A stretch of 64,000 nt of DNA, taken from NCBI GenBank assembly GCA_019639235.1, contig JAHBSG010000019.1:1-64000 (forward strand), written 5' to 3'. This DNA comes from Acidobacteriota bacterium. Lineage in GTDB: Bacteria; Acidobacteriota; Blastocatellia; Pyrinomonadales; Pyrinomonadaceae. A model generated the notes under the pieces. It had not been told where the DNA came from, did not search any database, and saw only the letters and a list, made by a program, of their open reading frames with translations. Each line of letters begins with the position of its first letter. The stretch's first letter is position 1. Of the stretch, positions 1-64,000 are shown piece by piece. The translations under genes and the position numbers were made by a program.

Positions 1-85
1 CATCGCCCTGCGAAGAGACCTGCGGCTGAGCGTAAACCGCCGTCGCCGCGAAAAGAAACAGCATTACCCTGAAAATGTTCGTCAT
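1..85 (-). CDS. N-terminus of a secreted protein, cut by the window edge
   Basis: The first 28 codons of a minus-strand gene run off the left edge. The translation begins MTNIFRVMLFLFAATAVYAQ, a typical Sec signal peptide: a short N-region with Arg6, a hydrophobic core, and a likely cleavage after VYA. Upstream of the ATG (complement of 83-85) is a GGGAGG Shine-Dalgarno sequence about seven bases away, which makes the start convincing even though only 85 bases are visible. The mature protein is outside the window, so its function cannot be stated. It is probably periplasmic, secreted or outer-membrane. Confidence 0.7.
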   Translation of the reverse strand, partial: MTNIFRVMLFLFAATAVYAQPQVSSQGD

Positions 86-234
86 ATTCCTCCCTCAAGT
101 GTGTGAATTAAGGCCACATGCGGCAAACCGCCCTGGCCCGAAAAGCAATTTACTTAGCCCGGGAATATTACTTCGAACCGGCCCTCGATACAAAACCTGC
201 CAAATGTGCGGACGGGAATGCAATCTTATCGAAA

Positions 235-570
235 CTAGAGTAGTGTACGGAGCTTTCCAAGCACCTCGTCGGTTGCCTCAGCGGGCAGCCTTGCAAATTT
301 GGTCGCCCGACGAGCCTTCCAGTCGAGATTCTTGACCTGGTCGGCGAGAACGCAGCCTGAGACCTTCAGGCCTCGCGGAATCGGGACCTCAAAAGGATAA
401 CCCTTGACCTGAGTTGTTATCGGGCAAACGATCGCCAGGCCAACCTTTCGGTTGTAGGCTGCGGGCGATAGAACCAACGCCGGTCTCCGCCCAGCCTGTT
501 CGTGGCCGGCCTGCGGGTCGAAGTCGAGCCAAATGGCGTCTCCGCGTTCGGGAACATAGGCCATTACCAT
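235..570 (-). CDS. mazF: MazF/PemK-family toxin (mRNA interferase)
   Basis: A 111-residue protein of the MazF/PemK/Kid family. These toxins cut mRNA at short sequences and are held inactive by a cognate antitoxin. The family N-terminus is clear (RGDAIWLDFDPQAGHEQAGR followed by RPALVLSP), as is the central ICPITTQ strand with the downstream Pro-Phe. Length is normal for the family. The start overlaps the end of the preceding mazE by seven bases, so the two are translationally coupled in the usual antitoxin-toxin order. Activity as a ribonuclease is family knowledge; the cleavage site cannot be predicted from here. Confidence 0.93.
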   Translation of the reverse strand: MVMAYVPERGDAIWLDFDPQAGHEQAGRRPALVLSPAAYNRKVGLAIVCPITTQVKGYPFEVPIPRGLKVSGCVLADQVKNLDWKARRATKFARLPAEATDEVLGKLRTLL

Positions 571-806
571 ACCTCTCGCCCAACCGGCTTGCCGGTGTCG
601 GTCTCGCCGTGGAGATTCTGCTTAGTGATCTTCGACAGAAGCTCATCCAATTCGAATTCCGGCTCCGCTAATGGCTTTACGACGAGCGACTCACCCTTCA
701 CCGTAAGCTCAACCGTCGTCCCTTGTTCCACCCTCGTTTCCAAAGCGAACGAGCGAGGAATCCGTAGTGCAAGACTGTTTCCCCATTTTTGAATCTGGAC
801 TTTCAT
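564..806 (-). CDS. mazE: MazE/AbrB-type antitoxin
   Basis: An 80-residue antitoxin. The first ~45 residues form a swapped-hairpin AbrB/SpoVT/MazE DNA-binding domain (MKVQIQKWGNSLALRIPRSF, then a VELTV strand). The C-terminal half, rich in Glu, Asp and Leu, should wrap the toxin. By family rule it neutralises the downstream MazF and autorepresses the operon. No clear Shine-Dalgarno precedes the ATG; the sequence upstream (807-842) is very AT-rich, so the promoter and operator probably lie there and the message may be close to leaderless. The gene is 40 bases downstream of the PIN-domain gene on the same strand. Confidence 0.93.
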   Translation of the reverse strand: MKVQIQKWGNSLALRIPRSFALETRVEQGTTVELTVKGESLVVKPLAEPEFELDELLSKITKQNLHGETDTGKPVGREVW

Positions 807-846
807 ATGTATCTACAATGAATATACAAGCAAAAGAATATCGTGT

Positions 847-1302
847 CTATTCGCCTCCGATCTGCTTCACGAATTCTGATAATGTGTAAACCTCAATTCC
901 GGCCTCACGAGCTGCCGAATGTAGACCAGAGTCTTCAGTCAAAAGCACCACGGTTTTTCCTGCCCGTTTTTCACCAACGGCATAGGCAAAATAGATCAGA
1001 TCTCCACCGCGAAGAAGTGGAAAGTCCTCCCGAAAATATTGTTGGAAAAACGATTGATCAATATCTACTGTTTCAACTTCAAATGGCTGCATCGATGTGA
1101 AGCGGGACGAGAAATTATAATTTTCGGGGTTGTCGGCTTCTTGCTTGAGCGCGGATGCAAGCTCGAACATAGCATGCATCGGAATCCGAACTTTTATATT
1201 TTCTTTAGCTAGAAAATTGGCCAACACATCCGCATTGCGACTACGGGGTCTCCGGTTCAGAAAAAGATCAACCAAAATATTGCAATCCAAAACAGCGATC
1301 AT
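847..1302 (-). CDS. PIN-domain putative ribonuclease (VapC-like), no antitoxin of its own
   Basis: A 151-residue PIN-domain protein beginning MIAVLDCNILVDLFLNRR, with Asp6 at the end of strand 1. A mid-domain FELASAL glutamate, the GGDLIYFAYA aspartate and a late TEDSGLHSAA aspartate complete the expected acidic metal-binding set. PIN proteins cut RNA, usually as VapC toxins. I start at the ATG (1302) rather than an in-frame GTG six bases upstream. No small antitoxin gene is adjacent: the gene follows DUF58 by 12 bases and precedes mazEF by 40. Its sequence is visibly richer in A+T than DUF58, suggesting separate acquisition. It could be an orphan toxin or a housekeeping PIN nuclease. Confidence 0.8.
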   Translation of the reverse strand: MIAVLDCNILVDLFLNRRPRSRNADVLANFLAKENIKVRIPMHAMFELASALKQEADNPENYNFSSRFTSMQPFEVETVDIDQSFFQQYFREDFPLLRGGDLIYFAYAVGEKRAGKTVVLLTEDSGLHSAAREAGIEVYTLSEFVKQIGGE

Positions 1303-1314
1303 AAGCACGTCTAC

Positions 1315-2637
1315 CTAAATCATTCCGCGTTCCTTTACACGAAGATAGCTTTCGAGCAGCCTTGGGCCGAGCGTTTGGGTGGTTACGTCCAGGGCGAGGC
1401 CGCCGAGCGATTCGACCAGCCGGAGAGCGGATTCGCGTTGGTGGATTATCTCTTCGGCGGCGGATTGAAGAAACACCTCGCGGATCTCTTCCGGCTTTGC
1501 AGAGACCATCGCGTTCAGGTCGCGGTCGCCGATGGTCGCGACGAGCGGCAGGTGCCTCGGCCGGAGCAGCCGCAGGGAATTGATGAGTTCCCGCGAGCTG
1601 TCCTTATCGACAACGTCGGTCAGGATAACGACGAACGCCCGCTTTTTCAGGTTCGAGGCTATGAACTGAAACGCCCTTGCGTATGAGGGCTCGATGAGTT
1701 CAGGCTCCATGTCGTGCAGTGCCTCGAGCACGGCATCCATGTGCTCAACCCCGCGTTTCGGCGGCAGATATTTGCGAACACGCCTACCGAAGACGACGAT
1801 GCCGGCATTGTCGCCCGCCCTCGCACAGGCGGACATCAGTGCAAGCGTTGCATGGATCGCCGTGTCGAATTTTGTCTCGCCCTCGATCCGGCCGGTCATC
1901 ATTCGTCCGGCGTCGATGGCGATCATCACCGTCTGGTCGCGTTCGATCTGATACTGCCGCGTGGTGAGTTTCGATCGGCGTGCTGTCGCCGTCCACGAGA
2001 TATGCCGCAGCTCATCGCCGCGGACGTAATCGCGCATCGATTCAAACTCGCGGCCCTCACCGCGGCGGGTCGAGCGCCGCTGGACGGCGATGAACGATTG
2101 GTTCCCGAGAGCCTTCAACTCTATCTCGCGGGCACGCCGCATATTCGGGTAAACCTTTATAGCCTCCGTTTTGCCGATCTCGGCCTGGCTCCAAACGAGG
2201 CCGAGCGTTGAGAGAAACCGCACCGCTATGCGCCCAAATTCATAGCGCCCACGCCGCGTCGGCCGAAGCCGGTACAAGAACTCGGCCCGTCGCTTCGCCG
2301 GCAACTCGAACTCGGCCTCTCGTGGGTCGAGTAGTTCGAGATCCGGCGGATACTCGTCCTTTATCTTGATCAGGATGTCGCGTGTTCCCGTATTCTCAAG
2401 TAAAAGCCGCACCTCGTTGGCATCGCCGATCGCGAACCGCACTGGAAACTCACGCTCGGCCGAGACATCCTCAATCCGCTTGCGGCTCAGGAAATGATCG
2501 GCAACGGCCGCAGTGATCAGCAGGATGTTGTAGGCAAGTGCAACCCATCGCAGGAACGGGAAGTTCCATGAAAGCGAGAGCGGGACAAGGCTAAGCACCG
2601 CGAGGAAGTAAAATCGTCCGGAGAAGACAAATCGCAT
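1315..2637 (-). CDS. DUF58-domain membrane protein with a VWA-like region
   Basis: A 440-residue protein. Two hydrophobic segments at about residues 7-45 anchor it in the inner membrane. An immunoglobulin-like stretch follows, then the DUF58 signature around residues 195-225 (EFESMRDYVRGDELRHISW) and a VWA-like C-terminal half with IAIDAG and VVILTDVVD in place of a full MIDAS. DUF58 proteins usually sit beside MoxR ATPases and VWA proteins and are thought to help assemble or mature envelope complexes; here no MoxR gene is in view. It begins a minus-strand run continuing into the PIN and mazEF genes and is divergent from the ion channel gene. Confidence 0.88.
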   Translation of the reverse strand: MRFVFSGRFYFLAVLSLVPLSLSWNFPFLRWVALAYNILLITAAVADHFLSRKRIEDVSAEREFPVRFAIGDANEVRLLLENTGTRDILIKIKDEYPPDLELLDPREAEFELPAKRRAEFLYRLRPTRRGRYEFGRIAVRFLSTLGLVWSQAEIGKTEAIKVYPNMRRAREIELKALGNQSFIAVQRRSTRRGEGREFESMRDYVRGDELRHISWTATARRSKLTTRQYQIERDQTVMIAIDAGRMMTGRIEGETKFDTAIHATLALMSACARAGDNAGIVVFGRRVRKYLPPKRGVEHMDAVLEALHDMEPELIEPSYARAFQFIASNLKKRAFVVILTDVVDKDSSRELINSLRLLRPRHLPLVATIGDRDLNAMVSAKPEEIREVFLQSAAEEIIHQRESALRLVESLGGLALDVTTQTLGPRLLESYLRVKERGMI

Positions 2638-2763
2638 CGGTTCGTCGGATTATACCATTGACCGGGCCGCTTGCCGCAAAATTAGCCCGAGCCCACAACC
2701 TTTGCTACTATCCTCAATGGCCGCCCGGCCCGGCAACCTCAGAAAGCGGCCGTAGATAACAAA

Positions 2764-3573
2764 ATGCTCGAACAACTGAAGTTCAAGATCTACGATGTCC
2801 TTGTTGAGACCGAGGACGGCGAGACCATCGACCGCATCGTCGCGTTCTTGCTGATGCTTTTGATCATGCTGAATGTTATCGCGGTCGTACTCGAATCCGT
2901 CGATAGTATAGCGGCAAGCTATGCCTCTGAGTTCTATTACTTTGAGATCTTCTCCGTTGCGGTGTTCACCCTTGAGTATTTGCTCCGTCTTTGGATCGCC
3001 CCGCTCGACCCGCGGTATTCGGGAGCGGTCCGCGGACGCATCCGCTATGCGTTTACGCCGATGGCGGTCATCGATCTGCTGGCAATTCTCCCCGCGTTCA
3101 TTCCGCTCTTCTTCGCGGTTGACCTAAGGATGATGCGTGTCCTTCGCCTCTTTCGGCTTTTTCGGCTGCTGAAGCTCGGACGATATGTCGATTCGCTCGA
3201 TTCGCTCGGTCGCGTGGTCCGGGCAAAGCGTGAGGTCCTGCTCGTTACGACGACGATGATCGTCATCCTTCTGCTTTTCGCCGGGAGCCTGATGTATGCC
3301 GCTGAGAGTGATGCTCAGCCCGATAAGTTTCCGGACATACCTTCGGCCCTTTGGTGGGGCATCGCAACCCTTACGACCGTCGGCTACGGCGACGTTTTTC
3401 CGATCACCCCGCTCGGGAAGCTGCTCGGTGGCGCGATAGCCTTTCTCGGCATCGGGATGTTCGCGCTTCCGGCCGGTATTCTTGCCAGCGGATTTGCCGA
3501 AGAGGTTGAAAGAAGAAGAGCGAAGGCTCGAGCCGCAAGCACCTGCCCGCACTGTGGCGAACCGGTCGAGTGA
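2764..3573 (+). CDS. Voltage-gated potassium channel, Kv type
   Basis: A 269-residue six-helix channel subunit, expected to form an inner-membrane tetramer. The S4 voltage sensor is textbook: Arg122, Arg125, Arg128, Arg131, Arg134 and Lys137, one charge every third residue. S5 follows near 156-180, the pore helix near 193-203, and the selectivity filter is TTVGYGD at 204-210, predicting K+ selectivity. S6 runs about 222-246. A short basic cytoplasmic tail ends with a CPHC pair at 261-264, possibly half of an intersubunit zinc site (speculative). The ATG follows the DUF58 gene divergently across 126 bases that must hold both promoters. Confidence 0.93.
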   Translation: MLEQLKFKIYDVLVETEDGETIDRIVAFLLMLLIMLNVIAVVLESVDSIAASYASEFYYFEIFSVAVFTLEYLLRLWIAPLDPRYSGAVRGRIRYAFTPMAVIDLLAILPAFIPLFFAVDLRMMRVLRLFRLFRLLKLGRYVDSLDSLGRVVRAKREVLLVTTTMIVILLLFAGSLMYAAESDAQPDKFPDIPSALWWGIATLTTVGYGDVFPITPLGKLLGGAIAFLGIGMFALPAGILASGFAEEVERRRAKARAASTCPHCGEPVE

Positions 3574-3660
3574 TCGAGAAATTCCCGCCTCGCAAAGCAA
3601 CCATTTTCGCGGCTCGCGGCACTAAGGATTCATTGAACCCGGCAGAGTGTTCGCTGTTGT

Positions 3661-4152
3661 ATGCGTAAATTATTGCTTCTCCTGATGTTATTGCTTTGCC
3701 CGGCGGCATTTGCACAGCCTGAGCAGGCCGAAGGTCCGGTCGCCGACGCATTTCTGGCATTCTCAAATGGCGAAGGCGGGCCGGGCGAGGAATCTGCCGA
3801 GTTCAAAACGACCGATAATCCGATCTACTGCATCGTTAATCTGTCCACGACCGATCCGCAAACAGTGAAGATGAATCTCGTAGCGGTGCGCGTCGCCGGG
3901 CTTCGCGAGGGCTCGCGGATCGTCTCGACCAGCTACACGACGAAGCAGGGCGAGAACATAGTCCAGTTTTCGGGCGGGCCGGCGAAGGTCTGGTTCGTTG
4001 GCAAGTATCGGGCGGAGATCTTCGTTTACGACAAACTCGAAAAGACGCTCGAGTTTGACGTCAAGGGTACGGCTTCAGTGGTTCCATCGACCTCCTTTAC
4101 CGAAAAGCAAAAACAGCCTCCTGCCCGAAGGCGGCCACCGCGAAAGAACTGA
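3661..4152 (+). CDS. Small secreted protein of unknown function
   Basis: A 163-residue protein with a clear Sec signal peptide (MRKLLLLLMLLLCPAAFAQ, likely cleaved after AFA). The Cys at residue 13 lacks a good lipobox context. The mature part looks like a single beta-sandwich: alternating hydrophobic strands (IYCIVNLS, VKMNLVAVRV, KVWFVGKYRAEIFVYD), ending in a basic, Pro-rich tail. I do not recognise the family; it resembles small periplasmic ligand- or surface-binding beta proteins. It lies 87 bases after the channel gene and ends at a shared terminator with the convergent RRM gene. Confidence 0.7.
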   Translation: MRKLLLLLMLLLCPAAFAQPEQAEGPVADAFLAFSNGEGGPGEESAEFKTTDNPIYCIVNLSTTDPQTVKMNLVAVRVAGLREGSRIVSTSYTTKQGENIVQFSGGPAKVWFVGKYRAEIFVYDKLEKTLEFDVKGTASVVPSTSFTEKQKQPPARRRPPRKN

Positions 4153-4170
4153 CACCCCAAGCAAAGCAAA

Positions 4171-4200
4171 AAGGGCCGCTCGTTTGAGCAGCCCTTTCTT
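4171..4200. terminator. Bidirectional intrinsic terminator
   Basis: An 11-base stem with one C/A mismatch (AAGGGCCGCTC / GAGCAGCCCTT) closes a GTTT loop. It is followed by TCTT on the plus strand and preceded by AAAAA, i.e. a T tract on the minus strand. It lies between two convergent genes, 19 bases after the small secreted protein and 21 after the RRM gene. Confidence 0.85.
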
Positions 4201-4220
4201 GCTTTATTCCTTTAAGGAAC

Positions 4221-4568
4221 TTACCAGCGGTTACGTCCGCCGCCGAAGCCGCCGCCGTCACGGCCATAGCCGCCGCCACCGCCACGGTTGCCGCCGCGTC
4301 CGCCACCGCCGCCAAAGCCGCGATTTTCGCGGGGCTTGGCTTCGTTGACCTTCAGCTCACGTCCGTTGTGCTCGGTTCCGTTGAGTTCCGAGATGGCCTT
4401 CTCGCCGTCTTCTTTGGTCGCCATTTCGACAAAGCCGAAACCGCGTGAACGGCCGGTGTCGCGATCTTCAACAACAGTTGCAGATTCAACGGTACCGATA
4501 CCTGAAAAGAGTTCCTGGAGGTCAAAGCTCGAGGTCTGGAAGGAAAGATTTCCTACGTAAAGTTTCAT
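4221..4568 (-). CDS. RRM RNA-binding protein with a Gly-Arg-rich tail
   Basis: A 115-residue single RNA-recognition-motif protein like the cold-inducible Rbp proteins of cyanobacteria and other bacteria. RNP2 is KLYVGNL at residues 2-8 and RNP1 is RGFGFVEM at 42-49, with the aromatic residues that stack on RNA. The tail from about residue 85 is RGG/Gly-rich, adding nonspecific RNA affinity. I start at ATG 4568 because an AGGA motif is better placed for it than for an in-frame ATG twelve bases earlier. A 303-base gap precedes it, so a long 5' leader is possible, as in other cold-regulated RNA-binding proteins. Expected to be cytoplasmic and an RNA chaperone. Confidence 0.92.
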   Translation of the reverse strand: MKLYVGNLSFQTSSFDLQELFSGIGTVESATVVEDRDTGRSRGFGFVEMATKEDGEKAISELNGTEHNGRELKVNEAKPRENRGFGGGGGRGGNRGGGGGYGRDGGGFGGGRNRW

Positions 4569-4871
<303 letters not shown>

Positions 4872-5654
4872 TTAGGGCTCATGCAGGGCACGGATCTCAT
4901 CGAGCTTTTCTTCGGCTGCCGCCTCGCCGAGCTCGATTAGCTCATCAGCCCGCCGCATCTCGTCCGGGCGGATGTGGGCGATCGCCGGTTCGATGACGAC
5001 GTCGGCGCGATAATGATGGCTCTTCGAGGAGTTTCGGATCATCATCATCGCCGCCTGGATGAACGTTCCGACGAGCGTGTTCGGCGTGCCTGCATCGACC
5101 GAGCCGCAGGTCAAAAGGTCCACCGCAATGACCTTTTCAGCGCCGAGCTTTCGGACCGCCCGAGTAGGCATCGGCGAGGCGATGCCGCCATCAACCAACA
5201 CCTTTCCGTCCTGCCCGACGACCGGCACGAAAACTCCCGGGATCGCACAGCTTGCCCTGACCGCTTCTGCAACGTTGCCCTCGTTACGGAAGATGACCTC
5301 TTTGCCGGTCGCGAGGTCGCAGGCGACAATGGCGAGCGGTAGATCGAGTTCTTCGAACTTAGTTAGCGGAAAGTTCTTTTCAATGAAGCGGCCAAGCGGT
5401 TCATTGGTCAGCAATCCTCGGGGCGAATAGGAGAAGCCGGAAACGTCGAACCACCCAAGGTTGCGGCTGAACCTAATGATGTCGTCCGACCGTAATCCTG
5501 CAGCGATGGCCGCACCGACGATCGAGCCTGCCGAGCATCCGGCCGCCATGTCGATCGGGATCCGTTCGCGCTCAAGCACCCGCAGCACACCTAGATGCGC
5601 ATAACCGCGTGCTCCGCCGCCCGAAAGTGCCAGGCCGATCTTCTTTCTCTCCAT
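4872..5654 (-). CDS. Patatin-like phospholipase (RssA/YlbK type)
   Basis: A 260-residue patatin-family lipid acyl hydrolase with a Ser-Asp dyad. The oxyanion loop SGGGARG is at residues 11-17, the nucleophile elbow GCSAGS puts Ser at 41, and the second catalytic residue is Asp155 in VDGG. There is no signal peptide, so it is cytoplasmic or membrane-peripheral. The size matches the compact RssA-type bacterial proteins rather than the larger outer-membrane patatins. Substrates are likely phospholipids or lysophospholipids by family. It is divergent from the subtilase gene, with about 70 bases between the starts. Confidence 0.92.
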   Translation of the reverse strand: MERKKIGLALSGGGARGYAHLGVLRVLERERIPIDMAAGCSAGSIVGAAIAAGLRSDDIIRFSRNLGWFDVSGFSYSPRGLLTNEPLGRFIEKNFPLTKFEELDLPLAIVACDLATGKEVIFRNEGNVAEAVRASCAIPGVFVPVVGQDGKVLVDGGIASPMPTRAVRKLGAEKVIAVDLLTCGSVDAGTPNTLVGTFIQAAMMMIRNSSKSHHYRADVVIEPAIAHIRPDEMRRADELIELGEAAAEEKLDEIRALHEP

Positions 5655-5725
5655 ACAAAGTACCGCAGGAACGCTAACATATTGATTTTACCGACCCTTT
5701 GTGGAAAACTTAAGCCTCGACGAAC

Positions 5726-7105
5726 GTGACACCCCAAGAAACCCTCGCATTTTTACGACACAAGACGAGTGCAGACATCGCCGCCGGCGAAACCGTCTGC
5801 CCGGTCTGCTCGCGTGAGACGCTCGACGAATTCGTCCCGATGCGTGTGCTCGAGGACGACCTTCAGCGGCTAATTGCGGCTAATGCTCCGGATACGGCCG
5901 AATTTCGGGCGGTCTGTTCGAGATGCCTGCGGCTTTTTGAGAAAGCGAAGGACCAGATAATACAGGACGCCGCCGTTCAGAAGGACGGCTCGCACGTGCT
6001 TTCGACCCCGCTTCGGCTTGATGCCGATGAACGCTTTACCGGCCGCGGCATCACCATCGCTTTTCTCGACTCGGGGTTTTACCCGCACGTCGATCTCACC
6101 ACGCCGCGGAACCGTATCATCGGCTATCGCGACCTGCTCAAGGCCGATGGCGACCTCGGCTCGCTCTTTCAGCCGGACGTGGCGAGTTGGCACGGAATGA
6201 TGACCTCGGTCGTTGCTGCCGGCAACGGTTCGCTCTCGAACGGCTTTTACCGCGGGCTTGCTCCGGAGTCAGATGTCGTTCTGATCAAGCTTGCCCGGAC
6301 GGGCCGCATCACGGACCAGAACATCCTCGACGGGCTCGAATGGGTGCTTGCGAATCGCGATCGCCATCGCATTCGGGTCGTCAATATCTCGGCCGGCGGC
6401 GATGACGAGCAACACTACCTGACCGATCCGCTCTCGCAGGCGGTTGAGCGGTGCACAGCGGCGGGCATCACCGTCGTCTGTGCGGTCGGGAACGCAGGGC
6501 ACTTGCCGAACCATCCTGTTGTGCCGCCGGCGAGCGCTCCTTCGGCGATCGCGGTAGGCGGGCTTGATGATAAGAATTCGATGAACCGGGCGAAACGCGG
6601 AATGTATCGTTCGTCCTACGGGCCGACGGTCGATGGCCTTCAGAAACCCGAGGTCATCGCGCCTTCGATCTGGGTGCCGGCACCGATCCTGCCGAACACG
6701 CCGACCGCACAGCAAGCCTCGTTTCTCGAAAGGCTCGACAAGAGCGCCGATTCGGAGCTTCACCAGATCGTCCGCGACCATCCGGGCGTTGATGCCGAGC
6801 TCGATGCCGCTCTCGACCGGCCGATCCATTCGCTTCGCCAGATCATCACGCTCAAGCTCCGGCAAGAGAACGTCATCACAAAGCACTACAAGTACGTTGA
6901 CGGCACGTCCTTCTCGGCCCCGATCGTCTCTTCGCTTGTCGCTCAGATGATAGAAGCGAACCCAAATCTCTCGCCTCAGCAGATCAAGCGCATCCTGATC
7001 ACAACGGCCGAACGGCTGCCGCACTATGAAGTTGACCGCCAGGGATGGGGTGTAATCGATCCCAGGCGGTCGGTCGAAGCTGCGTTGGACTTCACTGAAA
7101 ATTAA
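5726..7105 (+). CDS. Cytoplasmic S8 subtilisin-like serine protease with an N-terminal Cys-pair motif
   Basis: A 459-residue subtilase from a GTG start. The catalytic triad is complete: Asp115 (FLDSGF), His156 (SWHGMM) and Ser395 (GTSFSAP), with the oxyanion Asn256 (VGNAGH). There is no signal peptide or classic inhibitor propeptide. Instead residues 25-28 (CPVC) and 64-67 (CSRC) form a CxxC...CxxC arrangement that could hold a zinc ion. About 75 residues rich in Leu, Asp and Gln are inserted before the Ser motif (roughly 318-390). Together these suggest an intracellular regulated protease. Its last four bases overlap the end of the convergent zinc-ribbon gene. Confidence 0.92.
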   Translation: MTPQETLAFLRHKTSADIAAGETVCPVCSRETLDEFVPMRVLEDDLQRLIAANAPDTAEFRAVCSRCLRLFEKAKDQIIQDAAVQKDGSHVLSTPLRLDADERFTGRGITIAFLDSGFYPHVDLTTPRNRIIGYRDLLKADGDLGSLFQPDVASWHGMMTSVVAAGNGSLSNGFYRGLAPESDVVLIKLARTGRITDQNILDGLEWVLANRDRHRIRVVNISAGGDDEQHYLTDPLSQAVERCTAAGITVVCAVGNAGHLPNHPVVPPASAPSAIAVGGLDDKNSMNRAKRGMYRSSYGPTVDGLQKPEVIAPSIWVPAPILPNTPTAQQASFLERLDKSADSELHQIVRDHPGVDAELDAALDRPIHSLRQIITLKLRQENVITKHYKYVDGTSFSAPIVSSLVAQMIEANPNLSPQQIKRILITTAERLPHYEVDRQGWGVIDPRRSVEAALDFTEN

Positions 7106-7911
7106 TTGTCGCGGTCCGGTGTCGGAGTCCGCCGAGGGGTCGGGCTTGAGCCCGGCCGGATCACCGTTGGCGAAAGAACGGGTGCCGGGGTTCTTCCGGG
7201 AGTCGGCGTCCGAGTCGGCGTTGCGGTCGGTGACGGCCGCGGAGTTGCGTCCTCATCGGGCGTTGCGGTCGGCGATGGGCTCGGTGTTGCGGTTGGCGAC
7301 GGTGTTGGCGTCGGCGTTCGCAGATTGGCGTTGGCGTTGGTGTTCGTATTCGCCGGCCGATTCGCGTTGATGTTGACGTTCCAGTCGAAGATGTCGTTGA
7401 AACCCGTATTGGTGTTCACATTTGTGTTCACATTCGCGAGGTTTACGTTGACGTTCGTATTCGCATCGCTGCCGCCGCGGGTCAGCAGCCAGAAGCCGCC
7501 AGCCCCAAGGGCGATCAAGGCAGTAGTTCCAAGCATTGTCAGAATCACAACAAGTGCCGTGCTCGGGCCCTTCGACGGCGGTGCTTGAAACTGCGATGCC
7601 GCGGGTGCGGCCGCACGTGCCGGCGGCGGTGTTGTCGGGACGATTATCTTTGGCGGCGGAGCGGGCTGCTCCTCAAAATCATCGTCATCATCAAAGCCCG
7701 GCGGCGGAGTTGGCGGAGGTACAACGTCGCGTTTCTTGCGGATGACGGTCACTTCGCCGGGATCGTCTTCATCGGGCGGAGCCCCGAGGTCCTGGCTCGG
7801 CATCTCGATGAACTTCGGCTCGGCCTCATCAACGAGCGGCGAACCGTCCTTCATACAAAAACGCAGGATCTCTTCGTCGTAGCGGGTATTGCACGTCGGG
7901 CAATATTTCAT
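7102..7911 (-). CDS. Zinc-ribbon membrane protein with Asn/Thr and Pro/Thr repeats
   Basis: A 269-residue protein in three parts. Residues 1-30 are a zinc-ribbon-like head (Cys4, Cys7 and Cys19 with a DGSPL end). A Pro-rich acidic linker follows, then one transmembrane helix at about 121-146. The rest is low complexity: Asn/Thr/Val repeats to ~197, then (P,S)TPTP-type repeats to the end. Topology should be cytoplasmic head and periplasmic tail. The tail may span or bind the cell wall. Function is unknown; similar zinc-ribbon plus transmembrane proteins are common in this kind of genome. The stop overlaps the subtilase stop tail-to-tail. Confidence 0.8.
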   Translation of the reverse strand: MKYCPTCNTRYDEEILRFCMKDGSPLVDEAEPKFIEMPSQDLGAPPDEDDPGEVTVIRKKRDVVPPPTPPPGFDDDDDFEEQPAPPPKIIVPTTPPPARAAAPAASQFQAPPSKGPSTALVVILTMLGTTALIALGAGGFWLLTRGGSDANTNVNVNLANVNTNVNTNTGFNDIFDWNVNINANRPANTNTNANANLRTPTPTPSPTATPSPSPTATPDEDATPRPSPTATPTRTPTPGRTPAPVLSPTVIRPGSSPTPRRTPTPDRDN

Positions 7912-8019
7912 AAGCGGGTTCTTGCCGCCGGACCGCGGCCTTCGTGACTTTCAGGAATATTACCACGTTAAGCACACGTCCCGGAATCGAACCGCACTAT
8001 TCACAGCGTTCCGAGGAGT

Positions 8020-9360
8020 TTAGTTATCTTCGCTTTCTTCATTTTCCTCCTCTTCTTTGTTGAACCGGTTAGGCATTGACCGTGTTGCACCGCGGCTAAT
8101 AAGGTATGCCTCGACCTTTTCATCGGCGACCTGGTCAAGCACATTTTCGCCCTCTTTATCGCGCAGGTGGATGTCCGATCCGGCCTCGACCAGCATCCGC
8201 ACCTTTTCAAGGTCATCATCAAAAGCCGCATGCATCAGTGCCGTCCAGCCGTTCTCGTCCTTTGCACGGACGTCGGCTCCGGCCTCTAGAAGAAGCTCAA
8301 CCACATCGGCGTCCAGATCTTCAGCGGCACGCAAGAGCGGCGTTCGGCCGTTTCTATTGGCGGCGTTAACGTCTGCCCGATTCTCGAGAAGAAGCTTGAT
8401 CAGGTCCTCGGGCGTGTCATCATCAATGCGGAAAAGTACGTTCTCGCCATTCTCGTTCCTGTGGTCTGCATTCGCACCGAAAAGTATCAGCCTTCTTGCG
8501 ATCTCAGTGTATCCGTTGCGAACAGCGATGAACAGAGCGGTAGAGCCATCTGGCCCTTGCTCGTCGGGAAAAGCACCGCGGGCGAGGAGATCGCCGACGA
8601 GGTCGATATCTTCGTCGTCAACGGCCCTCGCGAGTTCACTCTCGATATTGATCTCAACTTCGGACGAAATAGCTACTGCACCTGATATCACGAACTGCTG
8701 GATCGAAAGAGTTAGGGGCTGAATGCGTTCGGCGCCCGAGCCGATCATAATGTTATTCACCTGAAGAGCCATGAATCCATCCGATCGGGCCTCGATCGAA
8801 TACGTCCCGTCCTGAAGGCCTTCGAACCTGTAAGTTCCGTCGTAGCCTGACATGCTTGTCTTGATCTCGTTCTTCTCAGCGTCGAGCAATCGAACTGTTG
8901 CTCCCGGGACCACAGCTCCCTCAGGATCCGTGATGGTTCCCCAGATGACCGCCGTTCCGCTGCCCGAGGGCATTTCCTTGTCGATATTGACCGCGATCGC
9001 AGACTCAGTTTGCTGAGGCGCAGTACGCGTCCCGCCTTGTGCATAGGTCATTGCCGAGAGGCCGAGCGTTGCCCCAACGACACCCGCAGCAAGTGCAGGC
9101 GCACGCCGGGCGATCTGATAAAGCCGGCCGCCGATGACGGGTTCTTTCGTCAGCGGATGTTCGACATAACGGACGCATATATTGCCACGCGACCGCTTTA
9201 CGAGCCTCAGAGCTTCCTTCGGCGACATGGCCGAGATGTCGTTGACGCTCTTTGCACAATGGCTGCAGAAACGCACCCGGTCGTTTCCGAACATCTCGTT
9301 CCAGTTCTCGCTGCAGGGTTCGGCTACACGGAGCTTTCGCAGTTTTTCAAATTTAGACAT
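8020..9360 (-). CDS. Membrane protein with carboxypeptidase-regulatory-like and ankyrin domains
   Basis: A 446-residue protein. The N-terminus has a CSHC motif in a short helical domain, then a single transmembrane helix near residues 85-105. A carboxypeptidase-regulatory-like beta domain follows (about 130-225: WGTITDPEGAVVPGATV, then YDGTYRFEGLQDGTYSIEA). About five ankyrin repeats complete it (240-430, e.g. NGRTPLLRAAEDLDADVVE and NGWTALMHAAFDDDLEKV). With the helix as anchor the ankyrins should be periplasmic, which is unusual. The ATG at 9360 is set by a GGAGGG site eight bases upstream. A partner-binding role is inferred. Confidence 0.87.
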   Translation of the reverse strand: MSKFEKLRKLRVAEPCSENWNEMFGNDRVRFCSHCAKSVNDISAMSPKEALRLVKRSRGNICVRYVEHPLTKEPVIGGRLYQIARRAPALAAGVVGATLGLSAMTYAQGGTRTAPQQTESAIAVNIDKEMPSGSGTAVIWGTITDPEGAVVPGATVRLLDAEKNEIKTSMSGYDGTYRFEGLQDGTYSIEARSDGFMALQVNNIMIGSGAERIQPLTLSIQQFVISGAVAISSEVEINIESELARAVDDEDIDLVGDLLARGAFPDEQGPDGSTALFIAVRNGYTEIARRLILFGANADHRNENGENVLFRIDDDTPEDLIKLLLENRADVNAANRNGRTPLLRAAEDLDADVVELLLEAGADVRAKDENGWTALMHAAFDDDLEKVRMLVEAGSDIHLRDKEGENVLDQVADEKVEAYLISRGATRSMPNRFNKEEEENEESEDN

Positions 9361-9508
9361 AGGAATACCCTCCACACCGCATCTCGAAGAATGCGTATGA
9401 CCTCAAGTTAGACAAGTTTTTCTGGTTTTTGTTCCCGCCGTCCGGTACGGCTTGTTCGCGATGAACCGTTAGTGCCGCGGGCCGCGGATTTGGTTGCTTT
9501 GGCCGTAA

Positions 9509-9534
9509 GAAAAAAATAGCGGGCCGAAGCCCGC
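9509..9534 (-). terminator. Intrinsic terminator with a TTCG loop
   Basis: Read on the minus strand: GCGGGC, a TTCG tetraloop, GCCCGC, then TATTTTTTT. It lies 40 bases beyond the stop of the multipass membrane protein gene and separates it from the ankyrin gene. Confidence 0.9.
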
Positions 9535-9573
9535 CAAAGGGATCAAGCGCAGGATGAAGAAGACCGGAAAAAA

Positions 9574-10302
9574 CTAGACCATTTCGGCTATCCACGCCGC
9601 GAATGAGAGCCACGGCTCGGAATTCGCGATGACCGGGCGCAGCGGTACTGCGGCAACGACGACCGCAACGCCCGCGGCGAAAACACGATTGACCTTGCCG
9701 TGCTTGACGGAATGCCAAACCAATGCCGCCACCGCCATCAAGGCCGGCACGCCAAACGCCCAAAGCATTGCATACTCCGGCGGTACGACCGGTATGCGGA
9801 ACAGGGCCGCGGGAACGAAGGCGATCGCCGTCAGGAACATCAAGCTCTTATGCTCGATCGGCCGCTTGCGGAAATATATCGCCGCCGCAAAGAGCCCGGC
9901 GAAGATCACCATATCGCTGACGGGCAGGAAGAAGAAAGCGTGCGGATTCTCGCCCGGAGGTGCCGCTCCGCGGACAAGCTGGGCATCGACCGCCGTCGCC
10001 AGGCCGACCACGATGACCAGAGCCGCAAGAGCAATGCCGACGAGTCCGGTCGTCATATGGACCTTGACGTTCCGCGTTCTGATCAGTGCCGTCTGCATCA
10101 CAAAGTAAAGCACCCAGCCGGACATTATGATGCCGTGTGCATGCACAAGTGCGTTCGCGACGCGAGGCACATCGAACAAGAAACTGAAGTAATACGACTT
10201 GAAATAGCCTATGAGGACAATAAGCGGAAAGCCGATCGCCGTCGCAAGGTGCAGCTTTCGCTCCGCCAGCCGTGGACTCAAAACTGAAACATTCGCAGCC
10301 AT
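9574..10302 (-). CDS. Multipass membrane protein of unknown function
   Basis: A 242-residue integral inner-membrane protein with six or seven hydrophobic helices. Conserved-looking polar residues lie inside them: a HAHGIIMSGW segment near residue 53, an HM pair near 82, and ENPHAFFFLP near 120. His pairs in helices suggest heme or metal binding, as in DUF2306-like and cytochrome-b561-like families, but I cannot assign a family. A strong terminator lies downstream and the helicase gene ends about 60 bases upstream on the same strand. Confidence 0.75.
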   Translation of the reverse strand: MAANVSVLSPRLAERKLHLATAIGFPLIVLIGYFKSYYFSFLFDVPRVANALVHAHGIIMSGWVLYFVMQTALIRTRNVKVHMTTGLVGIALAALVIVVGLATAVDAQLVRGAAPPGENPHAFFFLPVSDMVIFAGLFAAAIYFRKRPIEHKSLMFLTAIAFVPAALFRIPVVPPEYAMLWAFGVPALMAVAALVWHSVKHGKVNRVFAAGVAVVVAAVPLRPVIANSEPWLSFAAWIAEMV

Positions 10303-10362
10303 AAAAACTCTCCCGCAAAGTCACGCGAAAGAGGTGGCCGGGAAATATCAGCAGGGCTAATT

Positions 10363-12498
10363 TCAATTCAGGAATTCAGTAGCGGCGGGTTCCGTAAGGA
10401 CCGGAGCATCGAACGCGGGCTGCTCTTCCACAAGGTTCCAGACCTCAAATAGCTCGGCGGGGCATTCGGTGATGAAACGGGAAGGTTTTTGGAGCACGGT
10501 CTGCCGGTTGTAGTCGGTCATCAGCAGCGGATAGGTCAGGTAAAGCTCGTCCTTTGCTCGCGTCAGGGCAACGTACCAAAGCCGGCGTTCCTCTTCTTCG
10601 GCATCGATCTCGCGGAGCGACTTGGGCGAGGGGAACTTGCCCTCAGCGGCCCAGATGATGAACACCGTTTTCCACTCAAGCCCCTTTGCCTGATGGACGC
10701 TGGTGAGCGTCAGCAACTCGTCGTCCTCGCCGCCTTCGACCACCTCCTCGCCGACGATCGGCTGCGGCTCCTTGAACCGCTCGGTCGCGAGCAATGCAAG
10801 CTCTGAGAGCAACCCCTCGGTCGTCTCGTATCGCTGGGCAAACTGCGCAAGGCCGCGGATGTCTTCGCTCCGGGCTTCGGCATTCTCAAAATTTTCGAGG
10901 AGATATTGCTCGTAACCATTCTCAAAGATATGCGTGATCTGGCGTGCCGGGCGGTCGCGGAGCTCATCAGAGACGAGCGTTTCGAGCAGCTTGATGAAAT
11001 CCTGGAACGGCCTGCTCGAAGCAAGCCTCGGCACCGACCGGACCGCACGCGTACCGGCGTCCTTGATGACACTCAAGGCCGTCACCGCCGATTCATTTGT
11101 TGACTCCACCCTCAATGCAGGCAGGGACGCCTGCTCTCCGGCCGAAAGAGCCTCAAAAACCCGGTTGGCCGTTACGTTGCCGACGCCGGGTATCAGCTTC
11201 AGGATGCGTTTCCATGCGAGTTCGTCACGCGGGTTGATGAGCACGCGGAGATAGGAGACGACGTCCTTGATGTGTGCCTGCTCGAAGAACCGGACGCCGG
11301 ATTGCACCCGATACGGAATGTTCCGCCGCGAGAGTTCGAGCTGAAGCTCGATCGAGTGGTAATGCGAGCGGTAGAGCACTGCGATGTCTTCGAGGCTCGT
11401 GCCCTCATCGCGGAGTTCGAGTATCCGCGAGGCGACGAATGCCGATTGCTGCTCGACGTCAGAGCAGGGCACAAGTGCAGGCATGAAGTCCCGCGATCGC
11501 TTAACGGCCTTGAGCATCTTCGGGAACTGCCGCCGGTTCGCTGCTATCGAGGTATTGGCGAGGCCGAGAATCTCCGACGTTGAGCGGTAGTTCGTTTCGA
11601 GCTTGAAGAGCTGTGCCTCCGGGTAACGCTTTGGGAATTCGTAGATGTTCGTAAATTCCGCTCCGCGCCAGGCAAAGATCGACTGGGCATCGTCGCCGAC
11701 GACCATCACGTTGCGATGCTTTACCGCCAGCAGGTCGATGATCTCGGCCTGCAGCCGGTTCGTGTCCTGATATTCATCGACGAGGATGTGCTGAAACTGC
11801 TCGGCGTAAAGCTCGGCGATCTCGCGTTTTTCGACCAGGAGCTGCTTGAGCTTTAGCAGCAGATCGTCGTAGTCCATCACGTTCCGCTCGTGCTTGCGGG
11901 CCTGATATACAGAATCGACCCGCTTTATCTGCGAGGTCAGCATCTCAAAATACGGGTACTTTCCCGCGATCACGTTCTCAAGCGGCAGGTCCGTGTTGTT
12001 GGCATAGGAGATGATGTCCTGAATGACCTCGGCCTTTGGGAAACGCTTTGCTTTCGTATCGATGGCGGCTTCGTCGATGCAGACGTTGATCAGGTCCTTG
12101 GCGTCCTCGCTGTCGAGAATCGAATAGTTCGCGTCGTAGCCGAGCGGAGAGGCGTGGCGGCGGAGAATGAGGTTGGCAATGCGGTGAAACGTCCCGCCCC
12201 AAACGCGGTGGACGTTCTGCGAGCCAGTCAGCGATTCGACCCGGCGGAGCATCTCACGCGACGCCCGATTCGTAAAGGTCGCAAGCAATATCCGCTGCGG
12301 CGAAACGCCCTGCTCAAGCAAATACGCAACGCGATAAGTTATCGCCCGCGTCTTGCCCGTCCCGGCACCCGCAACCACCAGCGTCGCCTTCGGCTGAGCG
12401 GTCACGACCGCAAACTGCTCCTCATTCAGCTCGCTTTTATACCGAGTAAGCCGTTCCGGCAACGAACTCACATCCCGCTTGATAACATAGCGTGCCAT
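10363..12498 (-). CDS. UvrD/PcrA/Rep-family superfamily 1 DNA helicase
   Basis: A 711-residue 3'-5' helicase of the UvrD/Rep type, acting in repair, replication restart or removal of recombinases. Walker A is AGAGTGKT at 43-50, Walker B DEYQDT near 240, motif III GDDAQSIFAWRG near 265, motif V SVHQAKGLEW near 600, and motif VI WYVALTRAKDELYL near 643. Length matches full 1A/1B/2A/2B enzymes. Within the 2B region (about 452-461) the peptide AGEQASLPA is encoded by a palindromic repeat (see 11115-11143). The neighbours do not reveal a specific pathway. Confidence 0.95.
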   Translation of the reverse strand: MARYVIKRDVSSLPERLTRYKSELNEEQFAVVTAQPKATLVVAGAGTGKTRAITYRVAYLLEQGVSPQRILLATFTNRASREMLRRVESLTGSQNVHRVWGGTFHRIANLILRRHASPLGYDANYSILDSEDAKDLINVCIDEAAIDTKAKRFPKAEVIQDIISYANNTDLPLENVIAGKYPYFEMLTSQIKRVDSVYQARKHERNVMDYDDLLLKLKQLLVEKREIAELYAEQFQHILVDEYQDTNRLQAEIIDLLAVKHRNVMVVGDDAQSIFAWRGAEFTNIYEFPKRYPEAQLFKLETNYRSTSEILGLANTSIAANRRQFPKMLKAVKRSRDFMPALVPCSDVEQQSAFVASRILELRDEGTSLEDIAVLYRSHYHSIELQLELSRRNIPYRVQSGVRFFEQAHIKDVVSYLRVLINPRDELAWKRILKLIPGVGNVTANRVFEALSAGEQASLPALRVESTNESAVTALSVIKDAGTRAVRSVPRLASSRPFQDFIKLLETLVSDELRDRPARQITHIFENGYEQYLLENFENAEARSEDIRGLAQFAQRYETTEGLLSELALLATERFKEPQPIVGEEVVEGGEDDELLTLTSVHQAKGLEWKTVFIIWAAEGKFPSPKSLREIDAEEEERRLWYVALTRAKDELYLTYPLLMTDYNRQTVLQKPSRFITECPAELFEVWNLVEEQPAFDAPVLTEPAATEFLN
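11115..11143 (-). repeat. 29-base palindromic element inside the helicase gene
   Basis: Read on the minus strand: GGCCGGA, two bases, GCAGGCGTCC, two bases, GCCTGCAT. The core pairs GCAGGC with GCCTGC. The same element with only the two-base spacers changed lies in the dehydrogenase-like gene at 39199-39227, in the same reading frame. Confidence 0.75.
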
Positions 12499-12554
12499 AA
12501 ACCTCGTTTCATTTATAGCACGCTATGCCGAGAGTTAGAAATCTGTTTACTGGA

Positions 12555-13292
12555 TCAATCGACGGCGAAGCTCACGTTGACGACGGCGGTCATGTCTTTT
12601 TCGATGGTCGAGGTGTCGTACATGCCGTAGTCTGAGACCTCGGTCGAGTCGGCGGCGGTTATCTGGAGCACGCCCATCTTTGCCGAACGCACTGAGCCGA
12701 TCGAGTTGCCGGTCGATTGTGCGATCCTCTCGGCACGTTCCTTGGCGTCCTTTGCCGCCTCGCCCAGCATTTCGATCTTCAAGTCGCCGATCTTTGTGTA
12801 GTAATACTGCGGCGTCTTTGATTCGATAAGAATGCCCTGGTTGATAAGCTCCGTTGCCTCGCGGGCGATCTGGGCGATCTTTTGCACATCGCCCGAGCGT
12901 ACCTCGATCTGTTGCGAGAGGGTGTAGCCGGTTATCTCACCGGTGTCGTTTCCTTCCGAGTCGCGTCGTTTGAGCGTATTGGTCGAGATGGCCGAAACGG
13001 TCATCTGGTCCTCGGCGATGCCCTTTTGCAATAGATATTGCTTGATCCGCGGGATGTTGTCGGCAAGCTGCCGATAGGCATCGCCGAGCTGCGGCGATTG
13101 GGCCGAAACGCCGGCTCCCCAAACGACGAGGTCTGAGGTTATCCGCCGCTTGGCCGAGCCCGTCACGGTTATTGCTTCGTCGCCGCGTTTTGCCGATGAG
13201 TAGAACCAGCCGAAGATGAGTGCCGAGATGACCATCGCGAGTGCGATGGCAAATCCGCCGTTCTGCCAAAAAGGAGCCTTGTTCTCACTCAT
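12555..13292 (-). CDS. SIMPL-domain (DUF541) protein, membrane-anchored
   Basis: A 245-residue protein with one N-terminal transmembrane helix (residues ~9-29) and a periplasmic SIMPL/DUF541 domain. Family features include ITVTGSAKRRITSDLVVW near the start, the DQMTVSAISTNTL strand, and the helix of AAKDAKERAERIAQSTG. SIMPL proteins form large oligomers and have been linked to oxidative stress, periplasmic quality control and IRAK-like binding in animals; no enzymatic role is established. The start at 13292 is chosen because GGAGTG sits upstream and the membrane helix then begins properly; an in-frame start 29 codons earlier has no such site. Confidence 0.9.
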   Translation of the reverse strand: MSENKAPFWQNGGFAIALAMVISALIFGWFYSSAKRGDEAITVTGSAKRRITSDLVVWGAGVSAQSPQLGDAYRQLADNIPRIKQYLLQKGIAEDQMTVSAISTNTLKRRDSEGNDTGEITGYTLSQQIEVRSGDVQKIAQIAREATELINQGILIESKTPQYYYTKIGDLKIEMLGEAAKDAKERAERIAQSTGNSIGSVRSAKMGVLQITAADSTEVSDYGMYDTSTIEKDMTAVVNVSFAVD

Positions 13293-13481
13293 ATGTTCAC
13301 TCCAGACGAACAGGAAGCAGAGGCATTGCAGGTACGCGTTCTTCGAGATGACGATATACCCGTCGGGCTCGCGTGTCAATGAAAATTTTCGGCGAGGTCA
13401 CGCGCGGAGGTGTTTGCAAATGCGGACCTCGGCGGTTACGATTGCGATTAACAAATTTCTTTATAAGAGGACGAAAAAGCG

Positions 13482-13787
13482 ATGAAATTTCCGGGTGGAA
13501 TGGACCTAAATTCGATGATGAAGCAGGCTCAGCAAATGCAGGAAGAGATGAGCCGGCAGATGAAAGAGACGGTCGTTGAGGCCTCGGCCGGCGGCGGTGC
13601 AGTCGCGGTAAAGATGCGCGGCGATTTCCAGGTCGTCGAGATGACGATCTCGCCCGATCTGGTCAAAGATGGCGACGTTGAGATGCTCCAGGACCTCGCC
13701 GTTGCCGCTCTCGGCGAAGCCCACCGCAAGGTCGAGGAATCGCTCAAGGGCAAACTCGGCGGCATGTTGCCTCCAGGATTGATGTAG
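13482..13787 (+). CDS. ebfC: YbaB/EbfC nucleoid-associated protein
   Basis: A 101-residue member of the YbaB/EbfC family, a small dimeric DNA-binding protein that coats and compacts the nucleoid. It has the expected N-terminal MMKQAQQMQEEM helix, the VEASAGGGAVAVKMRGDFQV beta region and a final MLPPGLM. A Shine-Dalgarno-like AAGAGGACG lies about 10 bases upstream. It is followed by recR, the near-universal ybaB-recR order, which strengthens both calls. The usual dnaX upstream is absent; the divergent SIMPL gene is there instead. Confidence 0.95.
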   Translation: MKFPGGMDLNSMMKQAQQMQEEMSRQMKETVVEASAGGGAVAVKMRGDFQVVEMTISPDLVKDGDVEMLQDLAVAALGEAHRKVEESLKGKLGGMLPPGLM

Positions 13788-13803
13788 GTCGAAACGCGGG
13801 TCA

Positions 13804-13862
13804 AACAGGATGCGCAGGATGAAAAGGATCGGAATTATCCTCGTCATCCTGACCATCCTGTT
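13804..13862. repeat. Inverted nonamer array between ebfC and recR
   Basis: Left arm: CAGGATG at 13806 and 13815 and a decayed AAGGAT at 13824, spaced exactly nine bases. Right arm: the inverse ATCCT at 13837, CATCCTG at 13845 and CATCCTG at 13854, again nine apart. The arms pair into a 26-base stem with two-base mismatches at regular intervals and a seven-base loop. It fills the gap between two co-oriented genes normally co-transcribed, so it is probably transcribed as an intra-operon hairpin. Confidence 0.85.
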
Positions 13863-13875
13863 ATTATCTTTGTAA

Positions 13876-14490
13876 ATGCTTGATTATTCAGAGCCGGTCG
13901 CTCGGCTTATCGACGAATTCAAACGCCTGCCGGGCATCGGCGGAAAGTCGGCGCAACGGCTGGCGTTTTACATTCTCCGCCGTCCGCAAAGCGAGGTCGA
14001 TAATTTCATCGAATCGCTCCGCGAGGTGAAGGAGAAGATCGTCTTTTGCTCCGTCTGCAACAACCTTACCGACGTCGACCCGTGCCTTTACTGCGCCAAT
14101 CCGAAACGCGACCGCTCCATTATCTGCGTTGTTGAGGAGCCCTATAACCTGCTTGCGGTCGAAAAGACCCGGTCGTTCAAAGGGCTCTATCACGTGCTGC
14201 ACGGCTCGCTCTCGCCGATCCGCGGCATCGGCCCGGATGAGCTGATGATCGCAAATCTGCTGCCGCGGCTGCTTCCGGCAAATAACGACGGTGTCGAGGT
14301 AGCCGAGGTAATTCTCGCCACCAACCCGACCACCGAGGGCGAGGCAACGGCAAACTACATCGCCCGCCTGCTCAAGCCGCTCGGCGTTCGCGTAACCCGC
14401 ATCGCGATGGGAATGCCGGTCGGCAGCGACCTTGAATATGTTGACGAGGTGACGATGGACAAGGCACTCTCGAACCGCCACGAGATCTAG
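13876..14490 (+). CDS. recR: Recombination mediator RecR
   Basis: A 204-residue RecR, the ring-forming partner of RecO/RecF that loads RecA at single-strand gaps. The order is standard: helix-hairpin-helix (PGIGGKSAQR, 19-28), a zinc finger with Cys58, Cys61, Cys70 and Cys73, a Toprim domain beginning SIICVVEEP near residue 81, and a C-terminal Walker-like stretch ending with DKALSNRHEI. Length is typical. It lies in the ebfC-recR pair, separated by an inverted nonamer repeat, and the acyltransferase gene follows 33 bases later on the same strand. Confidence 0.97.
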   Translation: MLDYSEPVARLIDEFKRLPGIGGKSAQRLAFYILRRPQSEVDNFIESLREVKEKIVFCSVCNNLTDVDPCLYCANPKRDRSIICVVEEPYNLLAVEKTRSFKGLYHVLHGSLSPIRGIGPDELMIANLLPRLLPANNDGVEVAEVILATNPTTEGEATANYIARLLKPLGVRVTRIAMGMPVGSDLEYVDEVTMDKALSNRHEI

Positions 14491-14523
14491 CCCCACGGCC
14501 CCGCGGCCGCAAGTTTTTCTCCG

Positions 14524-15894
14524 ATGCCCGACCGAGCACAAGAGCTGACCTTTCGGGAGGTCGTCCTCAACCGCCGCGGAAGCATTCTTTACCGCATTCT
14601 TCTTGCGATCTTCGGCGGCGCTCTCCACCTCTTTTTCCGCCGGATCGCGACCGTCAATGCCGAGAGCGTTCCCGTGGGCACGGGCGTCATCTTCGTGCTC
14701 AATCACCCGAACGGCCTCGTTGACCCCGCGCTCGTTTTCGTCGCCCTTCCGCGGCGGATCGCCTTCCTCGCAAAGTCAACATTGTTTCGGATGCCGGTCA
14801 TCTCGTTCCTTCTCAAAACGGTCGAGGCATTGCCGGTGTATCGCCGCATCGACCCGGGCGAGGATGTCTCGAAGAACTTCGACACTTTCGAGGCGGCCCA
14901 TCGCCGGCTTCGCGAGGGCGGATCGATCGCCCTATTCCCCGAAGGCGTCTCGCACAATTCGCCAAAGCTCCTGCCGATCAAGACCGGAGCCGCACGCATC
15001 GCTCTCGGTGCGGTCGCGGCGGGCGAGGGACGCGAACCGATAACACTCCGCATCGTTCCGGTCGGGCTCTACTACACGAACAAAACGACCTTCAGAAGCG
15101 AGGCTCTTCTCCATTTTGGTGAGTCTTTCGAGGTCGTTCCGGCCGAACCTGACGCCGATGGACAGCCATCCCGCGAGGCCGTCCGCGACCTCACCGACCG
15201 GATCGAAGACGCCCTCCGCGAGGTAACGCTCAATGCGGAGAACGATGCGGAGCTCGCCACCGCGGCCATCGCCGAACGCATTTTCCGAACCACGCTCGAA
15301 ACGGACGACCTCCGCTCGCGTCTTGCTTTCAAGCAGAAGTACCTTGGGGCGGGTGAATCCGGCAAGAAGCTCGACCGCTTTGCCGCAAAGCTCCACGAGG
15401 CCGGCCTTGAGCCCGAGCATCTTTCGCTTGCAAATCTTACCCGCGGTTTTGTCATCCGCCGGGCGATCCTCGGAACGTGGTATTTGGCAATGCTGTCGCC
15501 GGTCGCGTTGATCGGGACCGTGCTGCATTTTCCCGCCTATCAGCTTTCGAAGCTGCTCTCGCGGATCATCACCCGTCACGGGGCAGACGACATCGCCTCG
15601 ACCGTCAAGGTGCTGGCCGGCATCGTTTTTATGCCGCTAACGTGGCTCATCGCCGCCGGTTTCGTTTATTACTTTCTCGGATGGGAATGGGCGTTGCTCA
15701 GTCTGCCGCTCGCGTTCCTGAGCGGCTATATCGCGTTGATCTCGCTAGAAAGCCTTGCCGAACTCAGCGGCTGGGGCCGGGCGATCCTTCGCTTCTTCGT
15801 TGACCGCGACGGCTTCCTGCGGCTTTACGTCGAACGGCGCGAGATCCAGCAAGAACTTTCAAGATTTGACGCTGAAAATACAAAGGACGGCTGA
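14524..15894 (+). CDS. PlsC-like glycerolipid acyltransferase with a C-terminal membrane domain
   Basis: A 456-residue acyltransferase. The acyl-transfer motif is NHPNGLVDP (His61, Asp67), an H-x5-D spacing rather than the common H-x4-D; that spacing resembles fungal GPT2/SCT1-type glycerol-3-phosphate acyltransferases. The FPEG phosphate-binding motif is at 138-141. After a ~150-residue helical region come hydrophobic segments from about 320 to 440, so it is anchored in the inner membrane. The likely role is acylation of glycerol-3-phosphate or lysophosphatidate in phospholipid synthesis. Its end overlaps a minus-strand terminator stem for the convergent phosphoribosyltransferase gene. Confidence 0.87.
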   Translation: MPDRAQELTFREVVLNRRGSILYRILLAIFGGALHLFFRRIATVNAESVPVGTGVIFVLNHPNGLVDPALVFVALPRRIAFLAKSTLFRMPVISFLLKTVEALPVYRRIDPGEDVSKNFDTFEAAHRRLREGGSIALFPEGVSHNSPKLLPIKTGAARIALGAVAAGEGREPITLRIVPVGLYYTNKTTFRSEALLHFGESFEVVPAEPDADGQPSREAVRDLTDRIEDALREVTLNAENDAELATAAIAERIFRTTLETDDLRSRLAFKQKYLGAGESGKKLDRFAAKLHEAGLEPEHLSLANLTRGFVIRRAILGTWYLAMLSPVALIGTVLHFPAYQLSKLLSRIITRHGADDIASTVKVLAGIVFMPLTWLIAAGFVYYFLGWEWALLSLPLAFLSGYIALISLESLAELSGWGRAILRFFVDRDGFLRLYVERREIQQELSRFDAENTKDG

Positions 15895-15914
15895 GGCTCG
15901 TTGCCCCGCCGTCC
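15885..15914 (-). terminator. Probable terminator of the phosphoribosyltransferase gene
   Basis: GGACGGC and GCCGTCC pair around a 16-base loop. On the minus strand the stem is followed by TTTGTATTTT. It overlaps the last codons of the convergent acyltransferase gene. Confidence 0.55.
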
Positions 15915-15939
15915 ACACGCGACATGAAAGGACCATTAC

Positions 15940-16554
15940 CTATGCGCGAACCCGTTCTTCGGGAGCATCCGAGGCGCTCCGCGACGTACTCCATTCTTCG
16001 CTGTTTTCGTAGAAATTCACATCAAAGCTCATCAGCGATTTCAGCGGAATCCCGTCAAAGTCGTTCGGCGAATCCTCGAACCGGACAATAGCCCCGATGC
16101 CGATCACTTCCGATCCGACCTCTTTCACCAGATCGATCGTTTCCCTGATCGCACGGCCCGAGCGGACGATGTCGTCAACGATGATCGCCGGGTAAACGTC
16201 GCCCTCGCCGATGTACTGGCGAAACTGCCGCTTGCCCTCTTCCATCTCGGCCCAGTATATCTGGTCGGCGCCAAGTGCTTCGCGGACGCCGAATGAGACC
16301 ATGATGCCTCCGGCACTCGGGCTTATCACCGAGACACGCGGCAAGCGGCTCGAGATGGCCTTCTCCATACGGAAGAGCCGGCTAAGGCCGACCGAGAGCA
16401 CGCGGGCGTTGTCGTAATAGCGAAATGCCAGCGGCATCTGAAAATAGTGGGAAGCATGTTTGCCACTCGGGTAAACGAAGTGGCCTTTACGGTAAGCACC
16501 GGTTTCCTTAAGGATATCCATCACGGATTCCGGTGAAGGTATGAGATCAACCAT
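15940..16554 (-). CDS. Orotate-phosphoribosyltransferase-like enzyme
   Basis: A 204-residue type I phosphoribosyltransferase. The PRPP-binding motif is IIVDDIVRSGRA at 124-135, and the OPRT-like N-terminus is visible (GHFVYPSGKHASHYFQ, 24-39). This fits PyrE, which joins orotate and PRPP to make OMP in pyrimidine synthesis. However, the flexible loop of true PyrE (a Lys...Lys-His-Gly pattern) is not evident in the corresponding WAEMEEGKRQFRQ stretch, so another pyrimidine or purine substrate is possible. No other pyr gene is nearby. A short AT-rich gap separates it from the Nudix gene upstream on the same strand. Confidence 0.8.
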   Translation of the reverse strand: MVDLIPSPESVMDILKETGAYRKGHFVYPSGKHASHYFQMPLAFRYYDNARVLSVGLSRLFRMEKAISSRLPRVSVISPSAGGIMVSFGVREALGADQIYWAEMEEGKRQFRQYIGEGDVYPAIIVDDIVRSGRAIRETIDLVKEVGSEVIGIGAIVRFEDSPNDFDGIPLKSLMSFDVNFYENSEEWSTSRSASDAPEERVRA

Positions 16555-16623
16555 TCTTATCTCCTTAACGTTCGATAATTGCGAGAATCAAAACCCTTAT
16601 TCTAGTCAGACCGCCCCAATGAA

Positions 16624-17103
16624 TCAATGTTCGCCTGCGAGAACCTGCTCAAGGATCCGCCGTTCGCGTCGCGTCAGCCCCTCAGGAACCTCGTCCGCCG
16701 CGTACCAGGCGAGGTCAAGTATCTCGCCGCTCAATATCTCGCCCGGCCCCTCGCCGCGGGCGCTATAGATGAACTCCAGATGCCTATCCACCGTCCGGAC
16801 CTCGACCAACCGGACGTCCGTGATCTCAATTCCGGTTTCCTCGCGGACCTCGCGGATGACGGCCGCCTCCGGCGTTTCGCCGCGGTCGATAAACCCACCG
16901 GGAAAGCCCCACCCAGAATATGGCCGAAGGAGATGCTCAAGCAGAAGCACTTTCCCCTCGCTGTTGACGACGACCGCCGCGGCCGAGGCCGTAAACCGCG
17001 GCTGGGTCAGCCGGACGATGCGTTTCCTGGCAGCGGGCGGCAACAGCTTCCAAATCTTTTTTATGGCCTTCTTCACTCGAAACTTGATCGGTAACGGCTG
17101 CAA
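16624..17103 (-). CDS. Nudix hydrolase
   Basis: A 159-residue Nudix-family pyrophosphohydrolase. The 23-residue Nudix box is intact: Gly70, Glu76, Arg84-Glu85, Glu88-Glu89 and Gly91 (GFIDRGETPEA, then REVREETGI). The upstream AAAVVVNSEGKVLLL strand and the PYSGWGFPGG loop are typical. A basic N-terminal helix (residues 8-35) precedes the fold. The substrate cannot be read from the sequence; ADP-ribose, NADH or damaged nucleotides are all possible. It is the first gene of a minus-strand pair with the phosphoribosyltransferase, so nucleotide metabolism is a reasonable inference. Confidence 0.93.
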   Translation of the reverse strand: MQPLPIKFRVKKAIKKIWKLLPPAARKRIVRLTQPRFTASAAAVVVNSEGKVLLLEHLLRPYSGWGFPGGFIDRGETPEAAVIREVREETGIEITDVRLVEVRTVDRHLEFIYSARGEGPGEILSGEILDLAWYAADEVPEGLTRRERRILEQVLAGEH

Positions 17104-17299
17104 GGGTCTAAGTTTAGCAATCTTTAGGAATAATTAGCAGAGATTCAATGACTTTCGTGTGCATGTTGGGCAATAATGACAGGCGTTCACGTGGTTTGCT
17201 CCAGTTTTAGCCTTCGCCGCTAATGCGGTTGCAGCGTCGCAACTTTCGCGGGAGCATCCGTCCTAAATATTGGGACAACCATTTTGAGGCTGTAAAAGT

Positions 17300-17899
17300 A
17301 TGAATAAAACGATCCGATCGCTGATATTTTTGTCCACGATGGTTCTTTTGTGTGCCGGTGCGTCTAATGCCCAGCGGGGTGCGATTGCGGCGGTGGATGA
17401 ACCGCCGGCGCGTCCTACGGCGGCAGAAGGTGGAGGGGCCTCGGCGTCTGCGAAGGTCGATGGAACAGCGCCGCGGCAGACGTCCAATACCCGCCGGAAG
17501 CGTACCACGAATTCACGGAACAGAACTGCAACGAAAACGCCGACAAACACGGCCGCCGCCCGTGAGCGGCGTGCTGCGGCCAAGTACGACGGGTTTGTGA
17601 TCGGCGACAAGTACACCTTCTTGAATTTTGAAGTGATATCTGCCGATCCGCCTTATCACACCCGGGTCGCAAAGGCCGCCGGTGCTTCCGGGCTCGTACA
17701 GGTCGAGGTTCTGATCGACGAGGACGGCAGCGTGCTAACGGCGAAGGGCCGTACGGGAAACAAATTGCTCTGGCCGGAGGCCGAGCGGGCAGCTCTGACC
17801 TCGAAATTCAATCGGCCGACGGTCTATGGAAAGCCGGCGCGTGCGATAGGCTTCCTGGTATATCGCTTCGGTGCCGCGGACGAAAGTGACAACGATTGA
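17300..17899 (+). CDS. Secreted or periplasmic protein with a TonB-C-like domain
   Basis: A 199-residue protein. Residues 1-24 are a signal peptide or anchor (SLIFLSTMVLLCAGASNAQ in the core). A basic Ala/Thr/Arg-rich linker runs to about 95. The last ~90 residues form a TonB C-terminal-like domain with GLVQVEVLIDEDGSVLTAK, AERAALTSKF and a final GFLVYRF strand. In this phylum many such proteins are stand-alone and are not proven to energise outer-membrane receptors. No ExbB/ExbD or receptor gene is in the window, so the receptor-coupling role is weak. Divergent from the Nudix gene across ~196 bases. Confidence 0.8.
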   Translation: MNKTIRSLIFLSTMVLLCAGASNAQRGAIAAVDEPPARPTAAEGGGASASAKVDGTAPRQTSNTRRKRTTNSRNRTATKTPTNTAAARERRAAAKYDGFVIGDKYTFLNFEVISADPPYHTRVAKAAGASGLVQVEVLIDEDGSVLTAKGRTGNKLLWPEAERAALTSKFNRPTVYGKPARAIGFLVYRFGAADESDND

Positions 17900-18124
17900 G
17901 GCGGCTCGGCGTTCCCACGACGAACGGCTGAGTTCCCCCGGACCGCGGGAATTCCTAGCGGCCTCTTTCTAACCTACGATATAACCCTTTCTCCCCGAAC
18001 GAGTTAAGCCACCGGAAATTCTTGGAACCAGGCCGTGCTTAGCCGTTTTTTATATTGAGCGCAAATTCCCCTTTTTCGCTCTCCCACAAAGTCCACACCG
18101 AACCGAAAAAGAGGCCTTACTACA

Positions 18125-20110
18125 ATGAAGTTTAACCGAAGTGTCTTTTCTCACCTTTTTGCGGGTGCCATTCTCGCTTTCGCCTGCACAGCGGTTGTTG
18201 CCCAGGAATCATCTATCAAGCGCGACCTCAAGTCGGCGTTCGAGCGTTACGAACTGACCGAGGTCCGGCTGCCGGAATCGGCGGTTGAAAGCGGTTCGCT
18301 GGCCCTTCGCCTTCCCACCGGGGGGCGAACCGAGACTCTCCGGCTTGTTCGGCATGACCTCCGTGCGGAAGACTTTTTTGCTGAAGATACCGGCCCGATG
18401 GGCAGGACGCCGCTCGAAATCGGCGTCGTGAATACCTTTAAGGGCACGGTCGAAGGCGTTAGCGGTTCGGAGGCCCGGCTGACTCTCGGGCATAAGGGAA
18501 TTGAAGGATTTTTTGAGACGGGGTCGGGCCGATTTTTCATCGAGCCCGCTTCCAAATACAGCACCGCCGCCGGGCCGGGCCTCGCCGTGATCTATCGGGC
18601 AGAGGATTTGAAGAACGGCTCGGACTTTTGGTGCGAATCGGACATCCCGAGCAAGATCGAGTATGGCAAAACGCTCGCGGCAGGCAGCGCGGCCGAGGCC
18701 GTTCAGTCGCTGCGGCGGATCGATCTTGCGACGGATGCCGACCAGGCTTACGTAAACATCTTTGGAAGTGCGGCCGCGGCCAATGCAGAGATACTCAGTA
18801 TTCTGAACATGGTCGAGGGCACCTTTGCCTCGGAGCTGAACCTCACCATCCGCGTCACTTTCATGCACACGTGGACGAGTGCCGATCCGTTCACCGGAGC
18901 GAACACATCGCAGATGCTCGATGCCTTTCGCCTGCATTGGAACGCGAACTATCCCGTGCTCAATTACCCGCGGACGGCGGCACACCTCTTCTCCGGAAAG
19001 AGCACGGCACAGTCGCAGGGCATCGCTTATCTGGGAGTGATGTGTTCGAACAGTTCTTATGCTTACGGCATCTCGGGATACGTCAGTTGGGCACCGGGGA
19101 AGTTCCTCATCCCGGCACACGAACTTGGACACAACCTCGGGGCAAACCATGCCGAGGCTACGCAGGGCTGCGGCAATACGCTGATGAACGCGACGCTCAG
19201 CGGCTCAACTCCCGTCAGCTTCTGTCCCTATTCACGTACCGAGATCACGAGCTACGTGTCATCATGGGGACTTTGCATGGCGGTGGTCGCCGAGCCTGAA
19301 TTCGATTTTGACGGCGACCGGCGAGCGGACATCGCTCTTTTCCGTCCTGAGACGGGCGCGTGGTATTTGAACCGCAGCCAGGCCGGGTTTAGCGCGTTCA
19401 CATTCGGGACCGCGGGCGATAAGGTGGTCGCCGCAGATTACGACGGCGACGGTCGCGCCGATGCTGCGATCTTTCGCGAAGGCCAGTGGTGGATGATCCG
19501 GAGCGGCACGAATACAGTAGATGTCCGCAGCTTTGGAACGGCTGGCGACTTGCCGGTTCCGGCCGACTTCGATGGCGACGGTAAGGCAGATCTTGCGGTC
19601 TTCCGGCCCTCGACCGGCTTTTGGTATCGGCTCTTCAGTTCGACCGGCAGCTTTACCGGCGCTCCTTTCGGGCAGGCGGGCGACGTGCCGATGCCCGGCG
19701 ACTACAGCGGCGACGGCAAGGCCGACCTTTCGGTCTTCCGGCCCGAAGGCGGCGTTTGGTTTAGGCTCAACAGCGGTAACGGCAACGTCGTGGTCACGCA
19801 GTTCGGAATGCTTGGCGATAAGCCCGTCTCGGGCGATTTCGATGGCGACGGCCGGCTTGACGTGGCCGTCTGGCGGCCGGCGACGGGTGCATGGTACGTG
19901 CTTCGCAGCAGCAACGGCTCGTTCTACGCGGCAACGTTCGGCATTGCCGGCGACGTTCCCGCACCGGCCGATTTCGATGGCGACGGCAAGACCGACATCG
20001 CCGTCTATCGCCCGGCGGACGGTATCTGGCACCGGCTCAATAGCTCTACCGGTTCGTACAACGCCTTCCAATTCGGGCTCCCGTCGGACGTTCCGGTTCA
20101 GGCAAGATAG
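18125..20110 (+). CDS. Secreted zinc metalloprotease (reprolysin-like) with VCBS/FG-GAP repeats
   Basis: A 661-residue exported protein. A signal peptide covers 1-27 (ending VVAQ). A prodomain-like region extends to ~205, followed by a metzincin catalytic domain with HELGHNLGANH: His332, Glu333, His336 and His342, with a Met-turn near 358. From ~394 come six ~42-residue repeats with the Ca-binding pattern DxDGDGxxDxAxFRP plus a Trp, as in VCBS/FG-GAP beta-propeller repeats, probably for substrate or surface binding. Likely an extracellular protease for nutrient proteins. A strong terminator follows at 20136. Confidence 0.92.
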   Translation: MKFNRSVFSHLFAGAILAFACTAVVAQESSIKRDLKSAFERYELTEVRLPESAVESGSLALRLPTGGRTETLRLVRHDLRAEDFFAEDTGPMGRTPLEIGVVNTFKGTVEGVSGSEARLTLGHKGIEGFFETGSGRFFIEPASKYSTAAGPGLAVIYRAEDLKNGSDFWCESDIPSKIEYGKTLAAGSAAEAVQSLRRIDLATDADQAYVNIFGSAAAANAEILSILNMVEGTFASELNLTIRVTFMHTWTSADPFTGANTSQMLDAFRLHWNANYPVLNYPRTAAHLFSGKSTAQSQGIAYLGVMCSNSSYAYGISGYVSWAPGKFLIPAHELGHNLGANHAEATQGCGNTLMNATLSGSTPVSFCPYSRTEITSYVSSWGLCMAVVAEPEFDFDGDRRADIALFRPETGAWYLNRSQAGFSAFTFGTAGDKVVAADYDGDGRADAAIFREGQWWMIRSGTNTVDVRSFGTAGDLPVPADFDGDGKADLAVFRPSTGFWYRLFSSTGSFTGAPFGQAGDVPMPGDYSGDGKADLSVFRPEGGVWFRLNSGNGNVVVTQFGMLGDKPVSGDFDGDGRLDVAVWRPATGAWYVLRSSNGSFYAATFGIAGDVPAPADFDGDGKTDIAVYRPADGIWHRLNSSTGSYNAFQFGLPSDVPVQAR

Positions 20111-20135
20111 TTCTCTTTTCCTCCAAAGGAAACTC

Positions 20136-20168
20136 GGGCGGCCCGAAAAGCCGCCCCTTTTTATTTTG
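20136..20168 (+). terminator. Intrinsic terminator of the metalloprotease gene
   Basis: GGGCGGC and GCCGCCC form a 7-base stem around CCGAAAA, followed by CTTTTTATTTT. It lies 25 bases past the stop codon. Confidence 0.93.
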
Positions 20169-20191
20169 CTGCGCAGGGGCGTGGCCGGATA

Positions 20192-20599
20192 ATGAGCCTT
20201 ATGGGTTTCGAAGCAGAGGTCGGCACGGTTTTGCCGTGGGCTGAGGTCGAGCGGGTGCATCGTTCACGGAACGGCATCTATCAGAAAGACGGCCGGCTTG
20301 TCTCGCTGCTTACCGATTTCGGCCGGATCAATCCCTGCTATCCTGATTTCCACGGCGATACACGCGACGTTATCCATTACACCGGATCGGGCCGCCGCGG
20401 CGATCAAAAGCTCGATGCCGCTAACCGTGCGCTTCTCGCCGCCATCGATACGGCCGACGCCGTTCCCCTCTTCAATAAGCTCGGCGTGAACCGATGGGAA
20501 TACCTCGGCCTCTGGCATGTCACTGACGGCCGTTACATTTATGATGAGCAACGCGAGAGGATGGTCTGGAAGTTCACCCTCGTCCGCTCCGCCGCCTGA
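20192..20599 (+). CDS. Small stand-alone protein resembling an SRA-YDG domain
   Basis: A 135-residue soluble protein with no signal or membrane segment. Its layout recalls SRA-YDG domains, which flip out modified cytosines: an opening EVGTVLPW, an R...GIYQKDG segment, then IHYTGSG followed by GDQKLDAANRALL, and a closing WEYLGLWHV...WKFTLVR. In known restriction enzymes of the McrA type this domain is joined to an HNH nuclease; here no nuclease is fused or adjacent. The assignment rests on motif resemblance only, so a general PUA-like nucleic-acid-binding fold is the safer reading. Flanked by secreted peptidase genes with no obvious link. Confidence 0.55.
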   Translation: MSLMGFEAEVGTVLPWAEVERVHRSRNGIYQKDGRLVSLLTDFGRINPCYPDFHGDTRDVIHYTGSGRRGDQKLDAANRALLAAIDTADAVPLFNKLGVNRWEYLGLWHVTDGRYIYDEQRERMVWKFTLVRSAA

Positions 20600-20673
20600 G
20601 ATTGCCGATAGCGGCAAATTGGTGCACAATACCTGCCACATCCACCACGAATTCACATCAGGAGACCGAGACC

Positions 20674-22656
20674 ATGACAACCTTTGCCCGCTTTGCATCG
20701 TTGCTACTTGCCGTCACACTTTTTGCCGCTGCCGCGTACCCGCAATACACGTGGAGCCCGGAACTCCAGGTAAAGCTCAAGGGACTCGGTTCGCCGGAGA
20801 TCTCGCCGGATGGCCGAAAGGTCGTTTACACCGTCAACGAGGCAGTAATGACCGCCGACAAGAGCGAGTTCATCACCCATATCTGGATGGCCAATACCGA
20901 TGGAAGGGACAACCGGCAGATCACCTTTGGCGATAAATCGGCTGCGAACCCAAAGTGGTCGCCGGACGGCTCGATGATCGCCTTCACTTCGAACCGAAAG
21001 GATAATCGGAATCAGATCTACGTTCTGCGGGTCGCGGGCGGCGAGGCCGAGCAAATAACGGACGGCAAAGGTGCCGTAGCCAATTTCGAATGGTCACCTG
21101 ACGGCCGGTCGTTTGCTTTTACGATGACCGACCCACGAACCGACGAAGAGGAAAAGGACGGCAAGGCCCGAAACGATTTCCGCTGGGTGGATGAGAACGT
21201 AAAGCTTGCCCGGCTTTACCTAACTACGCTCGCGGCCGATGCCGCCGGCAAACGCGAGGTGAAAAAGATCGGCGATGTCGGCCGCCACGTAACCGCGTTC
21301 GATTGGTCGCCGGACGGCAAACGAATCGCCTTTGCTCACGTAAAGTCGCCGGTCGTTGATTTTTGGCCTACCTCTGATATTTCTATCGTCGATGTAAGCT
21401 CGGGCTCGGTTTCCGTACTCGCCGCAACGGAAGCGGCCGAGGCGAACCCGATGTTCTCGCCCAACGGTAATTTCATCGCCGCGTCGGTCAGCGATCTTCC
21501 CGTCCGCTGGGCACAAAGCAATCGCATCGCGATCTACCCCGCGGGCGGTGGTTCGCCGCGAAAGATGGCGGCGTCGTTCGACGGCCAGCCGAACATGATC
21601 GCTTGGAAGCCCGACAACGGTCGAATAGTGTTCAGCGAAGCAAAGGGAACCGGAACTGCTCTTTACGAAGCGACCGTCGTGACCGGCGCGGTTAGTGAGT
21701 CGCAGTATGAGAACAGCGTCATTAGCGGAATAACGATGGCTGCCGATGGCTCAATGTACGCTTTTGTAACCCAGAACGAAGCGACGGCGCCAGAGGTTCA
21801 CGTTGTCCGCTCGGGAGCGGCCGCAACAACCCGGATCTCGAGCGCGAATGCCGAATATGCAAAGTACACGGTTCCGCGGACCGACGTCATCAAATGGAAG
21901 AGCAAAGATGGCCGCGAGATCGAAGGGCTCCTGACCTATCCGATGGGCTATACTGCGGGCACCAAGGTTCCGTTGATCCTGAATATCCACGGCGGGCCGG
22001 CCGGCGTCTTTAATCGAAATTATGTCGGCGGCCGCGGGGCCTATCCGCTCGCCTCCCTTGCTGCTAAGGGCTACGCTGTCTTGCGGCCAAATCCGCGCGG
22101 GTCTTCGGGCTACGGCGTCGAATTTCGTCGGGCGAATATCCGCGACTGGGGCGGGATGGACTACGAGGACCTGATGACCGGGGTTGACCACGTCATCGCG
22201 ATGGGCGTCGCCGACGCAAACCGGCTTGGCGTAATGGGCTGGAGCTACGGCGGTTACATGACATCGATGATCATCACTAAAACCGACCGCTTCAAGGTGG
22301 CCTCGGCCGGGGCACCGGTAACGAATCTGATGAGCTTTAACGGCACGGCGGATATCCCCTCGTTCGTCCCCGATTATTTCGAGGCAGAGTTTTGGAACGA
22401 CCCAGCCGTTTACGCGAAGCACTCCGCGATGTTCAACATCAAGAATGCCAAGACCCCAACGCTGATCCAGCACGGCGAAAACGACATCCGCGTGCCGATC
22501 TCACAGGGCTATGAGCTTTACGTGGCACTCAAACGCAAAGGCGTGCCGACCCGGATGATAGTGCTCCCGCGGCAGCCGCACGGCATTCAAGAACCGCGGC
22601 TCCAGATCGCGACGATGCAGAGCAACCTCGACTGGTTCGAAAAATACCTAAAATAA
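20674..22656 (+). CDS. S9-family prolyl-oligopeptidase-like peptidase, exported
   Basis: A 660-residue peptidase with a signal peptide (residues 1-23, ending AAAYPQ). A WD40-like/PD40 beta-propeller spans roughly 40-390 (repeats such as SPEISPDGRKVVY and PKWSPDGSMIAF), followed by an alpha/beta-hydrolase catalytic domain. The triad is Ser524 (GWSYGGYMT), Asp604 (GENDIRVP) and His636 (RQPHGIQ). It matches the dipeptidyl/acylaminoacyl peptidase branch, expected to trim oligopeptides in the periplasm. The ATG at 20674 follows AGGAG and gives a proper signal peptide; earlier in-frame starts do not. Confidence 0.95.
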   Translation: MTTFARFASLLLAVTLFAAAAYPQYTWSPELQVKLKGLGSPEISPDGRKVVYTVNEAVMTADKSEFITHIWMANTDGRDNRQITFGDKSAANPKWSPDGSMIAFTSNRKDNRNQIYVLRVAGGEAEQITDGKGAVANFEWSPDGRSFAFTMTDPRTDEEEKDGKARNDFRWVDENVKLARLYLTTLAADAAGKREVKKIGDVGRHVTAFDWSPDGKRIAFAHVKSPVVDFWPTSDISIVDVSSGSVSVLAATEAAEANPMFSPNGNFIAASVSDLPVRWAQSNRIAIYPAGGGSPRKMAASFDGQPNMIAWKPDNGRIVFSEAKGTGTALYEATVVTGAVSESQYENSVISGITMAADGSMYAFVTQNEATAPEVHVVRSGAAATTRISSANAEYAKYTVPRTDVIKWKSKDGREIEGLLTYPMGYTAGTKVPLILNIHGGPAGVFNRNYVGGRGAYPLASLAAKGYAVLRPNPRGSSGYGVEFRRANIRDWGGMDYEDLMTGVDHVIAMGVADANRLGVMGWSYGGYMTSMIITKTDRFKVASAGAPVTNLMSFNGTADIPSFVPDYFEAEFWNDPAVYAKHSAMFNIKNAKTPTLIQHGENDIRVPISQGYELYVALKRKGVPTRMIVLPRQPHGIQEPRLQIATMQSNLDWFEKYLK

Positions 22657-22967
22657 GCCACGAAAACGCGGATCACTTTGGTCGTTATCGTCTCGTTCGC
22701 AGCCCTCACGTTCCCTCAGGGCCTTGTCGGCACCCGATAGCTCCGATCCGGCCATTTCCACTCATCGGGCTGCAAGAATCCGTGACCTTGCCTTGCTTTC
22801 CGTTGTACCCGAGCCGGCCCGCATATCCGCGGGTCGGTTGCAGTAACACTCCGAACGCCGATTCGAAAGATCCGGCATAAAAAAACTCAAAAAAATTGTC
22901 GGAGTTCCGGCGTTATCTACGCATTCAGGGGCAACACCCAATTTCGTGCCCTTGGAGAACTCGGATA
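22657..22967. other. Intergenic region before the giant secreted protein
   Basis: 311 bases with no credible gene. It holds the upstream region of the giant gene: an A-rich tract (about 22878-22895) and a GGAG ribosome site near 22953. A weak CCCGC/GCGGG stem lies near 22820. The first ~30 bases (CCACGAAAACGCGG) could be a decayed half of a nonamer array like those at 58 and 63 kb. I could not fix a promoter. Confidence 0.45.
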
Positions 22968-25900
22968 ATGCAATTTTCAAAGCGACTTGGAAGGCTGCGA
23001 ACGCTGACCATCACCATCTGCCTCCTCGCCCTCGCCGCCGGCGGAACTACTGCATTTACTGCCTTTGCAGATAGTTCCGGAACCGTTCGCGACCTTATCG
23101 GAGCCGTGATTCCGGCCACATTGGCACGAGAATTGGCCGTAGCCGGCGAGGCGAATCAAAAGCCCGAGGGCGATCGTGCCGGCAGCCCAAGTGCGAGATT
23201 GATCTTTGGCCGCGGTGATCTTCCGCTTTTGTTCCCGCAACGCCGTGATTCGATATTTCTTTTCGACCCCGCAAGCGGACCGCAGGTCGTCTCCTCGATC
23301 AAAGACTTTGAGCCTGCATGGTCGCCCGATGGCTCAAAGATCGTCTTTATCAGCCTCCGCGACGGACCATCACCGTCAAACTACTTCCAAAGGCAGCAGT
23401 ATCGCGAGATCTATACAATGAACCGCGACGGTACGGACCAGCGTCGGCTTGGCGGTGTCTTTTTTGGCGGAGAGTCGCAGCCTTCATTCTCATTTCATAC
23501 GAATCCCAACGACCAACGCATCGTTTATACGGCCGATTATTCGGGTCAGGGCACCGGAATATACACGATGAACACGTCGGGCGGCGACCAGCAGGTTCTG
23601 TTGTCGGATATCGAGGGCGCGTGCTTTACGAAGGAACCGATAAAGGCCGGTCGGAATCAGAGTCGAAAGTCGGATCGTGTATTTCCCGGGATCTGGGGTG
23701 GGATCGATACACCGAACTATTCGCCGGATAACCAGCACATCATATTTGGCTATGCCGGTTTCGATGGCGTAAACGTCTATCGGATAAACTCCGACGGGTC
23801 GAACTGTACCCTGCTTTACGAATCAGAAGGTTCTTACTTCGCGACCGAGGCCCGTTACTCGCCTGACGGAACGAAGATCGCTCTTTTTCATCGCGTGGAT
23901 ATCATTGCCGGCGGGCAGGGCGAAAACGCAGGGCCATTTACGCAAAGGATACTGCGAGTCATCGATTCGACGACGGGTGAGATCCTGAACGACTACCAAC
24001 CGCCTAATTTCTGGAGCTCGCCTGTATGGTCGCCTGATGGCAGCGAGATCGCGTATCTGGGCGGCTCGATCGATCCCGAGGGGAACGAGGTCGCGAACAA
24101 TGAGATCTGGACCTTTGACCTAACGACCCAGATACCTGAGCAAGTGCTTTTCGACGGCGTACCGGAGGCGTTTCAAGGGTTGAGCTGGCGTGTGCCGGCC
24201 GCCGCGACTCCACTGCTTAGGATCCGGATCAACGATCCGAATCCGGTTACTGCCGGCCAATCGACGACCGGTACCGTTTATCTTTCGGCTCCGGCCCCGG
24301 CAGGGGGAACTGTCATCAACCTGTCTCGCTCGGGAGCAACCGGGATCATCGATCTTCCGCAGTCGTCCGTGACGGTTCCGGAGGGTGCGACCGAAGCGAC
24401 ATTTCCGATCAACACCACGGTCAGGCTCGACCACCGTAGCAATGATGTGACCGCAAGTCGATCAGCGCCGTTCGCCTTGGCAACCGCGACTGTCAGCGTC
24501 TCACCGTCGCGGCCGGATATACGTGTTGTTAGCGTTGATGCGCCGGAAACAGTTGGCCCGGCAACGCCGTTCCAGATCACCTCGACCGTCGACAATATCG
24601 GGCCGGTGACGACAGGCAGCGGATTCACGGACAAGGTTTTCTTTTCCACAGATGCGATCTTCGACAGCGGCACCGACCTTGAGGTCAGTTCGGTCGCGCA
24701 GGCAACATTGCTCCCGAGCGGGATAAGCGTAAAACAGCTTAACGTCACGATTCCTTCGAATCGCGTCCCATCGAACGGCACATATTATCTTATCTACGAG
24801 GCAAACTCGTTTCGCAACGTGGATGAAGGCGGAGCGTATGCGAACAACCAGGTGGCAGTGCCAATAGATGTTGTGCTTCCGGACCTGGTGGCCGAGGACG
24901 TCGTCGTGCCAGCGGTCGTCGAACCCGCAGTCAACTACCCGGTCAGTTGGAAGGTGCGGAACATCGGCGGGGCCACAACCGGCAATTCTCAGTTCTTTTC
25001 GCACAAGCTTTACTTTTCGTTCGACCAAACGATCGGCAATACAGACGACATCGAACTATCTTCGCGTTCCGATATCAACCTCGGGCCTGGTGGAGTGATC
25101 ACGGTCAACGCTAATATTAGCGTTCCTTCAGTACCCGCTCGCCCGAGCGGGCCGGGAAAATTCTATGTAAAAGTTGATGAACTCAATTCAGTCAACGAAG
25201 GGTTGCCGGATGGAACAGGCGAAACGAACAACACAACAGCTGTCGACATAGACTTCCAATACAACATATCGGACCTTCAGGTAACTGCGGGCTCTGCCCC
25301 GGCCGAGGTCGAGACAGAGACCGCGTTCGCTGTTTCGTGGACAACGGCGAATGCGGGGAACAAGATATCGCCGCCATCTACGGATCGTGTCTATTTTTCC
25401 GCTGACAACCAGGAAGGCGGTGATGTGTTGCTCGGTTCGTTCGCTCTGCCGGCGGTCGGCCCGGGACAGAGCGTGGACCGGATTCAGGACGTCACTATTC
25501 CGACCTCGGCGATCCCGGCTTCTGGCAACTTCTACGTCTATGTAAAAGCCGACGCTACGAACAGCGTTAATGAGGGCGAGAACGAGGGGAATAATACGCG
25601 GTTCATCCCTCTCTTTGTAAGGCGGCTGCTGCGGCCGGACCTGCAGGTAACGAACATAACAGCGCCGAACACTGCCTTCTTTGGCCAGACCATCCAGGTT
25701 CAATGGACCGTAACCAACAATGGCCAGGGCCCGACCAACGCGTCCTTGTGGCGCGACCGCGTAAACCTGAACACCAACGGCAGCAGCTCGACCGGCAAGG
25801 TCGCTGAGGTTGAGAACATCACGGCTCTCAACCCGGGCGAAAGTTATATTGCCTCTGCCACGTTCAAGATCCCGAACGGGCTTGTTGGGTCGTACCAGAT

Positions 25901-28900
25901 AGTTCTTACCACCGACGTCAACGGCAAGCTGAACGAAGAGATAACGACCAACAACAAACTTACGCGGAACATCGACCTGAACGTGCCACCGCTTCCGGAT
26001 CTGATAGTCACAAACGTTCAGGCGCCGGAACAAGCATTTGCCGGCCAGGAGATCGACATCAACTGGACGATCGAGAACATCGGCGATGCGACAGCAAGGT
26101 ACGAGCGTGCGGACGAAAACGGTGTGAGCTTTTGGCGGGATCGCGTCTACCTTTCGCGCGATACCATTCTAAACACGAGCCAGGACAGACTGATCTTTAC
26201 AACTCCGGCCAGGTATACGCCGCTCGCCGCTGGAGCCTCGTACCCCGAGGACACCAGTACACACGCGCCAGCGGGCCAACCCCAATTGGCCAAGATCCCG
26301 ATCGATGTTGAAGGTGCGTGGTATGTCTTTGTGGTCTCTGATTTCAGCAATGACGTTTACGAATTCAACGCCGAGAACAATAACACTGCTTACGATAACG
26401 AAGGCATCGGCTCGCCAATGCCGATCCTTATCACGCCTCCGGACCTTGTGATCGATAATGCGCCCGTAGCGCCTGACAACGTCACCGCGGGTGATTCGGT
26501 TGCAGTAACTTTCGCAACCAGAAACCAGGGCGCGTTTCCCGCCGCCGTTAGCCGGCGGGACGGCATTTACTTCTCGTCCGACAACGTTTTTGACGCCAGC
26601 GATACACTGCTCGCGAGCGCGAATCGTCCGGCTCTTGATGCGGGAGCGGTCGATAACCTGGCGTTCAACATTGAGATTCCCAGATGCGTCGGCGGGACCT
26701 ACTATTTGATCGCCGTCACCGACATCGACAATAGGGTCGCCGAGTTCGACATCAAGCTCGATGCCGAAGCGAATAATGCGAGTCCCGCCAAACAGATCCA
26801 GGTCGCACTCACGCCTCCCGATCTTCAAGTAACTTCGGTGACGCATACACCCGTGTCAGGTCCCGGCACATCAGTATCGGTCACCTGGACAGTGGCTAAT
26901 ACAGGGACAGGAGCCGCCAACCGCGCTCGGCGAGACCGGATAGTGCTTGTGTCTCAATCCGGGTACGCAACGACCCTCCTCGGAAGCATCGAGCAGCAGC
27001 CGCTTGCGGCCGGGGCTTCTGTTACTCGGACGGAGTCTTTCTTCCTCCCGACGTTCATGAACGGCGAATACCGGATCGCCGTACTCGCCGACCACGACAA
27101 CACGATCTTCGAATGCGGCGGCGGCGAAGCGAACAACGAAGGAACAGCCGACCCATTCAGCGTAACCAATGGCCTTCCCGACATTGTCGTCGATGCCGCC
27201 AGCGCACCAACGACCCCGATCGTGGCCGGCTCGCAATTCCCGGTCGAATGGACGACGCGAAATGCCGGAGGAGCCCTGAACGGAACCACCGGATGGGGCG
27301 ACATTGTTTATCTTGCCCGCACGCCGAATTTTTCCACGACATTCCGCGTCCTGGCGGTCACGAATATTCAGCAGCCGCTCGCTACCGGAGAGACGTACAC
27401 CCGCCAGGCGAACGTCTCGACCGGCAACCTTGCCGCCGGAACTTATTACGTTTTCGTCGCTGCCGATGCGCGTACCAATATCTTTGAGGGCCCGCAAAAC
27501 AGCGAGTTTGAAACGAACAATATCTCTCAGGCGATTCCGGTCACGATTACATCGCCCGGTGTCGATCTTCAGACAACCGTGAACTCCGTAGCCCCGCCGA
27601 CATACTCCGGCCGCTCGGTAAATATCGAGTGGACCGTAACGAACTTCGGTGATACACAAACGCTCGGCAGCTATTGGTTTGACTGGGTCTATCTCTCGCG
27701 AGATTCGGTCATTGACAGCACCGACCGTGTTCTCGGACGAATCGCGAGAGACGGAGTTCTGGCTGCCTCGGAAAGCTATACGAAGACGGAGTCTCTTCGT
27801 CTGCCGGACGGACTCACCGGCGACTATCGGATACTTGTGAAGGCCGATGGCCGGAACGAGCTTGCCGAAAGCGACGATGAAAATAACCTGAGTGCGCCGT
27901 TCCCGGTCGTACTCGAGCTGCCGCCTCCAGCGGACCTGAACATCACGAACATAACGGTGCCTGCGTCCGGTTCGCCGGGCAGTTCGATGGTATTCCAGTG
28001 GACCGTTCAGAACTCCGGTGACTTCCCGGCGGTCGGGCCGTGGCGCGACACGGTCTATCTCTCACGCGATCAGTTCTGGGATGCAGGCGATATCCTGATC
28101 GGGCAAAGCAATCGCCAAGGGCAGCCGCTTAATTCGTTCCAGAGTGAAGTACGATCTGCCGGTTTTCAATTACCGCCGATCGATGAAGGAAATTACTACG
28201 TTATCGTGCGGGTCGATTCGCAGAACCGTGTCCGCGAAAGCAACGAGGCGAACAACATCTCGACATCGTTGACCGCGGTCCCGATCACCATCGACACCCT
28301 GACGATGAACACGCCGTTCAATACACAGATCTTCAATGGCGGGTTCAAGTCGTTCAAGTTCGCGCCCGATGAGAATGAGACGGTGCTCATCTCGCTTGTT
28401 GGGCAACCGGGCAATAACAATAGCCTGTTCACCAACTTTCTCACGGCCGCAAGCCCCGCCGACTACGATTTTCAGGGCAACGGCCTGGAAAGCGAACGAC
28501 AGGAAAACCTTGTCCCGAATACAGGGCCGGGCCCGTATTACTCTTTGGTCACGCACGAACTCATCGACAACAACGTCGCTCCACGGTTCGAAAAGGAGCC
28601 CGTAGAGGTAAAGAACGGCCAGATGGGTGTTCCGCCGCCGCCACAGGACATCACGATAACGGCAACCGTGCTTCCGTTCTCGGTGAGAAGCGTCGTCCCG
28701 GAACGCGCCGGAAACGCCGGCAAGGCAACCCTCGTCATCAACGGTGCCAAGTTCCAGCCAGGCGCAACGGTCGAGCTGGTAAACGGCGGCACGGTGCTTA
28801 CGCCGTTCAAATCCGCCGTCGGCAACACACGGATAGCTGCGATCTTTGATCTTAAGGACAAGTCACCGGGTACATACGACATCCGCGTCACAAATCCGGA

Positions 28901-31640
28901 TTCGCAGGTGACGCTACTTGAAGACGGGTTTGAGATCGTACCGGGAGGCGGCCACAGTTTGCGGCAAAGCATCGATGGCCCCGGATTCCTGCGTTTCGGC
29001 GCAAGGAATGTCAGATACACAGTGACGGCGGCAAACGACGGGTTGAATGATGCGTTCCTGGTGCCGCTTCTGATACACATTCCGGCCGGGTACGAATACA
29101 GGCTCGACCAGCGGAACATTCTCGATTTTTCGAGCACGCTGCCACCGGAACTCGCATCCGAGCCAACGAGCTACCACATCGAGCACGAATACGGGCGGAT
29201 CGTCGTGCTGATGCTCCCGATACTTCGTGCCGGCGGCGAGGTCAATATCGGCATCAATATCGACCCGGCGACCTTTGCACGGTTCGCTATTAGCGCTGTG
29301 GTGCTACCCCCGCTCGACGAGATGATGAAGCTCGGCTTCGACGAGGTCGTCGCCCAAACACCGGGACTTTCCGAATTTGGTACCGGCGGGGGAGCTGGCA
29401 CGTCGAACTCTCCAAGCTCACAAGATTGCCGCGAAAAGGTGAATGCCGAGATCAAGAAGTGCTATCTCGGCTTCGCCAGATCCCTGTTCTTTTACCTTCT
29501 GTCATTCATTCCGGGAGGTAACGACGACTGCCTTGCCGCCGCGGCCGGGTTCATCAACGGGGTTGCCGATGTCGCATCAAACGTAGTTCTCAATAACGTT
29601 GTCTTGGGCGATAAGTTAGACGGCCTGGGCGTAGCCGGCTCGGGAATGACCTTGATGGGCTCCTTGATAACGAAAGGATTAGCATGTGCGGGGAGGTCCA
29701 TTACCGCTCTCGATCTTGCTTTCAAGATCGCCGGAGCACTTCAGTTATTGATCGACCTATACAAGTGTATGAATTTGGATTGGTGTACACCGGTCGGTCG
29801 GCCAGCCGCAAACGACCCGAATGAGAAATATGGGCCGCGTGGGTACGGTAATGAACAGTTCGTCCCTGCACGCCGGGCACTGCATTACCAGATCAGCTTT
29901 GAGAATCTGGCCGAAGCCGATGCACCGGCGCAGCGGATATTCATCACAGACCAGTTGCCGCCGGAGCTTGACCCTCGGACCGTTCGATTGAAGGAGATAG
30001 AATTCAATCACCAGCGGTTCGTGGTGCCGGACAACCGGGCGTTCTATTCAACCCGCGTTGATTTCAACGCTAACGGCAACTCGATCAAGGCCGATATCTC
30101 CGCCGGGCTCGATGTCATAAATCGGCGTATCACGTGGACGATGACCGCGATCGACCCGCAAACAGGCGATCTGCCGATAGATCCGTTCATCGGCCTGCTG
30201 CCACCCAATAACGAGACGAACGACGGACAAGGGTTTGTGACATTTACGGTCGAGGCGTACCCGACCTTCCCAAACCGGACCCCGATCGCAAACAATGCCA
30301 CGATCATCTTTGACCAACAGGCCCCGATCGTGACCAATACGACGACAAACCTTCTCGACAGCGTTGTGCCGGCAAGCCAGGTCGCACCGCTCGCACCGGC
30401 GCAAGGCTCGAACGAGTTCGTATTGAACTGGACAAGCAATGACGATATGGACGGCTCCGGTTTTGCTTACTGCGAGATCCGCGTTTCTGAGAACAATGGG
30501 CCGTTCCGTCCTTTCATAACTTCAACAACTCCGTCGGGCTCGGAGACCTTTATCGGAAACTGGGGCACGGATTACGCCTTCTACAGTTCGTGCGCCGACA
30601 ACGCGGGGAATATCGAGGCGGCTCCGGCCAACCCGGATGCGACGACAAAGACGCCGGGCGGAGCGACCGAATCCGACGTTGCTCCGAGGCCGAACGGAAG
30701 CGACGGCACCGTCGGCGGTGATGACGTCGCACAACTACGCCGGTTTGCGGCAGGGCTTGATACGGACCTTCTCTTCAACGAGTTCCAACGTGCTGACACG
30801 GCTCCGCGAGAAGAAGGCGGGAATGGGCTGCTCTCCGTTGCAGATGTGATGCAGGGCCGGCGCTATGCCGCCGGACTCGATCCCATCGCAAGGGCCTTTG
30901 GCCCGAATGCAGCGTCTGGTTCCCCCGGTGTCTCCAAGCCGGCGGCCGAGTTCGGTTCACCGCGAAGACTAACACCGGTTCGGGTCTCGCGTATTGGCAA
31001 TGTGCTTCAACTTGGTATCGAACTTGAATCTGAGGGCGACGAGTCCGGGCTTGGGTTCACGCTTAACTTCGATCCCGCAATCCTTTCCTCGCCTCGAAAT
31101 ATCGTCGCCGGTAGCGGAGCTTCCGGTTCGGCTGTCACTGTCAATGACAGCGAGGCGACGTCCGGAAAACTCGGGATAATCCTTGATCGTGCGCCGAACC
31201 AGCCGATCGAGGCCGGGGTTCGTCAGGTACTTCTTATCGAGTTCGACGTCGCTCCCGGAGCCCCGACCTCGACAACAATGAGCTTTGGCGGCGGAGCGGT
31301 TACGGAAGAGGTTGTCGGTGCGGATGCATTGGCCTTGCCGTCGGCGTTCCCCGAGACGGTCGTCTCGCTTGCCGGTCCGACCTCAGCGAGCGTTGAGCTT
31401 ACCGGGCGCGTGACTTCGCGGAGCGGATTTGCTGTGCCGAACGCCGAGGTTGTCGTCATCGACAAGGCCGGTGCCTCGCGGCGGGTCCGAACGAATCCGT
31501 TCGGAAAATTCACTGTCTCAGAACTCCCGGCGGGGCAGACGTATTTTATCCAGGTCAAGGCTAAGGAACACCTATTCGACATCGTCGTCATTGACCTTGC
31601 TAGCGACGTTTACGACCTCGAGGTCGTCGCCCGCGAATGA
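22968..31640 (+). CDS. Giant secreted multi-domain protein: PD40 propeller, ten CARDB repeats, dockerin, cohesin
   Basis: A 2,890-residue exported protein, started at ATG 22968 with GGAG upstream; the signal peptide ends near residue 36. In order: PD40/TolB-like propeller (~100-410, AWSPDGSKIVF); Ig-like domain (~418-515); ten CARDB-like repeats of ~126 residues (~516-1780), each with xPDLxV...W.V.N.G...RDxVYLSxD; TIG-like domain (~1900-1993); DUF11-like domain (~2000-2105); a hydrophobic Cys-containing stretch (~2165-2275); a DPNEKYGP domain (~2283-2478); Ig-like domain; dockerin-like pair (~2570-2640: NGSDGTVGGDDV and GNGLLSVADV); cohesin-like domain (~2668-2800); and a carboxypeptidase-regulatory-like end. 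Probably a surface adhesin or scaffold; no enzymatic domain seen. Confidence 0.9.
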   Translation: MQFSKRLGRLRTLTITICLLALAAGGTTAFTAFADSSGTVRDLIGAVIPATLARELAVAGEANQKPEGDRAGSPSARLIFGRGDLPLLFPQRRDSIFLFDPASGPQVVSSIKDFEPAWSPDGSKIVFISLRDGPSPSNYFQRQQYREIYTMNRDGTDQRRLGGVFFGGESQPSFSFHTNPNDQRIVYTADYSGQGTGIYTMNTSGGDQQVLLSDIEGACFTKEPIKAGRNQSRKSDRVFPGIWGGIDTPNYSPDNQHIIFGYAGFDGVNVYRINSDGSNCTLLYESEGSYFATEARYSPDGTKIALFHRVDIIAGGQGENAGPFTQRILRVIDSTTGEILNDYQPPNFWSSPVWSPDGSEIAYLGGSIDPEGNEVANNEIWTFDLTTQIPEQVLFDGVPEAFQGLSWRVPAAATPLLRIRINDPNPVTAGQSTTGTVYLSAPAPAGGTVINLSRSGATGIIDLPQSSVTVPEGATEATFPINTTVRLDHRSNDVTASRSAPFALATATVSVSPSRPDIRVVSVDAPETVGPATPFQITSTVDNIGPVTTGSGFTDKVFFSTDAIFDSGTDLEVSSVAQATLLPSGISVKQLNVTIPSNRVPSNGTYYLIYEANSFRNVDEGGAYANNQVAVPIDVVLPDLVAEDVVVPAVVEPAVNYPVSWKVRNIGGATTGNSQFFSHKLYFSFDQTIGNTDDIELSSRSDINLGPGGVITVNANISVPSVPARPSGPGKFYVKVDELNSVNEGLPDGTGETNNTTAVDIDFQYNISDLQVTAGSAPAEVETETAFAVSWTTANAGNKISPPSTDRVYFSADNQEGGDVLLGSFALPAVGPGQSVDRIQDVTIPTSAIPASGNFYVYVKADATNSVNEGENEGNNTRFIPLFVRRLLRPDLQVTNITAPNTAFFGQTIQVQWTVTNNGQGPTNASLWRDRVNLNTNGSSSTGKVAEVENITALNPGESYIASATFKIPNGLVGSYQIVLTTDVNGKLNEEITTNNKLTRNIDLNVPPLPDLIVTNVQAPEQAFAGQEIDINWTIENIGDATARYERADENGVSFWRDRVYLSRDTILNTSQDRLIFTTPARYTPLAAGASYPEDTSTHAPAGQPQLAKIPIDVEGAWYVFVVSDFSNDVYEFNAENNNTAYDNEGIGSPMPILITPPDLVIDNAPVAPDNVTAGDSVAVTFATRNQGAFPAAVSRRDGIYFSSDNVFDASDTLLASANRPALDAGAVDNLAFNIEIPRCVGGTYYLIAVTDIDNRVAEFDIKLDAEANNASPAKQIQVALTPPDLQVTSVTHTPVSGPGTSVSVTWTVANTGTGAANRARRDRIVLVSQSGYATTLLGSIEQQPLAAGASVTRTESFFLPTFMNGEYRIAVLADHDNTIFECGGGEANNEGTADPFSVTNGLPDIVVDAASAPTTPIVAGSQFPVEWTTRNAGGALNGTTGWGDIVYLARTPNFSTTFRVLAVTNIQQPLATGETYTRQANVSTGNLAAGTYYVFVAADARTNIFEGPQNSEFETNNISQAIPVTITSPGVDLQTTVNSVAPPTYSGRSVNIEWTVTNFGDTQTLGSYWFDWVYLSRDSVIDSTDRVLGRIARDGVLAASESYTKTESLRLPDGLTGDYRILVKADGRNELAESDDENNLSAPFPVVLELPPPADLNITNITVPASGSPGSSMVFQWTVQNSGDFPAVGPWRDTVYLSRDQFWDAGDILIGQSNRQGQPLNSFQSEVRSAGFQLPPIDEGNYYVIVRVDSQNRVRESNEANNISTSLTAVPITIDTLTMNTPFNTQIFNGGFKSFKFAPDENETVLISLVGQPGNNNSLFTNFLTAASPADYDFQGNGLESERQENLVPNTGPGPYYSLVTHELIDNNVAPRFEKEPVEVKNGQMGVPPPPQDITITATVLPFSVRSVVPERAGNAGKATLVINGAKFQPGATVELVNGGTVLTPFKSAVGNTRIAAIFDLKDKSPGTYDIRVTNPDSQVTLLEDGFEIVPGGGHSLRQSIDGPGFLRFGARNVRYTVTAANDGLNDAFLVPLLIHIPAGYEYRLDQRNILDFSSTLPPELASEPTSYHIEHEYGRIVVLMLPILRAGGEVNIGINIDPATFARFAISAVVLPPLDEMMKLGFDEVVAQTPGLSEFGTGGGAGTSNSPSSQDCREKVNAEIKKCYLGFARSLFFYLLSFIPGGNDDCLAAAAGFINGVADVASNVVLNNVVLGDKLDGLGVAGSGMTLMGSLITKGLACAGRSITALDLAFKIAGALQLLIDLYKCMNLDWCTPVGRPAANDPNEKYGPRGYGNEQFVPARRALHYQISFENLAEADAPAQRIFITDQLPPELDPRTVRLKEIEFNHQRFVVPDNRAFYSTRVDFNANGNSIKADISAGLDVINRRITWTMTAIDPQTGDLPIDPFIGLLPPNNETNDGQGFVTFTVEAYPTFPNRTPIANNATIIFDQQAPIVTNTTTNLLDSVVPASQVAPLAPAQGSNEFVLNWTSNDDMDGSGFAYCEIRVSENNGPFRPFITSTTPSGSETFIGNWGTDYAFYSSCADNAGNIEAAPANPDATTKTPGGATESDVAPRPNGSDGTVGGDDVAQLRRFAAGLDTDLLFNEFQRADTAPREEGGNGLLSVADVMQGRRYAAGLDPIARAFGPNAASGSPGVSKPAAEFGSPRRLTPVRVSRIGNVLQLGIELESEGDESGLGFTLNFDPAILSSPRNIVAGSGASGSAVTVNDSEATSGKLGIILDRAPNQPIEAGVRQVLLIEFDVAPGAPTSTTMSFGGGAVTEEVVGADALALPSAFPETVVSLAGPTSASVELTGRVTSRSGFAVPNAEVVVIDKAGASRRVRTNPFGKFTVSELPAGQTYFIQVKAKEHLFDIVVIDLASDVYDLEVVARE

Positions 31641-31669
31641 TCTCTTGAAGGAACCTCCCGTTCCTATTT

Positions 31670-31698
31670 GGCCGGGTACTAAACCCGGCCCTTTTTTA
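31670..31698 (+). terminator. Intrinsic terminator of the giant gene
   Basis: GGCCGGGT and ACCCGGCC form a perfect 8-base stem around ACTAA, followed by CTTTTTTAAT. It lies 30 bases past the stop. Confidence 0.95.
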
Positions 31699-31725
31699 AT
31701 CCGGTCACGTCGTTTTCGTCATATA

Positions 31726-32235
31726 ATGATGCACGGAATGGTTATTCGGACTGCTAATGAATGCGACCGTGATGGTATCTGGGAGATAATCCGGGAGGTG
31801 ATCGCCGGCGGGGATACTTATGTCTTTGATCCGGGGTCTTCGAGAGAAGAGATGCTCGACTACTGGTTCTCGCCCGAGAAGTACGTTTACGTTGCGTCAG
31901 AAATGAGCAGCCAAGAAACCGAGGTCGTTATCGGCACGTTCTGGTTAAAGGCGAATCAGCCCGGCCTTGGCGATCACGTCTGCAACGCTGCGTACATGGT
32001 TTCGCCCGAGGCCCACGGCAAGGGCATCGGGCGAAAGATGGCCGAGTTTTCGCTCGAAGAAGCCCGCCGGCTCGGCTTTACCGCAATGCAGTTCAACTTC
32101 GTCGTCGCCTCGAACACAGCGGCGGTTCGGCTTTGGCAGTCGATCGGGATGGAGATCATCGGCACCATCCCCCACGCCTTCCGCCACAAAACCCTCGGCC
32201 CGACCGACGCCTATATAATGTTTCGAGAACTCTAG
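31726..32235 (+). CDS. GNAT-family N-acetyltransferase
   Basis: A ~169-residue GNAT acetyltransferase. The acetyl-CoA-binding motif is AHGKGIGRKMAEFSLEEA, preceded by the NAAYMVSPE strand and followed by GFTAMQFNFVVASNTAAVRL and LWQSIGMEIIGTIPHAF. This pattern matches YhhY/phosphinothricin-like enzymes that acetylate small amines or protein N-termini; the substrate is unknown. The start is uncertain: ATGs at 31726, 31729 and 31738 are in frame and none has a strong ribosome site. I report the first, but 31738 is equally plausible. The gene ends 13 bases from the convergent TPR gene with no terminator visible between. Confidence 0.88.
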   Translation: MMHGMVIRTANECDRDGIWEIIREVIAGGDTYVFDPGSSREEMLDYWFSPEKYVYVASEMSSQETEVVIGTFWLKANQPGLGDHVCNAAYMVSPEAHGKGIGRKMAEFSLEEARRLGFTAMQFNFVVASNTAAVRLWQSIGMEIIGTIPHAFRHKTLGPTDAYIMFREL

Positions 32236-32248
32236 CTCGGCCGCGCGA

Positions 32249-33178
32249 TCAATTCGGCGGCATTCCTGCCTTCTCGGCACGTGCTTGCAGGTCTTTAGCT
32301 ATTTCCGCATCGAGTACCTGAAGAACGGCGATCTGCGTTCGAACCCCGGCGTAGTTCTTCAGGTTCATATATGCCAGCCCGAGGCCCAGTTGTGCCACAA
32401 CTTCCTTGGCGTCGAGTGCGATCGACTTTTTATAAGTTTCGACCGCCCGCTGGTTCTGCTTGGTGTTCAGGTAGGCGTCTCCCAGATATGCAAAGACAAG
32501 AGCCGATTTCGGAGAAAGCACCGCAGACCTCTCGTAGTATGGGATCGATTCCGCATAAAGATTCTGGTTGTAATAGGCGTTTCCCAGATTGAAATGGGCG
32601 TCGGACAAGTCGGGATTTAACTTGATCGCCTCAGTAAGCGGAGCTACGGCGTCCTTATAGCGTTTCTGGCCATTTAGGATCATCCCTAGGTTTATCTTTG
32701 CCGTCGCGTGTTTCGGATCGATCCTTATCGCTTCTCGTGTATATTTCTCCGCGTCCGGGTATTGCTTGGCTTTGTAGAGCGAGTACCCGAGGAAATAATT
32801 CGCGTTGAAGTTGTTGGGCTCGATCAGGAGTTCGTCCCAAAACGCCGCGGCCGCGTTCGTAAAATCATTGATCAAAAGATTTGCCCGGCCGACGTATTCA
32901 TGATACTTGGCCACCTTTGCCGAGATCTGTGCCGCTTTAGCGAAAGGCGGAAGGGATTCCTTGTACTTGCGGAGATTGAAGAGCGACAAGCCATAGTTGA
33001 AAAAAGCGGCGTCGTTCGCAGGCTCTTTTAGCGTTATCTTTCTGAAAGTTTCCGCTGCAGCCTCGAACTGCTTGGCATTGAACTGCTGAAGTCCGGTTTG
33101 GAAATCCGGATCCTGCGCGTTGGCAACGGCTGCGGAGAGAACAAGAAAAGCGAAGGTCGTAACGAGTAGTTTCTTCAT
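32249..33178 (-). CDS. Periplasmic TPR-repeat protein
   Basis: A 309-residue exported protein. A signal peptide (MKKLLVTTFAFLVLSAAVAN) is followed by about eight tetratricopeptide repeats filling residues 25-300. Examples are PANDAAFFNYGLSLFNLRKY, NNFNANYFLGYSLYKAKQY and KSALVFAYLGDAYLNTKQN, each with the W/Y/L-G-Y-A-F-A-P spacing. TPR arrays bind peptides or proteins; in the periplasm they often help assemble envelope or secretion complexes. The partner is not evident from the neighbours. It is the downstream gene of a minus-strand pair, with a terminator between it and the upstream gene. Confidence 0.92.
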   Translation of the reverse strand: MKKLLVTTFAFLVLSAAVANAQDPDFQTGLQQFNAKQFEAAAETFRKITLKEPANDAAFFNYGLSLFNLRKYKESLPPFAKAAQISAKVAKYHEYVGRANLLINDFTNAAAAFWDELLIEPNNFNANYFLGYSLYKAKQYPDAEKYTREAIRIDPKHATAKINLGMILNGQKRYKDAVAPLTEAIKLNPDLSDAHFNLGNAYYNQNLYAESIPYYERSAVLSPKSALVFAYLGDAYLNTKQNQRAVETYKKSIALDAKEVVAQLGLGLAYMNLKNYAGVRTQIAVLQVLDAEIAKDLQARAEKAGMPPN

Positions 33179-33237
33179 AATGGGGCCTCAAACCGAGGAA
33201 ATAATAATACCAAACTTGGGTGATGTCACCCGCAAAC

Positions 33238-33271
33238 GAAAAAAACCGGCCGTCCATCGAAGAACGGCCGG
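33238..33271 (-). terminator. Intrinsic terminator on the minus strand
   Basis: On the minus strand CCGGCCGT and ACGGCCGG form an 8-base stem around a ten-base loop, followed by TTTTTTTCG. It lies 18 bases past the stop of the beta-rich secreted protein gene (33289-33858), insulating the TPR gene. Confidence 0.93.
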
Positions 33272-33288
33272 GCTATGAGCATTCGCGG

Positions 33289-33858
33289 CTAGCGCGGCTT
33301 GATCGTAACGGTAAGTGTGTATGCACCCTCGGTCCTTTTTCCTGCGCCGGCAACACCGATCAGGATGCTGTACGGTGAGTTGACCGAGATGAAGTCGAAC
33401 TTGCGTGTTCCGTCGTCGCGGTTCGTAACGCGACGTCCGGACGGCAGATTTGCGTAGAGCGGATAGCTTGCTTCGCACGAGATAGCCGAGCGGATGTTTG
33501 GCGGCAGCGGCTGATCTCCCGCAGCCATCCCTTGCCTGATCCCGTAGAGGCTGAGCCGCGCGTTGCCCTCTGGCTTGAGCGTGACGGTCATCGCCGATGC
33601 CGCCGGGAGCGTTATCCGGTAAAAGACGTGGTTGCCGTCAAACATCTCGAACCGAGTTCCCGGAAAACACGCAACGCTGCTGCTCTCGGCCCAACGGAGC
33701 GGGATCGTCTGTCCGGCGGAGATATTTCCTTTGATCTCACCGATATTGGAGTTTGCAGGAAGCGTCAAGGGGATGACCTTGACCTGCGGTTCGCTTTGGG
33801 CAAGCGTGAAGGCGGCAAGCGGCAGCAAAAGCAAAAAAGCTCGGATAATTGACTTCAT
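33289..33858 (-). CDS. Small secreted beta-rich protein of unknown function
   Basis: A 189-residue protein with a signal peptide (SIIRAFLLLLPLAAFTLAQ, cleaved near residue 20). The remainder is beta-rich and reads like a PPC-type C-terminal domain: strands such as VFYRITLPAASAMTVTLKPE, ARLSLYGIRQG, and a final GAYTLTVTIKPR. Such domains are found in secreted peptidases and phosphatases as folding or binding modules; here it stands alone. Two cysteines (Cys56 and Cys105 by rough count) could form a disulfide. I do not recognise a full-length family. Confidence 0.75.
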   Translation of the reverse strand: MKSIIRAFLLLLPLAAFTLAQSEPQVKVIPLTLPANSNIGEIKGNISAGQTIPLRWAESSSVACFPGTRFEMFDGNHVFYRITLPAASAMTVTLKPEGNARLSLYGIRQGMAAGDQPLPPNIRSAISCEASYPLYANLPSGRRVTNRDDGTRKFDFISVNSPYSILIGVAGAGKRTEGAYTLTVTIKPR

Positions 33859-34088
33859 CGTAAACGGAACCTCCCTTTTGATTGGTAATGGGCAAACAGG
33901 TTCGGCCGCGGCCGCTCCTGCACAAAATGGTTAAAGTTCGTCGATCCGGAGATCGTGAGGAGAAAGAATTGACCCAAGAATCATAACCCAAAAGCCGTGC
34001 TTCGGAAAAAGCAGAAGCTCGGCCGCTACAATAAACCGCGGCTGCGATAGCCGTTCGGCGGGGAAGTATTCTACAATCCATTCTTTGT

Positions 34089-35294
34089 ATGACGATCGAC
34101 GAACAACTGGAGTTTTTGGGAAAAGGCACCGTTGACCTTATCCGCGAAGAGGACCTGCGAGCGAAGCTTGAGCGTTCGGCAAAGACGGGAAAGCCGCTTC
34201 GCGTAAAGCTCGGGCTCGACCCGACGGCGCCGGATATTCACCTTGGCCACACGGTCGTGATCCGGAAGCTGAAGGCCTTTCAGGATCTCGGCCATACTGT
34301 CATTTTCCTCATCGGCGATTTCACCGGAATGATCGGTGACCCATCGGGAAAGAACGTCACCAGGCCGCCGCTCTCGCGTGAAGAGGTCAACGCAAACGCC
34401 GAGACCTACAAGCAGCAGATGTTCAAGCTGCTCGACCCCGAAAAGACGGAACTTCGTTTCAATGGCGAATGGATGGACAAATTCACCGCCCAGGATTTCG
34501 TAAAGCTCTGCGCCAAAACGACCGTCCGCCAGATCCTCGAACGCGACGACTTTACCAAGCGGATGCAGGAGGAAAAGCCGATCTCGCTCCACGAATTGCT
34601 CTATCCGCTAACGCAGGGCTATGACTCGGTGGCGCTTGAGTCGGACGTCGAGCTCGGTGGGACCGATCAGAAGTTCAACCTGCTTATGGGCCGCAATCTT
34701 CAGCGCGAGTTTGGCCAGGAGCCGCAGGTGATAATCACCACGCCGCTGCTTGAGGGCCTGGACGGCGTCAACAAGATGTCGAAGTCGCTGAATAACTACA
34801 TTGGCATCGAGGAGCCGCCAAATGAGATGTTCGGCAAGGTAATGTCTATCTCCGATGAGCTGATGTGGCGTTACTACGAATTGCTGACCGACCTAACCGG
34901 ATCTGAGATCTCAAACTTGAGGTCTGAAATTGATAAGGGAGAAAATCCCCGAAACCTGAAGGTCAGGCTAGCAAAGCTGATAATCACGGACTTTCATTCC
35001 GCGGCCGATGCAGAAGCCGCCGAAGAGGACTTTAACCGCCGGTTCGTCCAGAAAGAAGTGCCCGATGATATCGAACTAAAGCAAATGCCTGCAGGCACTT
35101 ACAGGCTCGCCGAGCTGCTTGCCGAAACGGGACTTGCCGCTTCGAAGGGCGAGGCAAAACGGCTGATCGAGCAAGGCGGAGTAAAGATCGACGGCGAAAA
35201 AGCATCGAACTCCGCAGCCGAGATAAGCGTCTCTGATAATGAGATCTTGATGCAGGTGGGAAAGCGTAAGTTTCTTAAGCTGATTGGAAACTAA
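34089..35294 (+). CDS. tyrS: Tyrosyl-tRNA synthetase
   Basis: A 401-residue class I aminoacyl-tRNA synthetase that charges tRNA-Tyr. The HIGH-type motif is HLGH at 51-54 in [14 protein letters not shown], the tyrosine pocket includes [13 protein letters not shown] (76-88), and KMSKS is at 229-233. An S4 RNA-binding domain closes the protein (~335-395, [20 protein letters not shown]). The ~400-residue length and motif style match the TyrZ-like branch. The Shine-Dalgarno is weak; a TACAAT box only 11 bases before the ATG could make the message nearly leaderless. Its end overlaps the next gene if that gene uses a TTG start. Confidence 0.97.
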
Positions 35295-36195
35295 CGAACC
35301 CGCGACTATAATTTCAGACGCTGACGTGATCAAACCGGCAAGGGCAAAAAGAGAGAAATTCGCCGAGCGGATCAATGAATTGATCGCCGCCGAGCGACCG
35401 TTGCGCGAACTTGCCGGCAATCTCTCGCGGGTTGCGAAATACGCCATCGACGAAGCGAACAGCCTTTCGCTCGAGCGGGTCGAGGTTCGGCTCCCTCGGT
35501 TGCCGAAAAAGCTCGATGGGTTTCGCGTCATTCACCTCTCGGACATTCACCATAGCCCGTTCACTTCGCTCGACCACATTCGCCGGGCGGTGAAGGTCGC
35601 GAACCGGCTCAAGCCCGATATGTTCGTGCTTACGGGCGACTACGTCTCTCACGAGCGCGAATACATCGAGCCTGTCGCCGAGGTTCTCGGCGGCCTGAAA
35701 GCCGAATTCGGCGTTCACGCCTGTCTCGGCAACCACGACCATTGGACCGACGCACCGCTTGTGGTTTCAGCCTTTCGGCAGTCGGGCATCAATATGCTGG
35801 TCAATGAAGGCCAGCGGTTCGAGGCTCGCGGGGCGGCGTTTTGGCTTGCCGGGGTTGACGACCACATGGTCGGCGAAACGGATCTTCCGGCGGCGATGAA
35901 GGGCTCGTTTCCGGACGAGTTCAAGCTCTTGCTTGCCCATAATCCGATCATTTTTCGTCAAGCGGTTCGCCGCGGCATCGATCTAACGCTTAGCGGGCAT
36001 ACCCACGGTGGCCAGGTCCGTGTCCGCACACGAACACCCAAGGATCGGCTTATTCCACGACGCCGGCTCTCGGCCGGGCTCCATCGCCGAAAGGATTCGC
36101 ACATTTACATCACCCGCGGCATCGGCACGGTCGTTCTTCCGGTCCGCTATCAATGCCCACCGGAGATATCTTTGCTTGAACTCAAAGCCGAATGA
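35284..36195 (+). CDS. Calcineurin-like metallophosphoesterase (YkuE type)
   Basis: A ~303-residue dimetal phosphoesterase. All five motifs are present: DIHHSP (~85), GDYVSH, GNHDHW, a LAHNP histidine and SGHTHGGQ. The order and the closing [14 protein letters not shown] strand match the YkuE/UDP-2,3-diacylglucosamine-hydrolase-like branch acting on lipid-linked or nucleotide phosphodiesters. No signal peptide is seen. The start is uncertain: TTG 35284 overlaps tyrS by 11 bases, but a GTG about 40 bases later is also possible. The stop overlaps the pgsA start (ATGA), so it is translationally coupled to phospholipid synthesis. Confidence 0.9.
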
Positions 36196-36791
36196 TCCTG
36201 ACCATCCCCAATTTGCTCACATTTCTCCGAATGGCTCTGATCCCGGTCTTTGCCAGCCTTCTGTTTTACGGTAACAGCCATTGGGCACTGCTCGTCTTTG
36301 TCATCGCCGGTGTTTCGGACGGCATAGATGGCTTCGTCGCCCGTCGGTTCAAGCAGGAATCCGAACTCGGTACGATCATCGACCCGATCGCCGATAAGCT
36401 CCTCATGACGGTCGCCTTTATCGTGCTCTCGCTGCCGGGTGTTCTTGAACCGGTCCGCTTTCTGCCAGTTCCGTTTTGGGTAACGGCCGCCGTCATCGGC
36501 CGAGACGTTCTGATCATCACGGTCGCGGGTGCGATCAATATAATGACCGGCTTCAAGGGCTTCCGGCCCTCGTGGCTCGGCAAGCTGTCAACCTTCGTTC
36601 AGGTCGTTGCCGTAACGCTTGTCCTCGTCGCGGCGGTAACCGGGTATAGCTTCTATCTCCCGACAGTTTACTTCTTCGTTGTCCTGCTCGCGGTCGTCTC
36701 AGGGATTCATTACATCTTTCAGGTTGCAAAACTAATGAAAGAGGAAGAGGCCGCTAAGAAAGAGGATTCCGCACCTTCCGGCGAGCAATGA
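36192..36791 (+). CDS. pgsA: CDP-diacylglycerol-glycerol-3-phosphate phosphatidyltransferase
   Basis: A 199-residue inner-membrane CDP-alcohol phosphatidyltransferase, with about five transmembrane helices. The catalytic signature is complete: DGIDGFVARRF with ESELGTIIDPIADK (the D-G-x2-A-R-x8-G-x3-D-x3-D pattern). The opening [13 protein letters not shown] is typical of PgsA, which makes phosphatidylglycerol phosphate, the precursor of PG and cardiolipin. Assignment to PgsA over other family members rests on that N-terminus and overall length. The gene starts within the ATGA overlap of the phosphoesterase gene. Confidence 0.92.
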   Translation: MILTIPNLLTFLRMALIPVFASLLFYGNSHWALLVFVIAGVSDGIDGFVARRFKQESELGTIIDPIADKLLMTVAFIVLSLPGVLEPVRFLPVPFWVTAAVIGRDVLIITVAGAINIMTGFKGFRPSWLGKLSTFVQVVAVTLVLVAAVTGYSFYLPTVYFFVVLLAVVSGIHYIFQVAKLMKEEEAAKKEDSAPSGEQ

Positions 36792-36819
36792 AAAAGGCCG
36801 CCTCGTCTGAAGCGGCCCT
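36791..36819 (-). terminator. Intrinsic terminator between pgsA and the 3D gene
   Basis: GGCCGC and GCGGCC form a 6-base stem with a ten-base loop. On the minus strand it is followed by TTTTT. It lies just after the stop of the 3D gene (minus) and the stop of pgsA. Confidence 0.8.
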
Positions 36820-36840
36820 TGGTCATGTATGCCTTGCGAA

Positions 36841-37401
36841 TCACTGAGCGAGGCTCAGGCTGACCGTCCGGCGGCCAAAGCGGCGTGCTTCCGCACAGCT
36901 TGCCATCCAGATGTCGATCTTATTTCCTTTGATCTTTCCGCCGGTGTCGGCAACAAGGTATTCGCCCGAACGGCCGCCGCCATCGATATAGACCTTAGTT
37001 CCGAGCCGGAGCACACGCGGGTCGGCGGCGATGATCCCATTGCGGACCGTTGCACCGCTCGCGGTACGACCACGAAGGCAATAGGCGGTCGCAACAAAGC
37101 GGCCCTTGCTCGCACCTCGTGCACGCGAGGAGGCCGTCTTCTTAACAAGCTTGTTGCCTTCCTGTTCGGCTTCTTCTGCCTTTGCGGGTTCTTCCTTCTT
37201 CTCAACCGTCGGCTTTGCCGTTGCTTCTTTGTTGATCTTTGGTGTTTCTGCGGGAACTGCTTCTGCTGTCGGGATGTTCTCTTCTACCTGTTCTTCGATG
37301 TTAAAGTTCTCAGCCTTTTCGGTCGTCGTTTGTGCATAGACAAACACGACCAAAAGACTCAAGAGCGCCAAGAGCGCGCCCGATTTCAATAAATTTTTCA
37401 T
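36841..37401 (-). CDS. 3D-domain protein, likely cell-wall hydrolase
   Basis: A 186-residue exported protein. A signal peptide (MKNLLKSGALLALLSLLVVF) is followed by an acidic Ala/Glu/Lys/Pro linker (~25-95) and a 3D domain. The three aspartates are visible in order: IAADPRVLRLGTKVYI, EYLVADTGGKIKG and NKIDIWM. The fold is a double-psi barrel like that of MltA lytic transglycosylases and RlpA, acting on peptidoglycan. Two in-frame ATGs exist (37413 and 37401); I chose the second because the Lys-rich signal peptide begins there. Neither has a clear Shine-Dalgarno. The ~350-base upstream gap could hold a regulatory leader. Confidence 0.88.
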   Translation of the reverse strand: MKNLLKSGALLALLSLLVVFVYAQTTTEKAENFNIEEQVEENIPTAEAVPAETPKINKEATAKPTVEKKEEPAKAEEAEQEGNKLVKKTASSRARGASKGRFVATAYCLRGRTASGATVRNGIIAADPRVLRLGTKVYIDGGGRSGEYLVADTGGKIKGNKIDIWMASCAEARRFGRRTVSLSLAQ

Positions 37402-37754
37402 AAAACCAACCATTAAAAATTAAACTATCTCTTAAAAGTCAAAAATAGCGGATGTCACCGTGGAGAACAGCCACTATTCATAAATAAACATGACCCAATT
37501 ATCTATCGCCAAAACATTGGTTTCGGCTTGTCCCTCGGCATCGGCTTTGGAACACCTTAAAACCCTATCATCTAAAAAATGGCTTGTCTAGCCTCGAAAA
37601 GGGGTCAAAATAGCCACTGCCGGCTGCCGCCGAACGAAACTATTGTGCAAAAATACGCCGTTCTGTTAGACTATCGTCGCACTCGCGGGATGCCTTTCCG
37701 CCGGGTTCACCCTACGCAAGCGATTCTACTACCGATAAGTTGAGGCCCAACCAG
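37402..37754. other. Divergent intergenic region between the 3D and PilZ genes
   Basis: About 350 bases with no credible gene. The half nearest the 3D gene is AT-rich and must contain its promoter. I compared the minus strand by eye with the c-di-AMP (ydaO) riboswitch that controls some wall hydrolases, and the plus strand with c-di-GMP riboswitches, and found no convincing match. The last 15 bases before PilZ hold its TGAGG ribosome site. Confidence 0.5.
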
Positions 37755-38120
37755 ATGCAGGACAGACGCCAAGGCGGGCGATACGCCATATCTTTTCCCA
37801 TCCAGATCCGGTGGAAGGACGAGGCAGGAAACGAGGTTACCGAGGACGGCCTAACGGAGAACGTCGGCCCGGCCGGCACGCTCGTTTACCTTCCGCGGAA
37901 GCTCCCGACTGTCGGTTCAAAGGTGAACCTGACCGTAACCGAAAACCTTGACGACCCCGTGACCGTTACGGCCCAGGTAATCCGGCTCGAACGCAACGCC
38001 GCCCATCCGCAAGCAGCGCTCAACCTGGTCGAGGGCATGCGGAACTGGAAGAAAAAGGTCTGGGAGCTTGCCGCTGAAACTATCGCAGGCCAGGAGCCTG
38101 AAGAAACCGACGATTGGTAA
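37755..38120 (+). CDS. PilZ-domain protein, probable c-di-GMP receptor
   Basis: A 121-residue single PilZ domain. The c-di-GMP contact regions are recognisable: RRQGGRYAISFPIQIRW at the start supplies the Arg cluster (RxxxR), and the second loop reads NVGPAGTLVYLP where the consensus has (D/N)xSxxG, so the Ser is replaced by Gly. Binding may therefore be weakened. The remaining strands (KVNLTVT, VTVTAQVIRLE) fit the PilZ barrel. I start at ATG 37755, ten bases after TGAGG, instead of a TTG five codons earlier. A repetitive heptamer array follows immediately. Confidence 0.88.
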   Translation: MQDRRQGGRYAISFPIQIRWKDEAGNEVTEDGLTENVGPAGTLVYLPRKLPTVGSKVNLTVTENLDDPVTVTAQVIRLERNAAHPQAALNLVEGMRNWKKKVWELAAETIAGQEPEETDDW

Positions 38121-38123
38121 AAG

Positions 38124-38275
38124 AGTGAGCGGTGAGCTGTGAACAGTGAGCAGTGAGCAGTAAGCAGTAAGCAGTAAGCAGTAAGCAGTAAGCAGTAAGC
38201 AGTTAGAAGGCTAACAGCTTGATCCGAAAAATGACGTCCACAACTCTGCTTGCTGCTTACCTCACTGCTCACTTT
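38124..38275. repeat. Inverted heptamer repeat array
   Basis: From 38124 to 38206 there are about twelve tandem 7-base units: degenerate GTGAGCN copies, then CAGTGAG twice, CAGTAAG six times in a row (38158-38199) and CAGTTAG. After a short spacer, 38244-38275 carries the same unit inverted (TGCTTAC, TCACTGC, TCACTTT). The two arms can pair over at least 14 bases. It begins just after the PilZ stop and ends six bases before the next ATG. Confidence 0.92.
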
Positions 38276-38281
38276 TAACGT

Positions 38282-39463
38282 ATGAAAATTCTCGTACTCG
38301 GAGCGGGCCGCATGGGACATGGTGCGGCCTTTGATCTTGTCCACAACTCGCCGGGCGTTGAACAGGTAACGGTTGCCGATGCCGACCTGAAAAAGGCGGA
38401 GGCGGTCGCCGAGGCCGTCGGCACCTCGCGGATAGACGCCCATCATGTTGACGCCGCCAACCATTCGGACATAGCCCGCCTGATGACCGGCCACGACTCG
38501 GCCATCTCATGCGTCAATTATTGGTATAACGAGTCGCTTTCGCGAGCGGCGATCGAGACCCAAACCAACTTCTGCGATCTCGGCGGCAACAATTACGTCG
38601 TCGATGCCCAGCTTGCTCTCGACGATGATGCAAAGGCCGCCGGGATAAACATCATTCCGGACTGCGGCCTCGCTCCGGGAATGGTCTCGATCCTTGCAAT
38701 GCACGGCGCAGCCCGATTCGAGCGGCTCGACGAGATCCACATTCGCGTCGGCGGACTGCCGCAGCGGCCCGAACCGCCGCTCGATTACCAGCTCGTATTT
38801 TCGGTCGAAGGCCTTATAAACGAATACATCGAGGTCGCCCGCGTTATCCGCAACGGTGAGATAAAGGAGGTTCCGTCGATGACCGAGCTCGAATCGCTAG
38901 AGTTCGAGGGTTTTCCGCCGCTCGAGGCTTTTCAGACCTCCGGCGGCACTTCGACCCTGCCCGATACATTTCTCGGGAAGATCAAGGAGCTCGACTACAA
39001 GACCATTCGCTACGCCGGCCACTGTGAGAAGTTCAAGGCGATGATCGACCTCGGATTGTGCTCGAGTGAAGAGATCGTTGCCGACTTCGTCAAGGTGAAG
39101 CCCCGCAAGGTCTTCGGCGAACTTCTGCAAAAACACCTGCCCGCTGATGGCCCGGACTACGTACTCGTCCGGCTCGAATTCGTCGGAACGGGCTTGGCGG
39201 CCGGACCGCAGGCGTCCTCGCCTGCATCGCCGCAGGGCGGCGAAACCGCCCGTCTCCGCTACGACATCGTAGACAAGCTAGACCCCGAAACCGGCCTCTC
39301 GGCAATGATGCGAACGACCGCCTTTCCGGCATCGATCATCGCTCAGATGATGGCACGCGGCGAGGTCCTTGCCCGTGGAGCAACCCCGCAGGAAAAAGCT
39401 ATCGACCCGGAAAAATTTGTCGCCGAGCTCGCCCGGAGGGACATCCGGATCATGGAATCGTGA
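38282..39463 (+). CDS. Saccharopine-dehydrogenase-family oxidoreductase
   Basis: A 393-residue NAD(P)-dependent enzyme. The Rossmann motif opens the protein (MKILVLGAGRMGHGAAFDL), and the family marker PDCGLAPGM is near residue 125-133. This order matches saccharopine and lysine 6-dehydrogenase relatives, which act on amino-acid substrates; the exact substrate cannot be set. Near residues 305-317 the peptide AAGPQASSPA is encoded by a palindromic repeat (39199-39227) and looks like an insertion between strands VRLEFVG and RLRYDIVD. The ATG directly follows the heptamer array and lacks a clear Shine-Dalgarno. Confidence 0.88.
   Translation: MKILVLGAGRMGHGAAFDLVHNSPGVEQVTVADADLKKAEAVAEAVGTSRIDAHHVDAANHSDIARLMTGHDSAISCVNYWYNESLSRAAIETQTNFCDLGGNNYVVDAQLALDDDAKAAGINIIPDCGLAPGMVSILAMHGAARFERLDEIHIRVGGLPQRPEPPLDYQLVFSVEGLINEYIEVARVIRNGEIKEVPSMTELESLEFEGFPPLEAFQTSGGTSTLPDTFLGKIKELDYKTIRYAGHCEKFKAMIDLGLCSSEEIVADFVKVKPRKVFGELLQKHLPADGPDYVLVRLEFVGTGLAAGPQASSPASPQGGETARLRYDIVDKLDPETGLSAMMRTTAFPASIIAQMMARGEVLARGATPQEKAIDPEKFVAELARRDIRIMES
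39199..39227 (+). repeat. 29-base palindromic element inside the dehydrogenase-like gene
   Basis: GGCCGGA, CC, GCAGGCGTCC, TC, GCCTGCAT: identical to the helicase copy (11115-11143) at 25 of 29 positions. The stem GCAGGCG/CGCCTGC is perfect around TCCT. It is read in the same frame as in the helicase, giving AGPQASSPA here and AGEQASLPA there. Confidence 0.8.
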
Positions 39464-39556
39464 ATTCAGGTGTTCGGAGGTCGAGTGGCTCGGGCTCCCG
39501 GTACAGGGAATCCGGCAGGACACCGTTGATCCACTTCAATCGTCGGAGCGGGTAGG

Positions 39557-39598
39557 CAAAAGAACGGCCGAGAGGTCTCACTCCTCACGGCCGTTCTG
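39557..39598. terminator. Long-stem terminator between convergent genes
   Basis: AGAACGGCCG and CGGCCGTTCT pair perfectly, extended after one mismatch by GAGG/CTCC. On the minus strand TTTTGCC follows, fitting termination of the Spy-like gene; on the plus strand no T tract follows. It lies ~95 bases past the dehydrogenase-like stop. Confidence 0.75.
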
Positions 39599-39636
39599 TC
39601 AGGTGTTGGAGGGCACCTTTTGCAGTTAAGTGTGGG

Positions 39637-40203
39637 CTAGTTCACGGGCTTGGTCTCGCCGGCCTCTTTTTTCTTGAGAGACTCCTCGCGACGCTGCTGC
39701 CAACGCTGGCGGCGTTCCTGCATCCGCTGTTGGCGTTCGACCCGATTCTGCTCGATCTGCTGCTTCTGCTCGGGAGTCAGAACGGCTTCGACCTGAGTCT
39801 TGACGAGCTCTGCACGCTGGCGGGCCTGCGAACGGAGCTGCTCGGCTCGCTGCTTTTGGTCTTCGGTGATCGTGCCGTCGCGGCGGGCCTGCATGATGGT
39901 CCGCATCTCTTCGCGAACGGATTCGTCCGGCCGGTTCGCCTGCATGATGCCGCGGATCTGCTCTTTCTGAGCATCGGTTAGGTCAATGCCGCGAAGCCCG
40001 CGCATCGCACCGCCCCGCCCACCACGCATTCCGCCTTTGCCGCGCATTCCTTTTCCAAAGCCGTCCTTGCCGCCGCGGCGTTCGTAACGCTGGCCTTCCT
40101 TCTTGCCGCCGTCATCGGTGGTTTGTGCGGCCGCTGCTCCTGCAAGACCCGTTACGAGCACCGCACCGGCTGCGAGCGACACCAATTTGCTTCTCAATTT
40201 CAT
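39637..40203 (-). CDS. Spy/CpxP-like periplasmic protein
   Basis: A 188-residue exported protein. A signal peptide (MKLRSKLVSLAAGAVLVTGL, ending AAAAQ) is followed by a basic Gly/Arg-rich segment, then a helical domain with two LTxxQ motifs: LTDAQKEQI near residue 73 and LTPEQKQQI near 140. These mark the Spy/CpxP family, periplasmic chaperones or stress sensors. The last ~40 residues are Gln/Arg/Glu rich. The start at 40203 is set by a GAGGT site about eight bases upstream; longer in-frame extensions lack one. It is divergent from dxs across ~220 bases. Confidence 0.87.
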   Translation of the reverse strand: MKLRSKLVSLAAGAVLVTGLAGAAAAQTTDDGGKKEGQRYERRGGKDGFGKGMRGKGGMRGGRGGAMRGLRGIDLTDAQKEQIRGIMQANRPDESVREEMRTIMQARRDGTITEDQKQRAEQLRSQARQRAELVKTQVEAVLTPEQKQQIEQNRVERQQRMQERRQRWQQRREESLKKKEAGETKPVN

Positions 40204-40424
40204 ATTTTTGACCTCTATATCAAGTATTCGGATGATTTCCTTATCGCATTTCTTACGACAATGGCTTAGACGGAGCGTCTGAGCATTTAGCCGAAAAAAG
40301 CTCGTAAAGATGTGTAAACGAGCGCCCGCGAAAACCACATGGGCAAAACCGGCGAATTGAACATTGCCGAAATAAAAGGCTAAAATGCGGAGTTTGCGGA
40401 AATTAACCGGAACCACGGAGCTAA

Positions 40425-42356
40425 ATGCGTTTTTTGTCTGAGATCAATTCACCGGCCGACCTGCGGCAATTAAAGGTAGAAGACCTTCAAGAGGTCGCCG
40501 ACGAGGTCCGCCAGTTCATAATCGACACATGTGCCCGCATCGGCGGCCACACCGGAGCCTCGCTCGGTGCGGTCGAACTTGCGGTTGCGATGCACTATGT
40601 GTTCGATACACCGAACGACCGGCTCGTCTGGGACGTCGGCCATCAGGCATACGCGCACAAGATCTTGACCGGCCGCCGCGATAGCTTTCATACCATAAAG
40701 CAATACGGCGGGCTTTCAGGCTTTCTTCGTCGTGACGAGTCGGAATACGACACTTTCGGGGCGGGGCACGCCTCAACCTCGATCTCGGCCGCACTCGGCA
40801 TGGCGATCGCCCGCGACAAGCAGGGCGAGGATCATCACGTTTGCGCCCTGATCGGCGATTCGTCACTCGCGGGCGGAATGGCGATGGAGGCGATAAACCA
40901 GGCCGGCCACTTGAAGTCGCGGCTGATCGTCCTTTTGAACGACAATGAGATGTCGATCGCACCGGCCGTCGGTGCCTTGAATAGGTATCTGAACCGCATC
41001 AAGGAAGCGCAGAGCTATCAGCACCTGAAGGAAGAGATAGGCGACGCGCTCGAAAGCGTTCCCGGTTTTGGCCATAGCCTTCGCCGTGCGGCAAAGCATG
41101 TTAAGGATGCGATCGCCGCCGCGGTCCTTCCGGGTGCATTGGTCAACGAACTCGGCTTCAAATACATCGGCTACGTTGACGGCCATAATGTGCCGATGCT
41201 CGTCCGGGCGCTTGAAGAAGCAAAGAAGATAGACGACGGTCCGGTGATCGTCCACGCGCTGACCACCAAGGGCAAGGGCTTCCCGAACCCGGAAAGAAAC
41301 TATTACGCTTACCACGCGACCGGGCCATTTGACCCGAAGACCGGCAAGGCCGTTAAGACCTCGGCAGCACCCGCACCGACCTACACAAAAGTTTTCGGCG
41401 AAACGCTTTGCGAGCTGATGGACACGGACGACAAGATCGTTGCAATCACGGCCGCGATGCCGGACGGCACCGGGATCGACATGGCGCTCGAACGCCACCC
41501 GGAACGCTCGTTTGACGTCGGTATTGCTGAGCAGCACGCAGTCACATTCGCGGCCGGAATGGCGTGCGAGGGAATGAAGCCCGTAGCCGCGATCTATTCG
41601 ACATTTCTGCAGCGTGGCTTTGACCAGCTTATCCACGACGTTTGCCTGCAGGACCTAAATGTGACGTTCGGAATGGACCGTGCGGGTATTGTCGGCGCCG
41701 ATGGCCCGACGCACCACGGCCTGCTCGATATCGCATACCTCCGCGGCTATCCGAACATCGTGCTTATGGCGCCGAAGGATGAAGGCGAGCTTCGCGATAT
41801 GATGCACACGGCGATCGAGCACCCCGGGCCGGCGGCACTCCGCTATCCGCGTGGTAACGGCATCGGCGTGGACATTTCTGGCAAGCCGCAGCTCATCGAG
41901 ATCGGCAAGGGTGAGATCGTCCGCGAAGGCGAGGACGTCGCCATCATCGCTTACGGCTCAATGGTCATGCCGTCGCTCGACGCGGCGAAAACTCTCGAAG
42001 CCGACAGCATCAATGCGACGGTCGTCAACGCGCGATTTGTTAAACCGCTCGACGAAGCACTTCTCACCGAGATCGCCGAGACACACCGGCTCGTTATCAC
42101 GGTCGAAGAGGCTTATCTTGCCGGTGGCTTCGGCTCGGCGGTTCTTGAGCTTTACGAGCACAAGAATCTGCTCGAGGGGTTGCGGGTCGTGAGAATGGGC
42201 GTGCCGGACCGAATCGTAACGCACGGCGATGCAAAGTTGCTGCTCGCAAAGTACGGGCTCGATGCCGACGGCATTCACGAGAAGGTAAAAGTGACGCTCG
42301 CCGAGATACCGGCCTCGAAGAAGAGCTTGCGAACGCGGCTCCGGGCGGTAAAATAA
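40425..42356 (+). CDS. dxs: 1-deoxy-D-xylulose-5-phosphate synthase
   Basis: A 643-residue thiamine-diphosphate enzyme joining pyruvate and glyceraldehyde-3-phosphate, the first step of the MEP isoprenoid pathway. Domains are complete: GHQAYAHKILTGR near 70, the ThDP/Mg motif GDSSLAGGMAMEAIN with NDNEMSI, the transketolase-type central domain with GIAEQHAVTFAAGMA, and the C-terminal domain with VTVEEAYLAGGFGSAVLE. Length matches the family. An ACGGAG ribosome site precedes the ATG. No other MEP gene is in the window. It is followed by the DsbA-like gene after 21 bases, so the two may share a transcript. Confidence 0.97.
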   Translation: MRFLSEINSPADLRQLKVEDLQEVADEVRQFIIDTCARIGGHTGASLGAVELAVAMHYVFDTPNDRLVWDVGHQAYAHKILTGRRDSFHTIKQYGGLSGFLRRDESEYDTFGAGHASTSISAALGMAIARDKQGEDHHVCALIGDSSLAGGMAMEAINQAGHLKSRLIVLLNDNEMSIAPAVGALNRYLNRIKEAQSYQHLKEEIGDALESVPGFGHSLRRAAKHVKDAIAAAVLPGALVNELGFKYIGYVDGHNVPMLVRALEEAKKIDDGPVIVHALTTKGKGFPNPERNYYAYHATGPFDPKTGKAVKTSAAPAPTYTKVFGETLCELMDTDDKIVAITAAMPDGTGIDMALERHPERSFDVGIAEQHAVTFAAGMACEGMKPVAAIYSTFLQRGFDQLIHDVCLQDLNVTFGMDRAGIVGADGPTHHGLLDIAYLRGYPNIVLMAPKDEGELRDMMHTAIEHPGPAALRYPRGNGIGVDISGKPQLIEIGKGEIVREGEDVAIIAYGSMVMPSLDAAKTLEADSINATVVNARFVKPLDEALLTEIAETHRLVITVEEAYLAGGFGSAVLELYEHKNLLEGLRVVRMGVPDRIVTHGDAKLLLAKYGLDADGIHEKVKVTLAEIPASKKSLRTRLRAVK

Positions 42357-42377
42357 CTTTTAGATCTATTTGCTGTA

Positions 42378-43148
42378 ATGAAGAAACAAGAAAAGCCAAA
42401 AAGCGGAATGCCGCTCCTCATTATCGGCCTCGTTTTCGTGGCCGCAATCATCGGTGCGATCTATCTTTATAACTCTGGCTCCGGTTCGAGCTCGTCATCG
42501 ACTGCAACGAGCAATTCGACCGCGGCAAGGCCGACGCCGAACATGGCAAATGCCCCGGCCGGAGCTCCTATTGGCGTCAATGTGCTCGGGTCGCGGACGG
42601 CGGCTGTAACGGTCGAGGAGTTTGCTGATTATCAGTGCGGCGGCTGTGCGGCCGTTCATCCGGTGATGAAGGAACTCGCCTCGGCCTATGCCGGCAACCG
42701 AAATTTCCGGTTCATTTATCGTCATTACCCGCTCGCCATTCCCGCCCATGACAAGAGCTACGAAGCTTCGGTCGCGACCGAAGCGGCCGGCATGCAGGGC
42801 AAGTTCTGGCAGATGCAGGACCAGCTTTTCCGCAATCAGGCCGCTTGGACCGCGAACCAGAATTACCGGCAGATCTGGTCGGAATACGCGACGAACCTCG
42901 GGATGGACGTTCAGCGGTTTCAGGCCGACATTGCGGGTATCCAAACCAAGAACCGGGTTGATGCCGATATCCAACGCGGCCGGGCCCTGGGCGTAAGCTC
43001 GACCCCAAGCGTTTTCGTCAACGGTAAGCTTGTGCCGTTCTCCGAGCTGAATATCAATTCGCTCCGGCGGATCGTCGATGCCGAGATCGCGGCCGTGGCA
43101 AGTGCACAGCAGTCGAACTCGGCTCCCGCAGCAAACGCAAATAAATAG
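42378..43148 (+). CDS. Membrane-anchored DsbA-family thiol oxidoreductase
   Basis: A 256-residue protein with a cytoplasmic stub, one transmembrane helix (~13-31), a Ser/Thr/Pro linker and a periplasmic DsbA/thioredoxin domain. The redox centre is CGGC (Cys87, Cys90) in FADYQCGGCAAVHP, with a cis-Pro in SSTPSVFVNG. CGGC differs from the classic CPHC of DsbA and resembles BdbD/DsbA-like oxidoreductases. The VKOR gene starts two bases after the stop; VKOR can reoxidise such proteins, so together they form a disulfide-forming pair at the membrane. Confidence 0.93.
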   Translation: MKKQEKPKSGMPLLIIGLVFVAAIIGAIYLYNSGSGSSSSSTATSNSTAARPTPNMANAPAGAPIGVNVLGSRTAAVTVEEFADYQCGGCAAVHPVMKELASAYAGNRNFRFIYRHYPLAIPAHDKSYEASVATEAAGMQGKFWQMQDQLFRNQAAWTANQNYRQIWSEYATNLGMDVQRFQADIAGIQTKNRVDADIQRGRALGVSSTPSVFVNGKLVPFSELNINSLRRIVDAEIAAVASAQQSNSAPAANANK

Positions 43149-43150
43149 AA

Positions 43151-43615
43151 GTGTCCGAACAGGAAATTCCAGAATTTGAAACGCCCGGGCTGCGGAAATT
43201 ACCGTTAGCTGCGGGCGTTATTGCCCTCGTCGGGCTTGCGGATTCCGTTTATCTTTCGGTCAAGCATTTCACCGCCGAGCCGGTGCCGTGCAGCCTGGTC
43301 GAGGGCTGTGAGAAGGTTTTGACGAGCCCCTATGCCGAGGTCGCAGGCGTGCCGATCGCGGCGGCGGGGGCTTTAGCGTATTTCGCTGCCTTCGCTTTAG
43401 CAGTATTGGCAGCCTATGGCGATGGCAGAGCTTGGAAGATGTTTGGCGGTTTGGTCACCGCGATGGCGGGCTTTTCGCTTTGGCTTATTTTCCTGCAAGC
43501 CTTCGTTATCGGGGCTTTTTGCCAGTTTTGCCTGATATCAGCGGCGACCTCGCTCACGCTTTTCCTGATCTTTATCGCCTCGGCCCTGGTTAAGAAAAAA
43601 ACATCTCTTGAATAG
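43151..43615 (+). CDS. Vitamin K epoxide reductase (VKOR) family protein
   Basis: A 154-residue inner-membrane protein with four helices and a GTG start. Both cysteine pairs of bacterial VKOR are present: Cys47 and Cys53 in the periplasmic loop, and the quinone-facing FCQFC pair, Cys124 and Cys127. The conserved P...G loop (SPYAEVAGVPIAAAG) is also visible. By family it draws electrons from DsbA-like proteins into the quinone pool, replacing DsbB. The partner DsbA-like gene lies two bases upstream, so function and operon agree. Some bacteria fuse the two; here they are separate. Confidence 0.95.
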   Translation: MSEQEIPEFETPGLRKLPLAAGVIALVGLADSVYLSVKHFTAEPVPCSLVEGCEKVLTSPYAEVAGVPIAAAGALAYFAAFALAVLAAYGDGRAWKMFGGLVTAMAGFSLWLIFLQAFVIGAFCQFCLISAATSLTLFLIFIASALVKKKTSLE

Positions 43616-43744
43616 GTGAAACCGCTTTCGGGCCTCAAACGAAAACTAGTTATGAACGGGAAATGAGCCGCCCGGAAGGCCCGTTTCCACTTGGCAAGAT
43701 ACTTTGAAATAAGGTAGCTTAAATATTATTAAGAATACCGAATA

Positions 43745-44305
43745 GTGGCAGAAGCTATCTTACAGAGAATCGCACAAGGCGACCAAGACGCGGTGCAGGC
43801 CGCGCTCAAGACCTATGGTGGTCTGGTTTGGTCATTGGCGAAGCGTATGCTCCGTAATCAGGAAGATGCGGAGGATGCGGTTCAAGAGATCTTTTTAGAT
43901 ATTTGGAAGAACGCAGGACGGTTTGACTCCTCACAGTCGTCAGAAACCACGTTCGTCGCAATGATCGCCCGCCGGCGGTTGATCGACAGGTTGAGATTCA
44001 ACCAGCGTCGCATCTCCGCCGACTCGCTAGAAGATGTCCTGGCCGAACCGGCCGACCGCTCAGATCAGAACATTCAGACCGTGGTGGAGGCCAAAGAGGC
44101 TTTTAAGGCGTTAGACGTCCTGCGTCCGGAGCAAAAACAGGTCCTTCAGATGTCCATCATCCATGGGCTTTCGCATCAGGAAATAGCGGATGCCACGGGG
44201 ATGCCGCTGGGAACGGTTAAGACCCACGCCCGGCGAGGACTGATCCAAGCGAGGCAATACCTTGGTATCGGTTCGCCGGATTCACAGAAGGAGGTGGCAG
44301 TATGA
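43745..44305 (+). CDS. ECF sigma factor
   Basis: A 186-residue group 4 sigma factor with a GTG start. Region 2 is clear (QEDAEDAVQEIFLDIWKNAG, binding the -10 element). Region 4 holds the helix-turn-helix LSHQEIADATGMPLGTVKTH. The stop overlaps the start of the anti-sigma gene (ATGA), the usual coupled pair. Such pairs control envelope or redox stress genes. The promoter is likely in the 129 bases upstream, where a TTGGCA box (about 43692) may serve as a -35. The targets cannot be told from the sequence. Confidence 0.95.
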   Translation: MAEAILQRIAQGDQDAVQAALKTYGGLVWSLAKRMLRNQEDAEDAVQEIFLDIWKNAGRFDSSQSSETTFVAMIARRRLIDRLRFNQRRISADSLEDVLAEPADRSDQNIQTVVEAKEAFKALDVLRPEQKQVLQMSIIHGLSHQEIADATGMPLGTVKTHARRGLIQARQYLGIGSPDSQKEVAV

Positions 44306-45168
44306 GCATAGAGCGTGAAGAAGCTCGGCTCGACCTCCTGGTAAAGCAGGCCATCTACGGTTTGACCGAGGAAGAGTCGAGAGAGTTGAAACAGTTAGAT
44401 TTACAAGGTGGTAGCAATTTTGACGGCCAAGCGTTCGAGCTTACGGCGGCGGCATTAAGTATTGCCTCGCTTGAAAAGGTCGATCCGATGCCGCAGCATC
44501 TCGAGGCTCGAATCCTTTTGGACGCAGACCGCTTCTTTGCCGAAAGGGCGCCATCAGCCGCGAAGACGGTTACGTCGTCCACCGCTGAAAGGCGGCCGGC
44601 GGCCGAGGAGACGGGTGGATGGTCGCTCTGGAATTATTTCCCGTGGGCGGTAGCGGCGGCGGCATGTGTCGCACTCGCAGTCAACGTGATGACCGACGAT
44701 CCGAACCCGACGGTTGTTCAGCAGCCGGTTCAGCCGCAGGTCGAGCAAAAGCTCACTCCGGCACAGGAACGCGACCGGCTACTTGCCTCGGCCCGCGACG
44801 TGATCAAGGCCACCTGGGCACCGGGCAACGTCAAGGAGATCGACCAGATCGGTGGCGAGGTCGTTTGGAGCGACGAAAAGCAGACAGGCTATATGACCTT
44901 CAAAGGTCTGCCTGCGAACGACGCGAGCAAAGAGACCTATCAGCTCTGGATATTCGAAGAGAACCAGGGCGACAAGACCCCGATCGACGGCGGTGTCTTT
45001 GACGTGAACGAGAACGGCGAGGTGGTCGTCCCGATCAATGCCAAGCTAAAGGCAAAGAATCCGGCTCTCTTCGCCATCACGATCGAGAAGCCCGGCGGTG
45101 TTGTTGTCTCGAAGCGGGAGAAGATCGCGGCCGCAGCCAAGATCGAGGCTCCGAAGACCTCCGCGTAA
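44302..45168 (+). CDS. Membrane anti-sigma factor (RskA-like)
   Basis: A 288-residue single-span protein. A ~100-residue cytoplasmic anti-sigma domain (Arg/Glu-rich helices, e.g. IYGLTEEESRELKQL) is followed by one transmembrane helix (~113-130). The ~150-residue periplasmic RskA-C domain includes GEVVWSDEKQTGYMTFKGLP, TYQLWIFEEN and PALFAITIEKPGGV. It should hold the preceding sigma factor until regulated proteolysis releases it; the M50 site-2 protease at 55.3 kb is a candidate, an inference only. No cysteine zinc motif (HxxxCxxC) is seen, so it is not a ZAS-type redox switch. Confidence 0.9.
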   Translation: MSIEREEARLDLLVKQAIYGLTEEESRELKQLDLQGGSNFDGQAFELTAAALSIASLEKVDPMPQHLEARILLDADRFFAERAPSAAKTVTSSTAERRPAAEETGGWSLWNYFPWAVAAAACVALAVNVMTDDPNPTVVQQPVQPQVEQKLTPAQERDRLLASARDVIKATWAPGNVKEIDQIGGEVVWSDEKQTGYMTFKGLPANDASKETYQLWIFEENQGDKTPIDGGVFDVNENGEVVVPINAKLKAKNPALFAITIEKPGGVVVSKREKIAAAAKIEAPKTSA

Positions 45169-45191
45169 GTTCAGCTCTCCATTTCAATGAC

Positions 45192-45223
45192 AAAGGGCCG
45201 CGAGCACACGCTCACGGCCCTTT
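45192..45223. terminator. Bidirectional intrinsic terminator
   Basis: AAAGGGCCG and CGGCCCTTT pair perfectly, with GAGC/GCTC continuing the stem after one mismatch around an ACAC loop. T-rich sequence (TTTCTGCTTT) follows on the plus strand; the opposite side offers fewer T residues. It separates the anti-sigma gene from the convergent DUF3857 gene. Confidence 0.87.
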
Positions 45224-45245
45224 CTGCTTTGATCGATCGCCTTCG

Positions 45246-47216
45246 TCACTTACGAATAAGAACGACCGGGCTCTGTTCTGCGTCGCGGATCTTTGTGAAG
45301 AAGTCTCGAACCGCGTCGTATTTTTCCACCGGAACGACCGTCCGTTTTGTCATCATCGACCGGGTAAAATGGAGCTTCCCATCGACGACCTCGTAGGCCG
45401 TTTCATAGGAACCGAATGACGTCGCGATCTTCACCGGCTCCGGCATTTCGTCCACATCGAAGCCGGCCGGAAGGTCAATGACCACCTTTTCCCGGAACAG
45501 ATTCGATTCAAGGCTGATCGGATTCTCACGCGACTTTTCCGTAAGGTAAACCGAGCTGCTTCGGTTCGCAACGACCGGCTTGAAGACAAGTAGTCGGTTC
45601 TGCATGAGCTGGCCGTAAAGCGGAGCCGAAAATTCGATCTCCATGTCGAACGAGGCATTCTGATGGTCATCGTTCGGCTTTAGGTCGACGAGTTTCGCTG
45701 CCGTTGCACCACGCGTGAGCCAATATTCGACAGATCGGCGGAAGTCGTCGTTCGAGATGCTCCTGAGCATCGTTCGCGGCCTTCGCGATTCCTGTCCGGT
45801 TATGCGTTCGACCATCTTGCCGCTGATGGCGCCATTCTCACTAAGGGAGAACTCCGTTTCGCGATTCCAGGCGTTGAAGTCGGGGGGAGTTACCGGCATC
45901 TCAAAGAGCCCGCCTTGCTCGCCGGCAAGCACGAGTCCATTGCTGCCTTGCAGATAATCAGGAAGGTCACCGACCGGCGTGAACTGGTCGGTCGCGTCAA
46001 AGATCAGAAGGCGGCCGAGCCCGGCGTGTTCGATCACGGTCGGCCCTTCGGTCTCTTTTGAGACCTTGACCGCAATGATGCAGTGGTTGAACTGCCGTGG
46101 CGATGGCCATTCGGCCCGGACGAAGGTCGGGTCACCGGAATAAATGATGACCGGAAATGCGTCAATGCCCAAGACCTTAAGCATCGCCCGCATCAGGTTC
46201 GCCTTGTCCTTACAATCGCCGTAACCCCTTCCGAGCACCATGTCAGACGCCCGCGGGATCAGTCCATTTCCGTGCCCGACGCCGATGTCGATCGAAATAT
46301 ACTGAAGATTCTGAACAAACGTGCCGATCGCCCGGATCTTTTCGAGCTCCGTTTTGGCGTTCGCGGTCAGCTCCATCGTCTTCGCCCGGATAGCTTCGTT
46401 TATAACTACCTTTGGCTCGTAGAGACGTGTGGCCCAAACAGAGACATCCTTCCAGCTTGAGAAGACCTTGTCCGATGCAGTTGTTCCCTCGGGGCCGTAG
46501 TTCACTGCAATACGCGGGACAACATTATAAAAGCTCGGGCTCATCGGCTCATCCTTGATCGCCGGCAGCCCTGTAAGCTCCCAGGTATATGTCGTACCGC
46601 TGATCTGCGGCTGAACCTGATCGCGGTTGAAGGTAAGGCTCGTCGCCCTCCAGCCCGAGGGGAGATTTAGCGTAAGCCGCGACCGGAGCGCCGGATGGGT
46701 GTCCTGAAAATGGAATTGGTGCTGATAGAAGAGCGGCCTGTCCTCGACCGTCGCCGTGTAGCCGAAAACGTATCCGACGTCCGCCAGCGATGATGCGTTG
46801 ATGATCTTCACGCGGCCCTCGTCGTAAATATCATCGGGGTCGGAAATTCGATCGATCGTCTCCTTTTTGCCAAAGCTCGTTACGGCCCCGCCCGGGGCGA
46901 TCAACCAAGCTTCGAAGTCCTTGACGTTGCTAAACTTTGAAAGATAGAACGCGGTCGCAACGGCATCGGATTTTCCGTCCTTTTGCGTGATCCTAACGGC
47001 CCTTCGCTCGGTCGTCGTAAGCCGGCCGGAAGAATCGACGGTAATGACCTCTTCGTTGTGAAGCACGACCGCATGAACGTCCTTATCATAGCTCGGGAGC
47101 GGCATTGCTGCCGCCTGCCGCAGCCAATCAGGCGCTTTGCCTTGCGACACTCCCGCAACTGCTAAGAAACAAACTGCGGCGAAGACGGCCAGGGCACTCT
47201 TGTGGGGTGATCTCAT
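45246..47216 (-). CDS. Secreted DUF3857/transglutaminase-like protein, catalytic triad present
   Basis: A 656-residue exported protein with signal peptide (~1-26), an N-terminal DUF3857 beta domain (~40-250), a transglutaminase-like core and a DUF3858-like C-terminal region. The triad is complete: Cys335 in GYGDCKDKA, His378 in FNHCIIAV and Asp407 in IFDATDQF. Transglutaminase-like folds make or break amide bonds; a role as a periplasmic peptidase or amidase is inferred. It is the downstream of two related minus-strand genes, 46 bases apart; the other has lost the catalytic Cys. Confidence 0.9.
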   Translation of the reverse strand: MRSPHKSALAVFAAVCFLAVAGVSQGKAPDWLRQAAAMPLPSYDKDVHAVVLHNEEVITVDSSGRLTTTERRAVRITQKDGKSDAVATAFYLSKFSNVKDFEAWLIAPGGAVTSFGKKETIDRISDPDDIYDEGRVKIINASSLADVGYVFGYTATVEDRPLFYQHQFHFQDTHPALRSRLTLNLPSGWRATSLTFNRDQVQPQISGTTYTWELTGLPAIKDEPMSPSFYNVVPRIAVNYGPEGTTASDKVFSSWKDVSVWATRLYEPKVVINEAIRAKTMELTANAKTELEKIRAIGTFVQNLQYISIDIGVGHGNGLIPRASDMVLGRGYGDCKDKANLMRAMLKVLGIDAFPVIIYSGDPTFVRAEWPSPRQFNHCIIAVKVSKETEGPTVIEHAGLGRLLIFDATDQFTPVGDLPDYLQGSNGLVLAGEQGGLFEMPVTPPDFNAWNRETEFSLSENGAISGKMVERITGQESRRPRTMLRSISNDDFRRSVEYWLTRGATAAKLVDLKPNDDHQNASFDMEIEFSAPLYGQLMQNRLLVFKPVVANRSSSVYLTEKSRENPISLESNLFREKVVIDLPAGFDVDEMPEPVKIATSFGSYETAYEVVDGKLHFTRSMMTKRTVVPVEKYDAVRDFFTKIRDAEQSPVVLIRK

Positions 47217-47262
47217 TTTTTACCTCTATTACATTTACCCGATCAATAAACGACCTCGGAAA

Positions 47263-49284
47263 CTAGTCCTGTTTAAGCGAGATCGTATGCGAATCCATCT
47301 TGTGATAGGTGTCAAAGATGCTCTTCAGCGGCTTGTAATTATCAACCTTGAAGTTCAGGTTCTCCTTTGCCCCGAAGTAGAACTTGCGGTCATAGTACAA
47401 GATCCTGTTTTTCGGGTCGTGTTTGATATCAACGACCATTTCGCTCACCTTTCCGGCGTCACTATATGGTGCCGGAGCATCTGCGTTATCGAGCGAATAG
47501 CCCTCGGGGAGCTGGATCTGGACCGAATCGTTCTCTGACCAGGCGTACGGGAAGAATATGTCAAATTGCCTCGAGCCCGCGGAGAACACCGGCGACGTGC
47601 CATGTTCGAAAAAGCCCGGGGCAACAAAAAGGCGGCGGCCCGTCTTTTGGGCATAGTTCGGCACCTTTACCTTATATTTCTGTACGATCGGGAGCTTCGT
47701 ATCCTTAAGATTCTCAACCGAAACGAGCGTTACCTCAGCGGAGGACATCCTTGAAGTAACGCCGCTTGTCACGGCTTCGGTACGCTTTTCTTCGGTCTCA
47801 TCCCAATAGGAGTGCCTGAACGAAAGTGCCGGCTGGCCGGACATTTCTATCGTGACGTCACCCTCGAGTGTCCCGTCCTCTGATAGCTTGAACTTGCCCG
47901 AACGCTTGTAGAGATTCTCCGTGTGTGGCCGAGCCCCGGTTTCCCGCCACAGGTAGTTGCTTTCACCGATGAGGATCGCCCACGACCCCTCATCATGCCA
48001 AGGAAGCATTCCAAAGGGCGTAAACGGATCGCCGGGATTGTAGTAGCCGAAATCCTGCCCGTTGCGGACCGCTATCGCAGCAAGGTGCAGAAGCCGCTCA
48101 TTGGTCATGTTCGGGTTAAAGAACATATTGCCTTTGTTTCCCGAGTACATGATCCTGACTTCCATCCCGAGTGCGCTAGCAAGCGCTCCGAAAAGGTAAT
48201 CAACATAAAGCGGCCGAGTGGCCTCTTTCTTTTCGAGCACTTCGACGATCGATTTCACCGGCTTCAGTTTTGCTCTTTCCTCGGGAGTGATGTTCGGGTC
48301 GTAGAAGACGTTCTTTATTTCCTTTTGACAGAATTCGTAAAGCCGGCGAAGCTTTTCGTCCTGAGTTGCGGCACCGGCGGTTATCTGCTCGGCCGCCGCG
48401 GTGATCTTCTTGTCCTTTTTGGTAAAGAAACTAACGATGCCCGACTTCTCAGTAGCAAAAGCACCCCAATATTGCTTGGTATTGCTCGGGTCCTTGACGA
48501 CAAAACTGATCCCGCCGCCAAAGCTGATATTCGTTATCTGGACGCGGGTCGAGGTCAGGAGCAGCCACGGGCGAACCGTGTCCTCCGGCGGCATCCGCGG
48601 CTCTTCCTTAAAGGCAGGAACGTTCGTCCGCTTTGCCATCCAGAAGCCCTTCTGGTCCTTTGCGAACTTGAAATCATTGAGATTGTAGGCCTGATACTGC
48701 GGCTCATCCTTGGTGCCATAGGGCTTGTAATAGTAAACCAGATCGCGAACCGGAATATCCCTTTGGAGCGGAAGCCGCATACCGGAAGCCCCGGCTTCAT
48801 CCACCGCTTCTTTGTACTTATATTCGACTATCACACCCGGCTCGATATTGGGCACGGCGAAAGATTTTGCCTTGACCTTTACCCCGCTTGTCCGGATTAT
48901 CTCGCGGTCAAAGATCTCCTTTTCGGGTATTTCGACGATGCTGCCGTCGGCCTTAATGACCCTCGCCGCGAGGTTCTTTATCTTTGTGCCTTTTGCGTAG
49001 GGAATATCGAACTTTGAATACTTTTCGCGGCCGCGTTCGGTGAAGATCTTGACCCGGACGTAATGCCACATATCGAGGTCTTCGGAAGAACTGTCGTCGA
49101 TCCTCATCTCCCAGAAAAGGGCCTCGGCGTCGGCATCGGCGTCTACCACCGGCTTTGCCGAGGCAACATCCTCGGGAGAGACGGGGCGCCACTCTTTGTA
49201 CTGGCCAATAGCAGGGAGAACGAATACGAAAACAAGCGCAAAAATGCCCGGTGTTAGGAGCAAACGGCAGGGAAACGACTTCAT
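47263..49284 (-). CDS. Secreted DUF3857 protein with a degenerate transglutaminase core
   Basis: A 673-residue exported protein with a signal peptide (~1-27) and the same architecture as its neighbour at 45246. The DUF3857 domain is clear (WHYVRVKIFTERGREKYSKF, then PNIEPGVIVEYKY). Where the active enzyme reads GYGDCKDKA, this protein has EKKEATRPLYVDYLFGAL, so the nucleophile Cys is absent. Later positions retain a His (LLHLAAIAV) and Asp (YNPGDPF) that may align with the other triad members. It is likely catalytically dead and perhaps a regulator or binding partner of the intact gene product downstream. Confidence 0.87.
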   Translation of the reverse strand: MKSFPCRLLLTPGIFALVFVFVLPAIGQYKEWRPVSPEDVASAKPVVDADADAEALFWEMRIDDSSSEDLDMWHYVRVKIFTERGREKYSKFDIPYAKGTKIKNLAARVIKADGSIVEIPEKEIFDREIIRTSGVKVKAKSFAVPNIEPGVIVEYKYKEAVDEAGASGMRLPLQRDIPVRDLVYYYKPYGTKDEPQYQAYNLNDFKFAKDQKGFWMAKRTNVPAFKEEPRMPPEDTVRPWLLLTSTRVQITNISFGGGISFVVKDPSNTKQYWGAFATEKSGIVSFFTKKDKKITAAAEQITAGAATQDEKLRRLYEFCQKEIKNVFYDPNITPEERAKLKPVKSIVEVLEKKEATRPLYVDYLFGALASALGMEVRIMYSGNKGNMFFNPNMTNERLLHLAAIAVRNGQDFGYYNPGDPFTPFGMLPWHDEGSWAILIGESNYLWRETGARPHTENLYKRSGKFKLSEDGTLEGDVTIEMSGQPALSFRHSYWDETEEKRTEAVTSGVTSRMSSAEVTLVSVENLKDTKLPIVQKYKVKVPNYAQKTGRRLFVAPGFFEHGTSPVFSAGSRQFDIFFPYAWSENDSVQIQLPEGYSLDNADAPAPYSDAGKVSEMVVDIKHDPKNRILYYDRKFYFGAKENLNFKVDNYKPLKSIFDTYHKMDSHTISLKQD

Positions 49285-49441
49285 TAGTACCTCTTCGTAG
49301 TTTTGGGGTTAAAGGGAAATGCCGGAAAATTCTCTCGGCCGCATTATCTCATCGAGCAGGTGGAAGACCCGCTCCATCTTCGAAAAAGATTTCAGGAATT
49401 GTAGTCGATTGGCGAGACTTCCGTCAATACTTTTTTTCGGA

Positions 49442-49469
49442 GTGGCAAAACGGGCCGGTGTGCTATAAT
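49442..49469 (+). promoter_or_regulatory. Sigma-70-type promoter of fbaB (extended -10)
   Basis: A perfect TATAAT at 49464-49469 is preceded by TGC, giving an extended -10. A weak -35 (GTGGCA, 49442-49447) lies 16 bases upstream. It is ~48 bases before the fbaB ATG. Confidence 0.75.
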
Positions 49470-49516
49470 TTCGGTTTTCCGGCATAATTAGAACACTTTT
49501 ACATTGGAGATAATTG

Positions 49517-50593
49517 ATGAGTATCGATTTCACAAAGATACAGGAACTGCTTGGGAGCGAGGCGGAGACGCTGCTCGCGCATGAAACGAAGACGATTTCC
49601 AAGGACCAGCTTTATCTGCCGGGCGGCGATTTTGTTGACCGTGTCGTTTCGCAGTCGGACCGCAACCCGATGGTGATGCGGTCGATGCAGACGCTTTTCG
49701 ACACGGGCCGGCTTGCCGGAACGGGCTATCTCTCGATCCTGCCGGTCGATCAGGGCATTGAGCACTCGGCCGGTGCGAGCTTTGCACCGAACCCGCAGTA
49801 TTTTGACCCCGAGAACATCGTCAAGCTCGCCATCGAAGGCGGCTGCAACGCGGTTGCCTCGACCTACGGCGTGCTCGGCTCGGTCGCTCGCAAATACGCA
49901 CACAAGATCCCGTTCATCGTAAAGATCAACCACAACGAGCTGCTTACCTATCCGAACGCCTTTGATCAGGTGATGTTCGGCACCATCGAGCAGGCACGCA
50001 ACATGGGAGCGGTCGCGGTCGGGGCGACGATCTATTTCGGCTCGGACAATGCGACGCGGCAGATAACCGAGGTCGCCGAGGCCTTCGCCTATGCCCACGA
50101 TCTCGGTATGGCGACGATCCTGTGGTGCTATCTCCGCAATTCGAAGTTCAAGACCGCCGAGGGCGATATGCACACCGCCGCCGACCTTACCGGACAGGCG
50201 AACCACCTCGGCGTGACCATCCAGGCCGACATCATCAAGCAGAAGCTGCCCGAGCGCAACGGCGGCTATAACGTGCTCAACACCGAAAGCAGCTACGGCA
50301 AGACCAACCCGAAGATCTATTCGGAACTGACGACCGACAACCCGATCGACCTCGTCCGGTATCAGGTGGCGAATTGCTACATGGGCCGCTCCGGGCTGAT
50401 CAACTCAGGCGGCGAATCAAAGGGCTCCGGCGACCTTGCCGATGCCGTCCGCACCGCGGTCGTCAACAAACGCGGCGGCGGAACCGGCCTCATCTCCGGC
50501 CGCAAGGCGTTCCAACGCCCAATGGCCGAAGGCGTCGAACTCCTCAACGCAATCCAGGACGTTTACCTCTGCAAAGACGTGACCGTCGCTTGA
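49517..50593 (+). CDS. fbaB: Class I fructose-1,6-bisphosphate aldolase, FbaB/DhnA type
   Basis: A 358-residue Schiff-base aldolase of the DhnA family, close in motif content to E. coli FbaB. It cleaves fructose-1,6-bisphosphate in glycolysis and runs in reverse for gluconeogenesis. Hallmarks are [19 protein letters not shown], the IVKINHNE strand, and ADIIKQKL, whose Lys corresponds to the FbaB catalytic lysine. C-terminal phosphate-binding loops are conserved ([15 protein letters not shown] and [15 protein letters not shown]). The ATG at 49517 follows GGAG; a TTG one codon earlier is less likely. An extended -10 promoter and a terminator frame the gene as a monocistron. Confidence 0.97.
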
Positions 50594-50617
50594 TGTAGAT
50601 AACAACGCTAACCGAAG

Positions 50618-50650
50618 GCTCCGGGCAGAGTTGCTCCGGAGCTTTTTTCG
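50618..50650 (+). terminator. Intrinsic terminator of fbaB
   Basis: GCTCCGG and CCGGAGC form a 7-base stem around an 11-base loop, followed by TTTTTTCGTTTTT. It lies 25 bases past the stop. Confidence 0.92.
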
Positions 50651-50669
50651 TTTTTAGCGAAAAAAGTTC

Positions 50670-50697
50670 TTGACACTTAAGCGGGGGGGCGTACTAT
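50670..50697 (+). promoter_or_regulatory. Strong sigma-70-type promoter
   Basis: A perfect -35 TTGACA (50670-50675), a 16-base spacer with a run of seven G, and a -10 TACTAT (50692-50697). It starts only 20 bases after the fbaB terminator and is ~350 bases upstream of the next start codon, so the transcript begins with a long leader. Confidence 0.8.
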
Positions 50698-51045
50698 GAT
50701 TGACAAAAGTCAGTCAGGTAGTTGTTTGATGTCTTTCCCGCACTCCCAGCTTGTTTTCAACAATAGGCGTCTCCCAAGGCGTTCCGGCTCGGAGTGTCCG
50801 CGAAAAGGCGTAAAACAAATTCGCAAAACTAGAAATGCCCTGAAGGTTACGGCAATAACCCTCAGGGCGTGCTTGTTTAAGGCGTCTCTGCTGTGTTTAG
50901 GACAACAGATGCGACCAAATCAGCAGGTTCATCTTAGCGTAAAGCATCGCAGCGACTCAATCATCGGTGTGAAGTGAACGGAGGCAAAGTATGCGAATTG
51001 TCTTTTTTGTTTCGGTTTTCTTCCTTCCATTTGTGGGAGAAAGAA
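50698..51045 (+). ncRNA. Structured leader or small RNA downstream of the strong promoter
   Basis: About 340 bases between the promoter and the first gene of the envelope cassette. At 50837-50868 GCCCTGA/TCAGGGC and inner GGTTA/TAACC form a two-part hairpin with a CGGCAA loop, followed by a weak T-rich stretch (GTGCTTGTTT). This looks like an attenuator or the 3' end of a small RNA. A 93-codon frame spans the leader but has no family resemblance. Whether it is a riboswitch, an sRNA or plain leader cannot be decided by eye. Confidence 0.45.
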
Positions 51046-51810
51046 ATGCGAAACAAGATATTGATCTCTATTCCGATAGCGGTCGTTATGTCCCTTTTGG
51101 GGACCGCTATCCTTTACAACCTGGAGTTTCGAGCGTCGGGGCAAACTCCGCCTCCGAGCTATGACGAGAACTACTCATTTGCGCAACTGAACATCAAGGC
51201 TCGCGCAGTTAACGAAATAGGAGGCTCGTCCAACATTAATGCTTTGGTTGACGAGATCTTCAACACCTTCAGTCTGGTTGTCGCGTCGGACGTAAAAGCG
51301 CGGATAGCCAATTCGGAGAACCTGTACCAGACGAATCAGCGAGGCGGCGTTGCCGAGGTTGAAGTTGTTCAGGCGATCAACGGGCTGCAGGCGAAGTTCA
51401 ATTCGCCGGAGTTCAGCAAGACCGACCTCTACGAAGTCAGAAAATTGAGGCAGGCTCTTCAGCTATATGCTCCGCAGTTCGTCGGTCACGGACGGCAGTC
51501 AGAACAAAGCTTTGTGGGAGACGTAAATCCAACGATCGTACCGGAAATGTCACCTGCCGAGGCTGCGTTTGTCTTGATCGCGATGGCTCATCAAAAGAAG
51601 GCGAACCCGAATTATCAGCTCACTTTCGCCGAACGAGACGCACAGTGGAATGATCTCCACACGACCAAGATCGGTCAGGGAATTGAGGGCGATCCGATTA
51701 GGTCGCAGCAAATGGCGGACGCCATTGCGGCAGGCGTCGCGGCGATGACGCCGAGTGAGCTTCTCGCAATTCCGCATCGGGCACTAGACATTCTTGGCAT
51801 CGAGCCGTAG
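51046..51810 (+). CDS. Exported protein of unknown function, first gene of an envelope cassette
   Basis: A 254-residue protein started at ATG 51046 behind a GGGAGAAAG site. Residues 1-22 are a signal anchor (ILISIPIAVVMSLLGTAILY), then a mostly helical soluble domain. I recognise no family. A run of helical segments (NINALVDEIFNTFSLVVAS, EVVQAINGLQAKF, RKLRQALQLYAP) and a closing DAIAAGVAAMTPSELLAIP suggests an all-alpha fold. It lies 15 bases before a lipoprotein gene and shares a more AT-rich composition with it. It may be the soluble partner of the lipoprotein and barrel that follow. Confidence 0.75.
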   Translation: MRNKILISIPIAVVMSLLGTAILYNLEFRASGQTPPPSYDENYSFAQLNIKARAVNEIGGSSNINALVDEIFNTFSLVVASDVKARIANSENLYQTNQRGGVAEVEVVQAINGLQAKFNSPEFSKTDLYEVRKLRQALQLYAPQFVGHGRQSEQSFVGDVNPTIVPEMSPAEAAFVLIAMAHQKKANPNYQLTFAERDAQWNDLHTTKIGQGIEGDPIRSQQMADAIAAGVAAMTPSELLAIPHRALDILGIEP

Positions 51811-51825
51811 GGGGAGGAAAAAGAA

Positions 51826-52614
51826 ATGACACAAAGAGTATCGTTTATAAGCTTGATCCTAGTAGTGTCTGTCGCCATTTCCGGCTGTAATAGCGGCGGT
51901 GGTGGCGGGAACAGCAGCGACCCGAACATCGGGTTCTTCCTGATCGGGGACCGTTTCGAACAAAGCCAAACGACCGGCAGCACAATTGTCGTTCCGACCA
52001 TAATGCGTGCCCAGGGTCAGTTTATTGAACCACAAGGTACGATCCGGGGAACCGTTGAGTCGTTCCCTGTTACAGATATTGGACCCGCAGCGACGCAAAT
52101 TCCAGGAGCAAAAGTTCCCGCTAAATGGCGGATTACATATGTTGAAGCCGCACAACCGGGCAGAATTCCGTGTCAAGATGGTATTAGAACGGTCGAGCGG
52201 AATGTCGGAGTGGGCGAACTTGAGCGTTTGACCTGCACGGCAAGGGTCTTTCCCGTTACTCTGATTCCGAACTCGGTTGACGTCCAGAGTCCTCCGACAA
52301 CAATTGAAATTGATGTGGAAGGGGTTTCCAACGAACACGGGCAACCTCAGGTGGCGATCCTGAACGAGTTCGGTCAATTGCAGTTCGCGGTTCCCGCGAC
52401 AATCATCGAATCGGCGAAACACAGGATCAGCTTTACCGTACCGAACATGAACGATTTTTATAACGGTGTTTACACCGTTTCAGTGAGTAATGTTCGCGCA
52501 ACCGGAGAATGGGATGTCATAGGCGTTGGCGAGCTTTCCGTTTATGGTAACGTTCCGCCACAGCTGCCTCAGTTTCCGAATCCTTGTGTGATACCGGCAG
52601 AGTGCCTTTTCTGA
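51826..52614 (+). CDS. Lipoprotein of unknown function
   Basis: A 262-residue lipoprotein. The signal ends in a clear lipobox, VAISGC with Cys20, followed by a Gly-rich tether (NSGGGGGNSSDP). The mature part appears beta-rich in two halves: VVPTIMRAQGQFIEPQGTI and VTLIPNSVDVQSPPTT, ending in KHRISFTVPNMNDFYNGVYTV. Such IPT-like or Ig-like strands suggest a surface-exposed binding protein. An optimal ribosome site (GGGGGAGG) sits nine bases upstream. The gene ends at a strong hairpin that may attenuate the downstream barrel gene. Confidence 0.8.
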   Translation: MTQRVSFISLILVVSVAISGCNSGGGGGNSSDPNIGFFLIGDRFEQSQTTGSTIVVPTIMRAQGQFIEPQGTIRGTVESFPVTDIGPAATQIPGAKVPAKWRITYVEAAQPGRIPCQDGIRTVERNVGVGELERLTCTARVFPVTLIPNSVDVQSPPTTIEIDVEGVSNEHGQPQVAILNEFGQLQFAVPATIIESAKHRISFTVPNMNDFYNGVYTVSVSNVRATGEWDVIGVGELSVYGNVPPQLPQFPNPCVIPAECLF

Positions 52615-52623
52615 TGCTATTTG

Positions 52624-52660
52624 GCAGATACGGTCAGATGGCCGTATCTGCTTGTTCAAA
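52624..52660 (+). terminator. Hairpin terminator or attenuator between the lipoprotein and barrel genes
   Basis: GCAGATACGG and CCGTATCTGC form a perfect 10-base stem with an 8-base loop, followed by TTGTTCAAATTTT. The T tract is interrupted, so partial read-through into the barrel gene is likely. Confidence 0.7.
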
Positions 52661-52692
52661 TTTTGCTGCAAAACTCATAGAGGACAATACTT

Positions 52693-53451
52693 ATGCCATT
52701 CTTGACCCTTGGGCGCTCCGTGATGTCATTGATGTTCGTGATGCTGCCCATTTCCTTTTCTCTTGTTGTCTCGGCTCAAGAGACCGTTTCGGGTGATGAA
52801 CCATCGGATCGCAAGATTCCGAAATTCGAGATCGGTGGGCATGGGACGATAATGTTTCAGGGGGGCGATATTGAGCCTTCGGACATAGTTTTTCTCCGGG
52901 CTGGGTTTCCTGACCGAGTGACGGTCGATAAGCGATATGAGAGCGGCTTCGGAGGGCGCTTCACATTCAACGTCAATAGAAACCTCGCGTTAGAGAGCGA
53001 GCTGAACTTCACACCAAGTACCAAAACATTTGATGAAATAATTAGAGGCGGATCGATTCCAACCCGTCGGTCATCGGGCGGTGAAAAAACGCAGTTCCTT
53101 GCCGGTGTTAAATACGGCTATCGAGGAAAACGGTTTGGCGTCTTCGGAAAAGTTCGACCGGGGTTTATCCGTTTTAATGCATTCCCGTCAATCAACTTTC
53201 AATTCGTTGTCCCGTCTCCCGGCGGCGGCCAACCAAAAGATATCTTGATTGGTGTATCCGAAAAGCCGGCGACGTTCTTTAACGTCGATATTGGTGGCGT
53301 TTTCGAATACTACCCGACAAAAAGATCAGTGATCCGTTTTGACGCAGGCGACACGATCATTCGCTTCCACGGACAGGAACCAAAAGATATCAATCCGAGC
53401 TTCACGCGGCACAACCTGCAAATGAACCTCGGCTTTGGTTTTCGATTCTAG
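52693..53451 (+). CDS. Outer-membrane beta-barrel protein
   Basis: A 252-residue exported protein with a long signal sequence (~1-29, ending VVSAQ). The body is a series of amphipathic strands: GGHGTIMFQGG, GFGGRFTFNVN, NLALESELNFTP, QFLAGVKYGYRGK, FGVFGKVRPGFIRF and NVDIGGVFEYYP. The C-terminus ends LGFGFRF, the terminal Phe signature read by the BAM complex. It is probably an 8-stranded OmpA/OmpW-like barrel. A GAGG ribosome site precedes the ATG. It completes a three-gene envelope cassette and is followed by a strong terminator. Confidence 0.87.
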   Translation: MPFLTLGRSVMSLMFVMLPISFSLVVSAQETVSGDEPSDRKIPKFEIGGHGTIMFQGGDIEPSDIVFLRAGFPDRVTVDKRYESGFGGRFTFNVNRNLALESELNFTPSTKTFDEIIRGGSIPTRRSSGGEKTQFLAGVKYGYRGKRFGVFGKVRPGFIRFNAFPSINFQFVVPSPGGGQPKDILIGVSEKPATFFNVDIGGVFEYYPTKRSVIRFDAGDTIIRFHGQEPKDINPSFTRHNLQMNLGFGFRF

Positions 53452-53474
53452 CGGGCCATGATCTGCATCTGAGG

Positions 53475-53497
53475 CAGCCTTCGCGGGCTGTTTTTTT
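53475..53497 (+). terminator. Intrinsic terminator of the barrel gene
   Basis: CAGCC and GGCTG form a short stem around TTCGCG, followed by seven T. It lies 24 bases past the stop. Confidence 0.9.
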
Positions 53498-53598
53498 GTT
53501 GGAACATTCTTCGACCGCTGACCGTTTTATTGATCTGGTCAGAAATTTATCTGCCGCGGTGTTCTTTTCCTGAATTCGAAAAATTCCGGAGGTCGATG

Positions 53599-55254
53599 AT
53601 GCATTTTTACCGCACTCTTCAGTTCATTGCCGTTCTTTTCCTTTTTTCAGCGTTCGCTTCGGCCCAGCTAGCTACGCCCGTGCCGCAGCCCGAGATGACG
53701 GCGGAAAAGTGGCGGGAGGACCTTCGCTTCTTTACCTCGGAGATGGAGCGAACGCATAAGAACGCTTTCAACGCCGTCTCACGCGAGCAGTTTCAAGCTG
53801 CCGTGGAAGAGTTGGACAAACAGATCCCAAAGCTCGAAGGCCATCAGATAGTCGCGGGCCTGATGCGGCTGACGGCGATGATCGGCGATGGCCACACCGG
53901 CTTTCGCTGGGGCCCGATGGCGGCCGAAGGAGTTCTGCCGGTCGGTTTCTATTGGTTTGAGGACGGCATATTTGTCCGCCGCGTTGCCCCTTCGGACGCC
54001 GAGTTACTTGGAGCAAAGCTTGTTGAGGTCGGTGGCGTTCCGGTCGATTCGGCCATCGAGCGGCTCAGGCCGATGATCTGGCGGGACAATGAGATGGGAG
54101 TCAAGAGTGCGGCTCCGATCTATCTTTCGGTTCCGAGAATCCTGCACGCCGCCGGACTTTCGACCGCGAAGAATGCGGGTACATTTACCTTTGAGAAGGA
54201 CGGAAAGCGGTTCACAAAAACCCTGAGCCCGGCGGCAAAGCTCGCGGACCTCTGGTCAAGACCGGACGGTTGGCTCGACGCGATGGCGGCGGCCGGCACG
54301 ATGCCGCTCTTTGCCCGCGAGCCGCAGAACCGCTTTTGGTTTACCATAGTGCCCGAGTCGAAGACGCTGTACGTGCAGTTCAACGAAGTGCTCGATAAGC
54401 CCGAAGAAACGGTGGCCGCTTTCTTCGCCCGCGTTTTCAAGGAAGCGGAAGAAAAACCGGTGGAACGCCTGGTGCTCGACATGCGCCTGAACGGCGGCGG
54501 AAATAACTACCTGAACATCCCGATCATCACCGGAGCTATCAGGTCGCGGCTCAACGTCAAGGGCAAGTTTTTCGTCATTGTCGGCCGCGAGACGTTTTCG
54601 GCTGCACAGAACACTGTCAACGACCTCGAGAAATATACGAATGCGATCTTCGTCGGCGAGCCGACCGGTGCCTCGCCCAACCACTTTGGCGATGCCCGCC
54701 GGTTCACACTTCCGAATAGCAAATTCCAAGTTCAGGCCTCGACGCTCTGGTGGCAGGATATGGACCCCCGAGACGAGCGAAAATGGAAAGCCCCGGACGT
54801 CGCCGCCGACATGGCATTTTCGGATTATCGGGCGGGCCGCGACCCTGCGATGGAGGCAATATTGAAGTACACGCCGACCGAATCGATGACGGATATCATT
54901 GCGGCAACCCGGACGACCGGGAACGTCGCCGACTTCATCGCCCGGTATCGCCGGTTCCGGACCAACCCGCTGCATAAGTATGCCGAGACGCTCACAACAG
55001 TAAACCGGGTCGGGCACTTCCTTCTCGGCCAAAAGCGGACGGACGACGCCCTGACGATCTTCAAGATCAATGCCGAAGATAACCCCGGCTCGGCCATCGT
55101 TTACCAAAGCCTCGGCGATGTCTATGACATAAAAGGTGAGAAGGCACTCGCTCTGGAAAACTACCGAAAAGCGGTGGCTCTCGACCAAAGCCTTGCCGAG
55201 GCTAAACTGGCGATCCGACGGCTCTCGGCGGAACTTGGCGACAAGAACAACTGA
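53599..55254 (+). CDS. S41-like peptidase with a C-terminal TPR segment
   Basis: A 551-residue exported protein. The signal peptide is residues 1-22 (ending ASAQ). A helical N-domain (~25-95) precedes a PDZ-like region (~110-180, GDGHTGFRWG and GAKLVEVGGVPVDSAI) and a tail-specific-protease core. The core has LVLDMRLNGGGNNYLNIP and a Ser in GRETFSAAQN, where S41 enzymes place their nucleophile. The catalytic Lys is not obvious, so activity is uncertain. The last ~90 residues form two or three TPR-like helices. The ATG at 53599 lies six bases after GGAGG; the ATG three bases earlier has poorer spacing. Confidence 0.85.
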   Translation: MHFYRTLQFIAVLFLFSAFASAQLATPVPQPEMTAEKWREDLRFFTSEMERTHKNAFNAVSREQFQAAVEELDKQIPKLEGHQIVAGLMRLTAMIGDGHTGFRWGPMAAEGVLPVGFYWFEDGIFVRRVAPSDAELLGAKLVEVGGVPVDSAIERLRPMIWRDNEMGVKSAAPIYLSVPRILHAAGLSTAKNAGTFTFEKDGKRFTKTLSPAAKLADLWSRPDGWLDAMAAAGTMPLFAREPQNRFWFTIVPESKTLYVQFNEVLDKPEETVAAFFARVFKEAEEKPVERLVLDMRLNGGGNNYLNIPIITGAIRSRLNVKGKFFVIVGRETFSAAQNTVNDLEKYTNAIFVGEPTGASPNHFGDARRFTLPNSKFQVQASTLWWQDMDPRDERKWKAPDVAADMAFSDYRAGRDPAMEAILKYTPTESMTDIIAATRTTGNVADFIARYRRFRTNPLHKYAETLTTVNRVGHFLLGQKRTDDALTIFKINAEDNPGSAIVYQSLGDVYDIKGEKALALENYRKAVALDQSLAEAKLAIRRLSAELGDKNN

Positions 55255-55308
55255 GGCCGTGCAGGTTCGGTCGCGCGTTTGGTATGCTTTCGGCATCAAA
55301 CGTTTTCG

Positions 55309-56388
55309 ATGGAGCTTGTCGGCCGACTCAGCCAGAAGTTTGTCTTGATGCACGTCTCGGGCATTCCGGTACGTGCGGATGTCCGCTGGCTGGCGGTGCT
55401 TCTGGTCATTTCGGGCGTCATCGCCGGCGGCATCGCCCCGATAACGGGCAGCCTCGCGGTAGCCATTGCTCTCGGCCTTTCGGCCACGTTGGTCTTCTTT
55501 GTCTCGATCTTCATCCATGAATTCTCACACGCGGCAGTCGCCCGGATGGAAGGGCTCCGTGTGGTTGAGATCGTCCTGCATCCATTTGGCGGGCTGACGC
55601 GGTTTGCGAGCGAGCCCGATTCGCCGCGGGCGGAGTTTCGGGTGGCGATCGCCGGGCCGGCGGCGAGCTTTGTGCTGGCGGTCGTTTTTGGTGCGGCGGC
55701 GGCCGCGGCGGAGGCGGCAGGGCTCAACGTGCTCTCGCGGCTGATGCTGACGCTTGCGATAGGCAATCTGTTGGTCGCGGCCTTCAATATGTTTCCCGGC
55801 TATCCGCTTGACGGCGGCCGCGTATTGCGGGCGTATCTCTGGCGGACGGGCCGCAACCTGACCGATGCGACCATCCTCACCGGCCGGAGCGGCCAATGGA
55901 TAGCGGCGGCGCTCATCGCCTTCGGCATTCTGCTCGTGATCGCCCGGCAGGACCTTTTCACCGGTCTCTGGGCCGTTATCGTCGGCATTTTTCTTTATGA
56001 CGCCGCCGGGTCGATCATCCGCGAGATGAACTCGGCCTCGCAGGTGCGGGTTCAGGATGTGATGAAGCTGCCGGCCGCAGTCGAGCCCGAGCGGACCATT
56101 CACGAACTCGTCGAAAACATTCTCCCGATGAACCGCCAGCCGGTCATCCCGGTCGCCCGCGATAAACAACTTTTTGGGATGCTGCTGCTTGCCGAAATAC
56201 GCGAACTCGACCCCAAGGCCTGGCACTCTACCAAGGTCGCGGACGTTATGCGGCCCGTCACGGCCGAGCACTTCGTCGATCTGGAAACAACATTGATCGA
56301 GGCCCGCGAGGCCGCCAGGACGAACGGCATCGGCGCCGTCTGCGTACTCAATGCCGAGGGAAAACTCGTCGGCGTTTTTCGCGGATAA
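55309..56388 (+). CDS. Site-2-protease-like membrane metalloprotease (M50) with CBS domains
   Basis: A 359-residue M50-family intramembrane zinc protease. Zinc ligands are HEFSH near residue 77 and the LDG aspartate in FNMFPGYPLDGGRVL near 170. Four to six transmembrane helices are visible in the first 230 residues. The C-terminus has a paired CBS region, about 245-359 (VQDVMKLP...VADVMRPVTAEHFVD...VCVLNAEGKLVGVF). CBS pairs often bind adenine nucleotides to regulate activity. The start at 55309 has no strong ribosome site. It could release the anti-sigma at 44.3 kb, which is unproven. Confidence 0.92.
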   Translation: MELVGRLSQKFVLMHVSGIPVRADVRWLAVLLVISGVIAGGIAPITGSLAVAIALGLSATLVFFVSIFIHEFSHAAVARMEGLRVVEIVLHPFGGLTRFASEPDSPRAEFRVAIAGPAASFVLAVVFGAAAAAAEAAGLNVLSRLMLTLAIGNLLVAAFNMFPGYPLDGGRVLRAYLWRTGRNLTDATILTGRSGQWIAAALIAFGILLVIARQDLFTGLWAVIVGIFLYDAAGSIIREMNSASQVRVQDVMKLPAAVEPERTIHELVENILPMNRQPVIPVARDKQLFGMLLLAEIRELDPKAWHSTKVADVMRPVTAEHFVDLETTLIEAREAARTNGIGAVCVLNAEGKLVGVFRG

Positions 56389-56472
56389 CAAATAGGCAAA
56401 GCCCGCAGCCGAAACCTGTGATATTCTAGGTGTTTAACACCCCCTTCGAAGCCCGGCTTCGAACCGCCGAAG

Positions 56473-57309
56473 ATGGAGATGACCGACTACATACCTTCGT
56501 TGAACACGCTGCGTAATCTGCTCGATATTACGCTCGTCTTCATCATTGTGTATGTTGTGCTCAAGCTGCTCCGCGGAACCCGGGCCGTCCCGACGATGGT
56601 CGGCATCGTGCTGATCGCGTTGCTCTACTGGCTCTCGGTCGCTCAGGACCTCGCAACGCTTGAGTTCGTGCTCCGTTGGGCGGTCGTGCTGCTGCCGTTC
56701 GCCATCATTGTTCTTTTCCAATCGGAGATCAGGCAGGCACTCATCTATTTTGCCAACCGGCTTCGCTTCCCGATCGTAAAGCGGCAGCGAGGCCAATTCG
56801 GCGGCAGCGTTTATGACGAGATCGTCCTTGCCGTTACGACGCTTGCATCTGAAAAGACGGGTGCTCTGCTCGTTATCGAACGCAACGTCGGCCTGAGGAA
56901 CTTTATCGATTCCGGCGTTCAGCTTGATTCGGTCATCAGCTACGACCTGCTGGTCACGATCTTTGATCCGGCAACGCCGCTCCACGACGGCGCCGTCGTT
57001 ATCAAGGATGAACGCATCGCGGCGGCCTCGGTCTTTCTGCCGCTGACGAAAAACCCGGAGATCTCACGCGACCTCGGCACCCGCCACCGTGCCGCGATCG
57101 GCATTACCGAAGGAACGGATGCGATCTCGATCGTCGTCTCTGAGGAAACGGGCCTTGTCACCTGGGTCGAGGGCGGGCGAGTTCGCCGCAACATCGATAC
57201 GGCCGGGCTTCGCAAACTGCTCTTTACCGCGATGGGCGTTCCGCTCGGCAGTTCGCAAAAGAAGGCACTAAAGAACATCGAGGAGGTGAAAAGCGAAGCT
57301 GCGACCTAG
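56473..57309 (+). CDS. cdaA: Diadenylate cyclase CdaA, c-di-AMP synthesis
   Basis: A 278-residue inner-membrane diadenylate cyclase. Three helices (~1-85) precede a DAC domain. The signatures DGAVVI (near 175) and RHRAA (near 205) mark the ATP-binding and metal sites. It joins two ATP into c-di-AMP, controlling K+ and osmotic balance and wall homeostasis. The cdaR gene follows with no gap, the canonical order. glmM, often third, is missing here. In Gram-negative bacteria this operon is less common. Confidence 0.97.
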   Translation: MEMTDYIPSLNTLRNLLDITLVFIIVYVVLKLLRGTRAVPTMVGIVLIALLYWLSVAQDLATLEFVLRWAVVLLPFAIIVLFQSEIRQALIYFANRLRFPIVKRQRGQFGGSVYDEIVLAVTTLASEKTGALLVIERNVGLRNFIDSGVQLDSVISYDLLVTIFDPATPLHDGAVVIKDERIAAASVFLPLTKNPEISRDLGTRHRAAIGITEGTDAISIVVSEETGLVTWVEGGRVRRNIDTAGLRKLLFTAMGVPLGSSQKKALKNIEEVKSEAAT

Positions 57310-58236
57310 ATGGATCTGATCAAGGAACAAATTGCCGAGGCGGGTTCCTTCGGGCTTTTCCTCAAGCACATCCTGCGGAAGGTGTTTCTTGAGGACTGGC
57401 TCATTAAGTTGGTCGCGCTCGGCGTAACGCTCGCGCTTTGGGTTGGCGTTACGGGCCTTAGCACACCGACCCGCGAACAGATACCGGCAGTTCCGATAAC
57501 GCTCCGCACCGCCGAGAACCTCGTCGTCAGCAACACGCCGCTTGAAACCGCAAGCATTGTCGTCAGCGGCGACAAACGCCGGCTCGGGCAAATAGACCGG
57601 ACGGCACTCCGCTTTTATCTTGACCTTACGGGCCTCGGCCCGGGCGAACACGTCGTTGACCTTTTGCCGCAGGCCGATGCGCTTGACCTGCCGAATGGTG
57701 TAAAGGTCGAGGAGATCAGCCCGGCTTATGTTCCCATTCGGCTTGAGGCTGTGCAGGAAAAAATGGTCGGCGTCACCATTGAGACCCGCGGCGAGCTTGC
57801 CCAAGGCTATGAGGAATATTCGCGAACGGCGGCACCGGCGAGCGTAAGGATCCGCGGGCCGGAGAGCGCCGTGCGGAGCCTTGAAAGCGTTGCGACCGAG
57901 CGGATCGACATCGGCGGAAGCCGTACCGATGTCATTGTCCGGCAGGTACGGCTGAACGTCGCGAGTGCGAAGATAAACCTGCTCGACCCCTACGTCGATG
58001 TCACCATCCGCATCGGCGAGGAGCGAATGGAACGCATCTACCTCGTTCCGCTCGGCGATGAAAGCGGCCGCCGGGCAACGGTCGTCCTCTTCGGCCCGCG
58101 AACGCCGCTGCTACAAACCCAGCCGAGCGACCTCACCGTTACGCTAGAAACGAATGAAAATGGCGAGCCCACACCAAAACTCACACTTCCCCGCAACCTG
58201 GAAGGCAAGGTCGAAGTGAGAAAACTGGCACTTTAG
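57310..58236 (+). CDS. cdaR: CdaR/YbbR regulator of CdaA
   Basis: A 308-residue protein with one N-terminal membrane helix (~32-52: WLIKLVALGVTLALWVGVTG) and periplasmic YbbR domains (~60-300). Recognisable elements are IPAVPITLRTAENLVV, SVRIRGPESAVRSLESVATE and VRLNVASAKINLLDPYVDVTI. It regulates the cyclase through the membrane, by family knowledge. The start ATG comes directly after the cdaA stop with no gap. A 6-base hairpin (58247-58262) and an inverted nonamer array follow. Confidence 0.92.
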   Translation: MDLIKEQIAEAGSFGLFLKHILRKVFLEDWLIKLVALGVTLALWVGVTGLSTPTREQIPAVPITLRTAENLVVSNTPLETASIVVSGDKRRLGQIDRTALRFYLDLTGLGPGEHVVDLLPQADALDLPNGVKVEEISPAYVPIRLEAVQEKMVGVTIETRGELAQGYEEYSRTAAPASVRIRGPESAVRSLESVATERIDIGGSRTDVIVRQVRLNVASAKINLLDPYVDVTIRIGEERMERIYLVPLGDESGRRATVVLFGPRTPLLQTQPSDLTVTLETNENGEPTPKLTLPRNLEGKVEVRKLAL

Positions 58237-58246
58237 ATAGGTGATT

Positions 58247-58262
58247 GCTCGCTTGTGCGAGC
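58247..58262. other. Perfect 6-bp hairpin after cdaR
   Basis: GCTCGC, TTGT, GCGAGC, starting 10 bases past the cdaR stop. No T tract follows, so a factor-independent terminator is doubtful. It may protect the 3' end of the transcript. Confidence 0.5.
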
Positions 58263-58284
58263 CTGACGTTTGCTGCGGTCTTCA

Positions 58285-58403
58285 ACGCAGAGTACGCAGA
58301 GATCGCTGAGTTCGCAAAGCGGTATTGAGCTCGTATCCGGAATCGATTTGCGACCGATTCCTACAGAAAGCCCTGTGTCCTGTCTCTGTGTTCTCTGTGT
58401 TTC
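58285..58403. repeat. Inverted nonamer array after cdaR
   Basis: Four units at exact 9-base spacing: ACGCAGAGT, ACGCAGAGA, TCGCTGAGT, TCGCAAAGC (58285-58320). After a ~50-base spacer the inverse units CTGTGTCCT, CTGTGTTCT and CTGTGTTTC occur at 58373, 58386 and 58395 (13- and 9-base steps). It lies between the convergent cdaR and alpha/beta-hydrolase genes. Confidence 0.85.
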
Positions 58404-58463
58404 AAATCCACCTTAACACCCGTTCCGCACAGTTTATTCACGAACAAGATCACCTTTCGAGTG

Positions 58464-59147
58464 CTAAGGTTTCGCGGCAAGGAATTCGCGTAGGTCCGCT
58501 CGCATCTCTTCGGTTATCTCGTGGCCGGCGTGGTATTGGCGGCTCGTTGTGTTGGGAATGCGTTTCCCGAGCCGCTCGGCGTAGTCGGCGAATTGCTCGT
58601 TGGTGTACCATTCGTCGTCATCGCCGTAGAGGTAAAGAACTCGGCCGTCGTAAGGCTTATAGAGCGGGCTCGCTTCGAGGTCGCCGGGAATGCCGCCGCA
58701 AACACCGATAACGGCTCGGACCGCATCCGGATACGTCAACGCAAAGCGAAAGTTGAGAGCACACGCCTGCGAGAATCCGTAAAGATAAACCTTCGAGGGA
58801 TCGGCGGCACCTTCCTCGCTCAGCCGATCGATCAGATCGAGCAGAAAGCGATGGTGGAGCGCGACCGAATCCTCCGGCCGATGGTCCGTAAGCCAGCCGA
58901 AGCCGACGCGGTAGCCGTCGTCGGTCTTGCGAAAGTGCTGATGCGGGGCCTCAACCGAGGCGATAATGAAACCCTCGGGAGCGATCTGCCGTGCCTCGCG
59001 CATCATATAACGCTTGTGAGCTCCGTAGCCGTGGACTGCGATCAGAAGCGGAGCCGGGCCGGAAAGATCCTGCGGCAAGAGGAGGTCGTAGTAAAGCTTG
59101 ATCTCGGCCGTTATGTGTTGGTCGCGCTGTATTTCCGCTTCGCTCAT
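58464..59147 (-). CDS. Alpha/beta-hydrolase (carboxylesterase/phospholipase type)
   Basis: A 227-residue hydrolase without signal peptide. The nucleophile elbow reads YGFSQACA (Ser126), a GxSxA variant with Ala in place of the last Gly. The acid lies in GDDDEW (176-180) and the base is His209 in YHAGHE. The oxyanion strand IAVHGYGAHK precedes. The small size and arrangement fit the carboxylesterase/thioesterase (YpfH/lysophospholipase-like) group. The start at 59147 is preferred to an earlier in-frame codon because the N-terminus then begins at a typical family position; no strong ribosome site is visible. Substrate unknown. Confidence 0.9.
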   Translation of the reverse strand: MSEAEIQRDQHITAEIKLYYDLLLPQDLSGPAPLLIAVHGYGAHKRYMMREARQIAPEGFIIASVEAPHQHFRKTDDGYRVGFGWLTDHRPEDSVALHHRFLLDLIDRLSEEGAADPSKVYLYGFSQACALNFRFALTYPDAVRAVIGVCGGIPGDLEASPLYKPYDGRVLYLYGDDDEWYTNEQFADYAERLGKRIPNTTSRQYHAGHEITEEMRADLREFLAAKP

Positions 59148-59231
59148 AAGAAAACTCAATTCAACCAAATCGCCCGCCGATAGACAAGGCATAGCCGCGA
59201 GCCTTATTCTTGTCGGTCAGGCATCTCCGCG

Positions 59232-60752
59232 ATGAAAGCTGTCCTCAGCAAACTTGATCAGCTCGCCGGCATCGAGCCGGAAGGCTCGCTCGCCTTGTGG
59301 CTCGAGCGCGGTGCTTTCATCTGCCTTTTGCTGATGGCGGCGTCGGTTCCGCACTCGATCGCCGCTACCCAAATAGCCTGGCTGCTCGGTATGGTGCTCT
59401 CGGCCGCGAGGCTTTTTATCACTCCGCGGGCGCGGTTTCGCTTCTTTGCGTTCGATGCGTTCCTGCTCGCCTTCATCGGCTGGAGCGTCCTGAGCGCATT
59501 TTTCTCTTACGAACCGGCCATCTCGCTCGATAAGCTCCGCGGCGTTGGGCTCTTCCTCATCTTCTTTTTTGCAAGGCTCAATCTGCGAACCCGTTCGGCC
59601 ATTGCGGCGGTCGCGTTCGTGATGATCGGCTCAGCGATGGTCAATGTCATCTGGCAGCCGGTCGAGCGGATCATCGGCCGCGGCGTTGAGGTCCATGGCC
59701 TTCGATCGGACGGAGCTTTGGCGAAAGCCGGGCTCGCCGATGGCGATGCCATTCTCCGCATCAATGGCAAGCGGATTTCCTCGCCGGAGGAGATCATTGC
59801 CGCTCTCGAGGCGAGCGAAACGGCCTCGGCGATGTTCAACCGGCCGGACATTTACCGCACCATAACGCTCCGCCGCACGGATCTCGCCAGCGGCATCTCG
59901 CCCGAAGAGCGGCTCGGCTTTGCATCGTGGGAAAAGAGCCATCGCTGGCGGGCACAGGGATTCTTCGGGCATTTCACGACCTATGGCGAGGTGCTGCAGA
60001 TCATCGCATCGCTCGCTCTCGGCCTTGTGCTCGGGCTTGCGTTCGGCCGCGGCTCGTCGCCTGGCGGGTTGCTGAGATCGCCGCGGCTTCGTGTCGCAAT
60101 CATCGCCGCGGTCTGCCTTGCGTTGATATGTGTCGCTCTGCTGCTCTCGGGAACTCGAGCGTCGCAGCTTGGTCTTCTTGTTTCGGGCATCGTGATGGTG
60201 CTTGCCATCGGGAACCGCAGGCTGATCGCGCTTATGCTCGTCGTCTTGATTCCCGCGGCCGCCGGTGGTTACTACGTCGTTCAGCAAACGCGTCAGCAGG
60301 ATGAGACGAACGAATATCGCAAGACGATGTGGCGCGATGGCATCCGGCTCGCGACCGAGAGCCCGCGGCATCTGATTGTCGGCGTCGGGATGGATTCGCT
60401 AAAAGAACGATGGCAGGAATTCGGGCTCTTCGACCGCGGCTGGCTTCCGATGGGCCATTTTCACTCAACTCCGATTCAGCTTGCGGCCGAACGCGGACTC
60501 CCGGCGCTTCTTTTCTGGCTGCTCTTCCTTGGAGCTTACACGCGAAGCCTCTGGCGATATTTACGGCGAGAAGGCAGCGGGCCGGACGTGACTTTTGCGG
60601 TTGGGCTCGGCGTGCTCGGCGGCGTTGCGGGCTTTTTCACCGCCGGCATCGTCCACTATAATCTCGGCGATGGCGAGGTTGCGATGGCTGTTTATCTTGC
60701 GGCCGGTCTCGGAGCAGCAATGCTTGTTAACAAAAATGTAAGCTCCGAATAG
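59232..60752 (+). CDS. O-antigen-ligase-like membrane protein with a PDZ-like insert
   Basis: A 506-residue polytopic protein of the WaaL/RfaL/Wzy superfamily, about 10-12 helices. The late periplasmic loop has the ligase-type segment TESPRHLIVGVGMDSLKERW followed by GWLPMGHFHSTPIQLAAERG, carrying the conserved His. Between helices at about 155-200 lies a soluble insert, GLRSDGALAKAGLADGDAIL followed by RINGKRISSPEE, which reads as a PDZ domain. Such inserts are not usual in O-antigen ligases. Likely role: ligation or polymerisation of surface glycans. No glycosyltransferases are adjacent. Confidence 0.85.
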   Translation: MKAVLSKLDQLAGIEPEGSLALWLERGAFICLLLMAASVPHSIAATQIAWLLGMVLSAARLFITPRARFRFFAFDAFLLAFIGWSVLSAFFSYEPAISLDKLRGVGLFLIFFFARLNLRTRSAIAAVAFVMIGSAMVNVIWQPVERIIGRGVEVHGLRSDGALAKAGLADGDAILRINGKRISSPEEIIAALEASETASAMFNRPDIYRTITLRRTDLASGISPEERLGFASWEKSHRWRAQGFFGHFTTYGEVLQIIASLALGLVLGLAFGRGSSPGGLLRSPRLRVAIIAAVCLALICVALLLSGTRASQLGLLVSGIVMVLAIGNRRLIALMLVVLIPAAAGGYYVVQQTRQQDETNEYRKTMWRDGIRLATESPRHLIVGVGMDSLKERWQEFGLFDRGWLPMGHFHSTPIQLAAERGLPALLFWLLFLGAYTRSLWRYLRREGSGPDVTFAVGLGVLGGVAGFFTAGIVHYNLGDGEVAMAVYLAAGLGAAMLVNKNVSSE

Positions 60753-60826
60753 GGGCGCCCGCTGTCCAAAATCCTGAACCAAATATTGGTTTTCTCCGTA
60801 TTCTCTACTGGAAATAGAAGAAAACT

Positions 60827-62992
60827 ATGTATAGAAACACCCGCACTCGTTCGATCTACGCTTTCTTACTCGCATTTGTGATGGTCGTTACGGCCATGCC
60901 AGGAGCAGTCTTTGCCCAAGGCGCGGCTCCGGCAGCGGACTACTCGGCCGCCCTCGCCACGATCGAAGAAAAGGTCGAGGCACGCCGCAAGGAACTCGGA
61001 ATTCCGGGAATGTCGCTCGCGATCGTCAAAGATGACAAGGTCATTTACTCAAAGGGCCTCGGCTATAAGGATTTTGAGAAAAAGGTGGCGGTCACACCAA
61101 GCACACAGTTCGCGATCGGCTCGGCGACCAAAGCGTTTACGGCACTTTCCGTGCTGATGACCGCCGATGAAGGCAAGCTCTCGCTCGATGCCTCGCCGCG
61201 GACCGTTCTGCCCTATTTCAAGATGGCCGACCCCGAGACGGACAAGAACATCACCATTCGCGACCTGCTGACGCACTCTTCGGGCCTAAACCGAACGGAC
61301 CTCGCGATGATCACCGGCCGGCTGACTCGGCAGGAACTCATCAAGGTCGCCGGCGATGCAAAGCCGATCGGCAAGCTCCGCGAGCGCTTCGGCTATCAGA
61401 ACCTGATGTACACGGCCGCGGGAGAGGTTGTCGCCGTCGCGCAGAACAAAACCTGGGAAGAGTTCATCCCGGAACGCATACTTCGCCCGCTCAGGATGAC
61501 GACGAGCACGATGACCATCGAACAGATGGAGAAGGTCGCCGACCGCTCGTTCGGCTACAACTACAACTTCGATACAAAGGAAACGATCCGCCTGCCCTAT
61601 CGCGAGATCAAGCAGGTGGCACCGGCCGGCTCGATCAATTCCTCGGCAAACGAGATGGCCGAATGGCTCCGGTTCATCCTTGCAGGTGGCGTCCACAACG
61701 GCAAGCGGCTTATCTCGGAAGCGAGCTTCGCCGAATGGATGAAGCCGCAGATGAACGTAACGCCGAACGGCTCGGTCAAATACGCCCTCGGTTGGTTTGT
61801 CCGCGATTGGAACGGGATGAAGGTCGTCGAACACGGCGGCAATATCGATGGCTTTAACGCCCTTGTTGCGATGATCCCGGAGAAAAAGCTCGGCTTTGTA
61901 ATGCTTACCAATGTCTCCGGATCCTCGCTTGGCAATGAGCTGATGCCGATCGTTTGGGAGAACATTTTGGGCAAGCCCGAAGCGGCCAAGCCGGCCGATA
62001 AGCCGCAGCAGCCGGCCGCGGGCGGTGCCGTTCCGGCTGACCTCGTCGGCAAATATTTGACGCCGAACGGCGAAGGCACCATCGAGATCAAAGAGGTAGC
62101 GGGCAAGATCTCGCTCGTTGTTCCGGGCCAGCAGCCTTATGCCCTGGCACCGAAAACGGACGGCAAGTTTGCGATGACCCCGCTTCCGGACACTTTTTCG
62201 ATGAAGGTCAACCGCGATGCCGCGAACGCGGTCGAATCGATCACGCTCGATCAGCCGCAAGGTGCATTTACGTTCAAGCGGGTCAAGGGCGATGCCGCTC
62301 CCGCCGATCTGCCCTCGATAGATGAACTGATGGCAAAGGTGATCGAAGCCAACGGCGGCGAGGCGAATCTCCGTAAGTTCAAAACGCGGGTGACTACCGC
62401 GACCGTTAACTTTGAGAATCAGGGCGTGACTGCGACCGGGATCACCTGGGCAAAGGCTCCGGGAATGACGGCCTCGGAATTCACGATGACGGCCGCCGGC
62501 AAGGTGATCGCCAAGGGCTACGACTTTTTTGACGGCAAGGGCGGCGAGGAAGCTTACACCTTTGCACCGGCCGAAAAGCTTACTGGCAAGCGTCTTGAGA
62601 ATGCTCGGGTCGATGCCGATTTCTACGCCCCGCTCAACTGGAAGACGAACTACGACAAGGCAACGGTTCTTCGCAAAACGAAATGCGGCGAAGATGAGTG
62701 CTACGTAGTTGAGTTCGATTCGGAAAAGGGAACAAAGACGACCGACTTTTATTCGACAAAGACGAACCTGCTTGTCCGGCGTGACTCGGTCATCCCCTCA
62801 AGCACGAGCAGCCAACAGATAGCGATCACGACGACCTTCGAAGATTATCGCAGCGTGGACGGAATAATGATGCCGTTCCGCACCGTGCAAAATAGCCCGA
62901 GCAACGGCCGTGTTGTCTCGCAGATACGCGAGGTAAAGCATGATGCAAAGGTCAGCGACAAGGTCTTCAAGCCGCGAAAGCTTAAGTTCTAA
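60827..62992 (+). CDS. Exported serine beta-lactamase-fold hydrolase with a C-terminal lipid-carrier-like domain
   Basis: A 721-residue exported protein. The signal peptide is 1-31 (ending VFAQ). A class C beta-lactamase/PBP-like domain (~40-375) has Ser99 and Lys102 in GSATK, Tyr190 and Asn192 in FGYQN, and HGG (336-338) in place of KTG. A middle beta domain (~400-480) resembles DUF3471. The C-terminal part (~500-721) recalls LolA/outer-membrane lipoprotein-sorting folds (VIEANGGEANLRKFK). It likely cleaves D-amino-acid or ester substrates in the periplasm; beta-lactam hydrolysis is not implied. An AGAAGAAAAC site precedes the ATG. Confidence 0.92.
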   Translation: MYRNTRTRSIYAFLLAFVMVVTAMPGAVFAQGAAPAADYSAALATIEEKVEARRKELGIPGMSLAIVKDDKVIYSKGLGYKDFEKKVAVTPSTQFAIGSATKAFTALSVLMTADEGKLSLDASPRTVLPYFKMADPETDKNITIRDLLTHSSGLNRTDLAMITGRLTRQELIKVAGDAKPIGKLRERFGYQNLMYTAAGEVVAVAQNKTWEEFIPERILRPLRMTTSTMTIEQMEKVADRSFGYNYNFDTKETIRLPYREIKQVAPAGSINSSANEMAEWLRFILAGGVHNGKRLISEASFAEWMKPQMNVTPNGSVKYALGWFVRDWNGMKVVEHGGNIDGFNALVAMIPEKKLGFVMLTNVSGSSLGNELMPIVWENILGKPEAAKPADKPQQPAAGGAVPADLVGKYLTPNGEGTIEIKEVAGKISLVVPGQQPYALAPKTDGKFAMTPLPDTFSMKVNRDAANAVESITLDQPQGAFTFKRVKGDAAPADLPSIDELMAKVIEANGGEANLRKFKTRVTTATVNFENQGVTATGITWAKAPGMTASEFTMTAAGKVIAKGYDFFDGKGGEEAYTFAPAEKLTGKRLENARVDADFYAPLNWKTNYDKATVLRKTKCGEDECYVVEFDSEKGTKTTDFYSTKTNLLVRRDSVIPSSTSSQQIAITTTFEDYRSVDGIMMPFRTVQNSPSNGRVVSQIREVKHDAKVSDKVFKPRKLKF

Positions 62993-63047
62993 TTTGTAAC
63001 AGCGTTATTAGAAGGAAGGCCAGGAATGATATTCGACTCTTTGAGAG

Positions 63048-63130
63048 CTTTGTGAACGCCTTTGTGGCCTTTGTGTTTAAGCTGATCTTAACCACAAAGG
63101 CCGCAGAGGTTTTGTACAAAGAGCGCAAAG
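63048..63130. repeat. Inverted nonamer array between the beta-lactamase-fold gene and ttcA
   Basis: Left arm: CTTTGTGAA, CTTTGTGGC, CTTTGTGTT at 63048, 63060 and 63069 (12- and 9-base steps). Right arm: CACAAAG, CGCAGAG, TACAAAG and CGCAAAG at 63093, 63102, 63115 and 63124 (9, 13, 9). The arms are complementary around a ~15-base loop. It sits between convergent genes, like the copy after cdaR. Confidence 0.87.
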
Positions 63131-63142
63131 TAAGAAACGGAA

Positions 63143-64000
63143 TTATTGGATCCCGGCCGCTTCCATCAGGTTCGGGGCAAACATGGGCTCGCTGTGGTCA
63201 AAGACCGCATCGAGCTCTTTTTCTACCGAGCCGTGGCCGGCCGGTATTTTTTTGACCAGCGGCTCAAAGTTGCGGAAATCGTACAGCCCGGGGTCAAGGA
63301 GGTGCGAGGCGGTCACGTTCGTCAGCGCCGTCAGCATCGAATTGCGAAGGAACGGCACTTCCTTGGCGAGTTCGGTGACAAGTTGTTTGACCCGTGCACG
63401 CTTTAGGTTCGGCTGCGAGCCGCAGAGATTGCACGGGATGATCGGAAACTGCTTTTCCTCGGCATAGGCCGCGACGTCCGATTCATGACAGTAAGCCAGC
63501 GGGCGGATGACCGTATTGCGGCCATCGTCGCTGCGGAGGATCGGCGGCATCGCCTTGAGCTGGCCAACATAAAAGAGGTTGAGCAGAAATGTGTTGATGA
63601 TATCGTCGGCGTGGTGGCCGAGCGCTACCTTGGTGCAGCCCTCTTCGACCGCGACCGAGTAAAGTATCCCGCGGCGGAGCCTCGAACAAAGCGAGCAGAA
63701 GGTCTTGCCCTCGGGGACGTGTTGCTTCACGACCGAGTACGTGTCTTCCTCAACTATCCGGTAATCGACGCCGAGCTCTTCAAGATAATTTGGCAGCACC
63801 TCGGCCGGAAAGCCGGGCTGCTTTTGATCGAGATTAACGGCAAGAATATCAAAGTTGACCGGTGCCCGGCGGCGAACGTCGAGCAGGAGGTCGAGCATCG
63901 TGTAGCTGTCCTTTCCGCCCGAAAGGCAGACCATCACCTTGTCGCCCTCGGCGATCATGCCGAAATCGCCGATCGCCTGGCCCATCTTCTTAAGTAACTT
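63143..64000 (-). CDS. ttcA: tRNA 2-thiocytidine synthetase TtcA, 5' end beyond the window
   Basis: A PP-loop tRNA-thiolation enzyme that puts sulfur on cytidine 32 of tRNA. The ATP motif [10 protein letters not shown] is near residue 27 from the edge. A second signature [15 protein letters not shown] carries the CxxC for an iron-sulfur cluster, and HHADD is near residue 130. After the last visible ATG (complement of 63983-63985), the frame continues open to the window edge with KLLKK, and this fits the N-terminal helix of known TtcA; the true start probably lies outside. C-terminal cysteines (CNLCGSQPN) are also present. Confidence 0.92.

Follow-up and report, generated by a model that had tools for sequence, protein, structure and literature searches.

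Palindromic repeats of a probable RAYT-associated REP/REPIN family lie in frame within conserved genes of Acidobacteriota

REPs are extragenic by name, and the classic case of repeats residing in frame within genes is that of the RPEs. The latter are short palindromic repeats of Rickettsia that have entered unrelated proteins in frame, according to the summary given in PMC3733652, and the same text (Di Nocera et al. 2013) describes GTAG- and CGTC-tagged REPs and dimers of these inside ORFs, in frame and in several species, with UvrD/REP helicase and tRNA synthetase genes among the hosts. It furthermore mentions Xanthomonas recB, in which distinct REPs occupy nearly the same position, one case that is comparable to the loops occupied by several families described below. 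Pseudomonas REPINs have been analysed in extragenic space (PMC3116915; PMC6006769), RAYT genes of subclass 2.4 themselves contain REPs inserted in frame, and atypical REPs without GT[AG]G have been described for some RAYT subclasses (PMC6006769).

The repeats analysed here share with the REPs in the text of Di Nocera et al. the occurrence of both single units and dimers in ORFs and the helicase and tRNA synthetase hosts, but they differ from these by being found in Acidobacteriota, by showing no GTAG/CGTC tag, by a strong bias for a single frame and by loops that are filled by several families. Inverted REP doublets forming hairpins and a RAYT gene between inverted REPs are likewise known from the REPIN/RAYT systems; in contrast to the Pseudomonas REPINs, however, a clear minority is here located in unrelated conserved genes, and the stem is flanked by GGANC rather than GT[AG]G. 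With the RPEs they have in common the in-frame insertion in unrelated protein genes, whereas they are set apart by the different phylum, by the linked transposase family and by inverted doublets with a second hairpin in each arm, which are the rule outside genes. The likeness to RPEs proposed in an earlier note on this DNA is apt as regards the mode of action, but the repeat is a REP/REPIN with a cognate RAYT, and the different phylum and the RAYT link argue against membership of the Rickettsia families. No report of REPINs inside Acidobacteriota genes was found in the literature searched, which comprised few subscription papers and the main text of PMC3733652. In-frame REPs as such are already known, and what is new is their presence in Acidobacteriota, the association with a RAYT in the absence of a GTAG tag, the frame bias and the repeated occupation of the same loops.

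The window, a stretch of 64,000 nucleotides from a genome of the Pyrinomonadaceae, holds two copies of a 29-mer, GGCCGGAGAGCAGGCGTCCCTGCCTGCAT and GGCCGGACCGCAGGCGTCCTCGCCTGCAT, which the earlier note had recognised as a palindrome read in the same frame in two unrelated genes. Both copies are indeed present where they had been placed (Table 1); 25 of 29 bases are identical, all four differences being inside the two-base gaps, and 100 dinucleotide shuffles gave no match. The observation is confirmed. The stem proper consists of the inner GCAGGC..GCCTGC, with GGCCGGA as an unpaired 5' flank, and the helicase copy is not a stand-alone element but one arm of a longer inverted doublet, while the dehydrogenase gene contains a single REP unit. 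None of the other REP families tested is found in the window, which therefore has no intragenic REPs of the tested families besides these two. The window also contains a heptamer tandem repeat, AGTGAGC/AGTAAGC, at 38124-38207 just upstream of the dehydrogenase gene, and an inverted repeat pair of 41 nt (3593-3633 and 9461-9501, 85% complementary, 5.8 kb apart) that is possibly another dispersed repeat.

Table 1. Repeat units and host reading frames in the window
Feature	Position	Strand	Evidence
REP core GGCCGGAGAGCAGGCGTCCCTGCCTGCAT, REPIN 5' arm in helicase gene, read AGEQASLPA	11115..11143	-	
Decayed opposite REPIN arm, GACCGGACCGCACGCGTACCGGCGTCC against GACTGGACCGCACGCGTCCCCGCGTGC	11036..11062	+	alignment to the insert of congener G020 and to the REP arm
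Whole REPIN, 108 bp = 36 codons, read through in helicase	11036..11143	-	alignment, orthologue loops
PcrA/UvrD-like SF1 helicase ORF, 711 aa, REPIN host	10363..12498	-	
REP core GGCCGGACCGCAGGCGTCCTCGCCTGCAT in dehydrogenase gene, read AGPQASSPA	39199..39227	+	
Second hairpin of REP unit, CGCCGCAGGGCGGCG	39228..39242	+	sequence; counterpart in intergenic units
Saccharopine-dehydrogenase-like ORF, 393 aa, host of second copy	38282..39463	+	

A search of the whole genome (3.84 Mb) allowing three mismatches, as proposed in the earlier note, gave two further copies, hence four in total, and none in the reversed control. All four sit in long ORFs in one strand-and-frame and read (A/T)G(E/P/T)QASxPA, namely SAGEQASLPAL in the helicase, AAGPQASSPAS in the dehydrogenase, TTGTQASPPAS in a protein of contig C23 and LTGTQASSPAP in one of contig C34; the first two hosts were searched against family libraries, while the latter two, named by sequence motifs and general knowledge, are presumably an M1-type and an M14-type peptidase. 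Three of the four copies carry a second hairpin (CGCCGCAGGGCGGCG in the dehydrogenase, TCGGCACGAGGTGCCGA in C23 and CCGAGCGTAAGCTCGG in C34), and outside long ORFs, at C12:28498-28607, lies a doublet whose two arms show the same asymmetry as those of the helicase REPIN. A shorter core gives 11 matches in the genome against 4 in reversed controls, and anything beyond five or six copies is chance-like.

The family is far more abundant in some relatives; the number of copies per genome ranges from 0 to 114 across the genus (0 or 1 in reversed controls) and reaches 27 to 114 in some genomes as compared to about six in the window's own. In relatives the core is mostly found outside genes and often as inverted doublets, i.e. 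REPINs, an arm typically consisting of GACTGGAACGCAGGCGTCCCCGCCTGC and, after it, another small hairpin such as ACGCCGTGGCTTCCGCGGCGT or TGAGTGCGAAGCACGAA. Taking a REP to be an imperfect palindrome of 20-40 nt and a REPIN to be inverted doublets about 60-150 nt apart, the core is a short imperfect palindrome of this kind, and the intergenic doublets of the relatives, the C12 doublet and the helicase element are inverted doublets. Furthermore, a Y1 transposase that exceeds the NCBIfam cut-off for REP-associated tyrosine transposases lies between inverted copies of the same repeat in the congeners L094/L228, and a close relative of it is likewise located between inverted copies in L186. The window's own genome holds two relatives of this RAYT (56% and 46% identity), flanked by variant repeats only (GACTGGAGCGGCAAGCATCC and AAACGGGAACGCGGGCATCTCTGCCCGC), whereas most of its other RAYTs are surrounded by different inverted repeats, which indicates the coexistence of several REP systems. 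At the foot of the hairpin the copies seen have GGANC as flank and not the guide tetranucleotide GT[AG]G. The window's genome has few copies of the exact core, about six, and the REPs at its RAYTs have diverged, so that the family seems close to extinction there. Exact matches to the REP pattern also occur in rumen and gut contigs of Bacteroidales/Prevotellaceae (L142, L161, L164, L169, L177, L196, L205, L207 and L215).

The earlier note assigned the helicase copy to the 2B region of a UvrD-like helicase, in agreement with a phmmer alignment to PcrA (1pjr), which puts the insert there, at about residues 447-460 of the query and directly behind the VTANRVFE helix. The helicase of congener G020 carries a complete REPIN, GACTGGAACGCAGGCGTCCCCGCCCGCATTG...GCACGCGGGGACGCGTGCGGTCCAGTC, with which the window copy aligns over its whole length, the far arm having decayed. 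The same loop contains REPINs of a GCAAGC..GCTTGC variant in G009 and G032, another inverted doublet, CAGAACCACC...GGTGGTTCTG, in G004 and SEPPALAGG-type inserts in G031, G001, G019, G005 and G033, while it is short in other families of the class. The orthologue comparison that had been suggested shows an insertion, as the residues are missing from orthologues in other families.

A similar picture emerges for the other hosts. In the M14 peptidase the site is empty in eight congeners (L339, L342, L343, L344, L346, L348, L350 and L351), and in others it is occupied by a doublet, by GTR(A/T) variants or by members of the QAS or a GGNPTGREG family. At least six different types of repeat have been taken up by the M1 peptidase loop among 14 congeners; in L316, L317 and other families this loop is closed or almost closed. 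The dehydrogenase insert is present in the window's genome and in G031, other repeats are found in this loop in L048, L053, L054, L060 and L062, and in many congeners the loop comprises a few residues only. Judged by sequence comparison, the copies are insertions relative to the orthologues, and the claim that a small palindromic repeat can enter genes without breaking them holds up, with orthologues that do not have the residues and copy numbers in the genus far above chance. Short tandem repeats similar to the AGTGAGC/AGTAAGC heptamers lie inside the dehydrogenase loop in the congeners L066 and L072. A second loop of the M1-type peptidase has PLLRKEGS, a repeat-like peptide, in the window's genome (L003, the C23 gene) and a QAS-family REP in the opposite orientation in L311.

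It could be argued that AGxQASxPA is shared by coincidence or because it is a functional motif of proteins, the palindrome being incidental, and the use of one frame by all four copies of the window's genome would agree with this. Such an explanation is however exceedingly improbable, since shuffles give no matches, the same DNA forms an intergenic palindromic doublet elsewhere, and orthologues lack the residues or have unrelated repeats in their place; shuffles, reversed controls, empty sites and intergenic copies together rule out chance and protein convergence. Co-option of the insertions, which would then provide a protein function in their hosts, is likewise very unlikely. Inserts common to sister species, as seen for the dehydrogenase with G031, the M1 peptidase with G010 and the helicase with G020, show that they have been retained for some time, which fits co-option, but many orthologues have no insert or one that is quite unlike it, and the helicase REPIN shows decay of its far arm.

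The frame used in genes was counted for 209 distinct copies, leaving out loci fetched by protein, with coding potential scored by a codon-usage model on the flanks and the element itself excluded. Although none of the six frames of the consensus contains a stop, 17 of the 21 copies that look coding on both sides are read in the QAS frame. The nominal binomial probability is 1.8e-10, but copies in orthologues are not independent, and with one count per protein about 10 of 14 use this frame (a hand count; binomial about 9e-6, hand-worked). Exceptions include a DUF4153 protein in L163 and the second M1 loop in L155. Peptides read from the other frames contain Trp, Cys, Phe or numerous Arg residues, which is consistent with purifying selection. 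Gene-borne copies make up about a tenth of this sample, which was also hand-picked, a fraction far smaller than that of coding sequence in bacterial genomes.

A second palindromic family, TCAGAACCGCCTGCGTTAGCGGGCGG, is abundant in the relatives G003, G008, G011, G014 and others, with a maximum of 135 copies per genome and none in reversed controls. Its consensus has stops in two of the six frames, and 27 of 97 distinct copies look coding, a share that is not a genome-wide estimate because single copies from one genome are over-represented among those scored; 14 of the 27 read S(E/V)PPAxAGG, 13 read PPAxAGG(S/T)D and none use other frames. No RAYT flanked by this family was found among the RAYT loci examined.

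The bias for frame and loop might alternatively reflect a target-site preference of the transposase and not selection on the host protein, and the occupation of the same loops by several repeat families could be taken to suggest this. We nonetheless consider it unlikely and favour selection, since the families in question are unrelated and even tandem repeats are found in the same loops, and since the two arms of an intergenic doublet have no clear preference for being in phase (18/41 and 6/14 are). Another notion, which we regard as unlikely, is that the REP sequences of this lineage have been shaped so as to do no harm when translated, making protein loops a regular refuge where one unrelated REPIN family takes the place of another and new protein segments are added; it gains no support from the intergenic doublets, given that they show no clear preference of phase.

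Hence our preferred reading, to which we give a probability of about 0.9, is that a RAYT-associated REP/REPIN family has this 29-mer as its core, that most of its surviving copies are intergenic and that a minority is kept in protein loops in one frame. Most likely the RAYT would copy REPINs or single units by way of single-stranded hairpins, and insertions into genes would mostly be lost. The survivors would be those in tolerant, variable loops and in the frame giving a small, uncharged and flexible peptide (GTQASxPA), and these would later decay. Selection acting on inserts that are presumably translated and tolerated, rather than target choice, would thus account for the bias, the loop-borne copies having been retained because the host protein is not broken.

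Further hosts of inserts are valine--tRNA ligase, phosphoglycerate dehydrogenase, phosphoglucomutase/phosphomannomutase, a xanthine dehydrogenase small-subunit-like protein, aldehyde dehydrogenase and an MmeI-like methyltransferase. The valS ORF at L158:4965-7928(+) encodes 988 aa and reads without a stop through SEPPALAGG...PAHAGGSD and GTQAPLPA...GACVPAR, apparently two REPINs from two families. As this is the only valS above cut-off in that genome, for which completeness is not given, and as it reads through two insertions, the function of the host protein probably survives, to judge from its sequence.

Two repeat families are accordingly found repeatedly inside conserved genes, including the only full-scoring valS of one genome. 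Repeat-derived peptides such as QASxPA, SEPPALAGG and PPATAGGSD in predicted proteins can mislead annotation and motif searches. Since the same loop is filled by several families in sister species, we have a natural experiment in which selfish DNA becomes protein sequence, and the lineage can show which loops tolerate such DNA.
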